Shown: positions 1-64,000 of the stretch, piece by piece
Layout: every line of letters begins with the position of its first letter
Position numbering within the stretch: the stretch's first letter is position 1
From: Sporomusa malonica
Lineage (GTDB): Bacteria; Bacillota; Negativicutes; Sporomusales; Sporomusaceae
Assembly (NCBI RefSeq): GCF_900176355.1
Contig: NZ_FWXI01000024.1
Span: forward strand, 1-64,000
Direction of reading: 5' to 3'
Length of the DNA stretch: 64,000 nucleotides
Notes under the pieces: model-generated
What the model saw: the letters and a program-made list of their open reading frames with translations, nothing else
The model's database searches: none
Told to the model about the DNA's origin: nothing
Position numbers and translations under genes: made by a program

Positions 1-44
1 TGATTAATAAGATTAAAACGGCTAACAGTATTTCTATAAAAGAC

Positions 45-464
45 ATGAAATTAACGTGGCCAGACCAAGTAAATCAGCAATCCATTGATAATGCTAGTCA
101 GTTCTCATCCGCAGAATTAGTATCACTATATTGCGATAAGGCAATAGAAATAGTAGAGCAATTTAGAATTATGATTTTGTCTGAGCAGGCAGTAGGTAAA
201 TTTGATAAAACAATTGATTGTAGTGATAATGATTGCTTTATGCGTACTTTTTTTAGAAGCACGAGCATGGAAGCCTATTATTCAATTTACACTGCGGTTG
301 TGGGGTGGAAAAAGATTGCAGAAGAGTCACCGGAAAATTTGGATGATATCGCTAATTTTAAGAAAGCAACTATAGCCACTACTTTTTTATCTGCCGGATT
401 GTCACAAAAAATGGCACAAATATATGACGGAATAATTACTCAAGCGAGAGTTTATAGTAAATAG
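45..464 (+). CDS. Hypothetical protein, 139 aa
   Basis: I do not recognise this family. The 139-residue product is soluble, mostly helical in character, and has neither a signal peptide nor a membrane segment. It has two cysteines close together near residues 59-64 (C-S-D-N-D-C). The gene ends just before a clear intrinsic terminator, which supports it being a real transcription unit. The upstream region is cut by the window edge, so the promoter and any operon partner are not visible. Confidence 0.6.
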   Translation: MKLTWPDQVNQQSIDNASQFSSAELVSLYCDKAIEIVEQFRIMILSEQAVGKFDKTIDCSDNDCFMRTFFRSTSMEAYYSIYTAVVGWKKIAEESPENLDDIANFKKATIATTFLSAGLSQKMAQIYDGIITQARVYSK

Positions 465-468
465 TCTT

Positions 469-490
469 AAGAGCCTACGGGCTCTTTTTT
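469..490 (+). terminator. Intrinsic terminator of the first gene
   Basis: A 7-bp stem AAGAGCC/GGCTCTT with loop TACG is followed by a run of T, starting 5 nt after the stop codon. Confidence 0.85.
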
Positions 491-630
491 CATTCCTGAA
501 AATTGCCAGTGCGGCTGATGACCTGTGCCGTGGAACCGGCAAGATTCCGAGCTGTACTTGAGTTTCATGCTGTACAAACAAACGTTCTGTGCTATAATAT
601 ACATAGCACTTTAGAAAGCTGGTGTAAGCT

Positions 631-789
631 ATGTATGATCCAAAAGAGCTGTGGAAAGAAGTAGAACAATTGCAAGAAATATTACATGATGTCGTTCAGA
701 AAAAAGGTGCTAAATCTCCTGATGCTGTTCGGGCAATTCAAGCGTTCAGGAATAAAATGCAAGAATATAATGACTTAACAACTCAGTGA
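631..789 (+). CDS. Spo0E-like small protein
   Basis: A 52-residue protein with the size and helix-turn-helix layout of Spo0E-family aspartyl-phosphate phosphatases, which dephosphorylate Spo0A and delay sporulation. The second helix begins with K-G-A-K-S-P-D, matching the family's K-G-L-T-S/D-P-E turn. The usual S-Q-x-L-D signature is replaced by A-I-Q-A-F, so phosphatase activity is uncertain. A TATAAT box at 593-598 lies about 30 nt upstream and a terminator follows directly. The ribosome site is weak. Family assignment is from sequence resemblance only. Confidence 0.6.
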   Translation: MYDPKELWKEVEQLQEILHDVVQKKGAKSPDAVRAIQAFRNKMQEYNDLTTQ

Positions 790-808
790 GAGCCAAAAGG
801 CTCTTTTT
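789..808 (+). terminator. Terminator of the Spo0E-like gene
   Basis: Stem AGAGCC/GGCTCT with loop AAAA, then TTTTC. The stem starts within the stop codon. Confidence 0.85.
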
Positions 809-820
809 CTTTTGTTATAA

Positions 821-863
821 ATACAATAGCCGCCAGTGTTCAAGCCGCTGGCGGCTATTGTAT
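821..863 (-). terminator. 16-bp hairpin terminating the small minus-strand gene
   Basis: A perfect 16-bp inverted repeat (821-836 with 848-863, arms containing AATAGCCGCCAG) begins at the stop of the minus-strand gene. On the minus strand it is followed by TTTATAAC. Confidence 0.75.
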
Positions 864-997
864 TACGTTTCTTTACTATCTTTACTTAAACATTCCAGAC
901 AAACTGCATATTCTTTGTCACCTGTAACATAGCATGGCTTTAGCTGATCACAGAGAGTACATACTGCCAGTTTCATCTCATTATCTGTATTACTCAA
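863..997 (-). CDS. Small CxxC protein, 44 aa
   Basis: This short gene starts at TTG (997) behind a good ribosome site (AAAGGAGTGAT, 1005-1015). The product has two CxxC pairs (V-C-T-L-C near residue 13 and V-C-L-E-C near 32), as in a tiny zinc ribbon. No family recognised. Its stop codon touches a strong hairpin terminator, which supports expression. A metal-binding role is inferred only from cysteine spacing. Confidence 0.6.
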   Translation of the reverse strand: MSNTDNEMKLAVCTLCDQLKPCYVTGDKEYAVCLECLSKDSKET

Positions 998-1112
998 ATA
1001 TAATCACTCCTTTTGGTTAGAGTGCAAATGGAAAACCGATTTTATACGAGTAGTAATTGTAGGGATTTATTCCCTCTTGCCGAAGAATGGGGGAATCGAA
1101 GGGACATCTTCG

Positions 1113-2138
1113 TTATTTTTCGTGCTCCATATTAAATTTCTCCTGCAGCATAACAATTTTCTCGGTTGGAACGAGGTAATCTGTATACTGTCTGATTACG
1201 CTGCATTTTAAAAAATTATTTTGACTAATTGTTTCGCCTAGTATTTCCGCTCTTATTAGAATCTCAGCCTCATTAACGCCTAGTAAAGAGCGCATTCCCG
1301 TGGAACTGCTGAAGCGAGGGTTTATTTCGAAAATGTAAGGTTTACCGTTTAAGAGGCGCAATTGAAAGTTGCTCGGGCCGTAAGGTTTTAGAACCTGGGC
1401 CACTCTCTTACAATAATCTGTGATCTCTGTGAAATCACCTGAGTCCGCCGACATAGTCATGCCTTCTTTCAAGTATCTCTTTAAAGTTATCCCTGACAGA
1501 ATTTTGCCGTTTGCCCCGGTACAAATACCAGTCGTAAATTCACCGCAGTTATCTGGTAAATATTGCTGAAGAATGATGTCTTTTTTGTTTTCGAGCAGCG
1601 GGTGAAGATCTTCATATTGGTTAACAATGTACAAGCCCTGTGATCCCGCACCACTTCTTGGTTTAATTACGATGGGAAATTGCACGTCTTTAACAAATTC
1701 ATCGACTTGCTCCTGGTCTTCCGGATAGCGAATGGTAAGAGGAAAGTAAAAGTTATTTTCTTTTAAAAAGTTTACCGTAAGCCATTTATCATTACATAAA
1801 TTTAGTGTCTCAGGGAAATTAGTAAACACTTTAGCTCCGGTCTTTTTTTCAATATCAAGCTTATTACGGCTATAAAAAGCAAGCTCATGGGAGGAAGCAA
1901 CAAAAATGGCGTGTATACTTTCCTTTGCAATAATATTTAACAAGCTAGCTAAATAGAGTTCCTCCTGATGAGCGGGTGGCACGATATAGGCCTGGTGCGC
2001 GAGGTATAGGCCTAATGTACGGGCGCTCACATCACAGGCCACCAGTTTTAGGAGTAGATCTGATTTCAGTAAAGATTGAATGATGGCTACTCCGTAGAGA
2101 GACCCAGAACCCGATATCAATACATTTACTTTTTTCAC
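1113..2138 (-). CDS. ATP-grasp domain protein
   Basis: A 341-residue protein of the ATP-grasp superfamily, which forms amide or ester bonds through acyl-phosphate intermediates. It has an N-terminal Rossmann-like part (S-G-S-G-S at 10-14) like the CarB-type fold, then the ATP-binding core with I-V-I-K-P-R-S-G-A-G-S-Q-G near 155-168, and the metal-binding E-I-N-P-R-F near 270. Start is GTG, overlapping the stop of wbqC in the sequence GTGA. It is the last gene of the glycan cluster, so it probably ligates an amino acid or other acid onto a sugar or lipid. Substrate unknown. Confidence 0.8.
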   Translation of the reverse strand: MKKVNVLISGSGSLYGVAIIQSLLKSDLLLKLVACDVSARTLGLYLAHQAYIVPPAHQEELYLASLLNIIAKESIHAIFVASSHELAFYSRNKLDIEKKTGAKVFTNFPETLNLCNDKWLTVNFLKENNFYFPLTIRYPEDQEQVDEFVKDVQFPIVIKPRSGAGSQGLYIVNQYEDLHPLLENKKDIILQQYLPDNCGEFTTGICTGANGKILSGITLKRYLKEGMTMSADSGDFTEITDYCKRVAQVLKPYGPSNFQLRLLNGKPYIFEINPRFSSSTGMRSLLGVNEAEILIRAEILGETISQNNFLKCSVIRQYTDYLVPTEKIVMLQEKFNMEHEK

Positions 2139-2821
2139 ATGATCACCTGCTTGGTAAGATAGTCCTTGCTATTGGGACCACAATTAAAAATCAAATCCAC
2201 TGCCGACAAATTAGGCATGAAGTCTCCCCACACCTGTGAGTAAACAGGATGTTCAAACTCCTGGTAAACCAGCCGAATGTTGTTTCTTGCAAATGCCGCC
2301 TCGTCATTATAGGCTCGGGCTCCGTTTCCGGAGAGGTAGATATCGGCTTTGCATTGTTTGCATAGGCTAATGATACGTTCCCCTTTGTTTCCTTCAATTC
2401 CTGAAATTTCGGAAGCGCGTATCATTGGCGTCTTTATTTCTAAAATGTCGCGAATAACATGGATCAACCGCAGGTTCAGGTCGGCCAGAAGTTCCCCCGG
2501 ATTTTCATAAATGGGGGAAAATAAGTTTTTGTATTGCTGCCAAAAGGGAGAGCGTGCATAGCAAGTTTGTAATGAACCCCAGTGGTTTACATGCCACGGG
2601 AAATCATTTTGAAGGGGCGCATCCTTAATCAAATTCTTTTTTCTACTTATCTGTACGCTTAGTAATCGCTCTCCCTCCGGACCCTTAATTTTATTTTTTT
2701 TAGTAACTTCCCTTCTCGAGAGAAGGACGTCATCCATAATGATAAACAAATCACAGGACATCATTTTGTGAAAGTATCCCAACCATGGCAGGTAATTCGG
2801 TTGATGGCCGCTAATAATCAC
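2135..2821 (-). CDS. WbqC family protein
   Basis: WbqC-like proteins occur in O-antigen and surface sugar clusters, probably acting in late steps of amino-sugar assembly such as acyl or amino acid transfer. The N-terminus carries the family signature G-H-Q-P-N-Y-L-P-W-L-G-Y-F-H-K. The start was set at GTG 2821, 7 nt after GAGGGGG. A TTG two codons earlier lies too close to the same ribosome site. It overlaps the following ATP-grasp gene by 4 nt and sits 12 nt after the aminotransferase gene, so translation is probably coupled. The exact reaction is not established for this family. Confidence 0.85.
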   Translation of the reverse strand: MIISGHQPNYLPWLGYFHKMMSCDLFIIMDDVLLSRREVTKKNKIKGPEGERLLSVQISRKKNLIKDAPLQNDFPWHVNHWGSLQTCYARSPFWQQYKNLFSPIYENPGELLADLNLRLIHVIRDILEIKTPMIRASEISGIEGNKGERIISLCKQCKADIYLSGNGARAYNDEAAFARNNIRLVYQEFEHPVYSQVWGDFMPNLSAVDLIFNCGPNSKDYLTKQVIM

Positions 2822-2833
2822 GTACAATCCCCC

Positions 2834-3916
2834 TCAGCGGTAATTATTAATTACTTCTACAATGGTTGTTAAGTCGTTCCGGGAAAGGGCCGGGTGAACC
2901 GGTATTGAAACACAGCTAGCAGACAAATCTTCTGCTATCGGCCAGGTACTGGAGCAGGTCGCCATATTTTCATATGCGGGCTGAGCCGGTATTATTAACG
3001 GGTAGTGAATGCCATAGCCGATACCGTTGGCATCCAGGTAGGCCGTGAAAGCGTCTCTGTTTTTTACTTTTAAGGTATATTGATGATAAACATGGCTTCG
3101 ACCTGGGGGTGACACCGGTTTTTGGATACAAGGATTTACAATGTGGTCATTGTAGAATTTTGCGTTCTCTATTCTTTTCTGGTTAAATAGATCTAATTTT
3201 TTTAGCTGCTCTAAACCAATAGCTGCATGAATGTTAGTCATCCGATAGTTATATCCCACCATTTCATGGTAGTAGCGCTGGCGCTGCCCCTGGTTGACCA
3301 GTATTCTTACTTTTTCTTCGATCATTGGATCATCGGTTAATACCATGCCGCCTTCTCCGGCGGTTATATTTTTGGTGGGGTAAAAACTAAAGGCCGAAGC
3401 AGTGCCGAAGGTACCGACCTTTTGATCCCGGTAAGTAGCTCCGTGTGCCTGGGCACAATCTTCCAGGATGATGAGATTGTTTTTTTTCGCAATTTCTTGA
3501 ATTGCATCCATATCTGCCGGTAACCCAAAAAGATGAACTATGAGCACAGCTTTGGCTTCTGGGTGGTCTTTCACAGCAGTATTTAATGCGGAGGGCGAAA
3601 GATTATACGTTACCGGGTCGATATCAGCAAAAATCGGGGTAGCCCCGGTGTATAGAATTGCATTAGCCGTAGCTATAAACGAGTAGGGAGTAGTTATGAC
3701 CTTATCTCCGGCACCGATACCCAGGGCCTGCAGGATTACGTGTAGTGCGGTCGTACCAGAGGAGGTAGCGATGGCATACTGGGAATCGTGATGCCATTTA
3801 AACTCATCTTCAAACTCCTGAACATAGCTGCCTGCAGCCAACATGCCGCTGCGCAAAACTTCTATTACGCGGTCTTCCTCTTCTTTACCTAACAGGGGTT
3901 TGGCGTGGGGAATCAT
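2834..3916 (-). CDS. DegT/DnrJ/EryC1/StrS sugar aminotransferase
   Basis: A PLP-dependent aminotransferase of 360 residues that would convert a nucleotide keto-sugar to an amino-sugar. Key residues are visible: D153 in L-E-D-C-A-Q-A-H-G, the PLP lysine K182 in Y-P-T-K-N, and the G-E-G-G motif just after it. The family includes ArnB, PglE and the spore-coat enzyme SpsC. Its ATG and ribosome site (AGGAGGATTTGTTCC) lie inside the 3' end of the LpxC-like gene, giving a 32-nt overlap. With the MocA-type dehydrogenase of the same cluster it would supply an amino-sugar precursor. Confidence 0.92.
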   Translation of the reverse strand: MIPHAKPLLGKEEEDRVIEVLRSGMLAAGSYVQEFEDEFKWHHDSQYAIATSSGTTALHVILQALGIGAGDKVITTPYSFIATANAILYTGATPIFADIDPVTYNLSPSALNTAVKDHPEAKAVLIVHLFGLPADMDAIQEIAKKNNLIILEDCAQAHGATYRDQKVGTFGTASAFSFYPTKNITAGEGGMVLTDDPMIEEKVRILVNQGQRQRYYHEMVGYNYRMTNIHAAIGLEQLKKLDLFNQKRIENAKFYNDHIVNPCIQKPVSPPGRSHVYHQYTLKVKNRDAFTAYLDANGIGYGIHYPLIIPAQPAYENMATCSSTWPIAEDLSASCVSIPVHPALSRNDLTTIVEVINNYR

Positions 3917-4763
3917 GGAACAAATCCTCCTTAATTTGCGTCTTTAATTGATGGCATAGTTGATTATTGTCTTTGTGTCCTGTTCTGATGCCAATAAAGT
4001 GACCGTTTATGGGGCGACCCAGCGTATAAATGTCTCCCAGCAGGTCTAGCACCTTATGCCTTGCCGGCTCGTTAGCCCATTGCAAATTTATCGGACCTTT
4101 CGCAATAACCAGACAGTCCTCAATACTCTTTCCAATCAATTTGACAACTGTATCATATTCACTTTCCGTAATGTATGACCTTGCTGTTGCCAGCTCGGAA
4201 GCAAAATCGAAAGAACTATCGAATGTAAACTGAGCCAACTGAGTAGGAATTTCTTTGGCAGGGTAGTCAAGCAGATATGTGAGCGTAAGCTCAGGTGCAG
4301 GTAATGCCAGTAGGAACCGGTCATAACGCTTTTCTTGATGAAAAAATGAGTTTGCGATACAAACCGGTTCTTGTACGCTAAAGTATCTTTTGGGCACATC
4401 CTGTAAAATAGGTTCTGCCTTTAAAAAAGTTTGAACAAAATCCTTGCTGCTGAAGCTGCTTACCACCGGAATAAACGGGCAGTTCAGGCTAACCTTTAAA
4501 TTATCCAGGCCCAGTCCAGCAATGGCAGCCAGCAGGTGTTCAGTGTGTTCAATACGTATATCATTGTTAACTAGTGAAGTCCAGCGGGCGTCTACCCGTG
4601 CATATTCCGGCCGGCATGGAACTTCCGGCTTTCCCGGCAAATCTTCTCTGATAAAAATGATTCCGGTATCAGGCGGGGCCGGCTGAAACGTTACTGTAGT
4701 ATAGGTTTGGCCGGTAATACTAATGCCGGTACAGCAAGCTGTTTGTTTTATCGTTTTCTGCAT
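3885..4763 (-). CDS. Divergent LpxC-type N-acyl sugar deacetylase
   Basis: LpxC is the zinc enzyme that deacetylates UDP-3-O-acyl-GlcNAc in lipid A synthesis. This 292-residue homologue keeps the catalytic E75-H76 (H-T-E-H-L), the zinc ligands H236 and D240 (R-H-K-V-L-D) and the late H263 (R-T-G-H), at numbering within 3 residues of the E. coli enzyme. The usual M-D-G-S-A segment after the first domain core is replaced by V-V-S-S-F-S-S, and the cluster has no lpxA, lpxD or fabZ. It may be a paralogue acting on another N-acetylated sugar nucleotide. It overlaps genes on both sides (16 and 32 nt). Confidence 0.82.
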   Translation of the reverse strand: MQKTIKQTACCTGISITGQTYTTVTFQPAPPDTGIIFIREDLPGKPEVPCRPEYARVDARWTSLVNNDIRIEHTEHLLAAIAGLGLDNLKVSLNCPFIPVVSSFSSKDFVQTFLKAEPILQDVPKRYFSVQEPVCIANSFFHQEKRYDRFLLALPAPELTLTYLLDYPAKEIPTQLAQFTFDSSFDFASELATARSYITESEYDTVVKLIGKSIEDCLVIAKGPINLQWANEPARHKVLDLLGDIYTLGRPINGHFIGIRTGHKDNNQLCHQLKTQIKEDLFHDSPRQTPVR

Positions 4764-5734
4764 CGTTTTCCCCGCCTTAAGTTAGTAAGCTTAAGGATTT
4801 GCGCAGCCCTGTCATTGTACGTATTGTGGGAAGAATATACTTCACGCTGACCTGCTAAAGCAATTTTCTTTCTCTTTTCGTCCTGGTCCAGGTAATAATC
4901 TACCAGGCGTAGGGTTTCATCTTCCGAGCGGGCAACGACTAAATGTTTTTCTGGTTTAAACTTTTCTAAAACGGCGGAAGTAGCCGGGGCCAGAAGAAAT
5001 CCCCGGGCACCCATAACCTCATAGGTTCGTGAGGTTAGCTCTGTGGTCACGTTTTGAAACCCGAGAATTATTTTAGCCGAATTGTAAACATGGTTTGTTT
5101 CCAAATATGATAATTTACCCCGCAGGTGCCGGGAATCCACGTTAAATCCAACAATATCCGGGTCTAGATTCTCCCATCGTTTACCCCAAATGGCTACATC
5201 ATAGCCTCTTTCTACCAATGGTTTTAATAATATCTGGGCGCTGTTACGGCGATAGGAACTCCAGGTTATCCCGGCGGTGGCTACAAGTGCGATATCGCAT
5301 TTGTACTTTTCCATAGGTTCGGCAGGCCGGTGAAACTCCGGATTACAGGCCCAGGGCAAATAGTAAGCTTTAAAGCCAAGCTGTTGGTAAAAAGATACTG
5401 ATTCCCGGTCTATTGTAAAAATATATTCCGGCTTTGTTGCTTTTATATAGGGTAATGACCATTCCTCCGTCCAGCGGGGATCCTCTGTCGCCCAGTAAGC
5501 ATGCGTTAAGTGATATTTCTCCACCATCTCCCCTAATATTCTAAGTCTTGAATCTGTGTGTATTTTAGTCCATCCGGCAGTTAGCACAAGATCTGGATGA
5601 TATTCCGCTAACAATTGTTCCAGTTCTTCTTCTACGATGTCGGTTAATATCTTTACTTCACACCCGATTTTTTCAAAACCGGGAGGTAAACCCAGTAAAT
5701 ACTGGGGATCCACGTCAATAAAAAGTATTTTCAC
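4748..5734 (-). CDS. CgeB-like glycosyltransferase family protein
   Basis: A 328-residue protein resembling the CgeB/YkvP spore-maturation glycosyltransferases: an N-terminal Rossmann-like half (K-I-L-F-I-D-V-D, then Y-W-A-T-E-D-P-R-W) and a C-terminal glycosyltransferase half with R-T-Y-E-V-M-G-A-R-G and a tail typical of the GT1_2 domain. Start is GTG 5734 behind GGAGGTGATTTT. The reading frame stays open upstream but without a usable ribosome site. It overlaps the lpxC-like gene by 16 nt. CgeB acts on the Bacillus spore surface, so a spore glycan role for the cluster is plausible, though inferred. Confidence 0.78.
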   Translation of the reverse strand: MKILFIDVDPQYLLGLPPGFEKIGCEVKILTDIVEEELEQLLAEYHPDLVLTAGWTKIHTDSRLRILGEMVEKYHLTHAYWATEDPRWTEEWSLPYIKATKPEYIFTIDRESVSFYQQLGFKAYYLPWACNPEFHRPAEPMEKYKCDIALVATAGITWSSYRRNSAQILLKPLVERGYDVAIWGKRWENLDPDIVGFNVDSRHLRGKLSYLETNHVYNSAKIILGFQNVTTELTSRTYEVMGARGFLLAPATSAVLEKFKPEKHLVVARSEDETLRLVDYYLDQDEKRKKIALAGQREVYSSHNTYNDRAAQILKLTNLRRGKRCRKR

Positions 5735-5770
5735 AAAATCACCTCCATTTATAAAGTGAGACTTAGCTTG

Positions 5771-5794
5771 CAGGTGGGGTTTTAACCCCACCTG
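5771..5794 (-). other. Intercistronic hairpin in the glycan cluster
   Basis: A perfect 9-bp stem (CAGGTGGGG/CCCCACCTG) lies between the acyltransferase and CgeB-like genes, the only real gap in the cluster. No T-run follows on the minus strand, so mRNA processing or partial attenuation is more likely than full termination. Confidence 0.5.
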
Positions 5795-5808
5795 AAGTTT
5801 AGTCGAAC

Positions 5809-6789
5809 TTAGTCATCGGATAAATCAAGATAATACGATTCCCGTAATATGCCCCGTCCGCCGAATTTTTCTTTAAATTCGAAGAGACCTTGATTTATCA
5901 TTAGACCCTTGTTTTCAGTGGAAATACCCCAATCCAAATAATCATAGCCCTTTTCCATACCCCAGCTAATCAATTTGTAAAACAGTAGTTCGAGCGAGCG
6001 TAGGGTCTGGTATTTATTGTTACTGGCAATGTAGAAACAGTTGATAACACGGCTGTTGAGTAGAAAGATGACTACTCCGCTAACCATTTCTCCTTGCAGA
6101 AAAGAGGCAGATAACTTTATTGACTGTGGGTATCTATTGGTTAAATCAGTGATTTCCGCTAAAGTATGGGTAGGTTGAGCATGATGCTTTTGTTTAAGAT
6201 TATCTGTAAGAATACCCCAATAAGTTGCCAAATCATTGCTTTCTTCTATAGTAACCCCGAGCCTTTGCGCTTTTCGAATATTCCTTTGTGTACTCTCGAT
6301 CAGGTGATCTGAAGCATTGGCAAGCTCTTTTATCGGCAATGCCGTGGCTAACTCGTTAGTGCTTATGGAAAAACCGTAATACCGTAAGGCAAAGTCTATT
6401 TCGTCACTGGGCCAAAAATGATAAATTCGAGGGACCATTTTTATTTGGATAGCGTTAAAGTCATTAGACTTACAGTATTCAGTTAATAAGGGTACCAAGG
6501 CCATTGCTTCGTAGGTGCCAAACTTTTGGTCAACGATGATTCCGCCGTGTGAAGCACCAGGATAAGAAGAGAAAACCTTCTTTTGACCTTCCATTTTTTG
6601 AGCCGCCGGTATTACAGCAATTAAATTACCGTGGGAGTTATAAACCATCAAGGAACAATCAACAAACCGGCCCGGAGGGTGATAGTTCAGAAAAGTTCGC
6701 TGCTGCATAAATGTACCGTTCCGTGAGGTTCCGATGAAATTATCCCAGTCTTTTTGATGCGATTGGTTATATATCTCAATCTTTAACAT
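5809..6789 (-). CDS. FemAB/BioF2-like GNAT acyltransferase
   Basis: A 326-residue protein with the two-part GNAT fold of FemAB and BioF2-like transferases. The second half contains T-Q-R-N-I-R-K-A-Q-R-L-G, V-S-G-V-V-I-F-L-L, Y-I-A-S-N-N-K-Y and the ending L-D-W-G-I-S-T-E-N-K-G, followed by F-K-E-K-F-G-G, a hallmark of this group. FemAB proteins transfer amino acids from tRNA to peptidoglycan; relatives in polysaccharide clusters N-acylate amino-sugars. The start overlaps the dehydrogenase gene by 14 nt. In this context N-acylation of the sugar made by the DegT enzyme is likely. Confidence 0.8.
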   Translation of the reverse strand: MLKIEIYNQSHQKDWDNFIGTSRNGTFMQQRTFLNYHPPGRFVDCSLMVYNSHGNLIAVIPAAQKMEGQKKVFSSYPGASHGGIIVDQKFGTYEAMALVPLLTEYCKSNDFNAIQIKMVPRIYHFWPSDEIDFALRYYGFSISTNELATALPIKELANASDHLIESTQRNIRKAQRLGVTIEESNDLATYWGILTDNLKQKHHAQPTHTLAEITDLTNRYPQSIKLSASFLQGEMVSGVVIFLLNSRVINCFYIASNNKYQTLRSLELLFYKLISWGMEKGYDYLDWGISTENKGLMINQGLFEFKEKFGGRGILRESYYLDLSDD

Positions 6790-7756
6790 CTAAACCACCA
6801 TTCCAGCCCCAACAGAGTTTTGCTCCGTTGTGTAAGAGTGATTGTTCTGCTAGCTCCATCGCCTTTATTACCCAGATAATATCTGCTGACCCGGTCTTGG
6901 GAGGTGACTTGGTTTTTATACAGTCAACAAAATGAATACACTGGTTGGTTAGGGACAAACTCTTTTCAAACCCGGGCATAGTAATTTCGCCGCTATTAGA
7001 TATTAGCTGCAATTTATCGGTATCTTTGACATCGTCAAAGACCATTGTCATTTGATCTCCTGAAATTACCGCCTGTCGTTTTTTAATTGGGGTAATCCAG
7101 TTTGCATGAAATTGGACAAGTAGGTCATCAGGAAATTCCATAGTAACGATAACTAGGTCATAAATATTTTGTTGCCGATAACTTACTCCATGTGCAGACA
7201 CCCATTTCGGATTTCTGTTAACCAGGCATCTGACCATTGAAAGATCATGCACAGTGAGATCCCAGTGCACACCCACATCATTTTGATTTTTTCCAAGGCT
7301 GGTACGCTCCAATAAAATATAACGCAACCGCCCTAGCAAACCCTGACTAATATACTCTTGCATTTTTAATACTGCTGGGTGATATTCCATTAAATGACCT
7401 GCCATTAAAATGGTATTATTTTTTTCAGCCAGCCTAATTAAGGTATCTGCTTCATGATAGGAAACAGTGCACGGTTTTTCCACCAACACCGCCTTATTTC
7501 GCGATAAAAAATCTGCTGCTATGGTAAAGTGGCTATGTGGCGATGTAGCAATGATAATACCGTCTAACTGATCATCAAGTAAAAGTTCACGGTAGTCGGT
7601 GGTGTATTTTATACCGGAGTGAGTTTTTTTAGCCTTTTGAAGAGATTCTTCTTTTATATCACATATATACTCAATTTTCGCTTCCGGTATGGAACACAAA
7701 GTTCTTATATAATTAAATCCCCAGGCGCCACAACCTACTAATCCAACCCTAACCAT
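6776..7756 (-). CDS. Gfo/Idh/MocA family oxidoreductase
   Basis: An NAD(P)-dependent sugar dehydrogenase, probably first gene of the glycan operon. The Rossmann motif G-L-V-G-C-G-A-W-G is at the N-terminus, the catalytic E-K-P motif (V-E-K-P-C-T-V-S) lies near residue 97, and G-V-H-W-D-L-T-V-H-D near 165 carries the family's D-x-x-x-H. I chose ATG 7756, 7 nt after GAGGT. A GTG two codons earlier is only 1-2 nt from the ribosome site. Relatives include WlbA and other enzymes that oxidise UDP-sugars at C3 before a DegT transaminase acts, which fits the neighbour gene. Confidence 0.88.
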   Translation of the reverse strand: MVRVGLVGCGAWGFNYIRTLCSIPEAKIEYICDIKEESLQKAKKTHSGIKYTTDYRELLLDDQLDGIIIATSPHSHFTIAADFLSRNKAVLVEKPCTVSYHEADTLIRLAEKNNTILMAGHLMEYHPAVLKMQEYISQGLLGRLRYILLERTSLGKNQNDVGVHWDLTVHDLSMVRCLVNRNPKWVSAHGVSYRQQNIYDLVIVTMEFPDDLLVQFHANWITPIKKRQAVISGDQMTMVFDDVKDTDKLQLISNSGEITMPGFEKSLSLTNQCIHFVDCIKTKSPPKTGSADIIWVIKAMELAEQSLLHNGAKLCWGWNGGLDVKD

Positions 7757-7865
7757 GTTCACTACCTCGCTTAAGATTAAATAAAAAGTTTACTTTTTAC
7801 TAGTAGGGTATTCTGCGAATATTTAAATGGTGATCACTTTAAGTATTTGTAAATCATTTCCTCTT

Positions 7866-7902
7866 GCATAAAAATAACCCGAAGTCCACTTAAAACTTCG
7901 GG
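7866..7902 (-). promoter_or_regulatory. Candidate leader terminator of the glycan operon
   Basis: An 8-bp stem (CCCGAAGT/ACTTCGGG, 7878-7902) is followed on the minus strand by TTATTTTTATG. It lies about 120 nt before the first gene of the minus-strand cluster, with no gene upstream on that strand. It could be an attenuator, or an insulator against readthrough. Confidence 0.4.
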
Positions 7903-8024
7903 TAGGATCAGTATAAACCCCTGACAACATGAAGGGATAGCAAAGGTCCATAATATCGGGGCGGGCTTAACAATTCGAATATCACTACTTAAATCAGGAA
8001 ACACTACAAAAGGAGGTGTTTCTT

Positions 8025-8273
8025 ATGATTTGGTCTTTAATTATTGGAGCGATATCCGGATGGGCAGCCGGAAAAATAATGCGCGGTCATGGCTTTGGAC
8101 TATGGGTGAATATTATTGTAGGTGTAATAGGGGCATACATCGGAGGATTAGCATTATCTTTATTCGGTTTTAGTCATTATGGTACCATTGGTCAAATAAT
8201 CACAAGTATAATAGGTGCTTCTATACTTTTATGGTTTGTTCGTTTATTTAATGGTAATCGTGTGAAGACATAA
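8025..8273 (+). CDS. GlsB/YeaQ/YmgE family membrane protein
   Basis: An 82-residue very hydrophobic protein with three predicted membrane helices and the family features G-W-A-A-G-K-I-M-R-G near the N-terminus and G-x-I-G-A-Y-I-G-G in the second helix. The family (transglycosylase-associated or GlsB-type) is linked to envelope stress, but its biochemical role is unknown. Start is ATG 8025 behind AAAGGAGGTGTTTCTT. A GTG three codons earlier overlaps the ribosome site. Confidence 0.88.
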   Translation: MIWSLIIGAISGWAAGKIMRGHGFGLWVNIIVGVIGAYIGGLALSLFGFSHYGTIGQIITSIIGASILLWFVRLFNGNRVKT

Positions 8274-8526
8274 TTTTCTGTATTTAAATAATTCTTATAA
8301 TTTGCTATACATTGCCGTTGTGCTGTGGTATGCTTTGTATATCCGACAATACTGTTGCCAATGATTATCATATAGATTCTTCTTTTTCGCTTACCTTTCT
8401 TCTCCTGGTAGGCGGATTTTTCTTTTTACCCTGACACGGTGCTGGAGAAATTTTTTTAACGATCATCCAATTTTTGACAAATATTTTATCGCTATCCGAG
8501 TATTATAGTTTTCGGAGGCGAAACTA

Positions 8527-8679
8527 GTGATTGATACGAAAATATATGACAGAATAGAATTTATTTGCAGTAAACTGCAGAACGATGATACTTTAGATGA
8601 AAAAATGATTGAGGCTTTGTATGATGAATTAGAAGCTTGGCTGGAAACGGTTGTCACATATCAGCAGAAGGCAGGCTGA
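8527..8679 (+). CDS. Small acidic helical protein, 50 aa
   Basis: A GTG start with ribosome site CGGAGG 8 nt upstream opens a 50-residue acidic, probably two-helix protein (E-A-L-Y-D-E-L-E-A-W-L near the end). The size resembles Spo0E-like peptides but I see no S-Q-x-L-D motif, so no family is assigned. About 250 nt of AT-rich sequence upstream (8280-8526) holds nothing else I can identify. Confidence 0.55.
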   Translation: MIDTKIYDRIEFICSKLQNDDTLDEKMIEALYDELEAWLETVVTYQQKAG

Positions 8680-8750
8680 TGATTTGCCAGGGCCTGAGCT
8701 AAACTTGAAAAGTTGCTGACAAGCAGGTTTAATTTTTTCACGATGAGGAT

Positions 8751-8777
8751 AGACGGCTTATTGAGAAATAGCCGTCT
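8751..8777. other. Inverted repeat between opposed small genes
   Basis: Arms AGACGGCT/AGCCGTCT, 8 bp with an 11-nt loop, no strong T-run on either strand. It lies between two convergent genes and may be a weak bidirectional terminator. Confidence 0.4.
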
Positions 8778-8811
8778 GTTTGGGCGCGGTAAAGCGAAAC
8801 ACGGGAACTTA

Positions 8812-9030
8812 TTATTTAGCGACATGTTTGTGTTTTCGAGAAAATACACCATCTATTACTACTATACAAAATAAGAAGAATCCGCAAATAATTTTTACTA
8901 TAAACTGCAGGCTGTCTATCACTTCGGCGAAAATGTGCCATTCCTTCACTAACGGGGTAATAAAGATCAGAACCATTAAAACCACGAGCGATAGAAGAAA
9001 TAATTGAGTAGCAGGATAATCTTTAAGCAT
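8812..9030 (-). CDS. Small membrane protein, 72 aa
   Basis: Two hydrophobic segments (residues about 10-28 and 43-62) and a basic C-terminus (R-K-H-K-H-V-A-K) suggest a two-pass membrane protein with a cytoplasmic tail. The ATG at 9030 lies 9 nt after AAGGAGG; an earlier in-frame ATG abuts the ribosome site. Family not recognised. Confidence 0.6.
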   Translation of the reverse strand: MLKDYPATQLFLLSLVVLMVLIFITPLVKEWHIFAEVIDSLQFIVKIICGFFLFCIVVIDGVFSRKHKHVAK

Positions 9031-9248
9031 TATTGTCATCCTCCTTTTTTATTACTTCTATTTTCATTATATTCTGTCTATTATTATTTGTCTAATGTAA
9101 AAGGCAATGTTTCTCTAATCACATAGTTCTATTTCGTAGTTAGAAGTGATCAGCCAATGTCTTAATGATTTTCCGCACCTTCTTACAAGTTCCCGCTTAT
9201 TATTAAGTTACATAAAATAAAGCAGGAGGTTGTGAGGGAGGGGGAAAT

Positions 9249-9422
9249 ATGGGGGATATAGGAATTCCGGAATATCAATACTTGCTGGGTAAGTTAGATG
9301 AATTAGAAAAAAAGCTTTGCGTACACCAGGTTAGGATTAATTTGTTAATTGAAGAACACAAGCGGTTAGTAAAGACTCTTAAAGCCTTAGGATTAGATGA
9401 ATTCAATGATATAGAAGAATAA
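9249..9422 (+). CDS. Small coiled-coil protein, 57 aa
   Basis: A 57-residue charged protein with heptad-like leucines (L-L-G-K-L-D-E-L-E-K-K-L, then R-L-V-K-T-L-K-A-L-G-L). AGGGAGGGGGAAAT precedes the ATG and a very strong terminator follows. It resembles other tiny coiled-coil genes in the window (27968 and 30210) in style, not clearly in sequence. Function unknown. Confidence 0.65.
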   Translation: MGDIGIPEYQYLLGKLDELEKKLCVHQVRINLLIEEHKRLVKTLKALGLDEFNDIEE

Positions 9423-9426
9423 ATTG

Positions 9427-9463
9427 AATAAGCGGCCGCTCCACCCTGGAGCGGCCGCTTATT
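9427..9463. terminator. 17-bp perfect terminator hairpin, probably bidirectional
   Basis: Perfect arms (9427-9443 and 9447-9463, core AGCGGCCGCTCCA) with loop CCC, then TTAATTTATA on the plus strand and TTCAATTTATTC on the minus strand. It can serve both the coiled-coil gene and the small minus-strand unit at 9597-9683. Confidence 0.85.
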
Positions 9464-9596
9464 TAATTTATACCCTCTTTACACCGCCAGGCAAATGGAT
9501 CACTGGAATCACGGTGGAGCCCACTGTAGAAGCCTCCCTGGAAACTACCAACCCGCGAATCGTCTATCTCCGTTTTTCATGTTGACTCCTTAAGTT

Positions 9597-9683
9597 CTAT
9601 TTTCTACGGGACGAACGAAGGTAAACGGAAATACTGATGCCGACCAGACCGAACAGAGAGATGGCTAACAGTAATTCTTCCAT
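9597..9683 (-). CDS. Single-pass membrane micro-protein, 28 aa
   Basis: ATG 9683 follows AGGAGCG at 8 nt. The peptide is one hydrophobic helix (L-L-L-A-I-S-L-F-G-L-V-G-I-S-I-S-V-Y-L) ending in R-S-S-R-R-K, a positive-inside tail. It is convincing as a short membrane anchor or regulatory peptide, although no homologue can be checked. Further along the minus strand come another ribosome site with an 11-codon frame (start 9580) and an 18-codon frame, then the bidirectional hairpin at 9427-9463. Confidence 0.45.
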   Translation of the reverse strand: MEELLLAISLFGLVGISISVYLRSSRRK

Positions 9684-9869
9684 ACAGCAACGCTCCTATT
9701 AACGTAAGATATTGTCTGTTGTATTATATACAATTTACTTGGCAAAGGTGACATATCTAATAGACTGCCGCTTACTACCCGGAATTGATATGATATTTGA
9801 CTGCTGGCTTTTTTAGCTTAGATTGAGATGCATGCAAATTATTCCTTGTATCAATGAACTTGCTTACAA

Positions 9870-9887
9870 AATACTAGTAATAGTATT
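9870..9887. promoter_or_regulatory. Palindrome in the hydrogenase promoter region
   Basis: AATACTA-GTAA-TAGTATT is a perfect 7-bp inverted repeat overlapping a plausible promoter (TTGCTT at 9860, GTATTA 17 nt later), about 70 nt before the hydrogenase start. A repressor or redox-regulator site is possible; it does not match the Rex consensus. Confidence 0.4.
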
Positions 9888-9957
9888 AAACGAAATGCGT
9901 TGTGTGACGGGCGGGTTGGACTGAAACTAGCAAATTGTACAGTAGGGGCGTGATATT

Positions 9958-11682
9958 GTGGATTTGGTGAATATAACGATTGACGGGGAACAGGTAAAGG
10001 TACCTAAAGAGTCTACGGTGTTAGAAGCTGTACGCGGTATTGGAATAAAAATTCCAACTTTGTGTTATCATCCTGAATTTAGACCCGAAGGCTCGTGTCG
10101 AATATGCTTGGTGGAAGTAGCTGGCGCACGCAGTCTGGTAGCTTCTTGTGTTTATCCAGTTAATGAGGGAATGGTAGTTAGGACTAATACTCCTGAAGTT
10201 CGTGAAGCTCGCAAGGCTGTGGTTGAGCTATTGCTTGCCAACCACCCGGAAGAGTGCCTTTCTTGTCAACGAAACTTAAATTGCGAGTTGCAAAAAATCG
10301 CGGCCGATTGCGGGATACGCAAAGTCAGATTTGATGGGGAAAAGAAGAATTATCCGGCAGATGCCGCTAACCCAGCGCTCGTACGTGACCAAAATAAATG
10401 TGTCTTGTGTGGCCGTTGTATCAGGGCCTGTAGTGAGCGGCAGGGCGTTCATGTTTATTCATTTGCCAATCGTGGGTTTAATACTACTGTGGTTCCTGCG
10501 TTTAATGCGGGACTGCATGAAGCAGCTTGCACTTTTTGTGGACAATGTGCTAACGTATGTCCGACAGCAGCCATTGTCGAGAAAGATGATACTAAAGAAG
10601 TATGGGAAGCCTTACACGATCCTAAGAAACACGTAGTTGTGCAAACCGCACCGGCGGTTCGGGTGGCATTAGGCGAAGGCCTTGGAATCGCGAGTGGCAG
10701 TATTGTGACAGGCCAAATGGTAGCTGCTTTAAGACGTCTTGGCTTTGATCGGGTTTTTGATACCGTGTTTTCGGCCGACGTTACCATTATGGAAGAAGGT
10801 TCAGAGTTTATTGAACGGTTGACTAAGAACGGGCCTCTGCCGATGATTACCTCGTGCAGCCCCGGCTGGGTAAACTATGTCGAACTTATGTACCCTGACC
10901 TGCTCGCTCATCTTTCTACGACTAAGTCTCCACAACAAATATTCGGTGTGTTGGTAAAAACTTATTACGCTGAGAGAGTCAAGCTTGATCCCCAAGATAT
11001 TATATCTGTATCGATAATGCCCTGTACGGCGAAAAAGGTTGAAGCCGGACGGGAGGAAATGAAAGCAAGTGGGTATCAGGATGTTGATTATGTTCTTACA
11101 ACCAGAGAACTAGTCCGGATGATCAAAGAGGCCGGGATTGACTTTAGCAATTTGAAATCAGAAGAATTTGATGCTCCGTTAGGGATTTCCAGTGGGGCGG
11201 GGGTTATCTTTGGTGCTACCGGCGGGGTAATGGAGGCTGCTCTTAGGACAGTTTCAGAGGTATTAACAGGCAAACCCCTGGAGTGTGTCGATTTCCATAA
11301 TGTACGTGGGCTTAGCGGCATGAAGGAGGCCGAAGTTCATATTGGTGATAAAACTGTTAAGGTTGCAGTTGCTCATACATTAGCCAATGCGCGAATCATC
11401 TTGGACAAGATCCGAAATGGAGAAGCCGATTATCATTTTATCGAAATCATGGCTTGCCCTGGTGGTTGTATTGGTGGTGGCGGTCAACCAATATCTACTT
11501 CCCCAGATATTCGTGAACAGCGTATGGCGGCTATCTATGAATGTGATAAATGCGCGGTTATTCGTAAAGCGCACGAAAATCCGGCAGTTAGAGAGCTATA
11601 TGATACCTGGTTAAAAACACCGCTAGGCGAGAAATCGCATCACTTGCTGCATACTCATTATCATGCACAAGTACGTAAGTGA
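9958..11682 (+). CDS. hydA: [FeFe] hydrogenase, CpI-like monomer
   Basis: Catalyses reversible H2 formation with ferredoxin-type electron supply. The 574 residues match the length of Clostridium pasteurianum CpI and show its order: 2Fe-2S domain (C36, C47, C50, C64), His/Cys 4Fe-4S site (H96, C100, C103, C109), two 4Fe-4S clusters (C148-C158 and C191-C201), then the H-cluster motifs L1 T-S-C-S-P-G-W at 298, L2 M-P-C-T-A-K-K at 354 and L3 A-C-P-G-G-C near 499. The C-terminal small-subunit-like segment is present. L1 has serine where CpI has a second cysteine. Start is GTG after AGGGGCG. No HydB/HydC or maturase genes lie nearby, so it is probably a stand-alone enzyme. Confidence 0.95.
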   Translation: MDLVNITIDGEQVKVPKESTVLEAVRGIGIKIPTLCYHPEFRPEGSCRICLVEVAGARSLVASCVYPVNEGMVVRTNTPEVREARKAVVELLLANHPEECLSCQRNLNCELQKIAADCGIRKVRFDGEKKNYPADAANPALVRDQNKCVLCGRCIRACSERQGVHVYSFANRGFNTTVVPAFNAGLHEAACTFCGQCANVCPTAAIVEKDDTKEVWEALHDPKKHVVVQTAPAVRVALGEGLGIASGSIVTGQMVAALRRLGFDRVFDTVFSADVTIMEEGSEFIERLTKNGPLPMITSCSPGWVNYVELMYPDLLAHLSTTKSPQQIFGVLVKTYYAERVKLDPQDIISVSIMPCTAKKVEAGREEMKASGYQDVDYVLTTRELVRMIKEAGIDFSNLKSEEFDAPLGISSGAGVIFGATGGVMEAALRTVSEVLTGKPLECVDFHNVRGLSGMKEAEVHIGDKTVKVAVAHTLANARIILDKIRNGEADYHFIEIMACPGGCIGGGGQPISTSPDIREQRMAAIYECDKCAVIRKAHENPAVRELYDTWLKTPLGEKSHHLLHTHYHAQVRK

Positions 11683-11731
11683 AGTGGATGAATTTGCCAT
11701 TAACTTTGTGCTTCATACAGATAAAAAATAA

Positions 11732-11760
11732 TTGACAGGTATTATATAATTTGGTATATT
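11732..11760 (+). promoter_or_regulatory. Sigma-A type promoter of the AbrB-like gene
   Basis: TTGACA (11732) and TATATT (11755) are separated by 17 nt, ending 49 nt before the start codon. Near-consensus housekeeping promoter. Confidence 0.7.
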
Positions 11761-11809
11761 TATCTTGTAATATTTTGTCGAACATGGTAATAAAAGGAGA
11801 AATACAAAA

Positions 11810-12058
11810 ATGAAATCAACTGGTATTGTTAGAAGGGTGGACGAGCTCGGCAGAGTGGTAATACCTATCGAATTGCGCCGTACCTTTGGCATCGAAGAAA
11901 AAGATGGCCTTGAAATATATACCGATAATGATCGAATCATTTTGCGGAAACATGAGCCTGCTTGTGTGTTCTGTGGAAGTGCTGATGAGGTAACTAGCTT
12001 CAAGGGAAAAAATGTTTGTAAAGAATGTCTTTCGGTCATGAGTCAAAAAGCAGTCTAA
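11810..12058 (+). CDS. AbrB/SpoVT-type regulator with C-terminal zinc ribbon
   Basis: A transition-state regulator of 82 residues. Residues 1-45 are the AbrB DNA-binding swapped-hairpin domain (S-T-G-I-V-R-R-V-D-E-L-G-R-V-V-I-P near the N-terminus). Residues 50-75 carry C-V-F-C and C-K-E-C, a zinc ribbon found in many clostridial AbrB homologues in place of the Bacillus C-terminal domain. It would bind AT-rich promoter DNA as a multimer and control post-exponential genes. AAAGGAG precedes the ATG and a terminator follows. Confidence 0.92.
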   Translation: MKSTGIVRRVDELGRVVIPIELRRTFGIEEKDGLEIYTDNDRIILRKHEPACVFCGSADEVTSFKGKNVCKECLSVMSQKAV

Positions 12059-12067
12059 TGGGTATGT

Positions 12068-12099
12068 AAAATCGCCATCCTTCGGGGTGGCGATTTTTT
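12068..12099. terminator. Terminator of the AbrB-like gene, probably bidirectional
   Basis: AAATCGCCA/TGGCGATTT with a TTCG-centred apex and T6 on the plus strand. On the minus strand it directly follows a copy of the 90-nt dispersed element. Confidence 0.85.
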
Positions 12100-12100
12100 A

Positions 12101-12190
12101 TCCTGTTCGAAAGTAGAACTTTCCGTCTGGACAAAGGGCAGCATCGACTTCCGTTGTCGCCAAACGCTCGGCGCAAGCCGTGCTTTTTTT
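12101..12190 (-). repeat. Dispersed 90-nt structured element, copy A
   Basis: Read on the minus strand this is the same element as at 44368-44457 and 54779-54868, with scattered substitutions that mostly preserve the hairpins: a GCC...GGC hairpin, the block GGAAGTCGATG, the segment CCAGACGG, a GAAAGT-TCT-ACTTTC hairpin, and a final ACAGGA. A terminator hairpin lies immediately beyond ACAGGA (12068-12099). On the plus strand the far end reads GC-T-CGGC-GCAA-GCCG-T-GC then T7, so this copy could also terminate plus-strand transcripts. Confidence 0.75.
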
Positions 12191-12320
12191 ATTTCCAAAG
12201 TTATCTAAGGAAATTCTAAAAATTGCAGGTTATAATTCTAAATATAGACTACAAAAATTCATAGAAAGGCAATGCCTCTCTATTTATATATAGTCTCCCC
12301 TATTATTAACCCTTTTTGTA

Positions 12321-12353
12321 CCTGGCGACTGATGTGGCCAGGGTATTTTTTTT
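12321..12353 (+). terminator. First of two tandem terminator hairpins
   Basis: CCTGGC/GCCAGG with a 10-nt loop, followed by GTATTTTTTTT. Confidence 0.7.
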
Positions 12354-12388
12354 GCCGCTTCATCCTTAGGGTGGGGCGGCTTTTATTT
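12354..12388 (+). terminator. Second of two tandem terminator hairpins
   Basis: GCCGC/GCGGC with additional CATCC/GGGTG-like pairing inside, then TTTTATTT. Confidence 0.6.
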
Positions 12389-12555
12389 GATTGTAAAATT
12401 ATAAAAAAGTGTGAGTTTACTACTATTCATTACTGGGCCGTTTACATAATAGGACATAAGAACTACAAGGTGCACAAAATTGGGACGGTGGACTCATTGT
12501 AACTAATGTTATATTTTCTTATTCTAATATTAAGAGAATTAAGGAGGCTAATATT

Positions 12556-13233
12556 ATGAAGAAAGTGCTGGGAATAGCTGTTCTGTCTTCCGCCCTGATA
12601 CTTAGTTCAACTTTCGCGTTAGCGGAAGAGACTACAATTCAAGACTCCACAACAGTGACTGATACAGAAACTACTACTAATTCTACAAATAATACCACTA
12701 CCGAGACCACTCCAGGGGCCACTCCAGGGGCCACAGTTGAAACCACTACAGGTGAAACAACAACACCGGCGACTGTAACTCCTACGCCTAAGGATACGGA
12801 GTTTGCGTTCAATCTATCTAACAGCTATAGTGTTAGTGTAACTGCGCAAGAAGTAGCAGATGCTAGAGTTTCCGGATTAGGATATGGAGAAATTGGTAAG
12901 ATGTACGGACTTGCTGCAGTTTCTGGTACGCCAGTTTCGGAAATTTCGACAATGAGACAAACTCTTGGCTGGGGCGAGATTGCACAGAGTCTAGGTGTTA
13001 AAGTTTCGGATTTTAGAAATGTAGAAAAATCAGCTATGAAAAATGAAGCGAAAGTTGCTAAGAGTACGGTATCCAAGACTGACGCCGTAAAGGGACAAAC
13101 TAGTGCAGCCAGCAAATCAAGTTCAGATAGCAAAGGTTCATCGAGCAAAGGCAGCGGTAGTGGGTCTAGTGGGAAGGGTGGTAGTGGTGGAAGCGGTAGC
13201 GGCGGTGGAAAAGGCGGCGGTGGTCACAAGTAA
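12556..13233 (+). CDS. Secreted Thr/Gly-rich protein with GYGEIG/GWGEIA module
   Basis: A 225-residue exported protein of unknown function. Residues 1-23 form a signal peptide ending A-L-A. Residues 25-80 are Thr-rich (T-T-T-E-T-T, tandem P-G-A-T). Residues about 90-160 are a globular module containing S-V-S-V-T-A-Q-E-V, G-Y-G-E-I-G-K-M-Y and G-W-G-E-I-A-Q-S-L-G-V-K-V-S-D. The tail is Ser/Gly/Lys-rich and ends G-G-G-G-H-K. The same module and a His/Lys/Gly tail occur in the minus-strand gene at 28556-29080, so the two are paralogues. AAGGAGGCTAATATT precedes the ATG. Confidence 0.8.
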   Translation: MKKVLGIAVLSSALILSSTFALAEETTIQDSTTVTDTETTTNSTNNTTTETTPGATPGATVETTTGETTTPATVTPTPKDTEFAFNLSNSYSVSVTAQEVADARVSGLGYGEIGKMYGLAAVSGTPVSEISTMRQTLGWGEIAQSLGVKVSDFRNVEKSAMKNEAKVAKSTVSKTDAVKGQTSAASKSSSDSKGSSSKGSGSGSSGKGGSGGSGSGGGKGGGGHK

Positions 13234-13647
13234 GCTATTCATAGAGCCAATCAAAAAAGGGCTTCCCGCAGCCTTGTTTGCGGCAGGATTACCTACGGGT
13301 CTGCATTAATAGAAGCAGAGGGACGGAGACTTTGTTTCATACAATAATCAAACTCGCTATTTGTCTGATGTGGACAAGTAGCGAGTTTTTGTACGTTTAG
13401 GATTTATTTAGGGAGAAAATTATTATTAGTAATGGCGAAGAATATTCATTTGGTAGTAGGAATGAATGCATGCGAAATAATAAGAAAATTCAGCAATGTC
13501 TAGTAATTCCAGCAGGATTTTTGTATTTTTATGGGAATACATATATATCTTGGATACTGAAATTGTAGAATTGACTCGCAATAGGAACGTCCGTGATTCT
13601 TAGTCGGCAAAAATACGCAAATTTGAAGAAACAAAGGAGGAGTTAGA
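13234..13647 (+). other. Intergenic region with one terminator
   Basis: Only a terminator (13353-13390) and the ribosome site of the next gene (AAAGGAGGAG, 13632-13641) are supported. Nothing else recognised in the AT-rich remainder. Confidence 0.5.
13353..13390 (+). terminator. Terminator downstream of the secreted protein gene
   Basis: CTCGCTA-T-TTGTC pairs with GACAA-G-TAGCGAG, followed by TTTTTG. Confidence 0.8.
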
Positions 13648-15393
13648 ATGTTTTTATTCATTAGACAAAATGCTCTCGTAATAACTAGTTGGCTTGCGTT
13701 ACTTGCCATAATAGCATTTTGTAGCAGTTCGCTTATAGGGACTTTTATTGCTGGAGCTTTAGCGACGATTTTACTGAGTTTATCACTTTATGAGTCAGCC
13801 AGTTTCCGCCGCACAGCTGAAATGACGCTCGAATACCTAAAGCGAGGCGTCCTGGGTGATTATCTTGTGATGGAAAAGGCGCTTACAGTTGGCCGTGCTT
13901 TTGCAGGCAAGATGGAAAGTGCCATACAGTCAGGGCGGGTTGATCGCAAAGAATTTATGGCAATGCACAAAAAGGTATTGCTCGACAATCCAGAGTTTAT
14001 CGGAATATCCGTTTTATTTGAACCGAATGCAGTTGACGGTATGGACGAGCGCTATAAAAATGCGGAAGGGCATGATGGCAGCGGCCGCTTTATTCCCTAC
14101 TATTATCACAAAAATGACGGAACAATCGGCCTTGAGCCTCTCAGCGCACTGGAAAGTGAAGATTATTATACTATACCTCGCAGCCAAAAAAAGGATTCGA
14201 TTCTTAAACCATACAACTTTGAAGTAAACGGTCTCAATGTTCTAATGACAACGATTGCCGTTCCGGTACTTTCCGGAAGCCGATTTCTTGGCATGGTGGG
14301 GATCGATATTGAGTTAAAAGATGTTAAGGAGATCTACGGTGAAGTTGTTCTCTATAAAAATAGGTTTGCTCACCTTTCCGTAGAAAAAATTGAACAAAGT
14401 ATTTCTTCCTATAACGGTGTGTTCGGTATACTTGGTCAAGCGATAAAAGCGACCAGCAATAATCAAAAGGAGATATTAAATCGCTTACTGCAAACATCCG
14501 AACAGGTTTCACAAACCTCAGACGGTCTTAAGAATACTGCCCACAAGTCGTTTACTGCTGCTGGTGCGTTAGCAATAACCATTGAGGAACTTGCCAAAAG
14601 CACGGGTGAGCAGGCAGCAAGCACTGAGCAGGGAGCAGGCATGATCCATCAGCTTGGTGAAATAATTGGGCAGGATCAAAACATGTTGCAGCAATTGAAT
14701 GATGCGACTCAGGTCGTGGAAAAAATGCGAGATGAAGGTAGTGCCGCCGTGCGGGAATTAATCAATCGCACCGAAGAGCGGGAAAGCTTTGCCAATAAGA
14801 TAAAGGACGGCATTGAAAAAACCAATGCCAGTGCTGGAAAAATTAATTCGGCCAGTCAAGTTATTCAGGCCATTGCATCACAGACTAATTTGTTAGCCTT
14901 AAATGCTGCGATTGAAGCAGCGCGGGCCGGTGAAGCCGGACGGGGGTTTGCCGTGGTTGCGGAGGAAATTCGAAAACTTGCCGAACAGTCTAGTGCTTCC
15001 ACTCAGGAAATTAATGGAGTAGTACAGGAATTACAACAGAATTCGCAAAATGCCGTGGAAATAATGAACATAAGCGCACGAATAGCCCATGAACAGGAGG
15101 AGAGCGTCAATCTTACCGGAGAAAAATTCGACGAAATTGCCAAGGCTATTGCAAGAACAGAAGAGATTATCGCTATTCTGAACAATTCGGGCATAAAATT
15201 GAATGAAGGGAAAAAGAGGATCATAGATGTTTTCTCTAATCTATCGGCAATTGCCCAACAAAACGCAGCAGCAGGTCAGGAAATAGCCGCCACAGCGGGG
15301 GCAGTAACTGAATCGATGGAGCGAATCTCATCGGAAAGCAACCATCTTGCAGCGATAGCAAAAGAACTGCAAGCAGCTATCGATAAATTTTAA
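13648..15393 (+). CDS. Methyl-accepting chemotaxis protein with Cache-like sensor
   Basis: A 581-residue transmembrane chemoreceptor. Hydrophobic stretches at about 10-45 anchor the N-terminus. Residues about 70-235 look like a Cache/PDC sensor ([38 protein letters not shown]). The highly conserved MCP hairpin tip ([16 protein letters not shown]) is near residue 420, followed by [13 protein letters not shown]. The sensor follows the membrane part without a clear second helix before the signalling domain, so its topology needs modelling. Ligand unknown. Confidence 0.88.
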
Positions 15394-15434
15394 AGAGAGT
15401 AAAGAATTTAGCAGGATGCTTCAAATCATAGAGG

Positions 15435-15474
15435 AAAAACCCATAACTTGCGCAATAGCAAGTTATGGGTTTTT
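15435..15474 (+). terminator. Terminator of the chemoreceptor gene
   Basis: 17-bp perfect stem from AAAAACCCATAACTTGC to GCAAGTTATGGGTTTTT with loop GCAATA, then GTTTTA. Confidence 0.9.
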
Positions 15475-15604
15475 GTTTTATATGTTTTGCCAAGTAGTTG
15501 CAGGCGGTAGCATTTTCGGGGTATAATTCATTTTTAACCAGAGACAATCTCACTGCCTTTACTATGTCACACAGTTAGTATATTAAGAAAGGGAACAAAT
15601 ACAT

Positions 15605-15991
15605 ATGCTGAATCGAATCTTCGTATATGGAACCTTAAAACGGAATTTCTGTAATCATGATATTGTAAAACCTTTTTTAAAAAGTGCTACAAGTGCAGAG
15701 TTAAAAGGACTTATCTATGATTTGCCAGTCGGTTATCCAGCCGCGATTGACGGTGATGGACAGGTTATTGGTGAGATTTTTGAACTGACTGACATTGAAT
15801 TGGCGCTTGCTGTACTTGACAGACTGGAAGACTACTATGGTCCGAATTGCAGGAAAAACCTATATGATCGAGTTATTCGTGACGTGTCCCTGATAAATGG
15901 TGAAAAAGTTTCCGCTTATGTGTATCTCTGGGCAAGTCCTCCAGAGCTAGAAAAAGTGGGAAAGTGTCTGGTTGATGGAATTTGGAAATAG
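15605..15991 (+). CDS. Gamma-glutamylcyclotransferase (AIG2/GGCT-like) family protein
   Basis: A 128-residue GGCT-fold protein. The signature V-Y-G-T-L-K-R-N is at residues 7-14 and the family's acidic residue lies in L-D-R-L-E-D-Y-Y near 77-84. Members cleave gamma-glutamyl amines or related amides to release 5-oxoproline. The exact substrate of bacterial YtfP/AIG2-like forms is often unknown. Monocistronic, weak ribosome site GAAAGGGAAC. Confidence 0.85.
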   Translation: MLNRIFVYGTLKRNFCNHDIVKPFLKSATSAELKGLIYDLPVGYPAAIDGDGQVIGEIFELTDIELALAVLDRLEDYYGPNCRKNLYDRVIRDVSLINGEKVSAYVYLWASPPELEKVGKCLVDGIWK

Positions 15992-16069
15992 CATAATAGG
16001 ATAAAATGCCTATTGACTATTATTGAATAATGACTATCATTAAATTATGCAAGAAATGGAGGAATACAT

Positions 16070-16342
16070 ATGATTATCAGAGATGTCAAAGTTGTTGCTG
16101 AATCAGGTATTACAGAAGAAGAAATAAGGGCTATCGTTGACGAAGAGCTCCAGTTGTGGAAGCGGAAGGGCAAAGAACTTGCTGAAGTACAGTTGACAAT
16201 AGAGGGTGAGGAGATCGTTGTTAAAGCGGTTGAACGTTCGCCCATCAAGCGGGTGCGCCGGATAACTGGTTATCTTAGTACTGAAGACCGGTTTAACTCA
16301 GCTAAGCAAGCGGAGTTGTCTGATAGACGTGCGCATATCTAG
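16070..16342 (+). CDS. Small protein with NrdD-like C-terminal motif, 90 aa
   Basis: Residues about 57-90 (R-V-R-R-I-T-G-Y-L-S, then R-F-N-S-A-K-Q-A-E-L-S-D-R) closely resemble the C-terminal end of anaerobic ribonucleoside-triphosphate reductase NrdD. The NrdD zinc-binding cysteines are absent and there is no full catalytic barrel. The N-terminal half is a charged alpha/beta segment (E-E-E-I-R-A-I-V-D-E-E-L). It may be a stand-alone regulator or an NrdD-interacting protein. A good ribosome site (ATGGAGGAATAC) precedes the ATG. Confidence 0.65.
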   Translation: MIIRDVKVVAESGITEEEIRAIVDEELQLWKRKGKELAEVQLTIEGEEIVVKAVERSPIKRVRRITGYLSTEDRFNSAKQAELSDRRAHI

Positions 16343-16387
16343 AAAAAAATATTTTGGCGGAATTTGTAAGAGCTGCTTAGCGGGGTA

Positions 16388-16414
16388 TTGACTGCTTAGT
16401 CTATTCGGTATAAA
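16388..16414 (+). promoter_or_regulatory. Promoter of the HD-GYP gene
   Basis: TTGACT (16388) and TATAAA (16409), 15-nt spacing, about 110 nt before the preferred start codon, leaving room for a regulated leader. Confidence 0.5.
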
Positions 16415-16454
16415 GTAAAAAGTATATACATGATAGAATGAATTAAGGTATATC

Positions 16455-16503
16455 ATCCGCGGCAATATGGATGTGCAGGTTGTTGTCGCGGATAATTTTT
16501 TTT
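16455..16503 (+). terminator. Leader terminator/attenuator before the HD-GYP gene
   Basis: An 11-bp stem (ATCCGCGGCAA with TTGTCGCGGAT, one G-T pair) followed by AATTTTTTTT. It sits between the promoter and the likely start codon and so could control readthrough into the gene. Confidence 0.7.
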
Positions 16504-16520
16504 ATACCGGGAGCGGGAAC

Positions 16521-17780
16521 ATGTTATTTAAAATTCACCCGAGTAATTTGGTGAGCGCCTTATCTATTGCGTTAGAGTTGTCGACAGACGGCTTATCTCA
16601 GCATCATTGGCGGACAGCACTTATTGCCAACCGGATTGCTGAGCACGTTGGGTTGGATGACGGACAGCGCCAGATACTGGTCTATGCGGCATTGCTGCAT
16701 GACATTGGCGCTGTGTCCGATTGGTCGGAAAAAAAGAAACTACATAATTTTAAAGTGGGCAATGATATCTATCACCATGCTGAAGTCGGCTACGAACTCT
16801 TAAGAGATTCATCACAGTTTGGGATGCTGGCTGAAACCATTCGGCATCATCATGATGATTGGGATGGCTCTAATCCGCACGGACTTGCTGGCAAGGATAT
16901 TCCTATAACCAGCCGGATAATCAACTTGGCAGACCGTTTGGAAATACTGCTTAGGGATAAAGTTTACATTTTTGAACAGCGCCCTGATATTTTGTCAGCC
17001 ATAAGGGAGCTGAGTGGCAGCTATTTTGATCCCGATTTGGTCAAGGCATTGCATGAGTTTGCCCGTCAGGACAGTTTTTGGCTGGATTTGACCAATCATC
17101 ATTACTATCAAAATTTCTTTAGACAGATTGATTCCTATGGTCGTATGGTGTTTAACATTGACGATGTTGTTAGCATTGCCGAAGTTTTTGCTACCATCAT
17201 TGACCGGACAAGCAGTTTCACTGGCACGCACTCCCGGAGTGTTGCCACAGTATCGGCATTTTTGGCACAGGCCAAAGGGTACAGCATGGAAGAAGTAAAG
17301 TTGATGAGAATTGCTGGCTTATTTCATGACTTAGGCAAACTAGCTATACCTAATGATATCCTGGAAAAGCCCGAAAAGCTTACAGAACGAGAGTTTTCGA
17401 CAATAAAGCAGCACCCCTATTATACCTACCGGATTCTTGAGCAGATTGACGGGTTTTCCCCGGTAGCCGAATGGGCGGCTTATCATCATGAAACGCTGGA
17501 TGGGTCCGGCTATCCCTTCCGTATACCTGGGGGATCGTTACGCTTAGGATCTAGAATAGTCAGTGTTGCTGATGTTTTCGTTGCCTTAACTGAAAACAGG
17601 CCTTACCGTCAATCGCTTACACTGCAAGAGGTTGAAAAGATTATGCGGGGAATGGTCGATAATCGTAAGCTTGACGGCAATATTGTTACTGACTTATTTA
17701 GCGACGTAACCCGCCTAGAGACGATCACTAATCAAATTGGAGAAATGAGCTGGCCGCAAAGGAACCTTCGTAAATCTTGA
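16521..17780 (+). CDS. Tandem HD / HD-GYP domain protein
   Basis: A probable cyclic-di-GMP phosphodiesterase or related HD hydrolase. The first HD domain has L-L-H-D-I-G-A near residue 58 and R-H-H-H-D-D-W after it. The second, HD-GYP-type, domain has F-H-D-L-G-K-L-A near 271 and H-H-E-T-L-D-G-S-G-Y-P, close to the canonical HHExxDGxGYP. I set the start at ATG 16521 behind GGGAGCGGGAAC because the frame extending upstream to 16467 runs through a terminator stem. 419 residues, no membrane segment. Confidence 0.88.
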   Translation: MLFKIHPSNLVSALSIALELSTDGLSQHHWRTALIANRIAEHVGLDDGQRQILVYAALLHDIGAVSDWSEKKKLHNFKVGNDIYHHAEVGYELLRDSSQFGMLAETIRHHHDDWDGSNPHGLAGKDIPITSRIINLADRLEILLRDKVYIFEQRPDILSAIRELSGSYFDPDLVKALHEFARQDSFWLDLTNHHYYQNFFRQIDSYGRMVFNIDDVVSIAEVFATIIDRTSSFTGTHSRSVATVSAFLAQAKGYSMEEVKLMRIAGLFHDLGKLAIPNDILEKPEKLTEREFSTIKQHPYYTYRILEQIDGFSPVAEWAAYHHETLDGSGYPFRIPGGSLRLGSRIVSVADVFVALTENRPYRQSLTLQEVEKIMRGMVDNRKLDGNIVTDLFSDVTRLETITNQIGEMSWPQRNLRKS

Positions 17781-17820
17781 CTTTTAAATTATCAGAAGGT
17801 ACAATTGAATTGTCAAAATT

Positions 17821-17896
17821 GCCGGTATAGCTCAGCTGGTAGAGCAACGCTTTCGTAAAGCGTGGGTCACAGGTTCGAATCCTGCTATCGGCTCCA
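17821..17896 (+). tRNA. tRNA-Thr (anticodon CGT)
   Basis: A 76-nt cloverleaf: acceptor GCCGGTA/TATCGGC, D-arm with AGCTCAGCTGGTAGAGC, anticodon stem-loop CGCTT-TCGTA-AAGCG with CGT, T-arm CAGGTTCGAATCCTG, and encoded CCA. Followed by its own terminator. Confidence 0.96.
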
Positions 17897-17902
17897 AGAA
17901 TG

Positions 17903-17938
17903 CCGGGTTTGTAGGTTTCCTGCAAGCCCGGTTTTTTT
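17903..17938 (+). terminator. Terminator of tRNA-Thr
   Basis: CCGGGTTTGTAGG pairs with CCTGCAAGCCCGG (loop TTT), followed by T7. Confidence 0.9.
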
Positions 17939-18012
17939 ACTGCAAATATAGTGAAGCATTTGAAGGCACATTCTATGTTATACAGAGTGTATTGTATAAA
18001 GAGGTGGTAACA

Positions 18013-18393
18013 GTGCGCGTGTTAGTAGTTGACGATTCCAAAATCAGCCGGGAGTTGATTATGTCTTATTTGCGTGAGATCGGTGTGGACAAGATTGACG
18101 AAGCTGCAGACGGATTTGAGGCAATAAGCAGGATTAAAAAACTACCGCCGGATACCAGGTATGAAGTGATTACGCTCGATGTTGTTATGCCCAGGAAAGA
18201 TGGTCTGGAAGCCTTGAAGGATATTAAAATACTGTCACCCAAGTCCAAAATTATTATATGCAGTTCCAATCGTGATACCCATTCGGTAACAGTAGCGATG
18301 GGTTTTGGTGTTGATGGATATGTTCTAAAACCATTCACTAAGCAAAAACTGCTAGACGCCCTGTGGCGAAGCTTAAAGATTGAAAACAAATAG
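18013..18393 (+). CDS. CheY-like single-domain response regulator
   Basis: A 126-residue receiver domain without an output domain. The acidic pocket is V-V-D-D-S-K near the N-terminus, the phospho-acceptor aspartate lies in T-L-D-V-V-M-P near residue 56, and the conserved lysine is in L-K-P-F near 107. Start is GTG 18013, 7 nt after GAGGTGG; the open frame upstream lacks a ribosome site. Chemotaxis-type output (CheY) is likely given several MCPs in the window, but no che genes are adjacent. Confidence 0.9.
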   Translation: MRVLVVDDSKISRELIMSYLREIGVDKIDEAADGFEAISRIKKLPPDTRYEVITLDVVMPRKDGLEALKDIKILSPKSKIIICSSNRDTHSVTVAMGFGVDGYVLKPFTKQKLLDALWRSLKIENK

Positions 18394-18398
18394 ATGTG

Positions 18399-18430
18399 GC
18401 CGTCTGTCCTTCGGGATGGACGGCTTTTAT
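18399..18430 (+). terminator. Terminator of the CheY-like gene
   Basis: GCCGTC and TCC pair with GGA and GACGGC around a TTCG loop, then TTTTATT. Confidence 0.8.
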
Positions 18431-18445
18431 TATGTAAGTACTAAT

Positions 18446-18470
18446 TGGAAAGTTATACTTTCTTACAGGA
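18446..18470 (+). repeat. Partial copy (3' end) of the 90-nt dispersed element, copy D
   Basis: The terminal 24 nt of the element, GGAAAG-TTATA-CTTTC hairpin plus TTACAGGA, are identical to copies B and C; the upstream two thirds are absent. A terminator hairpin follows within 4 nt, as in the other copies. Confidence 0.7.
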
Positions 18471-18473
18471 CGA

Positions 18474-18507
18474 AAGACCCCGCAATTTGAATTTTGCGGG
18501 GTCTTTT
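18474..18507. terminator. Bidirectional terminator
   Basis: AAGACCCCGCAA/TTGCGGGGTCTT with a T-run on both strands, between the partial repeat and a convergent small gene. Confidence 0.85.
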
Positions 18508-18521
18508 AAACGTATTTTCAA

Positions 18522-18686
18522 TTATTCACCGACTGGATCGGTTGTTACCTGCTTGGTACTTTGGGTAGCACCCTGTTGTTGTTTCGCTCGTGCAGCTTTT
18601 GCCGCTTGTTTGGCTATGAAGAACTGTGAGCTCTTGGTTGCGGTTTTCATATTTTTATAACTGCTTTTATCAGAAATTTTCCCCAT
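18522..18686 (-). CDS. Small basic Lys/Gln/Ala-rich protein, 54 aa
   Basis: ATG 18686 behind GGAGGTGATTAT. The product is hydrophilic and strongly basic (K-Q-A-A-K-A-A-R-A-K-Q-Q-Q, many Ser/Thr/Lys), of the sort seen among small spore or nucleoid-associated proteins, but I recognise no family. It ends at a bidirectional terminator. Confidence 0.65.
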   Translation of the reverse strand: MGKISDKSSYKNMKTATKSSQFFIAKQAAKAARAKQQQGATQSTKQVTTDPVGE

Positions 18687-18759
18687 ATAATCACCTCCAC
18701 ATGTAAAGTGTTTCCCTATCACTATTCGATTAATTCAAAATTTGTTACTGAGATTTCGG

Positions 18760-19110
18760 CTACTCTTCTATCAGTTCGGAAAAATGAATCACTGTAACGG
18801 TATCATCTATATGGATTTGTTTCTCGTATATTGATTCAAATAAACGAATGAGGTCGTCTACAGTTGTAATATCCGGATTTTGATGAACCAATTCCTTGGT
18901 AGTTAAGTCACAGAATCTTTTTGTCATTGTCTTGTCGACAATTGCTTTATACAGTTTTCTTTTCGGGCCGTATTTACTGCCAAAGGTAATCCAGACAATT
19001 GAATTTTCAGGATACGTATCCTGGATATCCCCTAAACGAATGGTAGCGCTTTTTTGACGAGCAATCAGCAATTTCTCATTATGCGGCGATATAAAGTTAA
19101 GTGCGAACAT
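18760..19110 (-). CDS. ASCH/PUA-like domain protein, 116 aa
   Basis: The start at ATG 19110 follows ACAGGAGGGGTTATT. Sequence features recall the ASCH/PUA-like RNA-binding fold: a basic early strand with K-S-A-T-I-R-L-G-D, a middle A-I-V-D-K-T, F-C-D-L-T-T-K-E-L, and the ending D-D-T-V-T-V-I-H-F-S-E-L. The family is tied to RNA or modified-nucleotide recognition. Assignment is by pattern only; the frame continues upstream but lacks coding character. Confidence 0.6.
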   Translation of the reverse strand: MFALNFISPHNEKLLIARQKSATIRLGDIQDTYPENSIVWITFGSKYGPKRKLYKAIVDKTMTKRFCDLTTKELVHQNPDITTVDDLIRLFESIYEKQIHIDDTVTVIHFSELIEE

Positions 19111-19415
19111 AATAACCCCTCCTGTTATTAAAGCAATAACCCTGTAGTGACCACCGATGGTGCTGTTCGATTTTGAGTTTCGATCGGGGAATACACCTAT
19201 TTCACAAGTTCTGTATATGTATACAAAATCCTGCAAGCTTGCTCTTAATACCTTGTTGAAAATTCTCTGGATGCATTTTATTAACATATTGTCAGCTGGT
19301 AGGCCTGGCTTAAAAAAAAAGCAGTCATACATATGACAACTAGGCATATATATGAATTAAGAAAGTGGCGCGCTGATTTCTGGGTCATTCATCTACGAAA
19401 GAAACAAAAGGTGGG
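19111..19415. other. Intergenic region upstream of the ATP synthase operon
   Basis: No gene supported. A small palindrome GTCATA-CA-TATGAC (19324-19337) is followed on the minus strand by TGC and a long T-run, a possible weak minus-strand terminator. The atp promoter could not be located with confidence. Confidence 0.4.
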
Positions 19416-19433
19416 ATGGCTAAGGCCGCATGT

Positions 19434-19823
19434 ATGAAAAACTATGAATTTAAGGTTAGGAACATGTTGGCGCAAATTGCCATGTTTGGAGTTGTATTCT
19501 GCCCAATTGCCTACTTTTACTACACAGTACAGGTCACGACCGGATTGCTTATTGGGTTAGTAACCGGATCGATTTACTTTCTCTATCTTTATCGCCAGAT
19601 TGAAAATGTCAAAGTGTTATCAAAGCAGCAAGCAGTTGAGCACATTCGCGGGGGCTCGATTATTCGACTAGGTGCTATGGTCCTGGTACTGGTAGTTATC
19701 AGTCATGTTTTTAAGGTAAACGTTTTGGCGTTTGTCGTGGGATTCTTTACTATGCCGGTGTTCCTGTTTATAAACGGGATGCTATTGGTTGCCAAGCAAG
19801 TTGAAGATGCAAAAAAGATTTGA
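19434..19823 (+). CDS. atpI: ATP synthase subunit I (AtpI-like)
   Basis: A small four-helix membrane protein encoded before the F0 genes; AtpI/UncI proteins help c-ring assembly. Hydrophobic helices lie at about 11-30, 36-52, 77-95 and 98-118 of the 129-residue product. I prefer ATG 19434 (AAGG 8 nt upstream); another ATG six codons earlier (19416) sits 1-2 nt after AAGGTGGG. Low sequence conservation is normal for this subunit; position at the head of the atp operon is the main support. Confidence 0.75.
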   Translation: MKNYEFKVRNMLAQIAMFGVVFCPIAYFYYTVQVTTGLLIGLVTGSIYFLYLYRQIENVKVLSKQQAVEHIRGGSIIRLGAMVLVLVVISHVFKVNVLAFVVGFFTMPVFLFINGMLLVAKQVEDAKKI

Positions 19824-19844
19824 TGCAAGGAGGTGTGAAAATCC

Positions 19845-20537
19845 ATGGGCCACGGCGGAGCCGAGATAGGTGGACATAAGTTAGCGGTGCTGGCAGGGGT
19901 GACGTTTAATCTTGATACGCTATACATGACTTGGCTGACAATGGCATTTCTGGTCGTAAGTGCGCTCTTGCTCCGGAAAAGCTGGGCTCTTGTTCCTGGT
20001 GGATGGCAGAATTTTGTCGAGATTATCATTGAAGGATTATTAGCCCAGATTGATTCGACTATAGGGCCTAACGGGCGAAAGGTTGCTCCGCTTATTATTA
20101 CACTGTTTCTTTTCTTGCTGATAGCCAATTGGTTAGGTTTGATACCTGGTTTTACTTCGCCAACTAATGATATCAATACAACGCTAGGACTGGCCTTAAT
20201 GATTGTCATCATTGTTCATGGCTATGGTGTTAAGACAAAAGGATTATTAGCTCATTTTAAACACTTTATTGAACCTAATGTGTTGTTCTTGCCAATTAAT
20301 ATTATTGAGGAATTAGCAAAACCAGTTACGCTATCGTTTCGACTATTTGGCAACATTCTGGCAGGAGAGATTCTCATTGTTATTCTCGGTATCTTGGTGC
20401 CTTATGTCGCACCGACATTATGGCTTGCATTCAGCGTATTTGTCGGTCTCATTCAAGCACTGATATTTACAATGCTTTCAATGTCCTATTTGAGCAATTC
20501 CCTGGAAGTACATCATCATGAGGAAAAGGAGGGGTGA
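19845..20537 (+). CDS. atpB: ATP synthase F0 subunit a
   Basis: The 230-residue proton (or Na+) half-channel subunit. The essential arginine is in the helix S-F-R-L-F-G-N-I-L-A-G near residue 166, preceded by I-I-E-E-L-A-K-P-V-T-L. Five to six membrane helices. AAGGAGGTGTGAAAATCC precedes the ATG, and the stop lies close to the atpE start. Confidence 0.97.
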   Translation: MGHGGAEIGGHKLAVLAGVTFNLDTLYMTWLTMAFLVVSALLLRKSWALVPGGWQNFVEIIIEGLLAQIDSTIGPNGRKVAPLIITLFLFLLIANWLGLIPGFTSPTNDINTTLGLALMIVIIVHGYGVKTKGLLAHFKHFIEPNVLFLPINIIEELAKPVTLSFRLFGNILAGEILIVILGILVPYVAPTLWLAFSVFVGLIQALIFTMLSMSYLSNSLEVHHHEEKEG

Positions 20538-20539
20538 CA

Positions 20540-20791
20540 GTGGAACAGGCGATTATCATAGCTGCTTCGGTTATTGCCGCCGCCGTGGTTGTTGGTTTGG
20601 CCGCTTTTGGCGCAGCGACAGGTGATGGGCAAGTCACAGCTAAGGCGATTGAGAGTATTGCCCGCCAACCGGAGGCAAAGAACTCAATTATGGTTACCAT
20701 GCTCATTTCAGTTGGTCTGATTGAGTCTATTCCGATCATTGCAGCAGTTATAGCCATTGTGCTGGTATTTAGCAATCCTTTTTTAAAATAA
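20540..20791 (+). CDS. atpE: ATP synthase F0 subunit c
   Basis: An 83-residue two-helix proteolipid forming the rotor ring. The polar loop is A-R-Q-P-E-A-K and the ion-binding glutamate is in G-L-I-E-S-I-P. Helix 1 carries aspartate in G-D-G-Q at the position of the Na+-coordinating glutamine in Ilyobacter, and serine follows the glutamate. I chose GTG 20540, 7 nt after AGGAGG, over GTG 20534, which abuts it. It ends just before a hairpin separating it from atpF. Confidence 0.96.
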   Translation: MEQAIIIAASVIAAAVVVGLAAFGAATGDGQVTAKAIESIARQPEAKNSIMVTMLISVGLIESIPIIAAVIAIVLVFSNPFLK

Positions 20792-20799
20792 AGATGAAG

Positions 20800-20832
20800 A
20801 GGCGCCTGGCAGTTAATCTCTACCAGACGCCT
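20800..20832 (+). other. Intercistronic hairpin atpE-atpF
   Basis: AGGCG-C-CTGG pairs with CCAG-A-CGCCT, loop 13 nt, no T-run. Such a structure could set the stability or relative yield of the atpE part of the mRNA, whose product is needed in many copies. Confidence 0.55.
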
Positions 20833-20860
20833 GCTCCACATACCGAAAGGAGGGCTGTAC

Positions 20861-21361
20861 TTGATCGACATTAATGCTACGTTAGTGGCACAGATTATTA
20901 ACTTTCTTATATTACTTGCTCTTTTAACTAAGATTGCTTATCGACCAATCCTGACTGCGCTATCCGAACGGCGGGCTTATATAGAAAAAAGTCTGGAAGA
21001 GGCTGAGCGGGATCGGGTATTGGCCGGCACAATGAAACAAGAAAGCGAGCAACAGATCTTAGAGGCCCGTATTCAAGCCAGGTCAATTGTCGATGAGGCA
21101 ATTATACTTGGCGAAAAATCCAAAGAAGCCATCCTGCAGAACGCCAGGGAAGAAAATGCGCGTTTAGTGAAACAGGCACAGGACCAAATAGAACGCGACT
21201 ACCAACAAGCTATGAATAGACTACGTGCCGAAGTAGCTGTTCTGGCTGTAGCGGCGGCAGAAAAAATTATAGAAAAAAATCTGGATGTCGAAGCCAACAC
21301 TCGCCTGGTGCGAAAGTTTATCAAGGATTTTACCAAGGAAAAGTATGGTGAGCTAGCATGA
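20861..21361 (+). CDS. atpF: ATP synthase F0 subunit b
   Basis: The 166-residue peripheral stalk subunit: one N-terminal membrane helix (about 5-22) and a long charged coiled coil (E-A-E-R-D-R-V-L-A and A-R-E-E-N-A-R-L-V). The start is TTG 20861 behind AAAGGAGGGCTGTAC. It overlaps atpH by 4 nt (ATGA). Confidence 0.96.
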   Translation: MIDINATLVAQIINFLILLALLTKIAYRPILTALSERRAYIEKSLEEAERDRVLAGTMKQESEQQILEARIQARSIVDEAIILGEKSKEAILQNAREENARLVKQAQDQIERDYQQAMNRLRAEVAVLAVAAAEKIIEKNLDVEANTRLVRKFIKDFTKEKYGELA

Positions 21362-21906
21362 AGGTACGCTTAGCAAGAAGATATGCCCAGGCGTTATTCC
21401 GGCTTGCTGATGCACTCCAAAGTCTCCAGGAGACCGAGGCAGAGTTAGCGTTGGTAGAGCAAGTATTTGCCAAAACCGAAACACAGGCTTTTTTGAGTAA
21501 TCCTGGGGTGTCAACTGCTGTTAAGAAAGAGACGATAGTGCGCGTGTTTGGAACAGATGTATCAGGTTTTGTGCAAAACTTCTTGTGTCACCTGGCTGAT
21601 AAGAGGCGTACCGATGTATTGTCTGAGATTATTAAGGCCTATAGAATTCTGGTGAGGCAGGCAAGCAATATATTGGATGTCGAGGTGGTAACTGCCACTC
21701 TACTCGAAGCTCAGGATAAGAATGAACTGGCAGCACAGCTTGCTAACATGACAGGGAAAGCCATTGAGCTGCACGAGCGTGTAGATCACCGGATTATCGG
21801 AGGCTTAATTATTCAAATTGGCGACAAGCGTATTGACAACAGTGTGGCAGCCAGACTGGGAACCATGAAAGACCACATGTTACAACAAATAGTTGGTGGA
21901 AAGTGA
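21358..21906 (+). CDS. atpH: ATP synthase F1 subunit delta
   Basis: A 182-residue stator subunit linking b to alpha. Typical features: R-R-Y-A-Q-A-L-F near the N-terminus, F-L-S-N-P-G near residue 42, and the C-terminal D-H-R-I-I-G-G-L-I-I-Q-I-G-D-K-R-I-D-N-S. The ATG overlaps the atpF stop. Confidence 0.96.
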   Translation: MKVRLARRYAQALFRLADALQSLQETEAELALVEQVFAKTETQAFLSNPGVSTAVKKETIVRVFGTDVSGFVQNFLCHLADKRRTDVLSEIIKAYRILVRQASNILDVEVVTATLLEAQDKNELAAQLANMTGKAIELHERVDHRIIGGLIIQIGDKRIDNSVAARLGTMKDHMLQQIVGGK

Positions 21907-21921
21907 GGTGACTAACTCACT

Positions 21922-23430
21922 GTGAAAATACGGCCTGAAGAGATAAGTGCAATTATTCAAGAGCAGATACAGCAATACCAAGTTCAAAGTAATGTGGATG
22001 AAATCGGTATCGTTATTGAGGTTGGTGACGGTATTGCACGGTTGCATGGCTTGGACAAGGCTATGGCTGGGGAACTCCTGGACTTCGGTGACGGAGTTTT
22101 TGGAATGGCATTAAATCTGGAAGAGGATAATGTTGGTGCAGTACTACTGGGGGATGAGGTTAAGGTTCATGAAGGCTGCACAGTGCGCCGGACTGACAGG
22201 ATTATGGAGGTACCGGTGGGGGAGGCTCTCATCGGGAGAGTTGTTGATGCATTAGGGCGTCCCATTGATGGGAAGGGGCCGATAAATGCTGCCGGATCAA
22301 GGCCAATAGAGTGGAGAGCTCCTGGCATTGCTGACCGTCAGCCGGTCAAAGAGCCATTACAGACAGGGATTAAAGCCATTGATTGTATGGTGCCAATCGG
22401 CAGGGGGCAGCGGGAGCTGATTATCGGGGATAGAGGTACAGGCAAAACGGCCATTGCGATTGACACCATCCTAAACCAAAAGGGTGAAGATGTAATCTGT
22501 ATTTATGTCGCTATTGGTCAAAAGGCCTCGACTGTTGCCCGGGTGGTAAAGACGCTGGAAGACCACGGGGCCATGGAGCATACGATCGTCGTTGTGGCCA
22601 CAGCCTCAGATAGCGCTCCGCTGCAGTACATGGCGCCATATACTGGCGTAGCTATGGGTGAGCATTTTATGTATCAGGGGCGTCATGTTTTATGCGTTTA
22701 TGATGATCTATCCAAACATGCGGCAGCTTATCGGGCTATGTCCCTGCTGCTCAGGCGTCCACCTGGACGTGAGGCTTATCCTGGCGACGTTTTTTATCTG
22801 CATTCCCGCCTGCTTGAGCGGGCTGCCAAATTATCGTCTGAGTTAGGCGGCGGGTCACTTACCGCACTGCCAGTCATTGAAACCTTGGCCGGTGACGTAG
22901 CTGCCTATATCCCGACAAATGTTATATCGATTACCGATGGTCAGATTATCCTGGAAAGTGAGTTGTTTTACTCAGGCACTCGCCCGGCAATTAATGTAGG
23001 CCTGTCAGTATCACGGGTCGGCGGTTCGGCCCAGGTAAAGGCTACCAAGCAAGTAGCAGGCCGGCTGCGTCTGGATTTGGCTCAGTATCGAGAGTTAGCC
23101 GCTTTTGCCCAGTTTGGATCTGATCTGGATAAAGGGACCAGAGACCTTTTGGAAAGAGGCAAACGAATGACTGAGCTACTCAAACAACCACAGTATAAGC
23201 CTGTGCCTATCGAAGAACAGGTACTTGCCGTTTATTTAGGTGTTAACGGGCACTTGGATGACGTACCTATTCACCTTATTAGCAAGTTTGAGCAAGAATT
23301 TCTGCAATACATACGTGCATATCCGGCGATTAGCGGCGGTATCAAAGAAAAAAAATGTATCGAGGCCACAGTGGATGAGCTACTGAAAAAGACCATCAGA
23401 CAGTTTAAAGATTCATTTATGGCGAGGTGA
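21922..23430 (+). CDS. atpA: ATP synthase F1 subunit alpha
   Basis: A 502-residue non-catalytic nucleotide-binding subunit. Walker A is G-D-R-G-T-G-K-T near residue 169; the ending V-G-G-S-A-Q-V-K and the [11 protein letters not shown] segment are typical. GTG start, with GAGGTG about 10 nt upstream. Forms the alpha3beta3 hexamer with atpD. Confidence 0.97.
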
Positions 23431-23434
23431 CGCC

Positions 23435-25962
<2,528 letters not shown>

Positions 25963-25978
25963 GGTATATGGGCGCAAG

Positions 25979-26014
25979 GCTTAACTCCGGTTTAGGAAGG
26001 AGTTGAGCTTTTTT
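25979..26014 (+). terminator. Terminator of the atp operon
   Basis: GCTTAACTCC/GGAGTTGAGC with a 10-nt loop, followed by T6. Confidence 0.9.
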
Positions 26015-26171
26015 GCTTATTAGGGAGATTGAGTGGCCTAATAAAGGCTAACAACCTGAAACGTTGGTTATTCCCCTTCAATGCGGCTATATGCCGGTCA
26101 GCGAAATGTACATAACCAAGATAAAGGTTTATAATTAATTTCATGTTTATTTTTGCAGAAAGGAATGTTCT

Positions 26172-27917
26172 ATGTTACGTCCTCTAAAAGTACCACTTAA
26201 ACGCTATTGTTATTCCAGTCGCTTTCAAAAAGATCTAATGTCAGGGCTTACTGTCGGGGTCATCTCGCTGCCGCTAGCCATGGCTTTTGCCATTGCTTCG
26301 GGGGTTAAGCCTGAATATGGAATTTACACGACAATTATTGCTTCCGTCTTGGCCTCACTATTTGGTGGGAGCCGGTATCAGGTTACAGGGCCAACTGGTG
26401 CCTTTATCCCCATTTTGCTTTCCATTGTGTTGACCTATGGGTACGAGAACCTGCTTATTGCCGGCCTGATGGCAGGTATAATCCTGGTCGTTATGGGTCT
26501 CTTGAAAATGGGAACATTGATCAAGTTCATTCCGCGCCCAGTCACAATCGGGTTTACAGCAGGTATTGCCGTAAATATTTTCACCGGGCAAATCGCTAAC
26601 TTTCTTGGTTTAGTTGGTTTAGCACGGCATGAAGGCTTTATTGATAGCATGCGGGAGATACTCCTTCATCTTGATACAGTTAATTTGTATAGTATCTTGA
26701 CAGCTGCCCTTTGTCTGGCGATTATTCTTGTAACGCCCCGCTTTTTTCCAAGGGTGCCTGGTTCGCTTGTTGGTTTGCTTGCCTCAACGGCGCTTGCCGC
26801 GCTCGCTTATCCAGGCCAGGTGACTACGATTTCTACCGCTTTTGGTGGCATACCTGACAGTTTGCCGCAGTTTTCACTGCCTGTGATTACCCTGGAAAAA
26901 CTGCAGCAGTTAGCTCGTCCGGCCTTTACCATCGCGATGCTTGGTGCCATTGAGTCGCTGCTTTCGGCTGTAGTAGCCGATGGCATGACCGGAACACGCC
27001 ATAATAGCAACCGGGAGCTTATCGGGCAGGGGATTGCCAATATCGTAACACCACTGTTTGGCGGTATTCCAGCCACCGGTGCTATTGCCCGGACTGCTAC
27101 CAATATTAAGAGCGGGGCGGTTACTCGCTATTCGGTCGTACTATCAGCCCTATTTGTGCTGGCGACACTCATCGTATTAGCTCCCTATGCAGGCGCCATT
27201 CCACTTGCCAGCATGGCGCCGGTACTAATGATTGTTGCTTATAATATGAGTGAACATCACGCCTTTATTGCTATTTTGAAAACCCGGTCAAACAGCGCCG
27301 GTGTGCTTGTTGTTACCTTTCTGCTTACCGTGCTGGCCAACCTGACAGTGGCTGTCGAGGTTGGACTGCTATTGGCCATGGTGATTTTTGTTAAACGGAT
27401 GAGTGATATCCTGGTGGTAACCAAGGTACTGCCAGACCCGGAGAACCATCTGGCCAGGGTTGGGGCGCAGGATCGGTTGGATAGCCATGATTGCTCCCAG
27501 ATAAGCATTTTTAGTATTGAAGGTCCGCTCTTTTTCGGCGCGGCGCAGATGTTTTCCCAGAGCATTATTGATACCATTCAATATAACCCCAAAGTCGTTA
27601 TCCTGCGTCTAAGCAAGGTGCCTTTTATGGACTTAACCGGCGAGGACCATCTGCGTACCATTGTGAACAGTTTGCAAAAACGCGGGGTGATGGTGCTGAT
27701 TTCTGGTCTTAATGAACAACCGGAAAAAACCCTGCACATGACAGGCCTGTATGAGACCATTGGCCGTAATCACTTTTTTCCTCATACCGAACATGCCATT
27801 TCCTATGCTCTCAAGCATACTGACACAGAGGGTTGCTTGCGTTGCCGTGACCGGATTTTTCATCGCTGTATTGCCGAACGTGAGGCGGCCGCTGCTACTG
27901 AAGGGATTCCGGCGTAG
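26172..27917 (+). CDS. SulP family anion permease with STAS domain
   Basis: A 581-residue inner-membrane transporter of the SLC26/SulP family (sulfate, bicarbonate or other anions). The transmembrane core starts with D-L-M-S-G-L-T-V-G-V-I-S-L-P-L-A-M-A-F-A and includes P-T-G-A-F-I-P and I-P-A-T-G-A-I-A-R-T; a cytoplasmic STAS domain covers about 435-545. Beyond STAS there is an extra tail with C555, C558, H564 and C566, which could bind a metal. AAAGGAATGTTCT precedes the ATG. Substrate not predictable. Confidence 0.92.
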   Translation: MLRPLKVPLKRYCYSSRFQKDLMSGLTVGVISLPLAMAFAIASGVKPEYGIYTTIIASVLASLFGGSRYQVTGPTGAFIPILLSIVLTYGYENLLIAGLMAGIILVVMGLLKMGTLIKFIPRPVTIGFTAGIAVNIFTGQIANFLGLVGLARHEGFIDSMREILLHLDTVNLYSILTAALCLAIILVTPRFFPRVPGSLVGLLASTALAALAYPGQVTTISTAFGGIPDSLPQFSLPVITLEKLQQLARPAFTIAMLGAIESLLSAVVADGMTGTRHNSNRELIGQGIANIVTPLFGGIPATGAIARTATNIKSGAVTRYSVVLSALFVLATLIVLAPYAGAIPLASMAPVLMIVAYNMSEHHAFIAILKTRSNSAGVLVVTFLLTVLANLTVAVEVGLLLAMVIFVKRMSDILVVTKVLPDPENHLARVGAQDRLDSHDCSQISIFSIEGPLFFGAAQMFSQSIIDTIQYNPKVVILRLSKVPFMDLTGEDHLRTIVNSLQKRGVMVLISGLNEQPEKTLHMTGLYETIGRNHFFPHTEHAISYALKHTDTEGCLRCRDRIFHRCIAEREAAAATEGIPA

Positions 27918-27967
27918 AGGATTATGCTGGCTTATCCGCGAAGTACTAAGCGAAGGGAGGCCAGAAT

Positions 27968-28183
27968 ATGTGCGGCATGAATTGGTATCGCGAGCAGCTG
28001 GAAATGGCCGATGATGACATAAAGCGGCTGAGTGAATTACTCAAAATGATGGAAGAACGGTATAAGCTATCGCATCTTGAAGCCGGTGAACTGGACAAAC
28101 TTAGTCCTGACATCATTGCCATCTACCATGAGCTTACTTCTCGGAAAAACCTGCTCCTAACACAAAAATCCCCGCAGGTCTAA
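27968..28183 (+). CDS. Small coiled-coil protein, 71 aa
   Basis: ATG behind AAGGGAGGCCAGAAT. Charged helical product (D-D-D-I-K-R-L-S-E-L-L-K-M-M-E-E-R-Y) with one cysteine near the start. It starts 50 nt after the SulP gene and ends in a terminator, so it may be co-transcribed with the permease. No family recognised. Confidence 0.65.
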   Translation: MCGMNWYREQLEMADDDIKRLSELLKMMEERYKLSHLEAGELDKLSPDIIAIYHELTSRKNLLLTQKSPQV

Positions 28184-28204
28184 GAAGGCCTGCAGGGATT
28201 TTTT
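28164..28204 (+). terminator. Terminator after the small coiled-coil gene
   Basis: AAATCCC-C-GCAGG pairs with CCTGC-A-GGGATTT, then T6; the stem begins inside the coding region. Confidence 0.85.
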
Positions 28205-28210
28205 GCTTTG

Positions 28211-28447
28211 CTATCTTAAGGAATCGTCGAGTCCTTCCTCCATGGCAGCACGATAAGAGGCCTCATTGGCAGTGGCTTTGGAGACAATAGAGGAGTTGAT
28301 CTCGGCACGGGGCAAGCTATTGTCACCGCCATTGTCGCTAAACTTATCTGTTACGTTTTCGGGTGCCTCATCATCATAACCGCTGGTAGCGAGAATCAAC
28401 TCGGCATCTGTCACGCTGGAAAACATTCCTGGAATAAGTTTTTTCAT
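28211..28447 (-). CDS. Hypothetical acidic protein, 78 aa
   Basis: Good ribosome site (GAGGAGGGATTGA) before ATG 28447. The N-terminus is moderately hydrophobic (M-K-K-L-I-P-G-M-F-S-S-V), the rest acidic with Asp/Asn-rich stretches. Not a clear signal peptide. No family recognised. Convergent with the small coiled-coil gene. Confidence 0.6.
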   Translation of the reverse strand: MKKLIPGMFSSVTDAELILATSGYDDEAPENVTDKFSDNGGDNSLPRAEINSSIVSKATANEASYRAAMEEGLDDSLR

Positions 28448-28506
28448 TCAATCCCTCCTCATTTTAAAGGTTAGCTATAGTTTCTCCAAAACGTTTGCTT
28501 TCAATG

Positions 28507-28543
28507 AAAAAATCCCTGCAGTTATTTGCTGCAGGGATTTTTT
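28507..28543. terminator. Bidirectional terminator
   Basis: AAATCCCTGCAG/CTGCAGGGATTT hairpin with A-run before and T-run after. It terminates the minus-strand secreted protein gene. Confidence 0.85.
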
Positions 28544-28555
28544 GCTAATTTTGGG

Positions 28556-29080
28556 TTATTTGTGGCCGTGCCCTTTATCATGCCCTTTACCTTGGCCTGG
28601 GTGTTTATTCTCTTTACCTTGATCGGACACTTTTATGTAATCATAGTCTTCTGGTTCCTCGCTGACGACGATCCTGGATTTTTCAATAACCGTGTAATTG
28701 CGTTGTTTGAGGTCGGCGACTTTAACCCCATATAGCTTGGCGATTTCGCCCCAGCCCATTTTTTGCTCGCGGAGCTGGATGATTTTATCAGCCGGCTTGC
28801 TTGTCACTGTAGCTGTTGTGTAAATCATGCCGATTTCTCGGTAGCCTAGATTGTAGTCAACCTTAAGCCGGAGAACATCTTGAGCAGTAACAGAAATATT
28901 GTAGCTGGTTGACAGCGTTTCAGCAAATCTAATGGTATGGGCTGACAGGCTGAAACCATCATCAGATATGGAAGCCGAGACGCTGGTTGCTGACACAGAT
29001 GCCTGCGCCAGACTGGGGTGAATAGCAGGCATACCAAGTACCAGTAGCATAGCTGCTGAGAGAACGGTTTGTTTAATCAT
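28556..29080 (-). CDS. Secreted protein, paralogue of the 12556 gene product
   Basis: A 174-residue exported protein: signal peptide ending A-Q-A near residue 27, then the shared module (S-Y-N-I-S-V-T-A-Q-D-V, G-Y-R-E-I-G-M-I-Y, G-W-G-E-I-A-K-L-Y-G-V-K-V-A-D-L) and a tail rich in Lys, Gly and His (G-K-G-H-D-K-G-H-G-H-K). The module agrees with that at 12556 nearly position by position over about 65 residues. The His-rich tail could bind metal. Function unknown. A strong terminator follows. Confidence 0.8.
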   Translation of the reverse strand: MIKQTVLSAAMLLVLGMPAIHPSLAQASVSATSVSASISDDGFSLSAHTIRFAETLSTSYNISVTAQDVLRLKVDYNLGYREIGMIYTTATVTSKPADKIIQLREQKMGWGEIAKLYGVKVADLKQRNYTVIEKSRIVVSEEPEDYDYIKVSDQGKENKHPGQGKGHDKGHGHK

Positions 29081-29167
29081 TAGGGAAGCTCCTCTCCGAA
29101 GGGTATGCTCTTATTGTACATTAGGAGCACAGTAGTAAATAGGGGCCATAAGTCCTGGTTTTTTAGG

Positions 29168-29203
29168 AAAAAAATAACAGCACGGCCTGCGCCGCACTGT
29201 TAT
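29168..29203 (-). terminator. Terminator of the small Ser/Lys-rich gene
   Basis: ATAACAG/CTGTTAT with GC-rich inner pairing, followed on the minus strand by TTTTTTTCC. Confidence 0.75.
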
Positions 29204-29215
29204 TATAAGGGGGGA

Positions 29216-29359
29216 CTAATGGGATGGTTTGGTGTTAGTAAGGGCTTCCTGTTTTTGGAAAACATCGTTAGAAGTTGCAGACTTCTTCGATGTGGTGTTG
29301 TCAGCGGCGGACTGGCTTTTTTTGGCGCTTGATCCGCCTGGTAGATCTTTAAATCCCAA
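29216..29359 (-). CDS. Small hydrophilic Ser/Lys-rich protein, 47 aa
   Basis: TTG 29359 follows TTGGAGGTGAGTGGAA at ideal spacing. The product is hydrophilic (K-K-S-Q-S-A-A-D-N-T-T-S-K-K-S), similar in style to the micro-proteins at 18522 and 55011. Another open frame overlaps here but lacks a ribosome site at its start. A minus-strand terminator follows 13 nt after the stop. Function unknown. Confidence 0.6.
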   Translation of the reverse strand: MGFKDLPGGSSAKKSQSAADNTTSKKSATSNDVFQKQEALTNTKPSH

Positions 29360-29446
29360 TTCCACTCACCTCCAATTCTAGTATTCCCATTTTTGGATAA
29401 GTATACCACTAAAGATGGAAATATTTTAAAAAAATATTAAACAAAT

Positions 29447-29470
29447 AAAAAGGGTGGAATTTTCCACCCT
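29447..29470 (-). terminator. Terminator of the small Cys/Lys-rich gene
   Basis: AGGGTGGAA/TTCCACCCT, with TTTTATTTG on the minus strand. Confidence 0.85.
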
Positions 29471-29476
29471 GTATCA

Positions 29477-29599
29477 TTACTTGCATGATTTTTCGTCTTT
29501 TTTTTCATTTTTTGCATTGGGGCATATTTCTTTACCAAACTCTACACTCGCTTTACCGCTTTTGCAGCCCTTATCGCAGCGTTCTTGTTTTTTAGCCAT
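29477..29599 (-). CDS. Small Lys/Cys-rich protein, 40 aa
   Basis: ATG 29599 behind AAGGAGGTGACATT. Four cysteines (C-D-K-G-C near the start, I-C-P-N near 26, S-C-K at the end) in a very lysine-rich chain. Possible metal-binding or spore-associated peptide, inferred from composition only. Terminator follows. Confidence 0.65.
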   Translation of the reverse strand: MAKKQERCDKGCKSGKASVEFGKEICPNAKNEKKDEKSCK

Positions 29600-29637
29600 A
29601 ATGTCACCTCCTTGTCCTGAGATTAGGGAGGCGTTAA

Positions 29638-29781
29638 CTAGTCAGTCATTTCGTGAATCATGAACTTGGCAGCCTGGTAAATAACGGCACCGACCGCTAA
29701 TGCTTTAAGCATCGAGGTCATATCCATATTCATGTCCATATCCATGCCTAACATCGTGTTGCGTTTCTTTTTATAGAACAT
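29638..29781 (-). CDS. Small Met/Asp-repeat protein with hydrophobic helix, 47 aa
   Basis: ATG 29781 behind GAGGAGGTGGTAAAT. The chain has a basic start (F-Y-K-K-K-R-N), an alternating M-D-M-D-M-N-M-D-M run, then a hydrophobic helix (M-L-K-A-L-A-V-G-A-V-I-Y-Q-A-A-K-F-M). The Met/Asp alternation recalls the Asp/Met-rich extension of CotJA at 44574. A spore-coat or membrane micro-protein is possible; no family known to me. Confidence 0.6.
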   Translation of the reverse strand: MFYKKKRNTMLGMDMDMNMDMTSMLKALAVGAVIYQAAKFMIHEMTD

Positions 29782-29948
29782 ATTTACCACCTCCTCATTC
29801 GATAGTGTAACCAAGGTGAAAAAAAGCAACTCGAAGTAAGAAATGGATGAAAAACCAATAAAAAGCTCACAACACTTAATAAATAGGCGGAATAATACGA
29901 TAAAATAGATGAAATGTAATTATCATCATGCCAAGGAGGGCGGTTAAG

Positions 29949-30113
29949 ATGGTGACAAGAATAGAGCCTATTCAAAGGGTAGACCTTACTAACCGTGACC
30001 GTCATGGTGCCACGGATGGCGACAGAAAGAAGTCACAGTACGGTAAATCTTTTAAAGAAGTATTTGCTAAAGAGCTAGCGGTTACTGCCAAAGCCTCTGC
30101 CGCCAGAGTATAG
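29949..30113 (+). CDS. Small basic protein, 54 aa
   Basis: ATG 29949 behind CAAGGAGGGCGGTTAAG. Charged, with two parts: R-V-D-L-T-N-R-D-R-H and a C-terminal helix K-S-F-K-E-V-F-A-K-E-L. Its stop codon adjoins a terminator. No family recognised. Confidence 0.65.
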   Translation: MVTRIEPIQRVDLTNRDRHGATDGDRKKSQYGKSFKEVFAKELAVTAKASAARV

Positions 30114-30133
30114 AGCCGAAAGGCTCTTTTTTT
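30112..30133 (+). terminator. Terminator of the small basic gene
   Basis: AGAGCC/GGCTCT with GAAA loop, then T7. Same stem sequence as the terminator at 789. Confidence 0.9.
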
Positions 30134-30209
30134 CCTTCTGTATGATTAGCAGCCGATAATTGGGACATAATAAATAAAATGAATTAATATAATGTAAATG
30201 GTGATATAT

Positions 30210-30443
30210 ATGAAGAGTAGTAAAACAGGCCTGGAGATTGTACGAATGCACCAGGAATATGTAGATAAAATTAATGAACTTGATGCTGCTGTACACAGGC
30301 TTGATGAATTTGGTTATACAAAGACAGTACTCAAGGAGGAACTTGTCAAGTTAACCAAGGACTTGCAGTCACTAGAAAACACCCGTTTTCAGCCGCTTGA
30401 GCCCGTGATTATTACCACCTCGCTGCTTGGGGGCCGGTCATAG
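30210..30443 (+). CDS. Small coiled-coil protein, 77 aa
   Basis: ATG 30210 with GGTGATAT upstream; an in-frame ATG four codons earlier is less well placed. Charged heptad-like helix (K-I-N-E-L-D-A-A-V-H-R-L-D and E-E-L-V-K-L-T-K-D-L-Q-S-L) and a flexible C-terminus. Terminator follows. Function unknown. Confidence 0.65.
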   Translation: MKSSKTGLEIVRMHQEYVDKINELDAAVHRLDEFGYTKTVLKEELVKLTKDLQSLENTRFQPLEPVIITTSLLGGRS

Positions 30444-30452
30444 CCTCAAAAT

Positions 30453-30483
30453 AAAAATCCGCGCATAGCTTGCGCGGATTTTT
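30453..30483 (+). terminator. Terminator of the 77-aa coiled-coil gene
   Basis: AAAAATCCGCGC/GCGCGGATTTTT, 12-bp perfect stem with loop ATAGCTT. Confidence 0.9.
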
Positions 30484-30489
30484 AATTGC

Positions 30490-30651
30490 TTAAAGCTCAT
30501 CAGCACAGACGGTTTCTGTACCCTCTACACATTTGAATTCGCATTGGCTGCAGCCTTCGCCGCTGCCACGGTAGTCAAAATATTGGTTGCCGCCTTTTAG
30601 GTTTTTGCCATTCCAAAAGCTATAGACAGGGCAATCTTCTTTGCTTGACAA
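30490..30651 (-). CDS. Small Cys-rich protein, 53 aa
   Basis: TTG 30651 behind GGGAGGTGATAGT. Aromatic and cysteine-rich: C7, then G-C-S-Q-C-E-F-K-C and a final V-C-A-D. The frame is open further upstream but only the TTG has a ribosome site. Five cysteines suggest a metal site or a disulfide-linked coat protein. No family recognised. Confidence 0.6.
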   Translation of the reverse strand: MSSKEDCPVYSFWNGKNLKGGNQYFDYRGSGEGCSQCEFKCVEGTETVCADEL

Positions 30652-30815
30652 ACTATCACCTCCCGCTTGCGTGGTGGTGTTAGTCTGCCCCAATACCTGC
30701 GGCAAAATCCTCGAACCCCAGGCGGTGGATTGTTTGCCCCAGTCGTTCGCCAGGTTGGTCCTTTGTCTCACAAATAGTGGTTGATCATCCCAGATAATTC
30801 TGGTACCATAGAGAT

Positions 30816-30843
30816 GGAAACTATGGAAACTAGTTTAGTTTCC
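30816..30843. promoter_or_regulatory. Operator with three GGAAACTA half-sites
   Basis: GGAAACTA occurs at 30816 and 30825 as a direct repeat, and inverted (TAGTTTCC) at 30836. The last two form a perfect 8-bp palindrome with a 3-nt spacer. It lies about 30-60 nt before the TetR gene and just downstream of TTGATC-17-TACCAT, the place for autorepression. Confidence 0.65.
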
Positions 30844-30873
30844 GTGGGATTTACATAAGATGAAAGCGAGACG

Positions 30874-31476
30874 GTGCTTTTGAAGAAACAAATTTTATTT
30901 GCAGCAGCCCAGGAAATGAACGAACGGGGCGTAAAATTCACCATCGACAGTGTAGCAGCCCGTCTCGGCATCAGCAAAAAAACAGTGTATCAATATTATC
31001 CGTCCAAAGATGCGATTATAACAAGTATTATTGATGCGGCGCTTGCTGATATTGATGCGCAAAAGCTCCAGGCAATGGAACGCCAATGCGACTTTGTCAG
31101 CAAACTTACGGCAATCATCACGGTAGAGCCTAAGTTGTTTGGGAAAATTAACTACTGGGTTTTGGACGATATTAAACGATACCGGCCGCAGGAGTGGGAG
31201 CGTATTAACCGTTTTCGCCAGGCGCGGGTAACTGATATTGGCCGCATGTTGGAGGCAGGAATCGCTTCAGGTCATATCCGCTCCATCAATACAAAAGTGG
31301 CTGCGAAAATGTTGTTAAGTACATGTGCTGAGTTATTAGATTACCGGTTTTTAGATGAGAATAATTTAACCTTTGGCGATGCGCTTAAGGCGCTTAATGA
31401 TATTTTTCAATTCGGGGTGCTGACCGGACCGGCAGCCTGCCAAGAAAACGAAAATATAACACAGGCGGGCGTTTAA
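30874..31476 (+). CDS. TetR/AcrR family transcriptional regulator
   Basis: A 200-residue repressor with the N-terminal helix-turn-helix (F-T-I-D-S-V-A-A-R-L-G-I-S-K-K-T-V-Y-Q-Y-Y) at about 22-45 and a helical ligand-binding C-terminal domain. It is encoded 25 nt before the RND adaptor gene and probably represses the pump operon and itself through the upstream palindromes. The start (GTG 30874 or TTG 30880) is uncertain because the ribosome site is weak. Confidence 0.9.
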   Translation: MLLKKQILFAAAQEMNERGVKFTIDSVAARLGISKKTVYQYYPSKDAIITSIIDAALADIDAQKLQAMERQCDFVSKLTAIITVEPKLFGKINYWVLDDIKRYRPQEWERINRFRQARVTDIGRMLEAGIASGHIRSINTKVAAKMLLSTCAELLDYRFLDENNLTFGDALKALNDIFQFGVLTGPAACQENENITQAGV

Positions 31477-31501
31477 AGCTGCTCGCAGGGAGGGAATAGG
31501 T

Positions 31502-32605
31502 GTGAAAGGGTTTAACATTAAGTATTGGGCTATACCCATTTTATTGGCTGTCACTGTGACGGCCGCGGCTAAGACCGGTCTCTTGACGTGGGGGAATCCC
31601 CAGAAGCAGGTACTGGCTGCGCAGGCCACGAGCGTAACCGCAGAGAGCGCGCAAATGGTAAGTAAAATTCCTAAACTAAGCTTAACCGGTTCGGTAGAGG
31701 GAGAAACCTCGGCAGTCATTAGTGCCAAGATTGCCGGACGCATTGAACAAATTTTGGTAGAGGACGGTCAGCCGGTAACTGCCGGTCAACCGCTTATCAG
31801 GCTCGAAAGTGTTGAACTCAGTAACAACGTTCGTACTGGCAGTGATGCTGTCCGCCGTGCGTCTGCCAACTATGAAAATGTGGAAACAGACTATAAGCGT
31901 TACCAAACGCTCTATGCGCAAAATGCCATCTCCAAGCAGGTGCTTGACGGTATAGAAACAAAGCTTAAAGTAGCTCAGGCAGATTTGTCGAGTGCTGAGG
32001 CCGCGCTTAGTACAGCCGGGCAGCAGTATGCCTATGCACTAGTTACGGCTCCTGTGAGTGGGGTTGTCGCCAATAAGACGGCGGTAATTGGCCAAGTGGT
32101 AGGAGCTGGTGCGCCGCTTATGTCGGTTGAAAACATTGGTCAGGTATATGCTGTAGTTAATGTTGAGCAAAAAGACTTGGGTGCTATTGGGCAAGGCATG
32201 GCGGCGGAAATAACGGTTGACGCCTATCCAGACAAAGTGTTTGCCGGAAAAATTCAGATTATTAACCCGGCGGCCGTCGTAGCCAACCGTATGTACAAGA
32301 CAAAGATAAAGATTGACAATAGCCAGGCTCTTTTGAAACCAGGCATGTTTGTTAAGGTAAGCATTGTTACTGGTAAGCCGGCGCTTGTGCTGGCTGTGCC
32401 GCAGGCCGCTATCTTCCAGAAGCAGGGTATCTATCAGGTCTATGTCCTGGAAAACGGCAAAGCCATCCGCCGTCAGGTTGAGGTTGGCGCCGTGCTTGGC
32501 GATTTTGTTGAAATCAAAACAGACTTAGAGGCAAAGGCCGAGGTTATTACTAGTAATGTAAATAAGCTTAAAGACGGCGATGCTGTCCAGGTAGGTAAGC
32601 CATGA
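31502..32605 (+). CDS. RND efflux periplasmic adaptor subunit (MFP)
   Basis: A 367-residue membrane-fusion protein bridging the inner-membrane RND pump and an outer-membrane channel. It has an N-terminal membrane anchor (about 7-22), a lipoyl/barrel-sandwich half (A-K-I-A-G-R-I-E-Q-I-L-V-E-D-G-Q-P-V), an alpha hairpin, and the matching lipoyl half (V-T-A-P-V-S-G-V-V). GTG start behind AGGGAGGGAATAG. Overlaps the pump gene by 4 nt. No TolC-type gene is nearby, so the channel must be encoded elsewhere. Confidence 0.93.
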   Translation: MKGFNIKYWAIPILLAVTVTAAAKTGLLTWGNPQKQVLAAQATSVTAESAQMVSKIPKLSLTGSVEGETSAVISAKIAGRIEQILVEDGQPVTAGQPLIRLESVELSNNVRTGSDAVRRASANYENVETDYKRYQTLYAQNAISKQVLDGIETKLKVAQADLSSAEAALSTAGQQYAYALVTAPVSGVVANKTAVIGQVVGAGAPLMSVENIGQVYAVVNVEQKDLGAIGQGMAAEITVDAYPDKVFAGKIQIINPAAVVANRMYKTKIKIDNSQALLKPGMFVKVSIVTGKPALVLAVPQAAIFQKQGIYQVYVLENGKAIRRQVEVGAVLGDFVEIKTDLEAKAEVITSNVNKLKDGDAVQVGKP

Positions 32606-35600
32606 TTCTTACAAGCGTCAGTTTGAAACGGCCGGTCTTTGCCACGGTAACCATTCTGGCCTTAATAACGCTGGGGCTAGTCAGCTACCTGTCTTTAAAT
32701 ATTGACGAATGGCCGGATTTGGAGTTCCCATTTGTTACGGTAAAGGTAGAGTACAAGGGTGCCAGTCCTGAGCAAGTGGATAGTAAGATAACGCAAAAGG
32801 TGGAAGAAGCCATCAGCTCGGTGTCTGGGGTTAAACATATCACGTCGTCAGCCCGTGAAGGTGTCTCGATCACTACTATTGAATTTACGCTGGAGACATT
32901 AGCAGCCACGGCGGCTCAGGATGTGCGTGACAAACTTGGCCGTATCAGAGGCGACCTGCCCCAGGATGCTGATGAGCCGGTCATCATGCGTTTTGATCCA
33001 GCCGAGTCACCCATTGTTTCTGTCGCAGTCACCGGCAATATGAGCATTAGGGAAATGACTAACCTTGTTGACGATGTCATCAAACGTCGGCTGGAAACCA
33101 TTAATGGCGTAGGCTCTATTGAAGTCACAGGCAAATTAGAGCGCCAGATACATATTGATCTGGAGAAAGATAAGCTGGCAGCTTATGGCCTCACTATTCC
33201 TGAAATTGTTGAGAGCCTGAAGGCCGAAAATCTAGAGGTTCCAGGCGGCAAGCTAACTAAAGGCGAACGGGAAATCAGTATGCGGACAATGGGCAACCTG
33301 CCCACTCCTGCCGAATTTCTTAACGCCCCGCTGGCCCGTCGGGAAGGCATCCAGCTGTATGTCGGCCATGTCGCTACAGTGAAGGATGTTACTGAAGAAC
33401 CTGTCGAGATTACCAAGGTTAACGGCAAACCGGCTGTTGGCCTTGATGTCATGAAACAGTCGGGAACCAATACCGTTAAAGTAGCCAATGATATTACCAA
33501 GGCGGTTGGGGCACTAAGGAAAGATATGCCGCCTGGGGTTGAACTAACCATTGTGAGAGACACCTCAGTTACGGTTAAAGAATCTGTCGGTGATGTACTA
33601 TTTAACCTGGTGCTTGGTGGTGCCTTAGCTGTTGTCATCGTATTTGTGTTCCTGGGCAACTGGCGCAGTACCGTTATTTCCGCCATTGCCATACCTGCTT
33701 CAATTATCGCGACTTTTTTTACCATGAAGCTGTTAGGCTTTAGTATTAATACAATGTCGTTATTGGCACTGTCACTGGCCGTAGGGCTCTTGATAGATGA
33801 TGCTATTGTTGTTATTGAAAATATTGTGCGCCACATGGAAATGGGAAAAAGCAAATACCAGGCAGCGCTTGAGGGGACGTCGGAGATTGGCCTGGCGGTT
33901 ACAGCCACCACGCTCACGCTTGTCGCCGTATTTGTACCAGTAGGCATGATGACAGGCATTGTCGGTCAGTTCTTTAAGCAATTTGGCATCACGGTGGCAT
34001 TTGCTGTCCTGGTGTCACTGTTTATTGCCTTTACATTAACGCCTATGCTGGCTGCCAATTACCTTGAGGTAGCTCATGGTCAGCAGCAAAACCTGCTGGG
34101 GCGGGCACTCATGTGGTGGAATACGCGTTTTGACCGTGTGACTGGCTCCTATGGTGGTTTTCTCAAAATGGCTTTAGGGCATCGCTGGAAGGTAGTGGCG
34201 GCTGCTGTGGCCCTGTTTATCGGCAGCTTGGCGATTACACCGCTCTTAGGATCAAGCTTTGTCGGGCGTACCGATAATGGTGAATTTATGATTAAGGCCG
34301 ATGTTGAGCCCGGTACCAGTGTAGCTGGCAGCGGAACACTGGCTGACCGCATGGCCGCTGAGCTGAAGACGCTGCCGGAAGTGGTCTTGGTGTATAGCTC
34401 AGCAGATGTTGATACAATTGATATGTTTGTTAAACTGACAGACAAACGCGATCGCAAGCGGGGCATGAGTGCCATTCTCACAGATGTTCGCGCTAAACTA
34501 AACGCCATCCCAGGGGTCAAAGTAAGTATTTTGCAGAAAGCCGGCCTCAAGGAGGAAAAACCAGTTGCGCTGGTTATTCGCGGGGAGTCGCTTGATGTTC
34601 TTGATGGTATTGCCGAAGAGGCCCAAAAGATTATGGAAAACACCAAAGGTGCTGTGGACGTTGTTTCAACCTATAAGCCAGGCAAACCTGACCTGCAGAT
34701 TGATGTCAAACGCGACCGGGCGGCCGACCTTGGCGTTTCTACCGGGAATATTGCCGATACGCTTAGAACCATGTTTAATGGCTTGACTGTCAGCCAGTAT
34801 AAAGACGGTGATGACCGCTATGATGTTCAAGTTAGGCTAAAAGAGGACAATCGCGCCACCCTGGATGACCTGTCAGGCATTTTCCTGTCAAGTAAATATA
34901 AAGATAAGAATGACAAAACAGTCATGGTGCCGTTATCCCAGGTGACAGAGACTGTCTATGCTACAAGTCCCAGCCAAATTAACCGGTATGACCGCCAACG
35001 GGAAATCCGCTTGACGGCCAACCTTGAAGGAACTTCACTGGGAGAATTCAATAAAGCTTTTTTTGCTGAAATCAAGAAAATAGAACTGCCACCAGGCTAT
35101 ACTGCCGGGGCTGTTGGCGAATCGGAACGTATGGGTGAGACGTTTACCAGCATGGTAATGGCACTCTTTTTGGCGGTTGCCTTTATCTTCTTTGTGCTGG
35201 CGGCCCAGTTTGAGAGCTACATGGATCCGTTTGCCATCATGCTATCACTGCCGCTGGCTATTATCGGCGCTATCTTAGGATTATTGGTTATGAGAAGCGA
35301 CCTAAGCATTATGTCAATGATTGGGATTGTTATGCTTATGGGGCTTGTTACCAAAAATGCCATTCTCCTGATTGACTTTGCTAAACAGCGACAGGGTGAA
35401 GGGGCTGACCGCGATACCGCGCTGGTAGACGCCGCTGTTATCAGGATGAGGCCAATCATGATGACTACCGCCGCTATGATTTTCGGTATGCTGCCGCTGG
35501 CTGTAGGCATTGGACCAGGGGCCGAAGCCCGCGCCCCGATGGCTCATGCCATCATTGGCGGTCTGGTTACCTCGACCATATTGACGCTGGTTGTTGTCCC

Positions 35601-35682
35601 TGTTGTGTATTCGCTGATTGATGATTTTAAAAAACAGCAGTTTGGTTTAAAAATCAAGAGTAAAAAAGCGCAAACTTTGTAA
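32602..35682 (+). CDS. RND multidrug efflux permease (HAE1/AcrB type)
   Basis: A 1026-residue proton-driven pump with twelve membrane helices and two large periplasmic loops. Features include the start L-K-R-P-V-F-A-T-V, A-E-S-P-I-V-S-V-A, and helix 4 with V-G-L-L-I-D-D-A-I-V-V, which holds the paired aspartates of the proton relay. It requires an outer membrane, supporting a diderm host. Co-transcribed with the adaptor and TetR gene. Confidence 0.95.
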   Translation: MILTSVSLKRPVFATVTILALITLGLVSYLSLNIDEWPDLEFPFVTVKVEYKGASPEQVDSKITQKVEEAISSVSGVKHITSSAREGVSITTIEFTLETLAATAAQDVRDKLGRIRGDLPQDADEPVIMRFDPAESPIVSVAVTGNMSIREMTNLVDDVIKRRLETINGVGSIEVTGKLERQIHIDLEKDKLAAYGLTIPEIVESLKAENLEVPGGKLTKGEREISMRTMGNLPTPAEFLNAPLARREGIQLYVGHVATVKDVTEEPVEITKVNGKPAVGLDVMKQSGTNTVKVANDITKAVGALRKDMPPGVELTIVRDTSVTVKESVGDVLFNLVLGGALAVVIVFVFLGNWRSTVISAIAIPASIIATFFTMKLLGFSINTMSLLALSLAVGLLIDDAIVVIENIVRHMEMGKSKYQAALEGTSEIGLAVTATTLTLVAVFVPVGMMTGIVGQFFKQFGITVAFAVLVSLFIAFTLTPMLAANYLEVAHGQQQNLLGRALMWWNTRFDRVTGSYGGFLKMALGHRWKVVAAAVALFIGSLAITPLLGSSFVGRTDNGEFMIKADVEPGTSVAGSGTLADRMAAELKTLPEVVLVYSSADVDTIDMFVKLTDKRDRKRGMSAILTDVRAKLNAIPGVKVSILQKAGLKEEKPVALVIRGESLDVLDGIAEEAQKIMENTKGAVDVVSTYKPGKPDLQIDVKRDRAADLGVSTGNIADTLRTMFNGLTVSQYKDGDDRYDVQVRLKEDNRATLDDLSGIFLSSKYKDKNDKTVMVPLSQVTETVYATSPSQINRYDRQREIRLTANLEGTSLGEFNKAFFAEIKKIELPPGYTAGAVGESERMGETFTSMVMALFLAVAFIFFVLAAQFESYMDPFAIMLSLPLAIIGAILGLLVMRSDLSIMSMIGIVMLMGLVTKNAILLIDFAKQRQGEGADRDTALVDAAVIRMRPIMMTTAAMIFGMLPLAVGIGPGAEARAPMAHAIIGGLVTSTILTLVVVPVVYSLIDDFKKQQFGLKIKSKKAQTL

Positions 35683-35784
35683 ACAATAGAGGAATTTTGA
35701 CCCAAGTCGAGAATACAGAGTATTAATATTGAAGAATGCTTCTCGTTAATAGATAGTAATTTTTGAAGATGCGGAGTGGATACC

Positions 35785-37581
35785 ATGAAAGGAACTGTTG
35801 TCGGCACTTGGGTCAATACGTCCCACAAGGTGTGGGGGGAAGCCTTGACCATTGACGCAATGCAGCATGTTGGCTGGCAGAGCGATAAAATGTTTTTGCC
35901 AACCGAGGAAGTAGAAGATACCAAGCCTAAGGCGTTTGTGGCTTTTTTAGCTCAGCGTACAGGTAAAAGCCAGGACGAAATTTGGCTTAATATCGGCAAA
36001 GACAATGTGTTGACCTTCGCGCAGATATACCCTGCTTTCTTCCGTCAGGAAAGTCTGTATTCTTTCCTAAGATCCATGTATGACGTGCATGTTGTGATGG
36101 TAAAACGGATACCAGGGGCCAAGCCGCCAGAGCTCTTAATTGAGCCGGTATCTGAATATGGCGCTATCTTGAGTTATCGTTCTAAACGCGGTATGTTTGG
36201 CTATATGAAGGGGCTTTTGGCTGGTGCTGCTGATTATTTCAAAGAAGACATCAAGACCGAGATCATTGAGTCTTCTGCAGAGCATATTAAGATGGCAATT
36301 ACCTTCCCTAAGCCTATCACCCATACCACTGTGTACCGGCTTAACAAACTGCTTTCTTTTGGCATTGTTAAAAGTATTCCGGCTAAAATCGGTATGGCTG
36401 TTGCTGCTGTTTCACTTCTGGTCGACGGGCTGCTGGCGGCAGTAGGTGTGTCTGTGCCGCTCTGGACGGCGCTGTTAAGCGGAGCAGTGGCAGCCGGTGG
36501 GGCCGCAGTACTCCTTAGGCCGTTTGCGGCTATCCGCGAGGAAATAGCTGGTATTCAGGAACGTAAATACTTTACTGAGGCCAAGCTAGAGTCAAATGAT
36601 GAGTTTGAAGAGATTATGCAGATGCTGTCCCAGTATAAAACCCGGGTTAAGAGCGAGTTTATTGGGTTTAAAGGCATTACAGACGAGATGAATAAATACG
36701 GCGACGATTTTAATGTCTTGGCCGGGCGCATGAAAGACACCTCAGACGAAATATCAGGGGTAGTACATGATGTCGCTATGGCAGCTACCAATCAGGCCAT
36801 GGAAACAGAAGGTGCTGTTGGCATCTTAAATGGCAATCTGGAAACACTGCGTACAGTAGTGACTGAGCAAAGCCATAATAAGGAGCAGCTAGAGGCCGCA
36901 GTACAAGAAATTAATAAAGGCTTTGCTGAAGTCCAGGCTTCCACCGCCAAGCTGGAACACAGCCTTGATAAGTTTTCCGAAGTCAAGCGTTCAGCTGAAC
37001 ACCTGCAGGCCCAGGCTACGAAAATTAATGAGATTACCGGGATGGTAGCCGCCATTGCCGGGCAGACCAACCTCTTGGCACTTAACGCCGCGATCGAGGC
37101 CGCCCGGGCCGGTGAGCAGGGCCGTGGCTTTGCTGTAGTAGCCGAGGAAGTCCGGAAGCTGGCAGAGCAGTCCCACCACCACTCTGAAAGCATTTCCAGC
37201 GACCTAAAAGTATTAATGGAGATCATCGGCAGTGTTGTTCTGATGATCGAAGAGGAATTCGACATTCTGTCCTCCGAAAGCCGTCAGTTGAATGCTGTTG
37301 TGAAAGGCAGTGCCGACAATGTTGGGTATATTGATGTAGTCGCTGAAAACATTGTTGATATGATCAACAAGCTTGAACAGGAAATGACTGGTCTTAACAA
37401 GGTATATGGCAAGATTGAGTCACTTGCTGCCATTTCTGAAGAAAATTCGGCCGCAAGTGAGGAAGTGAGTGCTTCGGTGCATGTGTACAACGAGAAGCTG
37501 CACGATATGATGGAAAAAATCACTGAGTTTAAGATTGTTATCCAGCACTTCAGTGAAGATATCAACACCTACCGTACCTAA
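35785..37581 (+). CDS. H-NOX (heme NO/O2-binding) chemoreceptor
   Basis: A 598-residue fusion of an N-terminal H-NOX gas sensor (1-185), two membrane helices (about 203-246) and an MCP signalling domain (about 300-598, tip [11 protein letters not shown] near 430). The proximal heme ligand is H102 (Y-D-V-H), the porphyrin-binding motif Y131-x-S133-x-R135, P115 is kept, and the distal-pocket residues W9, N74 and Y140 are all present. In Thermoanaerobacter Tt H-NOX these three give stable O2 binding. Start ATG 35785, 8 nt after GGAG; a GTG 3 codons earlier abuts it. Confidence 0.95.
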
Positions 37582-37599
37582 GATGTGTACATTGCACCA

Positions 37600-37624
37600 G
37601 GCGGGGATAAAACCCCGCCTTCAT
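37600..37624 (+). terminator. Terminator of the H-NOX chemoreceptor gene
   Basis: GGCGGGG/CCCCGCC with ATAAAA loop, then TTCATT. Confidence 0.75.
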
Positions 37625-37703
37625 TCTGCGTATTAACGCTTACTGGAATGAAATACTGACATTTTTGTGATATTATTCTTATAGAATTGTGTGGAGGTAC
37701 ATA

Positions 37704-39617
37704 ATGATTCGTGAACGACGCAACAAAGCCAAACTCGAACAATATTACGATAAATTTATCCAGGAAGGCGTGATCGACCCTAACGTCCATCCTTGGATCG
37801 GCGAATCCTGGCAGCGCAGCAAGGATTTGGGGGTAGGGCGCGATACGTTTCGCCTTGATGTCAAGCTGTCGCGAGAAGAGCTTAGCAAACGCCGGGATCG
37901 CTACAATCCGGCGATCAGCTTCCTTGATGGACTCTATGATGAGATCAAAGAACACTTTACTACCTATAACCTGAGCATGCTGTTTATGGATCAGGACTTG
38001 TATGTGCTGAAAAATTATGCCATGCCTTTTTATCAAAAGACAGCCGGTGAACTTGAGGGAGCCAGGATACTGGAAGAGGATATTGGCACTTCAAGTATTG
38101 GCATTGCCTACAGGCATAAAGTCCCGTTTCTGATGTTTGGGCCTGAGATGTGGATTGCAGACTGTCAGAATGGTGATGCTTGTTCGGCGCCGATTATTGT
38201 GGATAATCAGGTGAAATTTGTTATAACAGTAGTGTCTATTCAGCAGGAAGAATTGCCATATAGCGCTATGGTAGCCATGGTGCTTAGTATTAAATATGCT
38301 ATGGAGCAGCATTTGTCAATGGTAGCCAGCTTGAAGGCCAAGCATACCATTCTGGACGCTGTGCCACTGGCGGTGTACCATATTCTCCCCGGCGGCGAAG
38401 TAGCTTACGCGAATAAGCTTGGCAATAGCCGCTTGTCAGGGATTGTTCCGCCGGGAAGTGAGACAAAAGGTGAGGGGCCAAACTTAAGTGACGTGCTCTT
38501 AAACTATCGCCATACGCCGATTTTCAAAGGCTTTCTTGGTGTGCCGTCTTATAATAAAGAAGTTACCTGGATAACCCCCCGTAAAACCTATGAGGATATT
38601 ACCACTGTTGTACCGCTTTCAGGTGATGATGGTGATGTGGACAGCATTGTGGCTGTATCGCTGCCAATCGAAGATTTGCGCACTCTGGTAGCCCATACGG
38701 CAGGCTATACGGCTCGTTACAGCCTGTCAAGCATGGTTGGGAGCAGCCAGGTATTTACCACTATGCAAGACAAAGCCAGCCGTACAGCCAGGCATGACTA
38801 TCACTTCTTGTTGCAAGGCGAGCCAGGCACAGGCAAACAGCGGTTGGCGCATGGTATCCATCAGGCCAGTTCGCGGGCAGCAGGCCCATTGATTGCTGTT
38901 AAATGCGGCGATTTACCGCCTGAAATTCTTGAAGTCGAATTGTTTGGACGTGGCGGCGGTGAGGCAGAGGGGCGTCCGGGTAAGCTAGAACTGGCGAGTG
39001 GCGGCACATTGTTCCTAGATGAAATTGAGAAGCTTTCAGCCGTATTGCAGGACAAGCTGGCTGAAGCACTTGAATCCAGCCAGCTGTCTCGTTCAGGAGA
39101 AACTGTACACCGGCCAATCGATGCCCGGATCATTGCCGCTTCTGATACTGATCTTAAGCGGATGGTAGAAAAGAATGTGTTTTCGGCCAGTTTATACGAG
39201 ATTATCTCCAGGTCTGTTGTCCGGGTACCGCCGCTTAGGGTAAGACGCGAAGATGTTCCTGATCTGGCTGCACATATTATTGGCGAATTGGCATCACTGC
39301 ATAACCTGCCGCCGAAACTACTGTCGCCTGAGGCAGCCGAAGTCATCATGGGTTATGACTGGCCTGGTAACATCAAGCAGCTTCAGGGAGTTATTGAACA
39401 GGCTTTTTTCCGTACTACTGGTGAGGCTATTACACCGAACGATATTATTATGCCTGGTGAGCAGGGGCTCAGCAAAGCCTGGAAAGAAGATAAAGATGCC
39501 TTTGTTGAAGCCTGGAAGGCAGCTGGGGGCAATATCAGCCGGTTGGCTAATATGCTTGATGTCAGCCGGGTTACACTGTATCGTTACTTAAAAAAATATG
39601 GTTTGGATAAGGATTAA
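37704..39617 (+). CDS. AcoR-like GAF-PAS-AAA+ regulator with degenerate sigma-54 motifs
   Basis: A 637-residue protein with the layout of AcoR-type activators: N-terminal sensor (S-W-Q-R-S-K-D-L-G-V and a GAF-like domain to about 200), a PAS segment (I-L-D-A-V-P-L-A-V-Y-H), an AAA+ domain (about 340-570) and a Fis-type HTH (I-S-R-L-A-N-M-L-D-V-S-R-V-T-L-Y-R-Y-L). Walker A (G-E-P-G-T-G-K-Q near 372) and Walker B (F-L-D-E-I near 437) remain. The GAFTGA loop after E-L-F-G is missing, the arginine fingers are replaced (S-L-Y-E-I-I) and sensor II reads N-I-K-Q-L. It may therefore act without sigma-54 remodelling. ATG 37704 behind TGGAGGTACATA. Confidence 0.85.
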   Translation: MIRERRNKAKLEQYYDKFIQEGVIDPNVHPWIGESWQRSKDLGVGRDTFRLDVKLSREELSKRRDRYNPAISFLDGLYDEIKEHFTTYNLSMLFMDQDLYVLKNYAMPFYQKTAGELEGARILEEDIGTSSIGIAYRHKVPFLMFGPEMWIADCQNGDACSAPIIVDNQVKFVITVVSIQQEELPYSAMVAMVLSIKYAMEQHLSMVASLKAKHTILDAVPLAVYHILPGGEVAYANKLGNSRLSGIVPPGSETKGEGPNLSDVLLNYRHTPIFKGFLGVPSYNKEVTWITPRKTYEDITTVVPLSGDDGDVDSIVAVSLPIEDLRTLVAHTAGYTARYSLSSMVGSSQVFTTMQDKASRTARHDYHFLLQGEPGTGKQRLAHGIHQASSRAAGPLIAVKCGDLPPEILEVELFGRGGGEAEGRPGKLELASGGTLFLDEIEKLSAVLQDKLAEALESSQLSRSGETVHRPIDARIIAASDTDLKRMVEKNVFSASLYEIISRSVVRVPPLRVRREDVPDLAAHIIGELASLHNLPPKLLSPEAAEVIMGYDWPGNIKQLQGVIEQAFFRTTGEAITPNDIIMPGEQGLSKAWKEDKDAFVEAWKAAGGNISRLANMLDVSRVTLYRYLKKYGLDKD

Positions 39618-39629
39618 GGAGGAGACCTT

Positions 39630-40277
39630 TTGCGACTGAGAAAAAAGCCGTGGATTGCTGAAGCGCTAACCGGCTTTACGAATATAGTACAAAACCCTGG
39701 TGAAGAACTGAAAGGTAAGTGGGCTGACTTGTTTGGCAATCAGCTCCCGCTATATGTTGAGCTAGGGACAGGCAGAGGTAAGTTTATTGCTGGTATGGGC
39801 GAACAATATCAGGATAAAGCAAACTTTATCGGTATTGAGGCCCAGAAGGATGTTCTCTACGACGCAGCTGTAAGAGCTAGGGAAAACGAGCTGACTAATG
39901 TTCGTTTGCTGGTGTTTAATGTTAACGAGCTGCTGACGATCTTTGCGCCGGGAGAGATTGACCGGTTGTATATTAATTTTTGCGACCCCTGGCCAAAGAA
40001 CCGTCACGCCAAGCGGCGGCTGACTCATGCCAGATTCCTAGAAAAATATCAGACGGTTTTAAAGGCAGGCGGCCAGCTATGCTTCAAAACAGATAACAGA
40101 CCATTGTTTGAATTCTCCTTAGAGCAGTTTAGCCAGTTTGGTCTGGCAATTGACAATATTACCTATGATCTTCATAACAATGGTTTTGCCGGAAATGTTA
40201 TGACCGAATATGAGTCGCGGTTTAGTGCTCTGGGGCAGCCTATACACCGCTGTGAAGTTACCTTCCAAAACAGCTAA
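39630..40277 (+). CDS. trmB: tRNA (guanine-N7)-methyltransferase TrmB
   Basis: A 215-residue SAM-dependent enzyme that forms m7G46 in tRNA. Motif I is E-L-G-T-G-R-G-K-F near residue 41, the family motif I-N-F-C-D-P-W-P-K-N-R-H-A-K-R-R near 115, and F-K-T-D-N near 150. TTG start behind AAGGAGGAGACCTT, 12 nt after the regulator gene, so the two are probably co-transcribed. Confidence 0.95.
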   Translation: MRLRKKPWIAEALTGFTNIVQNPGEELKGKWADLFGNQLPLYVELGTGRGKFIAGMGEQYQDKANFIGIEAQKDVLYDAAVRARENELTNVRLLVFNVNELLTIFAPGEIDRLYINFCDPWPKNRHAKRRLTHARFLEKYQTVLKAGGQLCFKTDNRPLFEFSLEQFSQFGLAIDNITYDLHNNGFAGNVMTEYESRFSALGQPIHRCEVTFQNS

Positions 40278-40394
40278 GTACTTTATAAGCCATAGTTTTG
40301 GGCTGAGCGGTTATTACATTATCTTTTGATGATCAATTAAGCCATACCCAGCATACAATACACTAAATCCTTTTTGTAGGGGGAGTGTGTTGCT

Positions 40395-41603
40395 ATGCCG
40401 CGTCATTCGTCTGGTACAGGCAATGTTCTGCCGGTGCCGCCGCTTGATATCGAAGAAGTCAAGTTTTGGTTGCATATCATGGAAGAACATGCTCTTTTCA
40501 TTAAGACAGGTTTACCTTTTGATCAGACTGATTTGATTGAAGAAGCCAGCGCCTTTGAACGGGAGTTTAAGGCTTTACGTGTACGGGCCGAAAAGCTTCA
40601 CAATGAGAAAAAATTTGCTGAATTAATTGCTGATACCATGGCGTCTCTTAAAGAGTTTATCAGGTATAAGAGTCTCTTGTTAGGCATGTCGATGACCAAT
40701 AAGCTGGGCAGTGCCCTGCCGCCGCTCTTTTTTGACCATATCATCCGCGAAGCCGAATATTTTATGGCTATCTTGGAGAAAATTCGCGCTGGTAAGAAAT
40801 TAGCTGTGGTCAAAGCCCAGGAAGCTGATTTTTGGCTAAGAATTATGGCCGACCATACTAAGTTCATTGGCAGCAGGCTGGACCCGTCTGAGCGCAGTCT
40901 GCGTGGTGTCGTCGAGGGGTATGAAGTCGAGTTTGATGACTTGTCGATGCAGAGTAGGGACTATGTAAGCTTTTTTGAGCATAAGCCAATGGATTTGCCT
41001 GCTTTCAATCGTTTCCTGCAAGACAGCCGGGCAGCTACGATGCGGCTCAGGGACTTTAAACAGGCAGCCTACGACATGGTTATCGCGAACAGGATGTTAA
41101 GTACAATTCCAGCCGCTCTGGCCGATCATGTCCGTCGCGAAGCTGAGCATTTCCTCTTAGTGTTAGCCATGATTGAAAAAGGCATAATTAAGGTGGAAAA
41201 AGACTGTGTGGATATGAAATATAAGCATAATACCAAGTATGGCATGATTGTTGACGAAGAGGTTGTTGATTCTGTAGAAACTGCTGATTTTGTAGTGGCT
41301 GAAGAAGTTGATGAACGTGACTATGTAGCTGAAGAAGAAGTCATTGATGATATTGAGTTAGATTACACCCCTGACAACGGGCGGGAAAAAGTACTGCCTA
41401 ATATCGATTCTTTGGATGGGAACGATATTTCGAAAGAAGATCCGGGTGAGATTAAGGCCAAGTATCAGATAAAGGCTGAAGTAATTCCCGAGGTAGCAGT
41501 TGAAGTCCCACCTCAACCAACGGTTGCTCCAAAAACCGAGAAAAAGAGTAAATACAAATGGGGCGACAACTGGCCACGGCAGTTAGGCAAAGTAAAAGCA
41601 TAA
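40395..41603 (+). CDS. DUF2935 domain protein
   Basis: A 402-residue protein with two DUF2935-type helical-bundle repeats, each with the pattern E-x-x-F-W-L-x-I-M-x-x-H-x-x-F-I (about 18-35 and 145-160) and H-x-R-E-A-E-x-F (about 112 and 240). The histidines and glutamates suggest a metal-binding ferritin-like bundle. A long acidic, probably disordered C-terminus follows (about 275-400). Common in spore-forming clostridia, function unknown. Its upstream 117 nt contain nothing notable. Confidence 0.85.
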   Translation: MPRHSSGTGNVLPVPPLDIEEVKFWLHIMEEHALFIKTGLPFDQTDLIEEASAFEREFKALRVRAEKLHNEKKFAELIADTMASLKEFIRYKSLLLGMSMTNKLGSALPPLFFDHIIREAEYFMAILEKIRAGKKLAVVKAQEADFWLRIMADHTKFIGSRLDPSERSLRGVVEGYEVEFDDLSMQSRDYVSFFEHKPMDLPAFNRFLQDSRAATMRLRDFKQAAYDMVIANRMLSTIPAALADHVRREAEHFLLVLAMIEKGIIKVEKDCVDMKYKHNTKYGMIVDEEVVDSVETADFVVAEEVDERDYVAEEEVIDDIELDYTPDNGREKVLPNIDSLDGNDISKEDPGEIKAKYQIKAEVIPEVAVEVPPQPTVAPKTEKKSKYKWGDNWPRQLGKVKA

Positions 41604-41618
41604 TATCTACTGAAAAAG

Positions 41619-41647
41619 AACCCCTCTCGCTTACGCGGGAGGGGTTT
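41619..41647. terminator. Bidirectional terminator
   Basis: AACCCCTC/GAGGGGTT with inner GC/GC pairing. It is flanked by TTTG on the plus strand and TCTTTTTC on the minus strand, between convergent genes. Confidence 0.85.
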
Positions 41648-41667
41648 GACCTATCTATAGCGAATGA

Positions 41668-42612
41668 TTAGGGGAGAATGGCAATGGTGGATAGCAGCTG
41701 CCGCTTGGTGTTTGTGACAGCCAAGAGAGGGCCGCTGGCTAAATCAATCAGGCTTAGATCAGCAAATAGATTACTGGTACCGATGGCCAGCTCAGTACCT
41801 GGGATTAAGTACAGACGGGACAGTGAACGCCCAATGGCTAGCCTATCAACAATTTGAGCAGTGTTGAGGTTAATGACGAAAATAGACGCACCGTCTTCGT
41901 TGACAATGTATGCGGTCTGATTATCTGGTGCTACGGCGGCATGGCAGGGGTAAGCCGCAAGGCTGCTAGGGCAGCTGGGACATTGAATGGTAACTACAGC
42001 TGGTGAGGTACGTTTTTTGCTTAAATTAAACAGGGCAACACCTTCACCGGTAAACGCAGTATTCGTAAATGGCACAATCAGCCGGTTAGCAGCTAAAATG
42101 ATATTTGTGGGAATACCGGCAATATCATATTGCCAGGAGATAGTGCCATCAGGAGCTAATTCCATGACTGTGCCCCCAGCATGGTGTTCCCAGGCTGCAT
42201 AGATTTTCTCTGCATCAGCCGCCAGACCTACGCAACTGGATTTAGTTGCAGGCGCTCCCAGTGCCTGGCTGGACATAGTAGTCAGATCCAGGCGATATAA
42301 TGCGCCGCAAGGCTCGGCAAGATAGGCTGTCGTTGCGCTCGTCTCCGGCAAGACAAACTGGGCTGGATAGGGTATGCTTATCGGTAGCCGATAGAGCGAT
42401 AAACTAGTCAAATTTACTGCTAATATCCCGTTCTTGCCATTGGTAGCGGCGCAGGGCAGGTAAGCTTTTGTATAATCAGGGGTCACGACAAGCTCAGTGG
42501 GACTTAGCTCAGGGGAGTAAGCCAACTCGGTCACGATTTCCCCGCTAAGGCCGTCTGCAATAATTATGGCATGGGTGGCAGCGTCAACAGCCAACAGTTT
42601 ATATGGCTTCAC
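41668..42612 (-). CDS. YncE-like beta-propeller protein
   Basis: A 314-residue protein with repeated strands typical of YncE/YVTN-type propellers (A-Y-I-V-N-E-D-G-A-S-I-F-V-I-N-L-N-T-A-Q-I-V near 240, L-A-V-D-A-A-T-H-A-I-I-I-A near the start). No signal peptide, so it appears cytoplasmic, unlike most relatives. Start GTG 42612 with AGAGGTGAT 8-10 nt upstream; an overlapping two-codon frame ATG-GGG-TGA sits just before it. Possibly a spore-associated propeller, function unknown. Confidence 0.7.
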   Translation of the reverse strand: MKPYKLLAVDAATHAIIIADGLSGEIVTELAYSPELSPTELVVTPDYTKAYLPCAATNGKNGILAVNLTSLSLYRLPISIPYPAQFVLPETSATTAYLAEPCGALYRLDLTTMSSQALGAPATKSSCVGLAADAEKIYAAWEHHAGGTVMELAPDGTISWQYDIAGIPTNIILAANRLIVPFTNTAFTGEGVALFNLSKKRTSPAVVTIQCPSCPSSLAAYPCHAAVAPDNQTAYIVNEDGASIFVINLNTAQIVDRLAIGRSLSRLYLIPGTELAIGTSNLFADLSLIDLASGPLLAVTNTKRQLLSTIAILP

Positions 42613-42724
42613 CCCATGCGATCACCTCTTTTTACCCGTAGTTTTGTTATATGATAGGCATCATTCCATATATAATATGGCCTGACGGCTGTTTGGTTAA
42701 CGTGTTTTTGAAAGGAGCGTCAGC

Positions 42725-43930
42725 GTGAGCAATAAAAAGATCCAAAAATTCCCCAAGCTATGGGTCAGTCCGGCCGAAGCCGTGTTTTTTATTGCCGGAA
42801 TCCTGTTTTTACTTGGTACAGTAAATATTTTTAGTGCTAGCTTTGTTCTTGGCGGACAACTGTTCCAGGATGGCTACTTTTTCGTAACCCGTCATCTGGT
42901 GTCTTTTGGTATTGGGTTTGTGGCCTTGCTGGTGGTGGCGGTCATTGATTACCGCAAAATTAGCCGAGGCTGGCTGGTGCTTGCCCTAATTGCTGCTATC
43001 GGGCTGCTGATTGCTGTCCATTTTGGCGGGGAATATGCGAATGGCGCCAGGCGCTGGCTTAAGATTGGAAGCTTTCAGTTTCAGCCGTCCGAAATTGCTA
43101 AACTTATTACCATTATGGTTACGGCCGCCTATTTAGGCGTGCAGCTTGATCGGGGGCACCCTATATCCCTTAACTCATGGCCGCTGGGAGTAACGCTGGT
43201 TATGGGTGTACTGGTGCTTAAGCAGCCTGATATGGGGACCGCCGCCGTTATTGTTGGCTTGAGCCTGGTGATGTATATTTTAGCAGGTATTCCTAAACAA
43301 GAACTTACCCTTTTAGGTATAACTGCGGTAGGTATGACCATCTATCTGGTATATGCTGCTGCCTACCGGGCTGAGCGGATCTGGGCCTGGCTTGATCCAT
43401 GGGCTTATCAACAGACATCAGGCTATCAGACAGTGCAGTCACTTTTGGCGATTGGTTCAGGCGGCCTATTTGGATCCGGCCTAGGTATGGGGGCCAGTAA
43501 GTTTCACTATTTACCTGAAGCCCATACCGACTTTGCTTTTGCTGTATTATGCCAGGAAATGGGGTTTGTGGGAGCTGGGCTGATACTTATGCTCCTGGGA
43601 GCAATGGCTTGGTATGGGCTGCAAATTGCCCGCCGCGCCCCTGATGGCTACGGCTTTATGCTGGCAGTAGGTGTGACAACCCTGGTGGTGGGACAGGCTG
43701 TCGGTAATATAGCTATGGTATCAGGGGTCGTTCCGGTGACTGGTGTACCGCTGCCGTTCATTAGCTTTGGTGGTACGTCACTTATTGTCAATTTTGCAGC
43801 CATCGGTCTCTTAATTAGTGTTGGTCGCAGGACCTGCGCCAAAGGCTTTCAGCCAGGTCAAGCCAATCCGCCGTCTAACCGCTCAAAGCTAAAACTGGTG
43901 AAGAAGGAAGGACGTCCGACTCGGGCTTAA
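42725..43930 (+). CDS. FtsW/RodA/SpoVE family glycan polymerase
   Basis: A 401-residue SEDS-family peptidoglycan polymerase with about ten membrane helices. Family motifs: F-Q-P-S-E-I-A-K near 120, Q-P-D-M-G-T-A near 160, S-G-Y-Q-T-V-Q-S-L-L-A-I-G-S-G-G-L-F-G near 230-248, and H-T-D-F-A-F-A-V near 265. The S-G-Y-Q and I-G-S-G-G-L pattern fits FtsW/SpoVE better than RodA. GTG start behind AAAGGAGCGTCAGC. No mur or spoV genes nearby, so it may be an accessory, sporulation-linked copy. Confidence 0.9.
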   Translation: MSNKKIQKFPKLWVSPAEAVFFIAGILFLLGTVNIFSASFVLGGQLFQDGYFFVTRHLVSFGIGFVALLVVAVIDYRKISRGWLVLALIAAIGLLIAVHFGGEYANGARRWLKIGSFQFQPSEIAKLITIMVTAAYLGVQLDRGHPISLNSWPLGVTLVMGVLVLKQPDMGTAAVIVGLSLVMYILAGIPKQELTLLGITAVGMTIYLVYAAAYRAERIWAWLDPWAYQQTSGYQTVQSLLAIGSGGLFGSGLGMGASKFHYLPEAHTDFAFAVLCQEMGFVGAGLILMLLGAMAWYGLQIARRAPDGYGFMLAVGVTTLVVGQAVGNIAMVSGVVPVTGVPLPFISFGGTSLIVNFAAIGLLISVGRRTCAKGFQPGQANPPSNRSKLKLVKKEGRPTRA

Positions 43931-44054
43931 ACCCTAGTGTTTAAAGGTTCCCTTTTACGGTAATAATTACTAATGAAATGATATTTATATTCATCATTAG
44001 TGATTGAAATTGACTTATAACGTCCAGATGCTAGGCGTCATGCAGATGGGCGTT

Positions 44055-44084
44055 AGAAGGCAATTTCCTTAAAGGGGGCCTTCT
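44055..44084 (+). promoter_or_regulatory. Hairpin enclosing a ribosome binding site
   Basis: AGAAGGC (44055-44061) pairs with GCCTTCT (44078-44084), enclosing AAAGGGGG, the ribosome site of the next gene. Translation control is possible. Confidence 0.4.
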
Positions 44085-44087
44085 CTT

Positions 44088-44363
44088 ATGGTCTGGTTAA
44101 TTCGAGCAGGAGCATACCTTTTTAGCGGCTTAACAGTATGGCAGTTTATTCAGGGAGTTGGGACACCAGAGGCAGTAACCATGTCCCACCACCTGGCACT
44201 TGATCAGCCCCATGGGATGGTGTTTGGTGTATGTGCCGGTTTTAGTGCATATACTGGTCTGGATGTTACGCTAATCCGCTTGGCCTGGGCATTGTCGGTG
44301 CTATACCATGGGGCAGGGATTGCTTTGTACATTTTGGCATTCCTCATCATGCCTGTTGCATAG
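44088..44363 (+). CDS. PspC domain protein, 91 aa
   Basis: A small membrane protein with the PspC core V-F-G-V-C-A-G-F-S-A-Y-T-G-L-D-V-T-L-I-R-L-A-W followed by a hydrophobic helix (L-Y-I-L-A-F-L-I-M-P). PspC proteins are linked to the envelope stress response. The N-terminal 40 residues add one more hydrophobic segment. A copy of the 90-nt element begins 4 nt after the stop. Confidence 0.82.
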   Translation: MVWLIRAGAYLFSGLTVWQFIQGVGTPEAVTMSHHLALDQPHGMVFGVCAGFSAYTGLDVTLIRLAWALSVLYHGAGIALYILAFLIMPVA

Positions 44364-44367
44364 TGTA

Positions 44368-44457
44368 TAAAGAAAACACGGCTTGCGCCAAGCCTTTGGC
44401 GACGGCGGAAGTCGATGTTGCCCTTATCCAGACGGAAAGTTATACTTTCTTACAGGA
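44368..44457 (+). repeat. Dispersed 90-nt structured element, copy B
   Basis: Differs from copy C (54779-54868) at only 3 of 90 positions. It begins TAAAGAAAACACGGCTTG, right after the PspC gene stop, and ends TACAGGA. Predicted parts: a hairpin in CGCCAA-GCCT-TTGGCG that competes with GGCTT/AAGCC, a GTC...GAC pairing, and GAAAGT-TAT-ACTTTC. A terminator hairpin follows 9 nt later. Confidence 0.8.
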
Positions 44458-44466
44458 GAATAGTAG

Positions 44467-44501
44467 ATTCGGTAGGCTTTCAGGCCTGCCGAATTTTTTT
44501 T
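44467..44501 (+). terminator. Terminator after copy B of the element
   Basis: ATTCGG-T-AGGC pairs with GCCT-G-CCGAAT, then T8. Confidence 0.9.
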
Positions 44502-44573
44502 ATGCCGATGCGGTGACATTTGCTTGTCGATTCACATAAAATACACTAGGTTAGTGAGAGGAGGCTTTTCTTT

Positions 44574-44945
44574 GTGAGAAAAAAGACCAGAAGTCCAATG
44601 TATGTTAAGCCCGGAAAAAACAAAGTCATGGAAATGAAAGATGACCTTCATGACATGGATGATATGTGTGAGATGGAGATGGATGACATGGACGATATGG
44701 ACGATATGTGTGAGATGGAAGACGAAATGGACGATATGCCTGCTAATAAACAGTGCTATGGCAAACATATGGGCGGAATGAAAGGCATGGATAAAAACAT
44801 GTGTGACAAGATGCCTGAGTGCATTCTGCTGGCACACGCCTATGTTCCGTGGCAGACTTATGAAAAAGCTTTTACTCCACCAGAGGCGCTCATGAAGGGC
44901 ACGCTGTTTCCAGAACTTTGGGGCGTCTACCCAATACCGAAATAG
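44574..44945 (+). CDS. cotJA: CotJA-like spore coat protein with Asp/Met-rich extension
   Basis: The C-terminal half (A-Y-V-P-W-Q-T-Y-E-K-A-F-T-P-P-E-A-L-M-K-G-T-L-F-P-E-L) is the CotJA signature. CotJA is a small coat component made with CotJB and CotJC under mother-cell control. Residues about 19-58 are an unusual run of Asp, Met and Glu (D-M-D-D-M-C-E-M-E repeated), not part of the usual 80-residue protein, and could bind divalent metal. GTG start behind GAGGAGGCTTTTCTTT. First gene of cotJABC; 24 nt to cotJB. Confidence 0.9.
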   Translation: MRKKTRSPMYVKPGKNKVMEMKDDLHDMDDMCEMEMDDMDDMDDMCEMEDEMDDMPANKQCYGKHMGGMKGMDKNMCDKMPECILLAHAYVPWQTYEKAFTPPEALMKGTLFPELWGVYPIPK

Positions 44946-44969
44946 ATTAAGCATGGAGGTGTAGAGTAA

Positions 44970-45227
44970 GTGAAGTATGAAAAACAAATAATGATGCTTA
45001 GAAAAATTCAGGAGATGGAGTTTGTTGCTATAGAGCTTAACCTTTATCTTGACACCCATCCCTGTGACCGGGATGCGATTAATGATTTTAACTGTGCAGT
45101 AGAAGTGCTGCAAAAGTATAAAGAAAAGTATGAAGCTGAATATGGGCCGCTCCTGAACTTTGGTTTTGGCGGCGCGTCCCGGGAGCCGTGGCAGTGGGTC
45201 CAAGGGCCTTGGCCGTGGGAATTATAA
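44970..45227 (+). CDS. cotJB: CotJB spore coat protein
   Basis: An 85-residue CotJB protein with I-Q-E-M-E-F-V-A-I-E-L-N-L-Y-L-D-T-H-P and the Y-G-P-L end typical of the family, then a Trp/Pro-rich tail (W-Q-W-V-Q-G-P-W-P-W). Made in the mother cell and needed for CotJ complex assembly. GTG start behind GGAGGTGTAGAGTAA. Confidence 0.93.
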   Translation: MKYEKQIMMLRKIQEMEFVAIELNLYLDTHPCDRDAINDFNCAVEVLQKYKEKYEAEYGPLLNFGFGGASREPWQWVQGPWPWEL

Positions 45228-45251
45228 TTTTGTGATAGGGGAGCAGTGGAT

Positions 45252-45851
45252 ATGTGGATATATGAAAAGAAACTTGAACATCCTGTACGCGTCACCTGCC
45301 CGGACGTAAAATTTGCAAAAATGGTAATAACCCAATATGGAGGCCCTGACGGCGAGCTGTCGGCTTCGCTCCGGTATTTTAACCAACGCTATAGCATGCC
45401 GACAGATAAAGCTAAAGCTCTACTTACGGATATTGGAACAGAGGAACTCGCCCATATGGAAATGATTGCTGCACTGGTATATAAACTTGTTGATGGTGCT
45501 TCCTGCGAAGACTTTAAAGAAGCTGGCTGGGAAGGTCAGTATGTTCAGCATAATCATGGGCTTTTCTGGACAGATGCTAACGGCATCCCCTGGAGTGCTA
45601 AATATATCGCCTGTCTTGGCGATCCAATAACCGACCTTACGGAAGATATGGCAGCAGAGCAAAAAGCCCGTACTACTTATGAGCATCTGATTGCTTGTAC
45701 AGAAGACCCTTGTGTGAAAGATACTCTTCGTTTCCTCTGGGAAAGGGAGGTTGTTCACTTTCAGCGGTTTGGCGAGACCTTGAATGATGTGCAGGAGTGG
45801 ATGTGCAAGGCTAAGCATATGTGGAATGGGCATAAGTGTGGGTGTGAGTAA
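45252..45851 (+). CDS. cotJC: CotJC manganese catalase-like coat protein
   Basis: A 199-residue ferritin-like protein of the Mn-catalase family. The di-manganese ligands fall in E-L-S-A-S-L-R-Y (near 37), G-T-E-E-L-A-H-M-E (near 68) and the later A-E-Q-K-A-R and W-E-R-E-V-V-H-F segments. ATG 45252 is preferred, 8 nt after GGGGAG, giving the canonical start M-W-I-Y-E-K-K-L. It may detoxify H2O2 at the spore surface. The C-terminus is Cys/His/Lys-rich. Confidence 0.95.
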   Translation: MWIYEKKLEHPVRVTCPDVKFAKMVITQYGGPDGELSASLRYFNQRYSMPTDKAKALLTDIGTEELAHMEMIAALVYKLVDGASCEDFKEAGWEGQYVQHNHGLFWTDANGIPWSAKYIACLGDPITDLTEDMAAEQKARTTYEHLIACTEDPCVKDTLRFLWEREVVHFQRFGETLNDVQEWMCKAKHMWNGHKCGCE

Positions 45852-45913
45852 GTAGCTTAAGAGGTTGAGTAATAAGCATAATTGAAAGCAACCTGGCAAT
45901 CAAAGTGAACACG

Positions 45914-45965
45914 AAAGGGAATCGGTACGTTGTCTCAGGGACAACATACCGGTTCCCTTTGTTCT
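45914..45965 (+). terminator. Terminator of the cotJABC operon
   Basis: Long stem AAAGGGAA-CGGTA-GTTGTC with GACAAC-TACCG-TTCCCTTT, loop TCAGG, then TTTGTTCTT. Confidence 0.85.
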
Positions 45966-46117
45966 TCGTATCCCCCTGCATTAAGGGACATGGGTACTCA
46001 GAAAAATTAACCTGATAGTTCGTTACTTTTCGCCCTGCCCTGCGTTTATAGTATTAGAAAAATATGGCAGATAAAGAAATCCTGCCATTTAGCACCATGA
46101 AAAAGGAGGCTGAAAGG

Positions 46118-47980
46118 ATGAAACGATTATTTATCATCCTATTCCTAGTTTGTTTTATTACCACCACTTGGGCAGCTCCACTAAGCTTTGTAGACAAAGT
46201 TAAACAGGCTGCAATAGCAATGGAAATTAACGCGAATGGTATGCCGGTAGAGGATCTGCTGGCTCTATTGAGTGAGCAGAGCGGCATTCGCATCCTGGCT
46301 GTTCCAGAAGTAGCCGGAAGGAAGATTGATCTGAAGGTGACGGCAAGAGAGACGCTTGAACAGGTATTGAGTGCACTGAGCAAGAACTACCAGCTAACTT
46401 ACCGCCTCAACGAAAAGAGGAATGCCATCATTGTATTTCCAGCGCCATACCATGATGAATCATACAAGCTACCGTCCTCTAGCGTTATGAGCAGGGCTAA
46501 CTTGTTTGATGAGTGGCAACTTCGGGTAAGTATGGCTCCAGGGGTGGTAGGGCCATATCAGCATGGCGGGTCATTCGATACGGAAGAGTATAAAAGAAGC
46601 TATGACAACCAATATCAGGAGGTTGCTAGTTCACCAGTTTCTGTTCTTGCGACAGATGTGGATACTGCTGCTTATAGCAATGTACGCCGATTCCTCAATT
46701 CCGGTAAACTGCCACCGCCAGACGCAGTTAGAACAGAAGAAATGCTTAATTATTTCGCCCATGACTATCCGCAGCCAGATGGTGAGCATCCTATTTCGGT
46801 GACAACAGAGGTGAGTGCTTGTCCGTGGCAACCAGGTCATCAACTGGTGCTTATCGGTCTTCAGGGGAAAAACTTCGGGGCAGAAGAATTACCGCCCAGC
46901 AATCTGGTGTTTCTGATTGATGTCTCAGGATCAATGGCCGAACCCAACAAACTGCCGCTTTTACAGACGTCGTTCAAGATGCTGGTTAAGCAGTTACGGG
47001 AAGAAGATACGGTATCCATTGTAGTTTATGCCGGCCAGGCTGGAGTAGTGCTGGAACCTACTTCTGGAAGGGAAAGAACAAAAATCGACAAGGCCATCGA
47101 TAGCCTGAAAGCCGGCGGTTCAACAGCAGGTGGGGAGGGAATTCAACTGGCCTACCAAATTGCCCGGGAAAATTTTCGCCGGGATGGCAACAACAGGGTT
47201 ATTCTTGCTACAGATGGCGACTTTAACGTCGGCGTATCCAGTGAGGGAGAGTTGACGCAGTTGATCGAAGAGCGACGCAATGACGGGATTTTTCTTAGCG
47301 TGATCGGTGTTGGGACTGGCAACATCAAAGACAATAAGATGGAGGCACTGGCCGACAAGGGCAACGGTATGTACGCTTATCTTGACAACGCCCAGGAGGC
47401 GGCAAAGGTGATGGTTGGCCAGTTGGCCAGCACGCTGTATACCATTGCAAAAGATGTCAAAGTGCAGGTGGAATTTAATCCGCTACAAGTGAAGTATTAC
47501 CGGTTGATTGGTTATGAGAACCGGATTCAGGATAAACGTGATTTCCGTGACGATAAAAAGGATGCCGGTGACATGGGGGCCGGACATTCGGTCACAGTAC
47601 TCTATGAGGTGATTCCTGCCAACTCGCAGGAAGTGGTTGGAACGGTCGAGCCGCTGCTTTATCAGCGTTCTGAACCAGTGCCGAGCGAAGATCTGCTGCA
47701 AGTTAAAGTACGCTACAAGAAACCTGCCGAGAGTGCCAGTATTCTAATCGCCAAACATGTTGGCACTGACGAAACAGTAGAGGGATCATCAGCACGATTC
47801 CGGTTTGCTGCGGCTGTCGCCGAATATGCCCTGCTGCTGCGTAATTCGGAATTCAAAGGGCAGTCGTCTTACCCGCAGGTGCTAGAGATGGCTTCGGGAG
47901 CCAAAGGAAGAGATAACGAAGGCTATCGAGGTGAGTTCATCCGGCTGGTAGAAATCAGCCAGCTGCTGGATGAACGGTAA
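46118..47980 (+). CDS. Exported VWA domain protein (YfbK-like) with STN-like N-terminus
   Basis: A 620-residue exported protein: signal peptide (1-20, ending W-A-A), a secretin/TonB short N-terminal (STN)-like domain at about 25-105 (L-L-A-L-L-S-E-Q-S-G-I-R-I-L-A-V), the VWF_A N-terminal region, a von Willebrand A domain with intact MIDAS (L-I-D-V-S-G-S-M near 275 and A-T-D-G-D-F-N-V near 370), and a C-terminal DUF3520-like region. ATG 46118 lies 8 nt after AAAGGAGG; an in-frame start 18 codons earlier is rejected. Partner unknown; the STN domain suggests contact with an outer-membrane channel. Confidence 0.88.
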   Translation: MKRLFIILFLVCFITTTWAAPLSFVDKVKQAAIAMEINANGMPVEDLLALLSEQSGIRILAVPEVAGRKIDLKVTARETLEQVLSALSKNYQLTYRLNEKRNAIIVFPAPYHDESYKLPSSSVMSRANLFDEWQLRVSMAPGVVGPYQHGGSFDTEEYKRSYDNQYQEVASSPVSVLATDVDTAAYSNVRRFLNSGKLPPPDAVRTEEMLNYFAHDYPQPDGEHPISVTTEVSACPWQPGHQLVLIGLQGKNFGAEELPPSNLVFLIDVSGSMAEPNKLPLLQTSFKMLVKQLREEDTVSIVVYAGQAGVVLEPTSGRERTKIDKAIDSLKAGGSTAGGEGIQLAYQIARENFRRDGNNRVILATDGDFNVGVSSEGELTQLIEERRNDGIFLSVIGVGTGNIKDNKMEALADKGNGMYAYLDNAQEAAKVMVGQLASTLYTIAKDVKVQVEFNPLQVKYYRLIGYENRIQDKRDFRDDKKDAGDMGAGHSVTVLYEVIPANSQEVVGTVEPLLYQRSEPVPSEDLLQVKVRYKKPAESASILIAKHVGTDETVEGSSARFRFAAAVAEYALLLRNSEFKGQSSYPQVLEMASGAKGRDNEGYRGEFIRLVEISQLLDER

Positions 47981-48116
47981 TGATCGCAGCTTCGTCCAGT
48001 CAACGGCTCAGGTGGTAGGACCAATGTTATTTCGGTAGGTGACGGTAAGTCAAAACAGCAGGAACATTGTAGCTAGATGCCGAATAAAAGCACAAACATT
48101 TTAAGGGGGAGTCTAT

Positions 48117-48965
48117 GTGTACGTTGAAAACAAGCCGCAGACAAATGAAGAAATACTGGCGGCATTTAAATTAGTGCTTCCTTACCTTAACCGGATAGTT
48201 CGAGAAGATATGGCGGTTGGGCTTACCGATTTAAAAGAGTATATTGATTATCACCGCGCCAAAGAATACGAGTTAGATCTTCCAGCCGGTAAACCAATAA
48301 GGGGAATCAGTACTATTGAGGAATGTATCCGTACAGGCAAAGACACGTATGCCGATATCCCACCTGAGGTTTACGGCCGAACGATTAAAACGATATTCAC
48401 ACCAATCTACGGTGTAAATAAAGAAATAATCGGAACGTTGAGTTCAGGTATTGATCTAAAACATAGTCTTGATTTGGTGAATAATGTGGAAGAGTTGGCT
48501 AGTGCAACTAGTCAGGTTACCGAAAATGTTCGGCAAATTGCACAAAATGCAAGCGAACTTGCAACTTCAGGTCAACATGTATTTCAATTATCCCAAGATT
48601 TAGCTGAGAAGAATAAGCACACTTCTCAGGTTTTAGAATTCATAAAAAATATTGCAGCACAGACAAATTTGCTAGGTTTAAATGCAGCAATTGAAGCTGC
48701 TAGGGCGGGTGAACAGGGCAGAGGTTTTGCTGTTGTTGCTGAAGAGGTAAGAAAACTAGCTGAGCAATCGCAAGACGCTACAAAAAGGATTCAGAGTACT
48801 CTGCAAGAAATGAATCTTGCAGTAGCAGGGCTTGCCAAGTCTATAGAATCGACTGGGGCGATTAGCCAGGAGCAGGCAGCTACTACACAAGAGATAACAG
48901 CAGTCCTTGAGCGAATTAATGTCAATGCCAAGATATTAGAGGACTATGTAGCCCGTTATAAATAG
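48117..48965 (+). CDS. Soluble YfmS-like chemoreceptor
   Basis: A 282-residue cytoplasmic MCP without membrane helices. Residues 1-120 form a small sensor-like domain ([33 protein letters not shown]). Residues 130-282 form a short signalling hairpin ([16 protein letters not shown] near 183). Size and layout match Bacillus YfmS. GTG start behind AAGGGGGAG. Ligand unknown. Confidence 0.88.
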
Positions 48966-49010
48966 AAAAAAGACAGGGAAGGTTCACATTGAATCGCCCT
49001 GTCTTTTTAT
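48966..49010 (+). terminator. Terminator of the soluble chemoreceptor gene
   Basis: AAAAAGACAGGG/CCCTGTCTTTTT, 12-bp stem with a 19-nt loop. Confidence 0.85.
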
Positions 49011-49056
49011 CATATAGCGTCTTGAACGCCCTCTGCGGGAACGGTCGTGGTTACTG

Positions 49057-49449
49057 TTAGGTTGGAGATATTAATTTATCCTCTTTTAGAATATGATCAA
49101 CAAGCCAGCTGATGACAAACTTCAAAATTTCTTTCAAGTAAGCATTTTGTTCATTATCGATTTGCGCATAGTCAATTGAGTTCATTTTGTCGATGAAGTC
49201 ATTATGTAAAACCTTATGTGATAAAAATTTCGGATACTTTGTGGCTAACATATGAGCTTCTTCTGCTGCAAAATGTTCTTTTGTATAATCTCGTAGTTCT
49301 TCAATAATAGCTACAATTGGATCATATTTGTCGGTAATTAATTCGTTATTTAGTAATGTATCGATTTCATTTGCAATCTCAAATAACTTTTTGTGTTGCT
49401 GATCAATTAGAGGGATACCGAGTTCATAAACATCTTTCCAGAGTACCAC
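49057..49449 (-). CDS. Bacteriohemerythrin
   Basis: A 130-residue di-iron O2-binding protein. The iron ligands are visible: H in D-Q-Q-H-K-K-L-F, H and E in E-H-F-A-A-E-E, H in S-H-K-V-L-H-N-D-F, and H with D in D-H-I-L-K-E-D. GTG 49449 is preferred, 8 nt after AAGGTGG. It probably buffers or senses oxygen in this anaerobe; it lies next to a chemoreceptor but in opposite orientation. Confidence 0.95.
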   Translation of the reverse strand: MVLWKDVYELGIPLIDQQHKKLFEIANEIDTLLNNELITDKYDPIVAIIEELRDYTKEHFAAEEAHMLATKYPKFLSHKVLHNDFIDKMNSIDYAQIDNEQNAYLKEILKFVISWLVDHILKEDKLISPT

Positions 49450-49612
49450 AAAAATAACCACCTTTTTTGTAGATTTATATTATATGACAGTTCTACAATG
49501 CGCAGGTAAATCCTGTTTGTAGGTTACATTTTAGTTAAAATCAATGGCAGGTAACCCTCCGCCTGTAAATAGTAAAACAAAGTAGGCCAATAAGAGGGAA
49601 ATAGAGGAAAAG

Positions 49613-49657
49613 TACAGAACCATAAGTCGTTATACGGCTTATGGTTCTGTATTTTTC
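49613..49657 (+). terminator. Orphan 14-bp terminator hairpin
   Basis: TACAGAACCATAAG/CTTATGGTTCTGTA then TTTTTC, 70 nt before the MFS gene. No gene precedes it on the plus strand within 600 nt, so it could end a small RNA or act as a leader attenuator. Confidence 0.65.
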
Positions 49658-49725
49658 TTAGGTTTAACGCTATCCGGTTTTAGCAAGCAGGGTATACGGT
49701 ACTTAGAAGGAGTGAGAATTTAAAA

Positions 49726-50898
49726 ATGAACAAGTTTAGCCTATGGTCAAAAGACTTTATTTTTTTGTGTATTGCTAACTTTTTTTATTTTGGAAGTTTT
49801 TATTTAATCTTGCCTATTCTTCCCCAATACGTAGTTGAACTCGGGGGGACTCCCAGTCAGATTGGACTGGTCACAGGATATTTTACCTTGGCATCAGTGG
49901 TGTTGAGGCCATATCTCGGAAAATATGCAGATGAACATGGGCGGAAAAGAGTGATGCTCTTCGGCGTGGGATTTTTTGCGCTACTTTTTGTGGTTTACAG
50001 TCAGGTACAGGAAGTAATTCCCCTATATATATTAAGGATTCTCCACGGGGTTGCCCATGGTGCATTTATAGCTGCTTGCTTTGCCTATGTTGCCGAGCTG
50101 GCCCCGGTTGAGCGCCGGGGCGAAGTCCTCGGGGTTTTTGGTGTGTCCAATGTAGTTGCTATGGCTCTTTTTCCTGCCTGGGGCATTGCCATTATCAAGA
50201 GTACCGGTAATTTTGCGGCGTTATTTACCCTTTCGTTCGCTATCGCGGCAGCCGCTTTTTTGGCGGTCGCGTTTGTCAAGGAAGTCAAGCCACAAGTGAA
50301 AAAAGCAAAAGCAGAGAGCATCTTTGTTGTAGCAAGGCAGCGGGCTGTATGGGTTGCATCACTCACATTGTTTGCTGCAGCGACCACCTATGGAGCAATT
50401 ATAACTTTTCTCCCGGTATATGCGCCTGAACGCGGAATCAGTAATTTTGGTGTATTCTTTTCTACTTACGCCGGTTTTACGCTAATTAGCCGGGTGGTGG
50501 CAGGAAAACTGTCTGACCGGTTTGGCAGACGAGCGGTGATTATTCCATTTATGTGCCTTGTAGCTATTGCCGTATTCTTCTTCCCGCTGCTATACGATAG
50601 TTATCTGTTGATGTTCATCGGTGGCTGCTTTGGACTGGGAATTGGAGCTTTCATGCCGGCTTTGAGTGCTTATGTGGTTGATGAGACAGCACCTAAGGAC
50701 CGGGGAAGCGCATTGGCTTTCTTTACAGCATTTATGGATTTGGGGATCACCGCTGGCTCGGTAGTGTTAGGTTTGGTCGGTGGATACCTGGGGTACGACT
50801 CAATGTTTGTAATTGGAGGAATCATTGTTGTTATGGGAATTTTGTTATTTGCTATTGGTACAAGAACGAGTTACTCTGCTCACGGGCGTACAGAGTAA
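49726..50898 (+). CDS. MFS transporter
   Basis: A 390-residue 12-helix major facilitator. The family loop G-K-Y-A-D-E-H-G-R-K-R-V (between helices 2 and 3) and the matching G-K-L-S-D-R-F-G-R-R-A (helices 8-9) are clear, and the fifth helix region resembles drug efflux types. Ribosome site AGAAGGAGTGA lies rather far (about 11 nt) from the ATG. Substrate unknown. Confidence 0.9.
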   Translation: MNKFSLWSKDFIFLCIANFFYFGSFYLILPILPQYVVELGGTPSQIGLVTGYFTLASVVLRPYLGKYADEHGRKRVMLFGVGFFALLFVVYSQVQEVIPLYILRILHGVAHGAFIAACFAYVAELAPVERRGEVLGVFGVSNVVAMALFPAWGIAIIKSTGNFAALFTLSFAIAAAAFLAVAFVKEVKPQVKKAKAESIFVVARQRAVWVASLTLFAAATTYGAIITFLPVYAPERGISNFGVFFSTYAGFTLISRVVAGKLSDRFGRRAVIIPFMCLVAIAVFFFPLLYDSYLLMFIGGCFGLGIGAFMPALSAYVVDETAPKDRGSALAFFTAFMDLGITAGSVVLGLVGGYLGYDSMFVIGGIIVVMGILLFAIGTRTSYSAHGRTE

Positions 50899-50912
50899 TT
50901 TGGCTCCGCAGG

Positions 50913-51233
50913 TTAGCTTTTCAGTTTAAAACTGGCACATGCTGTGTGTGTGTAATATTCTGCATTTCCTCCATTTACCTGGATGTTGTCTAACGTACAT
51001 AAGTTGTTACTATGATAAGTACAAGTCTCAACCGTGCACTTTAGACAGTCACATGAACCTGTGCTCAGTACATTATTTGTAAGCTCAGAGTACAGAAGGT
51101 TGTTCAAAAAAGAACCACAACAAGTAGATCGTTCTTCTTTAGCAGAACTGCCAACGATGTCAACGCAATTTGCATAGCATACAAAAGATTTATTGTGCGA
51201 ACAACTACTCACTTCACAGTTAATTTTAGCCAC
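50913..51233 (-). CDS. DUF1540 domain protein (two Cys-rich modules)
   Basis: About 106 residues with two DUF1540 modules, each a C-x4-C-x-H-x5-C-x-A/T pattern followed by a C-x-S/A-F end (residues about 5-42 and 60-103). Likely small metal-binding domains, common in anaerobic Firmicutes. The GTG start follows a G-rich ribosome site; coordinates of the start are accurate to about a codon. It sits 16 nt after rubrerythrin and is probably co-transcribed with it. Confidence 0.8.
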   Translation of the reverse strand: MAKINCEVSSCSHNKSFVCYANCVDIVGSSAKEERSTCCGSFLNNLLYSELTNNVLSTGSCDCLKCTVETCTYHSNNLCTLDNIQVNGGNAEYYTHTACASFKLKS

Positions 51234-51249
51234 TTTTAGGCCCCCCTTT

Positions 51250-51792
51250 TTATTTAAAATACCTATCCAATAAGCCTTTAAAGGCACAGCCATGCCTGGC
51301 TTCATCCTTGCACATTTCATGAACGGTATCGTGGATGGCATCAAAGTTATGTTGTTTAGCTAATGTCGCAAGCTGCTTTTTCCCATCACAGGCACCATAC
51401 TCAGCTTCTACTCTCGCGCTTAGATTAGCTTTCGTATCTGCCACCACCACTTCACCGAGGATCTCAGCGAATTTGGCAGCATGTTCGGCTTCCTCAAAGG
51501 CAATTCTCTTGTATGCTTCAGCCACTTCCGGGTAACCTTGCCGATCAGCTTGACGAGACATGGCTAGATACATTCCGACCTCAGTACATTCTCCGGTAAA
51601 ATTAGCCCGTAGAGCAGCTAACATTTCTTCTGGAATGCCTTTAGCGATTCCAATTCGATGTTCATCTGCCCACGCCAAGTCTCCTGTCATTTCTTTAAAT
51701 TTATCCTTACTGGCCTTACAAACAGGACATTTATCAGGCGCTTCTTCCCCTTCATGAACATAGCCGCAAACTGCGCAAACAAATTTTTTCAT
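51250..51792 (-). CDS. rbr: Rubrerythrin with N-terminal rubredoxin domain
   Basis: A 180-residue peroxide-reducing protein. Residues 1-35 are a rubredoxin-type Fe(SCys)4 domain (C-A-V-C-G-Y near 6 and C-P-V-C-K-A near 22). The di-iron ferritin-like bundle follows (G-E-C-T-E-V near 68, E-E-A-E-H-A near 100, E-A-R-H-G near 163). Domain order is reversed relative to classical rubrerythrin, as in the reverse-rubrerythrin type of anaerobes. Uses NADH via partner proteins to detoxify H2O2. Confidence 0.95.
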
Positions 51793-51950
51793 CGTGTTCC
51801 TCCCGCTTTTTTAAAAATGAAACATAGCTGTCTACAAGATAGTGTTAGACTTTTTTTGTATTTAATACTGGGGTTTACACAGTCACTTCGTCGATCTACA
51901 CTTGCTTCAAACAGAGATAGCATCGTTAGGTGTGTTAATTACAGGCCATA

Positions 51951-51995
51951 CTATGAGAAGACCCTAGAAACACTATTTCTAGGGTCTTCTCATAG
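51951..51995. repeat. 20-bp perfect palindrome in a divergent intergenic region
   Basis: CTATGAGAAGACCCTAGAAA and its exact complement flank the 5-nt loop CACTA. It lies between the divergent rubrerythrin and NADH dehydrogenase genes, where a terminator is not expected. No long T-run follows on either strand. Confidence 0.7.
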
Positions 51996-52053
51996 GTAGC
52001 GATAGCTCCAGGGTTGCTACGCTCTGACCAACGATTGTTTAAAACTATCATAC

Positions 52054-52109
52054 AATACATAATAAGTATTATGTATTTAGGTTTATCCAGCTTATAGTAT
52101 AAATATAAT
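52054..52109 (+). promoter_or_regulatory. Promoter and palindromic operator before the NADH dehydrogenase
   Basis: AATACATAAT-AAGT-ATTATGTATT (52054-52077) is a perfect 10-bp inverted repeat just upstream of a promoter with TTTATC (52082) and TATAAT (52104). A dimeric regulator site is likely; I cannot name the regulator. Confidence 0.55.
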
Positions 52110-52132
52110 GACTTAGAGAGGTAGATCCACTT

Positions 52133-53383
52133 ATGAAAGAGCAACAAAATTCGAAACACATCGTAATCGTTGGTGCCGGTTTTGGCGGAATACGGGTAGT
52201 TCGCGCATTAAGCGAAGCGGATGTACAGATTACTCTAATTGACAAGCATAACTATCATCTGTTTCAGCCATTATTGTATCAAGTTTCAACGGCCACTTTA
52301 GGCATTGATGATATTGCATACCCTGTGAGGGCGATGATAAAAGGTCAAAAAAATGTTCTTTTCCGGATGGGAGAGGTAACCAACATTGATTTTGAGCGTA
52401 AGTCAGTTATGCTTGACACCGCGGAGATAGACTATGACTATCTTGTGTTGGCTACAGGTGGGGTTACAAATTACTTTGGGATTGAAACCGTTGAAAAGAA
52501 TGGTTTTGGGATGAAAACGCTGGATGAGTCGGTAACCATTCGCAACCACATCCTCCATCAATTTGAATTAGCTTCCTACGAAACAGATATGGATAAACGT
52601 CGTGCCCTGCTGACTTTTATTGTTGTTGGTGGCGGGCCGACTGGCGTCGAGTCTGCTGGTGCCTTATCTGAGTTAATTTATTTAGTTATGGAGGAGGAGT
52701 ATCATAATCTAAATTTTAAAGAGGTAAGAATTGTATTAGTTGAGGCTTCGGACAAAGTTTTGGCGTCTATGCCTGAAGAATTACGAGAAGTTACTGTCGA
52801 AACATTAATCAGCAAGCATGTTGAAGTACGGCTTTGTGTACAAGTTACTGATTATGATGGTGAGCGTTTGATCCTCAAAGGTGGCGAAATAATTCCCACA
52901 CGTACAGTCATCTGGGCAGCTGGAATAAAGGCGGCTCCCATACTAGACAAATTGAATATTAAACAAGATCAGGCTCGACGTGCTATTGTCAATGAATATT
53001 TACAATTACCAGATCACCAGGATGTTTTTGTAATCGGTGATTCCGCCCATTTTGAGTATAATGAGCGGCCTTTACCGATGATTGCACCTGTAGCGATTCA
53101 ACAGGCAGATGTTACAGCAAAAAACATTAAAAATCTTATCAAGGAAAAACCACTAGAAAAATTTGCGTATAAAGATGTCGGGAGCATGGCGACAATTGGA
53201 AGAAATGCAGCCGTAGTCCACATGGGACGTATTAAATTAAAAGGATTTTTTGCTTGGTTAATCTGGTCTCTGGTACACATCTTGCGGCTGATTGATTTCC
53301 GGAACCGTTTTGTCGTATTTATGAAATGGGTATGGGAGTATGTATTCTATGACCGCCTTGTTCGCATCATTACCCGCCAATAA
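52133..53383 (+). CDS. ndh: Type II NADH:quinone oxidoreductase (NDH-2)
   Basis: A 416-residue FAD enzyme that oxidises NADH without pumping. The FAD-binding G-A-G-F-G-G-I-R is at about 14-21, the second dinucleotide fold V-V-G-G-G-P-T-G-V-E near 164, and V-F-V-I-G-D near 300. The C-terminal amphipathic membrane anchor ends about 385-416 (F-F-A-W-L-I-W-S-L-V-H). In an anaerobe it may dispose of electrons during oxygen exposure. Ribosome site AGAGAGGTAGATC. Confidence 0.93.
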   Translation: MKEQQNSKHIVIVGAGFGGIRVVRALSEADVQITLIDKHNYHLFQPLLYQVSTATLGIDDIAYPVRAMIKGQKNVLFRMGEVTNIDFERKSVMLDTAEIDYDYLVLATGGVTNYFGIETVEKNGFGMKTLDESVTIRNHILHQFELASYETDMDKRRALLTFIVVGGGPTGVESAGALSELIYLVMEEEYHNLNFKEVRIVLVEASDKVLASMPEELREVTVETLISKHVEVRLCVQVTDYDGERLILKGGEIIPTRTVIWAAGIKAAPILDKLNIKQDQARRAIVNEYLQLPDHQDVFVIGDSAHFEYNERPLPMIAPVAIQQADVTAKNIKNLIKEKPLEKFAYKDVGSMATIGRNAAVVHMGRIKLKGFFAWLIWSLVHILRLIDFRNRFVVFMKWVWEYVFYDRLVRIITRQ

Positions 53384-53447
53384 AAAAGGTGGGCGTGTTA
53401 AAAACTATGTCTTTAAGATCTCGAGGGTTTGTAATACCCATAAAAAC

Positions 53448-53483
53448 AGTCCGTATCACCTAGCGGTGGTACGGACTATTTTT
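53448..53483 (+). terminator. Terminator of the NDH-2 gene
   Basis: AGTCCGTA-T-CACC pairs with GGTG-G-TACGGACT, loop TAGC, then ATTTTTATG. Confidence 0.85.
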
Positions 53484-53595
53484 ATGAATTTATAACCATA
53501 GTAAGGTAAATATATGACAAGAAGAAGTGGGATAGCATATTGCAAATTTGGGAATAGTATAGAATAGCTTGGAAAAAGTGAGGTGATCTCTAGGT

Positions 53596-53688
53596 TTGCT
53601 TCGATTTCGCAATCATCCCATTGTGATTTTTACTGCATTGCTAACAATTTATACGCTGTGTAATTCGATTTCTGCATTTTTTAAATAA
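53596..53688 (+). CDS. Membrane micro-protein, 30 aa
   Basis: TTG 53596 behind GAGGTGATCTCTAGGT. The peptide is a single hydrophobic helix ([15 protein letters not shown]) with a basic N-terminus (L-R-F-R-N-H). A strong hairpin follows 8 nt after the stop. It resembles the 28-aa peptide at 9597 in type. No family recognised. Confidence 0.5.
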   Translation: MLRFRNHPIVIFTALLTIYTLCNSISAFFK

Positions 53689-53696
53689 GAATTAAA

Positions 53697-53734
53697 CCAA
53701 AGTAGCCACTCTCTACCGAGAGTGGCTACTTTGG
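53697..53734. terminator. 17-bp perfect hairpin between convergent small genes
   Basis: CCAAAGTAGCCACTCTC/GAGAGTGGCTACTTTGG with loop TACC. The minus-strand side continues TTTAATTCTT, so it best serves the minus-strand gene but can act both ways. Confidence 0.8.
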
Positions 53735-53768
53735 CATTGCTCTCAAATACATTACGTAGGGCTAAAGA

Positions 53769-54005
53769 TTAACTCTGAACTTCTGAGGACAAACCGGCAT
53801 CTGAAACTGTTTCGCTGCTGCTGGAAGCTGGATCTGGAACTATATCAGGTTCACGGTTATTATTTAATTTTGCGAGCAAATCAATAATCTGTTTGTTTTG
53901 TGCAATCATGATTTCTTGATTTTTTGTCATTTGCTCAAGCGGAGACAGTGCGGCCTGAATTTTTTCTACCACATATTTTATAATTTTATCATAAGAAGCC
54001 AACAT
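53769..54005 (-). CDS. Small coiled-coil protein, 78 aa
   Basis: ATG 54005 behind ATAGGGGGGTATT. Residues 5-48 form a charged amphipathic helix (K-I-I-K-Y-V-V-E-K-I-Q-A-A-L, Q-N-K-Q-I-I-D-L-L-A-K-L); the rest is a Ser/Glu/Pro-rich disordered tail. No family recognised. Confidence 0.65.
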   Translation of the reverse strand: MLASYDKIIKYVVEKIQAALSPLEQMTKNQEIMIAQNKQIIDLLAKLNNNREPDIVPDPASSSSETVSDAGLSSEVQS

Positions 54006-54148
54006 AATACCCCCCTATATTTCTTGGTATATTATATTGGCAATGAGCGTAAAAGGTGAGTTATAAAAAACAAAATAAAAAGAGGAAATCTAATTATCTA
54101 GGAAGAATTATCCATAATATCGTTAATCTATGTTGTAGGAGGGGTATT

Positions 54149-54781
54149 ATGTCAGATCAAAAGCCTGATTTTAAAGAGCTTGCTGAAGCAAGGCGCTCGG
54201 TTAATTTTTTTGATCCTGAAAAGCCGCTGGATGACCTGACGTTAAAACAGATTATTAATCTCGCAGTGCTTGCGCCGTCTTGTTTTAATGTCCAGCCATG
54301 GCAGATTCTAGCTGTAAAATCAAAAGAAAAACGTGAAGAGATCTACAATACTGCCTGTAAGCAGCCCAAGATAGTCGAGGCACCAGTAGTCTTAGCCGTT
54401 ATTGGTAACAAAAATGGCTATAGGCGGGACAATCCTATTTGGGATGAAAAAATTAAGCTAGGTTATGCTACACCAGAGGCAGTAGAAGGCTCAGTAAGCT
54501 ATGCTGATACCGTATTGTTTCCTGAAAATGAGCAAAAAGTGGCGTTTGCCGCCAGTAACAGTGCTCTGCTTGCCATGAGTATTATGTATGCGGCTAAGTA
54601 CTATGGAGTTGATTCTCATCCCATGATTGGCTTTGATGAGCCAAAGCTGCGGGCCTTTTTCGGGTTGCCGGATAACCAGTTGATTACCATGCTGATCTGC
54701 CTCGGATATTTTGACCAGAGCAAATCTCTCTACCCCAGGCAGAAGCGTTATACCTATGACCAGATTGTAAAAGAATTCTAA
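54149..54781 (+). CDS. Nitroreductase family protein
   Basis: A 210-residue FMN-dependent oxidoreductase: A-R-R-S-V-N-F-F at about 14-21 (FMN phosphate-binding Arg-Arg-Ser), A-P-S-C-F-N-V-Q-P-W near 45, and a C-terminal Y-P-R-Q-K-R segment. The start at ATG 54149 follows TAGGAGGGGTATT. The stop codon TAA is itself the first 3 nt of copy C of the 90-nt element. Confidence 0.9.
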   Translation: MSDQKPDFKELAEARRSVNFFDPEKPLDDLTLKQIINLAVLAPSCFNVQPWQILAVKSKEKREEIYNTACKQPKIVEAPVVLAVIGNKNGYRRDNPIWDEKIKLGYATPEAVEGSVSYADTVLFPENEQKVAFAASNSALLAMSIMYAAKYYGVDSHPMIGFDEPKLRAFFGLPDNQLITMLICLGYFDQSKSLYPRQKRYTYDQIVKEF

Positions 54782-54868
54782 AGAAAACACGGCTTGTGCC
54801 GAGCCTTTGGCGACAGCGGAAGTCGATGTTGCCCTTATCCAGACGGAAAGTTATACTTTCTTACAGGA
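54779..54868 (+). repeat. Dispersed 90-nt structured element, copy C
   Basis: 87 of 90 positions identical to copy B. Substitutions fall mainly in hairpin parts (GCGCCA to GTGCCG). It begins with the nitroreductase stop codon and ends TACAGGA; a terminator stem starts 7 nt later. Confidence 0.8.
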
Positions 54869-54874
54869 TAAAGA

Positions 54875-54907
54875 AAAGGACCTCCGTTTGTGGCTCGGAG
54901 GTCCTTT
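54875..54907 (+). terminator. Terminator after copy C of the element
   Basis: AAAGGACCTCCG/CGGAGGTCCTTT, 12-bp perfect stem, loop TTTGTGGCT. Confidence 0.85.
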
Positions 54908-55010
54908 GGTCTACCAGAATTTATAACGCAATTCTGTTGACATAAGAACGACTAAGGCTTCTGCCGGCGTCCTGAAGGACTTGGCACAAGCCAAGTCTTT
55001 TCTTATGATT

Positions 55011-55154
55011 TCAATCCTCTTCAGGGCTTTGGGTGGTTTTGTTGTGTTTTGGTTGATAATCATCAGCCGCTTTTGACTCTTGTTGGGTTGATGGCGAGCT
55101 TTTACCTTTTGCCCGCTGTCGGCTACGAAACTGATCGAGAGTTCTCCCGCCCAT
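55011..55154 (-). CDS. Small hydrophilic protein, 47 aa
   Basis: ATG 55154 lies 7 nt after AAGGAGG. The product is hydrophilic and basic then acidic (R-S-R-Q-R-A-K-G-K-S-S-P-S, ending S-P-E-E-D). A longer open frame overlaps it, but that frame's ATG (55159) is only 2 nt from the ribosome site. Composition resembles the micro-proteins at 18522 and 29216. Function unknown. Confidence 0.55.
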   Translation of the reverse strand: MGGRTLDQFRSRQRAKGKSSPSTQQESKAADDYQPKHNKTTQSPEED

Positions 55155-55243
55155 TGCATAACCTCCTTATAATATTATCAGTACTATGTTTCCTAAGTAT
55201 AGAGATGTGTAGTTTAGCCTATGATTATTCAACAAACTTGCAC

Positions 55244-55278
55244 ATAAAATTGGCCTCCGTTCGGAGGTCAATTTTTAT
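55244..55278. terminator. Terminator-like hairpin, bidirectional
   Basis: ATAAAATTG-G-CCTCCG pairs with CGGAGG-T-CAATTTTTAT, T-rich on both strands. It lies between the divergent small gene and the exonuclease gene and may insulate them. Confidence 0.6.
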
Positions 55279-55420
55279 GCGCAATCTAAAAGCAGGTTTT
55301 GCCTGCATAGATTTAATCACTGCTCTTAACAGGATTTTTCTTATGATCGGCAGAATCATTAATAATGTTTTCTGTCAGGCGTTAGGCCAGACGGTAGTCT
55401 ACCGGTGAAGGAGAATCGCA

Positions 55421-56386
55421 ATGAAGCTCGGAGAACTAGTTAAAAATCAAAAAGGATTCCGCTTATCAGGGATATACCGAATTTCTCGGTTTGAAGTGAA
55501 AACAGCTAAGAACGGCAAGGCATATGGGGATTTTCTCGTTAGCGATCATAGCCTTGATGTGCCGGCAAAGTATTGGGATATATCAGGTGAGCTAGTCATG
55601 CTTTTACAGCAAAACGTTGTAGTCCGTGTTGAAGCTATTCTTGATTATTTTAAAGAGGCACCACAGCTAATTATCGAGGGTGTTTCCGTACCCTCCCGCA
55701 ACGAGATTGATGAAGCTCTGAAAAGCTTGGGTATGATGGCTTCACAAGATATTGATGAGATGGTTCAGGAGCTAATGGCAAGCATCGCTGGCGTTAACAA
55801 TAAATCATTAAGAGAAATGCTTGAATATATCTTTGTTGCTAACAAATCGTTTGCTGAAAAGTTCAAGCGTCACCCCGGAGCTGTAAAAAATCACCATGCC
55901 TGTATCGGCGGTCTGCTTCAACACACGCTGGAGGTTGTGAAAACCGCTTTAGATTATTGCGCGCGCAATGGCAGGATAAATAAGGATTTATTATTAGCAG
56001 CAGCTTTAGTGCACGATATAGGCAAGGTGAGAGAAATTGACGTAGATGCTTTTGGCATGCCAGTTGGTTTTACAAAAGAAGGGAAACTCTTGCGGCATAT
56101 CTATTTGGGCATGGAACTGGTTGAGCAGGCTTGCCGGGAAGTTGCAGCAGAGCACGAACTAAGCTTAATACTTAAACACTGCATCTATTCACATCATGGG
56201 CAGGCAGAGTGGGGAAGTCCGGTTGAACCTATGATCCTGGAAGCCGAACTGCTGCATTATTTGGACAACCTAAGTGCGAAAACCGAACAGTTCATCCGGG
56301 AAGAAGACCGGGCAGAGCCTGGTGGTTTTACTAGGAGCTATACCCTGCGGCGTGATGTATATAGGCCAAGTAGTGATTGTATATGA
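55421..56386 (+). CDS. YhaM-like 3'-5' exoribonuclease (OB-fold plus HD)
   Basis: A 321-residue protein with an N-terminal OB-fold nucleic-acid-binding domain (1-90, A-Y-G-D-F-L-V-S-D near 40) and an HD phosphohydrolase domain (H-H-A-C-I-G-G-L-L-Q-H-T-L-E-V near 158, L-V-H-D-I-G-K near 197, S-H-H-G-Q-A-E-W-G-S-P near 251). This is the YhaM layout: a Mn2+-dependent 3'-5' exonuclease on RNA and single-stranded DNA. AAGGAGAATCGCA precedes the ATG. Confidence 0.92.
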   Translation: MKLGELVKNQKGFRLSGIYRISRFEVKTAKNGKAYGDFLVSDHSLDVPAKYWDISGELVMLLQQNVVVRVEAILDYFKEAPQLIIEGVSVPSRNEIDEALKSLGMMASQDIDEMVQELMASIAGVNNKSLREMLEYIFVANKSFAEKFKRHPGAVKNHHACIGGLLQHTLEVVKTALDYCARNGRINKDLLLAAALVHDIGKVREIDVDAFGMPVGFTKEGKLLRHIYLGMELVEQACREVAAEHELSLILKHCIYSHHGQAEWGSPVEPMILEAELLHYLDNLSAKTEQFIREEDRAEPGGFTRSYTLRRDVYRPSSDCI

Positions 56387-56458
56387 GAAAGGTTTGTATT
56401 TACGCTTAAATAGCGGTAAAATATATAGTACGCAATTAATAAGTATGGTGGTGTTACA

Positions 56459-57217
56459 TTGACAAGCCCAAATATCTATCAGCAGGCTGTGCGCGACATT
56501 TATGAGGCCATTGCCGGCGAGGCTGCCGTTAAAACGATTAAAGCCCAGTACAATGCCATAATTGAAGGCAAGACATCTACCCATGAAGCCGATCTATACT
56601 GGGAGTTTACCGATGGTGATATAACATATAAAGCAGTCATTCAGGCCAAAGAACAGGTGGGTTTGGGTGAACTGTTTACCTTTCTTAGAACTGTCAGAGA
56701 TATACCAGGGCAGGTTATGGGGGTGATTGTGACCCAGCCGGTATACCAGAAAGATATTAAGGACATGGCAGCTAATGCAGGGATTATCCTCTATGAACTT
56801 ATTGCGCCAGTCGTCCAGGATATCTGGGAGCCTGTTATCAGTAACATCCAAATTAATGTGGACAAATCCTGGGTTAAAGCGGCTAAGGAAAAGGTTGGGC
56901 TAGGGGACGAGCCTGTCCAAATGAATGCAAACCCTAAATATACCTTTATATATGATGAGCGCGGCAATTGCCTGGATTCGGTACAAGGTGTTTTTGACAG
57001 CTATAGCAGACGGCGAGCTGCAGCCGGTACCGGACTGCAGACTGTTGTTCATACCTTTGCTGTACCCGTATTCCTGCAAACAAACCACGAATTAGTGCCT
57101 TTGATCAAACTGGATAACATAACCTTTGATTTAGAGTTTGTTAATGTCAATCAAATGCCTGGGGAAGATATGCTGGCATCTATACTTAATAATATCTTAC
57201 GATATTTTGGCCACTGA
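56459..57217 (+). CDS. PD-(D/E)XK nuclease-like protein
   Basis: A 252-residue protein whose N-terminal half has a restriction-endonuclease-like core: E-A-D-L-Y-W-E-F (about 43-50), then A-V-I-Q-A-K-E (about 60-66), a D...QxK variant of the PD-(D/E)XK motif, plus an early helix with a Q-Y-N-A-I pattern as in Mrr-type enzymes. The C-terminal half is not recognised. TTG start with GGTGGT upstream. It follows the exonuclease gene by 72 nt, and no methylase or helicase is nearby. Confidence 0.65.
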   Translation: MTSPNIYQQAVRDIYEAIAGEAAVKTIKAQYNAIIEGKTSTHEADLYWEFTDGDITYKAVIQAKEQVGLGELFTFLRTVRDIPGQVMGVIVTQPVYQKDIKDMAANAGIILYELIAPVVQDIWEPVISNIQINVDKSWVKAAKEKVGLGDEPVQMNANPKYTFIYDERGNCLDSVQGVFDSYSRRRAAAGTGLQTVVHTFAVPVFLQTNHELVPLIKLDNITFDLEFVNVNQMPGEDMLASILNNILRYFGH

Positions 57218-57221
57218 ACAT

Positions 57222-57267
57222 AAAAAAAGAAGTCCTGGCGGCGATTTACCGCTAGGGACTTCTTTTT
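57222..57267. terminator. Bidirectional terminator
   Basis: AAAAAGAAGTCC/GGACTTCTTTTT with an inner GCGG/CCGC stem, between convergent genes. Confidence 0.9.
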
Positions 57268-57598
57268 AGTTGAATTTATGTTCGCCGAACGGGATATCGA
57301 TAATTTTTGTAATCTTGTCTGACAACTGGATGTTAAAAAGAAAATCCTGCTTATTTAGATGAATTGTCTGGTTATTATCCAGCCGAAGATCAATAGCTTT
57401 TATCGGAGAACGGTCGTTGAGATTAATGGAGAGGCTGTGGTCTGACTTCAAAATCATATAATTATCAAGATTCACCAGTTCGGTCGTCGGCTTTGGCGTA
57501 TTCTGCAGCGACTCTGACCAAATAATTGGTGCTATCTCGGCTGATACAGGCTGGGTCAATAAGAGAATAAGGGCTAAACAAACCAGACTCGTTTTCAT
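57266..57598 (-). CDS. Small exported protein, 110 aa
   Basis: ATG 57598 behind AAGGAGGAGTTGCGC. Signal peptide (about 1-20, L-V-C-L-A-L-I-L-L-L, cleaved after V-S-A), followed by a mostly beta-strand mature part (Y-M-I-L-K-S-D-H-S-L-S-I-N-L). No family recognised; periplasmic or surface location is inferred. Confidence 0.7.
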   Translation of the reverse strand: MKTSLVCLALILLLTQPVSAEIAPIIWSESLQNTPKPTTELVNLDNYMILKSDHSLSINLNDRSPIKAIDLRLDNNQTIHLNKQDFLFNIQLSDKITKIIDIPFGEHKFN

Positions 57599-57714
57599 GC
57601 GCAACTCCTCCTTCTATCAATGTTAGTTTAGCATATATATGGATAACATTAAAGAGACATTTGTCCTAAGATTTGGTATCAAGTCCTGGGAGGCAAGTCT
57701 GGTCAAGCATTGTA

Positions 57715-57762
57715 TTGATTCAACAGAGGTGTTGAGGTATAATTAAATCAGAACGTATGTTC
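57715..57762 (+). promoter_or_regulatory. dinB promoter with LexA (SOS) box
   Basis: TTGATT (57715) and TATAAT (57738) are spaced 17 nt. GAACGTATGTTC (57751-57762) matches the Firmicute LexA/DinR box GAACrnryGTTC and covers the expected transcription start. This predicts SOS induction. Confidence 0.85.
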
Positions 57763-57789
57763 CGAAAAGATCTAGTGTGAGGTGAACCT

Positions 57790-58950
57790 ATGCAGCGCTG
57801 GATTATTCACGTGGATATGGATGCCTTTTATGCAGCTGTTGAGCAGCGAGACAACCCCGATCTGCGCGGCTGCCCGGTTATTATCGGTGGTATTGGAACG
57901 CGTGGTGTTGTTTCAACAGCTTCCTACGAAGCCCGTAAGTTCGGTGTTCATTCGGCTATGTCGTCCATTGAGGCTAGACGGCGTTGTCCACAGGGTATCT
58001 TTTTGCCGCCTAACCATGAAAAGTATAGTAAAGTTTCGCAAGAAATCTTAAAGATATTTGCCGATTTTTCCCCCATGGTCGAGCCCTTGTCGTTAGATGA
58101 GGCTTTTCTGGACGTGACTGGGATGGAGGGACTTTTTTCTGATCCAGCCGACATTGCCGCCAAAATTAAAGAGCGCATCAAAGCTGAGCTTGGCCTAACG
58201 GCATCAGCTGGGGTAGGTCCCAACAAATTTTTAGCCAAGCTGGCATCTGATATGAGAAAACCGGACGGACTGATGGTGATCTGCCCAGAGCAGGTGGCCA
58301 CTGTACTCTCGGACCTTCCGGTTACCCGGTTATGGGGTGTGGGGCAGACTACCGCGCAGACCCTTAATAAGTTAGGTCTTACAACGATTAGGCAGGTTGC
58401 CCAAGCTGACCCAGAGATACTAGCCAAGCATTGCGGCCAACTGGGTTATGTCATCCATCAGCTGGCTAACGGCCAGGATGACCGGCCAGTGATTACTGAG
58501 TGGCAGCCTAAATCGATTGGCAAAGAGAATACCTTTGCCGTAGATGTGAGCAGTAGAGAAGACCTTAAAACCGAGCTGTGGGCGCTTGTTGAAAAAATAG
58601 GCTGGCGGCTTAGGCGTCAAGGGCTAAGCGGGCGTACAATCACGGTTAAAATACGTTTTGCCTCATTCCGAACCATTACCCGCAGCCGGACACTGGCGGT
58701 AGCCGCTAATCTTGATGAAACCATTTACCACATTGCTGAAGAGATTATTACCAATCTTACTTTGAATGAAGGAGTAAGATTGCTTGGTGTGACGGTGAGC
58801 GGGCTGGTGGCTTTTGGTGGGCAGATGTCGCTGTTTGACCAGGGAGATGAAAAAACGCTGGCTGTTGCAAAAGCAGTGGACAATTTGAAAGAACGGTTTG
58901 GCGAGGGGGCCGTCACCCGCGGGCGAGCGCTGATCGCACGTCAGCAATAG
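57790..58950 (+). CDS. dinB: DNA polymerase IV (DinB)
   Basis: A 386-residue Y-family translesion polymerase. Catalytic acidic residues lie in H-V-D-M-D-A-F-Y-A-A-V-E near the N-terminus and S-L-D-E-A-F-L-D-V near 100. S-A-G-V-G-P-N-K-F-L-A-K-L-A-S-D and the helix-hairpin-helix V-T-R-L-W-G-V-G are typical. The C-terminus contains a Q-M-S-L-F clamp-binding motif. Ribosome site TGAGGTGAACCT, LexA box upstream. Confidence 0.97.
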   Translation: MQRWIIHVDMDAFYAAVEQRDNPDLRGCPVIIGGIGTRGVVSTASYEARKFGVHSAMSSIEARRRCPQGIFLPPNHEKYSKVSQEILKIFADFSPMVEPLSLDEAFLDVTGMEGLFSDPADIAAKIKERIKAELGLTASAGVGPNKFLAKLASDMRKPDGLMVICPEQVATVLSDLPVTRLWGVGQTTAQTLNKLGLTTIRQVAQADPEILAKHCGQLGYVIHQLANGQDDRPVITEWQPKSIGKENTFAVDVSSREDLKTELWALVEKIGWRLRRQGLSGRTITVKIRFASFRTITRSRTLAVAANLDETIYHIAEEIITNLTLNEGVRLLGVTVSGLVAFGGQMSLFDQGDEKTLAVAKAVDNLKERFGEGAVTRGRALIARQQ

Positions 58951-58955
58951 TGGCA

Positions 58956-59273
58956 CTAAAGCCTGGGCTGGCGTGCTAGCTTATGGCGCAATGTGTCAGC
59001 AATCTGACTTGCGTTTAGACCGGTAATGTTGAGCATAGTCGTGGTAGGGTGATCAGATGTGGTATAATGGTAATTACCAATGCTAATATCAGCATGGTCA
59101 GGATAGTCTGTAAAACAGGCATCTGTATCAGGATGGTAACTGGCAAAAAGACAGGCGTCAGCCGCCTGACCAGGCTTGGAGTGAGCAGTGCTGTCCACTA
59201 CCCGAAAGCCATGGGCTGTAAGCTCGTTAGCCAGTTTTTGGTTATAATGGGCTAATAATACCGTTTTTGGCAT
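58956..59273 (-). CDS. YkuS/UPF0180-like small protein
   Basis: A 105-residue protein with features of the YkuS family: A-N-E-L-T-A-H-G-F-R-V-V-D near the start (family: L-x-x-x-G-Y-x-V-V), a middle D-A-C-L-F-A-S-Y, and an end N-I-T-G-L-N-A-S-Q-I-A-D-T-L matching the family's A-x-G-L-T-A-x-E-I. It carries an insertion relative to the 80-residue Bacillus protein. ATG 59273 with AAGGGTG upstream. Function unknown. Confidence 0.6.
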   Translation of the reverse strand: MPKTVLLAHYNQKLANELTAHGFRVVDSTAHSKPGQAADACLFASYHPDTDACFTDYPDHADISIGNYHYTTSDHPTTTMLNITGLNASQIADTLRHKLARQPRL

Positions 59274-59348
59274 GAGGAGCACCCTTTCTACACATGATAG
59301 TTTTAATATGGATGGGTGCCGGGGTAAATATGTAGGAGGGATTCTTAA

Positions 59349-60476
59349 ATGATTAACCGTAAACGGGTGCTTGATGAATTTTATGAGTTAGTGCAGATTA
59401 AATGTTCAACCAGGGCAGAGCGCCAGGTGGCTGATGTCATTAAACAGAAACTGACAGATTTACATGTGGAAGTGTCAGAGGATACTACCGGCAGCAAAAT
59501 TGGTGGTAACTGCGGCAATCTGCTGGCCTTTCTTCCTGGTACAGTAGCCGAGGCGCCCAGTGTGCTATTTACGGCTCACCTTGATTGCGTTGAACCGTGT
59601 GGCGACATTAAGCCTGTATTAAAAGATGGAATCATTACTTCGGCTGGCGATACCATTCTGGGGGCTGACGACAAGTCGGGAGTAGTGGCTATTCTCGAAG
59701 CTCTGCGAATTGTCGCTGAGGAGAATATTCCCCATGGCAATATTCAAGTTGTCTTTACCGTCGCTGAAGAGGGCGGCCTTAACGGCTCGAAACATATGGA
59801 CCCAGCACTCTTAAAAGCTGATTTTGGCTATGCTCTGGATTCCAGCGGCTCACCCGGGGAGATCGTAAATATGGCACCAGGTCAAAACAAAATTGATATT
59901 ACGATATATGGCAAGAAAGCCCATGCCGGGGTTGCACCTGAAGAAGGAATAAATGCCATCGTGCTTGCGGGTAAAGCGTTAGCTGCAGTCAAAGACGGCC
60001 GCATTGATCCTGAGACTACGGCCAATATCGGCAGCATCAAGGGCGGTTCAGCAACCAATATTGTACCTGATGTCGTTGAGATTAAAGCCGAAGCCCGCAG
60101 CCGCAGTGCCGACAAATTGGCAGCCCAGACCGAACATATGCGGCAAGTATTTGAAGAAACCGTTAAAGCGGCAGGCGGACGTGCTGAGGTAAAAATCGGC
60201 AAAGAGTATGATGCCTATGTATTGTCAGAGACAGCGCCGGTTGTGATGCTGGCCCGTCAGGCAGCCGAAAGCATAGGTCTGAAACCTGTTATCAAGGCCA
60301 GTGGCGGTGGCAGTGATGCCAACTATTTCAACAGCTATGGCGTTCCAACCGCCGTACTGGGAACAGGCATGTCCAAAGTACATACCGCAGATGAGTTTAT
60401 CAAAGAAGAAGATCTCTACAATATTGGAGAATTTGCATTAGCGATTATTAAAGCAGCTGGGCAAAGTAAAAAATAG
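59349..60476 (+). CDS. M20 family metallopeptidase (PepT-like)
   Basis: A 375-residue zinc exopeptidase. Metal ligands are visible: A-H-L-D (near 79), G-A-D-D-K-S-G near 107, E-E-G-G-L near 143, and the late H-T-A-D-E-F near 350. A dimerisation lid domain lies between (G-K-K-A-H-A-G). Similar to peptidase T and its M20B relatives; it probably cleaves small peptides in the cytoplasm. ATG behind TAGGAGGGATTCTTA. Confidence 0.92.
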   Translation: MINRKRVLDEFYELVQIKCSTRAERQVADVIKQKLTDLHVEVSEDTTGSKIGGNCGNLLAFLPGTVAEAPSVLFTAHLDCVEPCGDIKPVLKDGIITSAGDTILGADDKSGVVAILEALRIVAEENIPHGNIQVVFTVAEEGGLNGSKHMDPALLKADFGYALDSSGSPGEIVNMAPGQNKIDITIYGKKAHAGVAPEEGINAIVLAGKALAAVKDGRIDPETTANIGSIKGGSATNIVPDVVEIKAEARSRSADKLAAQTEHMRQVFEETVKAAGGRAEVKIGKEYDAYVLSETAPVVMLARQAAESIGLKPVIKASGGGSDANYFNSYGVPTAVLGTGMSKVHTADEFIKEEDLYNIGEFALAIIKAAGQSKK

Positions 60477-60498
60477 CATTCAATAGCAAAAATTAAAG

Positions 60499-60594
60499 GC
60501 GAGATTGCTTACTATGCTCGCAATGACCTAAGGGTGAGAAACCTCTCATTTCTGTCATTGCGAGCGATAGCGTGGCAATCTCGCTTTTCTTCAC
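60499..60594. repeat. Inverted pair of CATTGCGAG-type palindromic repeats
   Basis: The left arm (60499-60527) and right arm (60554-60594) are inverted copies built around GTCATTGCGAGC and GGCAATCTCGC. They form a long imperfect hairpin between convergent genes, closed by an inner GAGAAA-CC-TCTC. It resembles the CATTGCGAG...GCAATCTC repeat that I recall from many unrelated bacterial genomes. It may act as a terminator here (TTTTCTTC follows). Confidence 0.75.
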
Positions 60595-61664
60595 TAAAGT
60601 ATATTCTTCTTTCTGAGCAATCGGCACAGGCCATACATAAATCTGGGGTACAGCCCAGCAGTACGCAGCAGACTGTCACGGATGGCGCGTTCTGCCGGCG
60701 GATCGGTCTTGGGGTCGGACAAATACATGGCCAATAATCCATCTATTACTGTTAGAGCAAAGTCTGATTCCGGCAAAGTATTGGCCTGTATCCGTGCTTG
60801 TTGGACAAAGTAGCTCAGGCGTGTCAGAGTGTCCTGACTGCCCTCATAATAAGAAACAAAGTTGAGATCTCCGGTTAGGCGATCTTCCGCTTCATCAATA
60901 AAATAGTCCAGTAGGATATGCAGACCATTTATCCAGGGGAAATAGGCTGATGCAATAGTATCAGCTTCCCTGGCGGTGAGCGTGGGATTATAGGCCGCGG
61001 CGCACAGCATAAACATGCCTAAAGTTGAGCCAGTGGCTGCGGCAAACTCCCAAGGCATAATGCCTGGATAGTCAGGCAGATGCCTGTTTATCCAAGTGAG
61101 CATTTTTTCTTCACGAACCGAGGGGGCGAGATGCTTATAGGTCTGAAGCTCACTGTATAGCGTGGCCTGACCCAGCGCCGCGGCTTTGACCAGGTGGTAT
61201 GCCGGCAGTTTGGCAATTTCTTGCCGGCAGGTAGTTACCAAGCGGCTCAGATAGCCGCCGTCATCTTGAAAGGGGTAGGCCGCATAGTAATCGTTAAGCG
61301 GCTTGTCAGGGTCAAGCGCGTCGGTCATTGCCAGATGCAGCTGCCGGAAAGCTGCTTCATCAGCTATTCCGGCCCGGTCGCAGAGATTATCAAGATAGTC
61401 GCTAATGGTTTGCAGCGCAACTACGAGTCTAACAAAGTCACGGGTAGGCACGCCCTTATATAAGCTATAGACACTGCCCCCCTGGCAGTGAAATTTTTTT
61501 GTGTTAATACTGGCTAAGGCCTGGTCGGCCAATTCGCGTACACCATGATTGGTTGCAAAACGCTGCCAGACTGAGAGCTCCTGGTCAACCAGTGGGAACA
61601 CCTCCCGAACAAACTTGGCCAGAAGCGTAAGGCCTGAGGTTGTATAAGCAAAGGCTTTAGCCAT
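60594..61664 (-). CDS. YtpB-like terpene synthase (DUF2600)
   Basis: A 356-residue protein of the tetraprenyl-beta-curcumene synthase family. Asp-rich motifs are S-D-Y-L-D-N-L-C-D-R near 89 and L-L-D-Y-F-I-D-E-A-E-D-R near 252, followed by L-N-F-V-S-Y-Y. In Bacillus YtpB makes the linear precursor of C35 sporulene-type terpenes. ATG 61664 behind TAGGAGGAAACACT. No squalene-hopene-type cyclase is in the window. Confidence 0.9.
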   Translation of the reverse strand: MAKAFAYTTSGLTLLAKFVREVFPLVDQELSVWQRFATNHGVRELADQALASINTKKFHCQGGSVYSLYKGVPTRDFVRLVVALQTISDYLDNLCDRAGIADEAAFRQLHLAMTDALDPDKPLNDYYAAYPFQDDGGYLSRLVTTCRQEIAKLPAYHLVKAAALGQATLYSELQTYKHLAPSVREEKMLTWINRHLPDYPGIMPWEFAAATGSTLGMFMLCAAAYNPTLTAREADTIASAYFPWINGLHILLDYFIDEAEDRLTGDLNFVSYYEGSQDTLTRLSYFVQQARIQANTLPESDFALTVIDGLLAMYLSDPKTDPPAERAIRDSLLRTAGLYPRFMYGLCRLLRKKNIL

Positions 61665-61904
61665 AGTGTTTCCTCCTAGATAAACCGCTTAGATAATACT
61701 ATTTTATCGCTATACCTATATTTTGGCAAATCGGAAAAGAGTATACCAGGTACCAGGGCTTTTCCCTAATTGGTATAAGTACAGAATTTATCGAAATATA
61801 TTGTTGTATCTTTAGCGTGGATAGGGCAGGATTTTTGCAATTAGTGTATAATTTAGAATTAATGTACAATTCGTTAAATTTCTATTATGTGGGGGGATTT
61901 TGGG

Positions 61905-63482
61905 ATGAGTAAAAAAACGGCAGCACTGGTTATGGCCATTCTGTTTGTGGCCAGCATTGTTATGGCTGGCTGTGGTGGCGGTGACAAAAAGCCTGCCAGC
62001 ACGGGCGCAGCTAACGTATTAGTATTTGCGCAGGGCTCTGATCCGCGTGGTCTTGACCCGGCGTATGTTGATGACGGCGAGTCAGCCAAGATTATGACTC
62101 AAATATTTGAGGGACTTGTTCGCTACAAGCCAGGGAACACTGAGCTTCAGCCCCTGCTTGCTACCGAATGGACAACAAGTCAGGATGGTAAAGAAGTAAC
62201 CTTTAAGCTGCGTCAGGGAGTTAAATTCCATGATGGCACGCCATTTAACGCTCAAGCGGTTAAGTTTAGCATTGAGCGCCAGCTACCTCCAAATGTCAAG
62301 GAGGATATGCCCTATGCATCCTTTACCTTTGACGGAGTAAAAAAGGTAGAGGTTGTTGATGATTATACTGTGAAAATCATCTTAGAAAAACCATCAGCGC
62401 CGTTCCTGGCTAACATGGCTATGGCTTTGGCTGCTCCCATTGTCAGCCCTGAGGCTGTGAAAAAGCATGGTGACAAATTTATTGAAAATCCAGTGGGTAC
62501 AGGCCCATATAAGTTCGTTAAGTGGGATAAAGGTCAGCAAATTGAGCTGACTGCTTTCGAAAGCTATTGGGGCACAAAACCCAAAATGCCAAAGGTTGTT
62601 TATAAATTTACTAAAGAAAACTCTGTCCGGGCTTCTGACCTTATGACTGGTGCTACCGATGTTATGGATGGCGTTGATACCAACGATATCAAAACACTCG
62701 AAAGCAAGGGTATGACTGTAATCAAGAGCCCAGGCATGAATATCAACTACATGGGCTTCTTTACCTACAAAAAGCCGTTTGATAATCTGGACCTGCGTAA
62801 GGCAATCAGTATGGCGATTAACCGCCAGCAGCTTGTAGAATTCCTGTACCAGGGTCAGGCCAAACTGCCTAATTCGCCGCTGCCTGACTTTATCCCCGGT
62901 TATTCCAAAGATGTCAAACCTTATGAGTATAATGTTGAAGAAGCTAAGAAAATGCTGGCCAAAGCCGGTTATCCCAATGGCTTTGAATTTACCTGCATTA
63001 CCTATTCTAACCCACGGCCTTACAACCCGGTTAATGGTGAGAAACTAGCGGCTGCCGTTCAGGCAGATTTGGCGAAAATCGGCGTTAAAATGAACATCAA
63101 ATCATATCCGTGGAAAGAGTATAAACAATTTTTGTTTAACGGTGAGGGCGACGCTTACTTCTACGGTTGGATTGGTGACAACGGCGACGCCGATAACTTC
63201 CTCATGCTTCTCGAAACAGCACAGATTAAAGGCAGTCTTAACGCCTCTAAATATTCCAATCCCAAAATGGATGCGTTGTTAGAACAAGGCCGTACCACAC
63301 TGGATCCGGCTAAACGCGCCGCCATCTATGCTGAGGCACAAAAGCTTGCAGTGGAAGACGCTCCCTGGGTGCTGATCAGCCACAGTCTGGATATGGCTGC
63401 CCACCGGCCTAATATCAAGGGATTTGCCCTACATCCGGTTGGTATCCATTGGTTAGATATTGTGTCTAAAGAAGCTAAATAA
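61905..63482 (+). CDS. Peptide ABC transporter substrate-binding lipoprotein
   Basis: A 525-residue SBP_bac_5 family protein (DppA/OppA type). Signal peptide with lipobox (I-V-M-A-G-C, lipidated Cys near 23), then D-P-R-G-L-D-P-A-Y, Q-I-F-E-G-L-V-R-Y, and F-H-D-G-T-P-F-N-A near 105. ATG 61905 behind GGGGGGATTTTGGG. Anchored outside the inner membrane, it delivers dipeptides or oligopeptides (or nickel/haem in some members) to the permease encoded next. Confidence 0.93.
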   Translation: MSKKTAALVMAILFVASIVMAGCGGGDKKPASTGAANVLVFAQGSDPRGLDPAYVDDGESAKIMTQIFEGLVRYKPGNTELQPLLATEWTTSQDGKEVTFKLRQGVKFHDGTPFNAQAVKFSIERQLPPNVKEDMPYASFTFDGVKKVEVVDDYTVKIILEKPSAPFLANMAMALAAPIVSPEAVKKHGDKFIENPVGTGPYKFVKWDKGQQIELTAFESYWGTKPKMPKVVYKFTKENSVRASDLMTGATDVMDGVDTNDIKTLESKGMTVIKSPGMNINYMGFFTYKKPFDNLDLRKAISMAINRQQLVEFLYQGQAKLPNSPLPDFIPGYSKDVKPYEYNVEEAKKMLAKAGYPNGFEFTCITYSNPRPYNPVNGEKLAAAVQADLAKIGVKMNIKSYPWKEYKQFLFNGEGDAYFYGWIGDNGDADNFLMLLETAQIKGSLNASKYSNPKMDALLEQGRTTLDPAKRAAIYAEAQKLAVEDAPWVLISHSLDMAAHRPNIKGFALHPVGIHWLDIVSKEAK

Positions 63483-63490
63483 TTCATAAC

Positions 63491-63527
63491 AAAAGAAGGT
63501 GGTTTCCACGAAATCACCTTCTTTTCA
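63491..63527 (+). terminator. Hairpin between binding protein and permease genes
   Basis: AAAAGAAGGTG-G-TTT pairs with AAA-T-CACCTTCTTTT. It probably terminates part of the transcripts, so the binding protein is made in excess of the permease. Confidence 0.75.
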
Positions 63528-63561
63528 ATCCTGTTAGTGAGAGTGAAAAGGAGGCAAATTT

Positions 63562-64000
63562 GTGGTTAAATACATACTCCGCCGCCTGCTGCTGTTATTC
63601 CCGGTGCTTTTCGGTGTGTCACTGGCAACCTTTGTGGTAATGCACATGTTTACTACCGATCCTGCCGCAATCATCCTCGGTCAGCATGCTACCACCGAGC
63701 GGGTTGAGGCACTGAGGGAAGAGCTAGGCCTTAATAAACCAATATATATCCAATTTGCTGATTATATCACCAAAGCTGCCCAAGGTGACTTAGGCAAATC
63801 GGTCATAACCAAAACCTCAATTACTGATGAGCTTGTTAAACGCTTCCCGGCCACGGTTGAATTGGCCTTAGCTGCTATCGTGATTGCTTCCATCTTTGGT
63901 GTTATCTTAGGGGTTGTATCCGCAGTCAAACAAAACTCTTTGTTTGACTACGGCTCAATGGTGGCTGCGCTTATGGGGGTAAGTATGCCAATATTTTGGC
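63562..64000 (+). CDS. Peptide ABC transporter permease (DppB/OppB type), partial
   Basis: The 5' end of a permease gene, cut by the window edge after about 146 codons. GTG start behind AAGGAGGCAAATTT. The start V-K-Y-I-L-R-R-L-L-L-L-F-P-V-L-F-G-V-S and the L-G-L-N-K-P-I-Y-I-Q-F segment are typical of DppB. It pairs with the binding protein upstream; the second permease and ATPases should follow outside the window. Confidence 0.93.
   Translation, partial: MVKYILRRLLLLFPVLFGVSLATFVVMHMFTTDPAAIILGQHATTERVEALREELGLNKPIYIQFADYITKAAQGDLGKSVITKTSITDELVKRFPATVELALAAIVIASIFGVILGVVSAVKQNSLFDYGSMVAALMGVSMPIFW

Follow-up and report, generated by a model that had tools for sequence, protein, structure and literature searches.

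The window, that is, the whole 64,000-nt stretch of Sporomusa malonica DNA analysed here, carries three copies of a structured 90-nt unit, together with two more distant relatives and the hairpins lying beside them (Table 1). The two plus-strand copies differ at three positions (87/90 identical), as the initial annotation had recorded; the diverged minus-strand copy that it described is likewise present, but with one inserted base it spans 91 nt and ends at 12191 instead of 12190. Two related copies, at 54909-55004 on the minus strand and at 18384-18470, were absent from that annotation.

Table 1 Copies of the element, its relatives and adjoining hairpins in the window
Feature	Positions	Strand	Support
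A-type element (the copy under study)	54779-54868	+	CM 113 bits
A-type element	44368-44457	+	CM 112.6 bits
Diverged A-type element	12101-12191	-	CM 89 bits; A9-T51 replaced by G-C
B-type element, related subfamily with the same two-hairpin plan	54909-55004	-	CM 36.2 bits, E 5.8e-7; nhmmer
Chimeric relative	18384-18470	+	CM only 22 bits, E 0.004
Bidirectional terminator hairpin, common to the A copy (plus) and the B copy (minus)	54875-54907		Read from sequence
Terminator hairpin with T-run after the 44368 copy	44467-44501	+	Read from sequence
Hairpin beside the 12101 copy	12068-12097		Read from sequence

The copies sit tightly against genes. The first three bases of the copy under study (54779-54781) are the stop codon of a nitroreductase-family gene (54056-54781), and distances of -3 to 1 nt suggest that the element probably supplies the stop codon of the upstream gene at several other copies too. 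The 44368 copy begins 4 nt past the stop of a PspC-domain gene (44088-44363), and the 12101 copy lies behind the terminator of a plus-strand gene (11810-12058, Pfam MazE_antitoxin domain) to which it is antisense; the hairpin between them ends, on the plus strand, in a T-run behind that gene. The B-type copy adjoins the terminator at 54875-54907 from the side opposite to the A copy, and the same arrangement, one bidirectional terminator with opposite-strand elements on each side, is seen both at window positions 54779-55004 and at locus L155. The chimera overlaps the 3' end of a response-regulator gene (17992-18393) and joins a different first hairpin and body to the same 3' hairpin, GAAAGTTATACTTTCTTACAGGA, beyond which lies a terminator. 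The sequence ACAGGA ends all three window copies, but the constancy claimed for it does not extend to the genome, where ACAGGG, ATCAGGA and other variants occur.

To characterize the architecture of the unit, we compared copies across families. Its layout comprises a 5' terminus, TAAAGAAAAC, a long imperfect hairpin, the segment CTTAT and a 3' terminal hairpin. This predicted two-hairpin fold is well supported: 26/30 pairs change on both sides and 94.0% of cells are paired in a 50-row cross-family alignment (47 distinct rows), against shuffle means of 13.0 pairs and 80.8% of cells and 34-45% pairing in slid controls, with the caveat that the alignment leans towards the model, its rows having been fitted to it. 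Covariation, a check named in the initial annotation, is therefore present. Hairpin 2 keeps its pairing between families in which its sequence is very different, the foot pairs joining the element terminus to the ATAAG segment are 92.1% paired with 3/3 two-sided changes, and within the genus A9-T51 becomes G9-C51 in 7/48 copies read.

Several subfamilies share this architecture in whole or in part. B-type elements (TAAGAAAAGACTTGGCTTGTGCC..GGTAGAC) follow the same plan as A-type elements, and C-type elements (L186, L208) carry a different middle hairpin. Minimal copies of about 27-37 nt, made up of a TAAAG terminus and the 3' hairpin, lie at L207 (about 2764-2800), at L209 (about 2877-2903) and on the minus strand of L155 (about 1661). 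The exact 3' hairpin occurs at 95 places in this genome (G000), six of which are not A-type; being common to A-type, B-type, C-type, minimal and chimeric copies here, it is what would be expected of a terminus recognised in trans. Length also varies, with eight G000 places of 106-109 nt, including the copy L002:174-282 with 19 extra bases in hairpin 1, and in a Desulfosporosinus copy (L258:2394-2482) the first hairpin pairs almost perfectly as far as the terminus (TAAAGAAAACCC..GGGTTTTCTTTA). A coding role was considered and rejected: the unit does have one open frame, yet it is shifted in the many copies that measure 87-89 nt. Only one copy, L081:1501-1590 (A-type), is clearly in frame in a real gene, an N-acetylmuramoyl-L-alanine amidase gene (ORF 992-3022, Amidase_3 and DUF5050), to which the insertion adds about 30 residues before the Amidase_3 domain.

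A covariance model (CM) built from 32 copies was searched against the source genome (5.19 Mb, 66 contigs) and relatives; the initial annotation had proposed such a search with a model of the three window copies. At least 150 copies were found in the genome itself, where 150/150 scored candidates match the model (weakest E 4e-10; 150 of 2479 candidates scored). A 22-nt core allowing up to 3 mismatches gave 164 matches against 0 for the reversed control, and BLAST gave at least 43 among the matches listed (40 of 180 candidates scored). The element is present in 9/9 genomes of the genus and 12/12 genomes of the family examined (4 genera), the source genome counted in both, and under stricter filters in 36/300 genomes and 21/97 genera of the class. 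An exact pattern for a sister subfamily matched 27 stretches in named records, including Desulfosporosinus, Peptococcaceae CEB3, a Syntrophomonas MAG, Sporomusaceae UBA7701 and a Negativicutes MAG; NCBI taxonomy places Sporomusaceae in Negativicutes, and Desulfosporosinus and Syntrophomonas in Clostridia. The earlier statement that no Rfam family fits stands: a scan of the whole window at gathering scores returned one tRNA only and no match for the element, and a permissive scan of 54600-55000 returned chance-level matches only. What emerges is a large repeat superfamily that Rfam does not match, present in at least 150 copies in a single genome and with relatives in both Negativicutes and Clostridia.

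Next, we asked where copies land. The insertion target reads A^YAAARAAA (A^TARAAA-like), which on the other strand places the insertion just 3' of TTTTYTTTR. Among 150 distinct copies, 75% have A at position -1 and 75% have T or C at +1, and A accounts for 56-87% at positions +2 to +8. An A-tract (at least 5 A in 8) is the commonest feature after copies, following 125/150 of them compared with 10-14/150 random places and 16/150 on the other side. In many cases the target A-tract either forms the T-tract side of an intrinsic terminator or is an A-rich run that precedes a Shine-Dalgarno sequence. A strong hairpin follows 89/150 copies, against 19-24/150 random places and 28-38 of 113-122 random A^YAAAAA sites. 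The flanks of the 150 copies divide into hairpin without T-run (59), hairpin with T-run (26), Shine-Dalgarno sequence with start (16), tandem element (6) and other (43); some hairpins without a T-run are opposite-strand terminators whose T-tract faces the element, as at the 12101 copy. The initial annotation had held that an intrinsic terminator always follows. A different hairpin does follow each of the three window copies, but across the genome a sense-strand terminator starts within 20 nt of only 46/150 copies, against 1-6 of about 150 controls (under a separate terminator definition). The terminator rule is better read as a by-product of the A-tract target, with a further preference for hairpins, and the terminators differ between copies because they belong to the target sites and not to the element.

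Copies begin with the target motif, although identity of target and terminus is true for the TAAAG-type and not for the ATTAG-type. Since the element starts with its own target motif, new copies can insert before old ones and produce head-to-tail arrays, and the tandems seen are A-A, A-B, B-A and A-C. Two of these pairs provide reciprocal empty sites that show clean insertion. At L186 of G000, an A+C pair stands between TTTA and TAAATGCGGGAGG, and the counterpart in G008 reads ATTAGCATGCGGGAGG; at L232 of G008, an A+B pair stands between GTATTTG and TAAAAAAGGAGG, and the counterpart in G000 reads GTATTTATAGAAAAAGGAGG. Between junctions and empty sites there is a length difference of one base and there are a few substitutions, with no longer duplication or loss; given this divergence of the species, the junctions are certain to no better than about 1 nt. 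No target-site duplication (TSD) was detected at these junctions, where one common A remains compatible with the data; a TA duplication is unlikely, as the first base of the element is T but only 45% of copies have T at +1.

Turnover between species is high. Of 36 loci of the two sister species G007 and G008, about 3 have their site in common with one of the 150 G000 copies (L222/L155, L239/L154 and, doubtfully, L213/L031) on visual inspection of the gene matches, and it is these few that speak against mobility. The nearest neighbour of a copy lies in the same genome at a rate of 0.95 in G000, 0.51 in G007 and 0.39 in G008, against 0.73, 0.08 and 0.10 when shuffled; in four genomes represented by only two or three copies the rate is 0 to 0.5, and it reaches 1.0 for the three copies of G011. 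Copies of G011 differ from those of G000 by 9.8 positions, and G000 copies differ among themselves by 10.1. Gene context was read from crude longest open frames, leaving out the 16/150 copies inside frames: of the remaining 134, 51 lie between two antisense genes, 31 between convergent, 26 between two sense and 21 between divergent genes, with a neighbour unknown for 5, and control gaps longer than 40 nt at the same loci gave 45 antisense, 22 convergent, 32 sense and 39 divergent. Copies thus favour convergent gaps, and the antisense excess is only little above local background; with 45 antisense against 32 sense among control gaps, the 51 against 26 among copies makes orientation alone weak evidence.

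With the copies, fold, target, empty sites and arrays in hand, the class of element is well supported, and we consider it very probable that the unit is a mobile, non-autonomous, two-hairpin element. A structured REP-like repeat, the third option of the initial annotation, is favoured by copy number, turnover and empty sites, and its dismissal of a classical riboswitch holds. We further propose, at a probability of roughly 0.5, that this high-copy REP/PATE-like element is moved in trans as single-stranded DNA, probably by a Y1 (HUH) transposase of the IS200/IS605/TnpAREP type. The enzyme is the conditional part of this reading, with about even odds for single-strand movement by a Y1 protein, and it meets contrary evidence. 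On the bottom strand, TAAAG-type copies show the target TTTTYTTTR before the element and the terminus TTTTCTTTA at its end, an order less clear for the ATTAG-type. The full bottom-strand series would run target motif, cleavage point, terminal hairpin, guide-like ATAAG, second hairpin, terminal TTTTCTTTA and cleavage point, which would reproduce the geometry of IS200/IS605 ends. As outlined in PMC6006769 and PMC7290912, these insertion sequences have a guide on the 5' side of the hairpin foot, insert 3' of a short target without producing a TSD and prefer the lagging strand. The equality of target and terminus, the lack of duplication, the terminal hairpins, the ATAAG-terminus pairing and the arrays all fit the ends so outlined (PMC6006769, PMC7290912). 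Terminator hairpins would then follow copies because the A- and T-tracts beside terminators are landing sites of little harm.

Replication strand and pairing statistics bear on this proposal with mixed results. Among the copies listed for G007, G008, G011 and G004, 62/82 have the bottom strand on the lagging-strand template (against the fork; p 4e-6), a bias confounded with terminator orientation. The 82 comprise 29, 29, 14 and 10 of the 81, 55, 24 and 38 copies known from the CM in these genomes, respectively; replichores were set from the location of dnaA and from termini given by the GC skew of loci (G007, G008) or by half the chromosome, leaving out two copies on the second contig of G008. 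T-tract motifs in 36 loci of G007 and G008 are balanced (45-52%), but terminators may not be, and a division of 42 matches by flank (15/10 hairpin-flanked, 9/5 other) is too small to separate the two biases. One survey of IS605 elements saw no strand preference in 10/22 (PMC7290912). Folding of the bottom strand predicts that G-T should not be favoured over A-C on the top strand; the counts are 49 versus 25 by cells but 17 versus 16 by positions, and 184 versus 53 in 135 distinct G000 copies, 131 of the 184 coming from two pairs, so that the excess in cells leans slightly against the Y1 model.

A search for the partner enzyme gave a similarly divided picture. Y1 genes occur in 20/25 carrier genomes tested (of 36 carriers), including all 9 of the genus and G011, and a Pfam Y1 match is absent in 5/25 (G009, G060, G098, G109 and G134, with G098 96% complete). 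No A-type element lies within about 1.5 kb at the ten Y1 loci of this genome, and tblastn with six of its own Y1 proteins (1e-4, at which a divergent Y1 could be missed) found no Y1 gene near copies in 268 other loci. Several of the ten Y1 genes or fragments (L071-L080) are flanked by other repeats (such as ggggtcaggcttgagttat and ggggacggttcttttgaca), which resemble separate REP systems. Close linkage was seen only in G002, where an ATTAG-type copy (L279:2819-2910; G002:C1:524318-524409) sits within a cluster of three TnpAREP-like Y1 genes or fragments, about 180 nt past a truncated Y1 gene and about 600 nt ahead of an intact one; the case may be coincidence or a first hint of a partner. At greater distance from a Y1 gene are one copy of G000 (about 1.7 kb) and one of G007 (about 4 kb). 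Together these cases soften "no linked Y1" to "not consistently linked" and leave our estimate where it was. In this genome, the 95 exact 3'-hairpin places and five 5'-half places yielded no autonomous copy and no TnpA-encoding IS that has these ends: the six 3'-hairpin places that are not A-type proved to be other subfamilies or decayed or minimal copies with no gene between the ends, and the five 5'-half places were truncated or variant.

The same gaps in the Y1 record feed an unlikely though coherent alternative, namely that the element is mobilised by some other unlinked enzyme, either an undescribed single-strand recombinase or a SINE-like reverse transcription of top-strand element RNA primed by the 3'-OH of a nicked T-tract. 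Besides the carriers that have no Pfam Y1 match and the inconsistent linkage, the top-strand excess of G-T cells argues for it; the conserved terminal hairpins, in contrast, resemble ends recognised by protein, and the lack of a TSD and of an A-tail of the element's own, the A-tract being target, also weighs against it. A degenerate or ORF-less group IIC intron would use the same type of target, terminator motifs (PMC4424553), yet the unit has only 90 nt and no Rfam intron match, and the maturase domain PF08388 is absent in 13/25 carriers, among them G016 and G011 (one contig, 24 copies). This absence argues strongly against a group II intron, which we regard as largely refuted and scarcely credible.

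Explanations that dispense with mobility account for less of the data. Were the unit a functional RNA, whether an sRNA family, a 3'UTR stabiliser or a terminator companion under selection on top-strand RNA, the very strong covariation, the enrichment of sense terminators, the hairpin after all three window copies and the G-T lean by cells would be readily understood. We nevertheless judge this improbable: few sites are common to species, empty sites are clean, 16/150 insertions lie before Shine-Dalgarno sites and one keeps the reading frame within a protein, and many copies run antisense to the gene at whose terminator they sit, as at 12101-12191. The rarity of shared loci and this antisense placement likewise tell against the small-RNA family or processed 3'UTR element offered by the initial annotation. 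The element is not a conserved small-RNA gene or sRNA family, although individual copies may have been co-opted. More improbable still is purely passive spread of the repeat, through gene conversion or through slippage of replication at A-tracts, with no dedicated enzyme; A^YAAARAAA homology at both junctions and the decayed and truncated copies are compatible with it, but ends are full-length at most of 150 unrelated sites (123/150 match model positions 1-90), copies cluster by species and the terminal hairpins are conserved across families.

The fold of the favoured mobile element more likely serves mobility than gene regulation. Because that fold covaries strongly, copies may be mistaken for sRNAs or 3'UTR regulators. 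A wider and tentative proposal, which we rate as somewhat doubtful, is that these repeats form an undescribed phylum-wide class of single-strand mobile elements with a conserved two-hairpin fold, landing at terminator T-tracts and at A-tracts before ribosome-binding sites, and served by an enzyme acting in trans, distinct both from a linked TnpAREP and from the reverse transcriptase of a group II intron. "Undescribed" refers to published titles and the opening parts of abstracts, in which we recognised no description of the element. Knowing the enzyme would make it possible to test whether REP-like spread in Firmicutes is due to single-strand transposition.

Among known systems, REP/REPIN sequences mobilised by TnpAREP (RAYT) come closest, being extragenic, high-copy, palindromic, thought to be non-autonomous and moved by a Y1 HUH protein; the element is likewise a high-copy extragenic palindromic repeat, with its copies (at least 150) mostly at A-tracts between genes. 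It differs in having 90 nt and two unlike hairpins, where REPs have 21-65 nt, and in that its copies are not beside the Y1 genes of their own genome, which lie among other short repeats. Canonical REPs carry a GT[AG]G tetranucleotide at the hairpin foot, with atypical feet also reported (PMC6006769); no GTAG or GTGG foot appears in the element alignments, and the bottom-strand foot of hairpin 1 is ATAAG-GGC. Some TnpAREP-like subclasses have atypical repeats (PMC6006769), considered here by description only. PATEs, the ends-only derivatives of IS200/IS605, share the two hairpins, the reduction to ends, the absence of a TSD, insertion beside a short target and a guide-like stretch at the hairpin foot (here a candidate guide), and they differ in a target of 4-5 nt instead of an 8-9-nt T-tract and in the element's copy number; no full-length IS with the element's ends was found in this genome. 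A classical MITE was rejected, as the termini TAAAG.. and ..CAGGA are not inverted repeats and no TSD was seen. Integron attC core sites do not seem to fit the element ends. Among small palindromic elements such as the Rickettsia palindromic elements, the likeness is one copy in frame inside a protein gene, and the differences are a mainly intergenic location and ends that are not inverted repeats. Group IIC introns share insertion immediately behind intrinsic terminators and differ from the element, which is too short, has no intron RNA and occurs in many genomes devoid of PF08388; it would represent a second route, besides group IIC introns, by which a mobile element comes to lie behind terminators, and one with a directly testable target rule.
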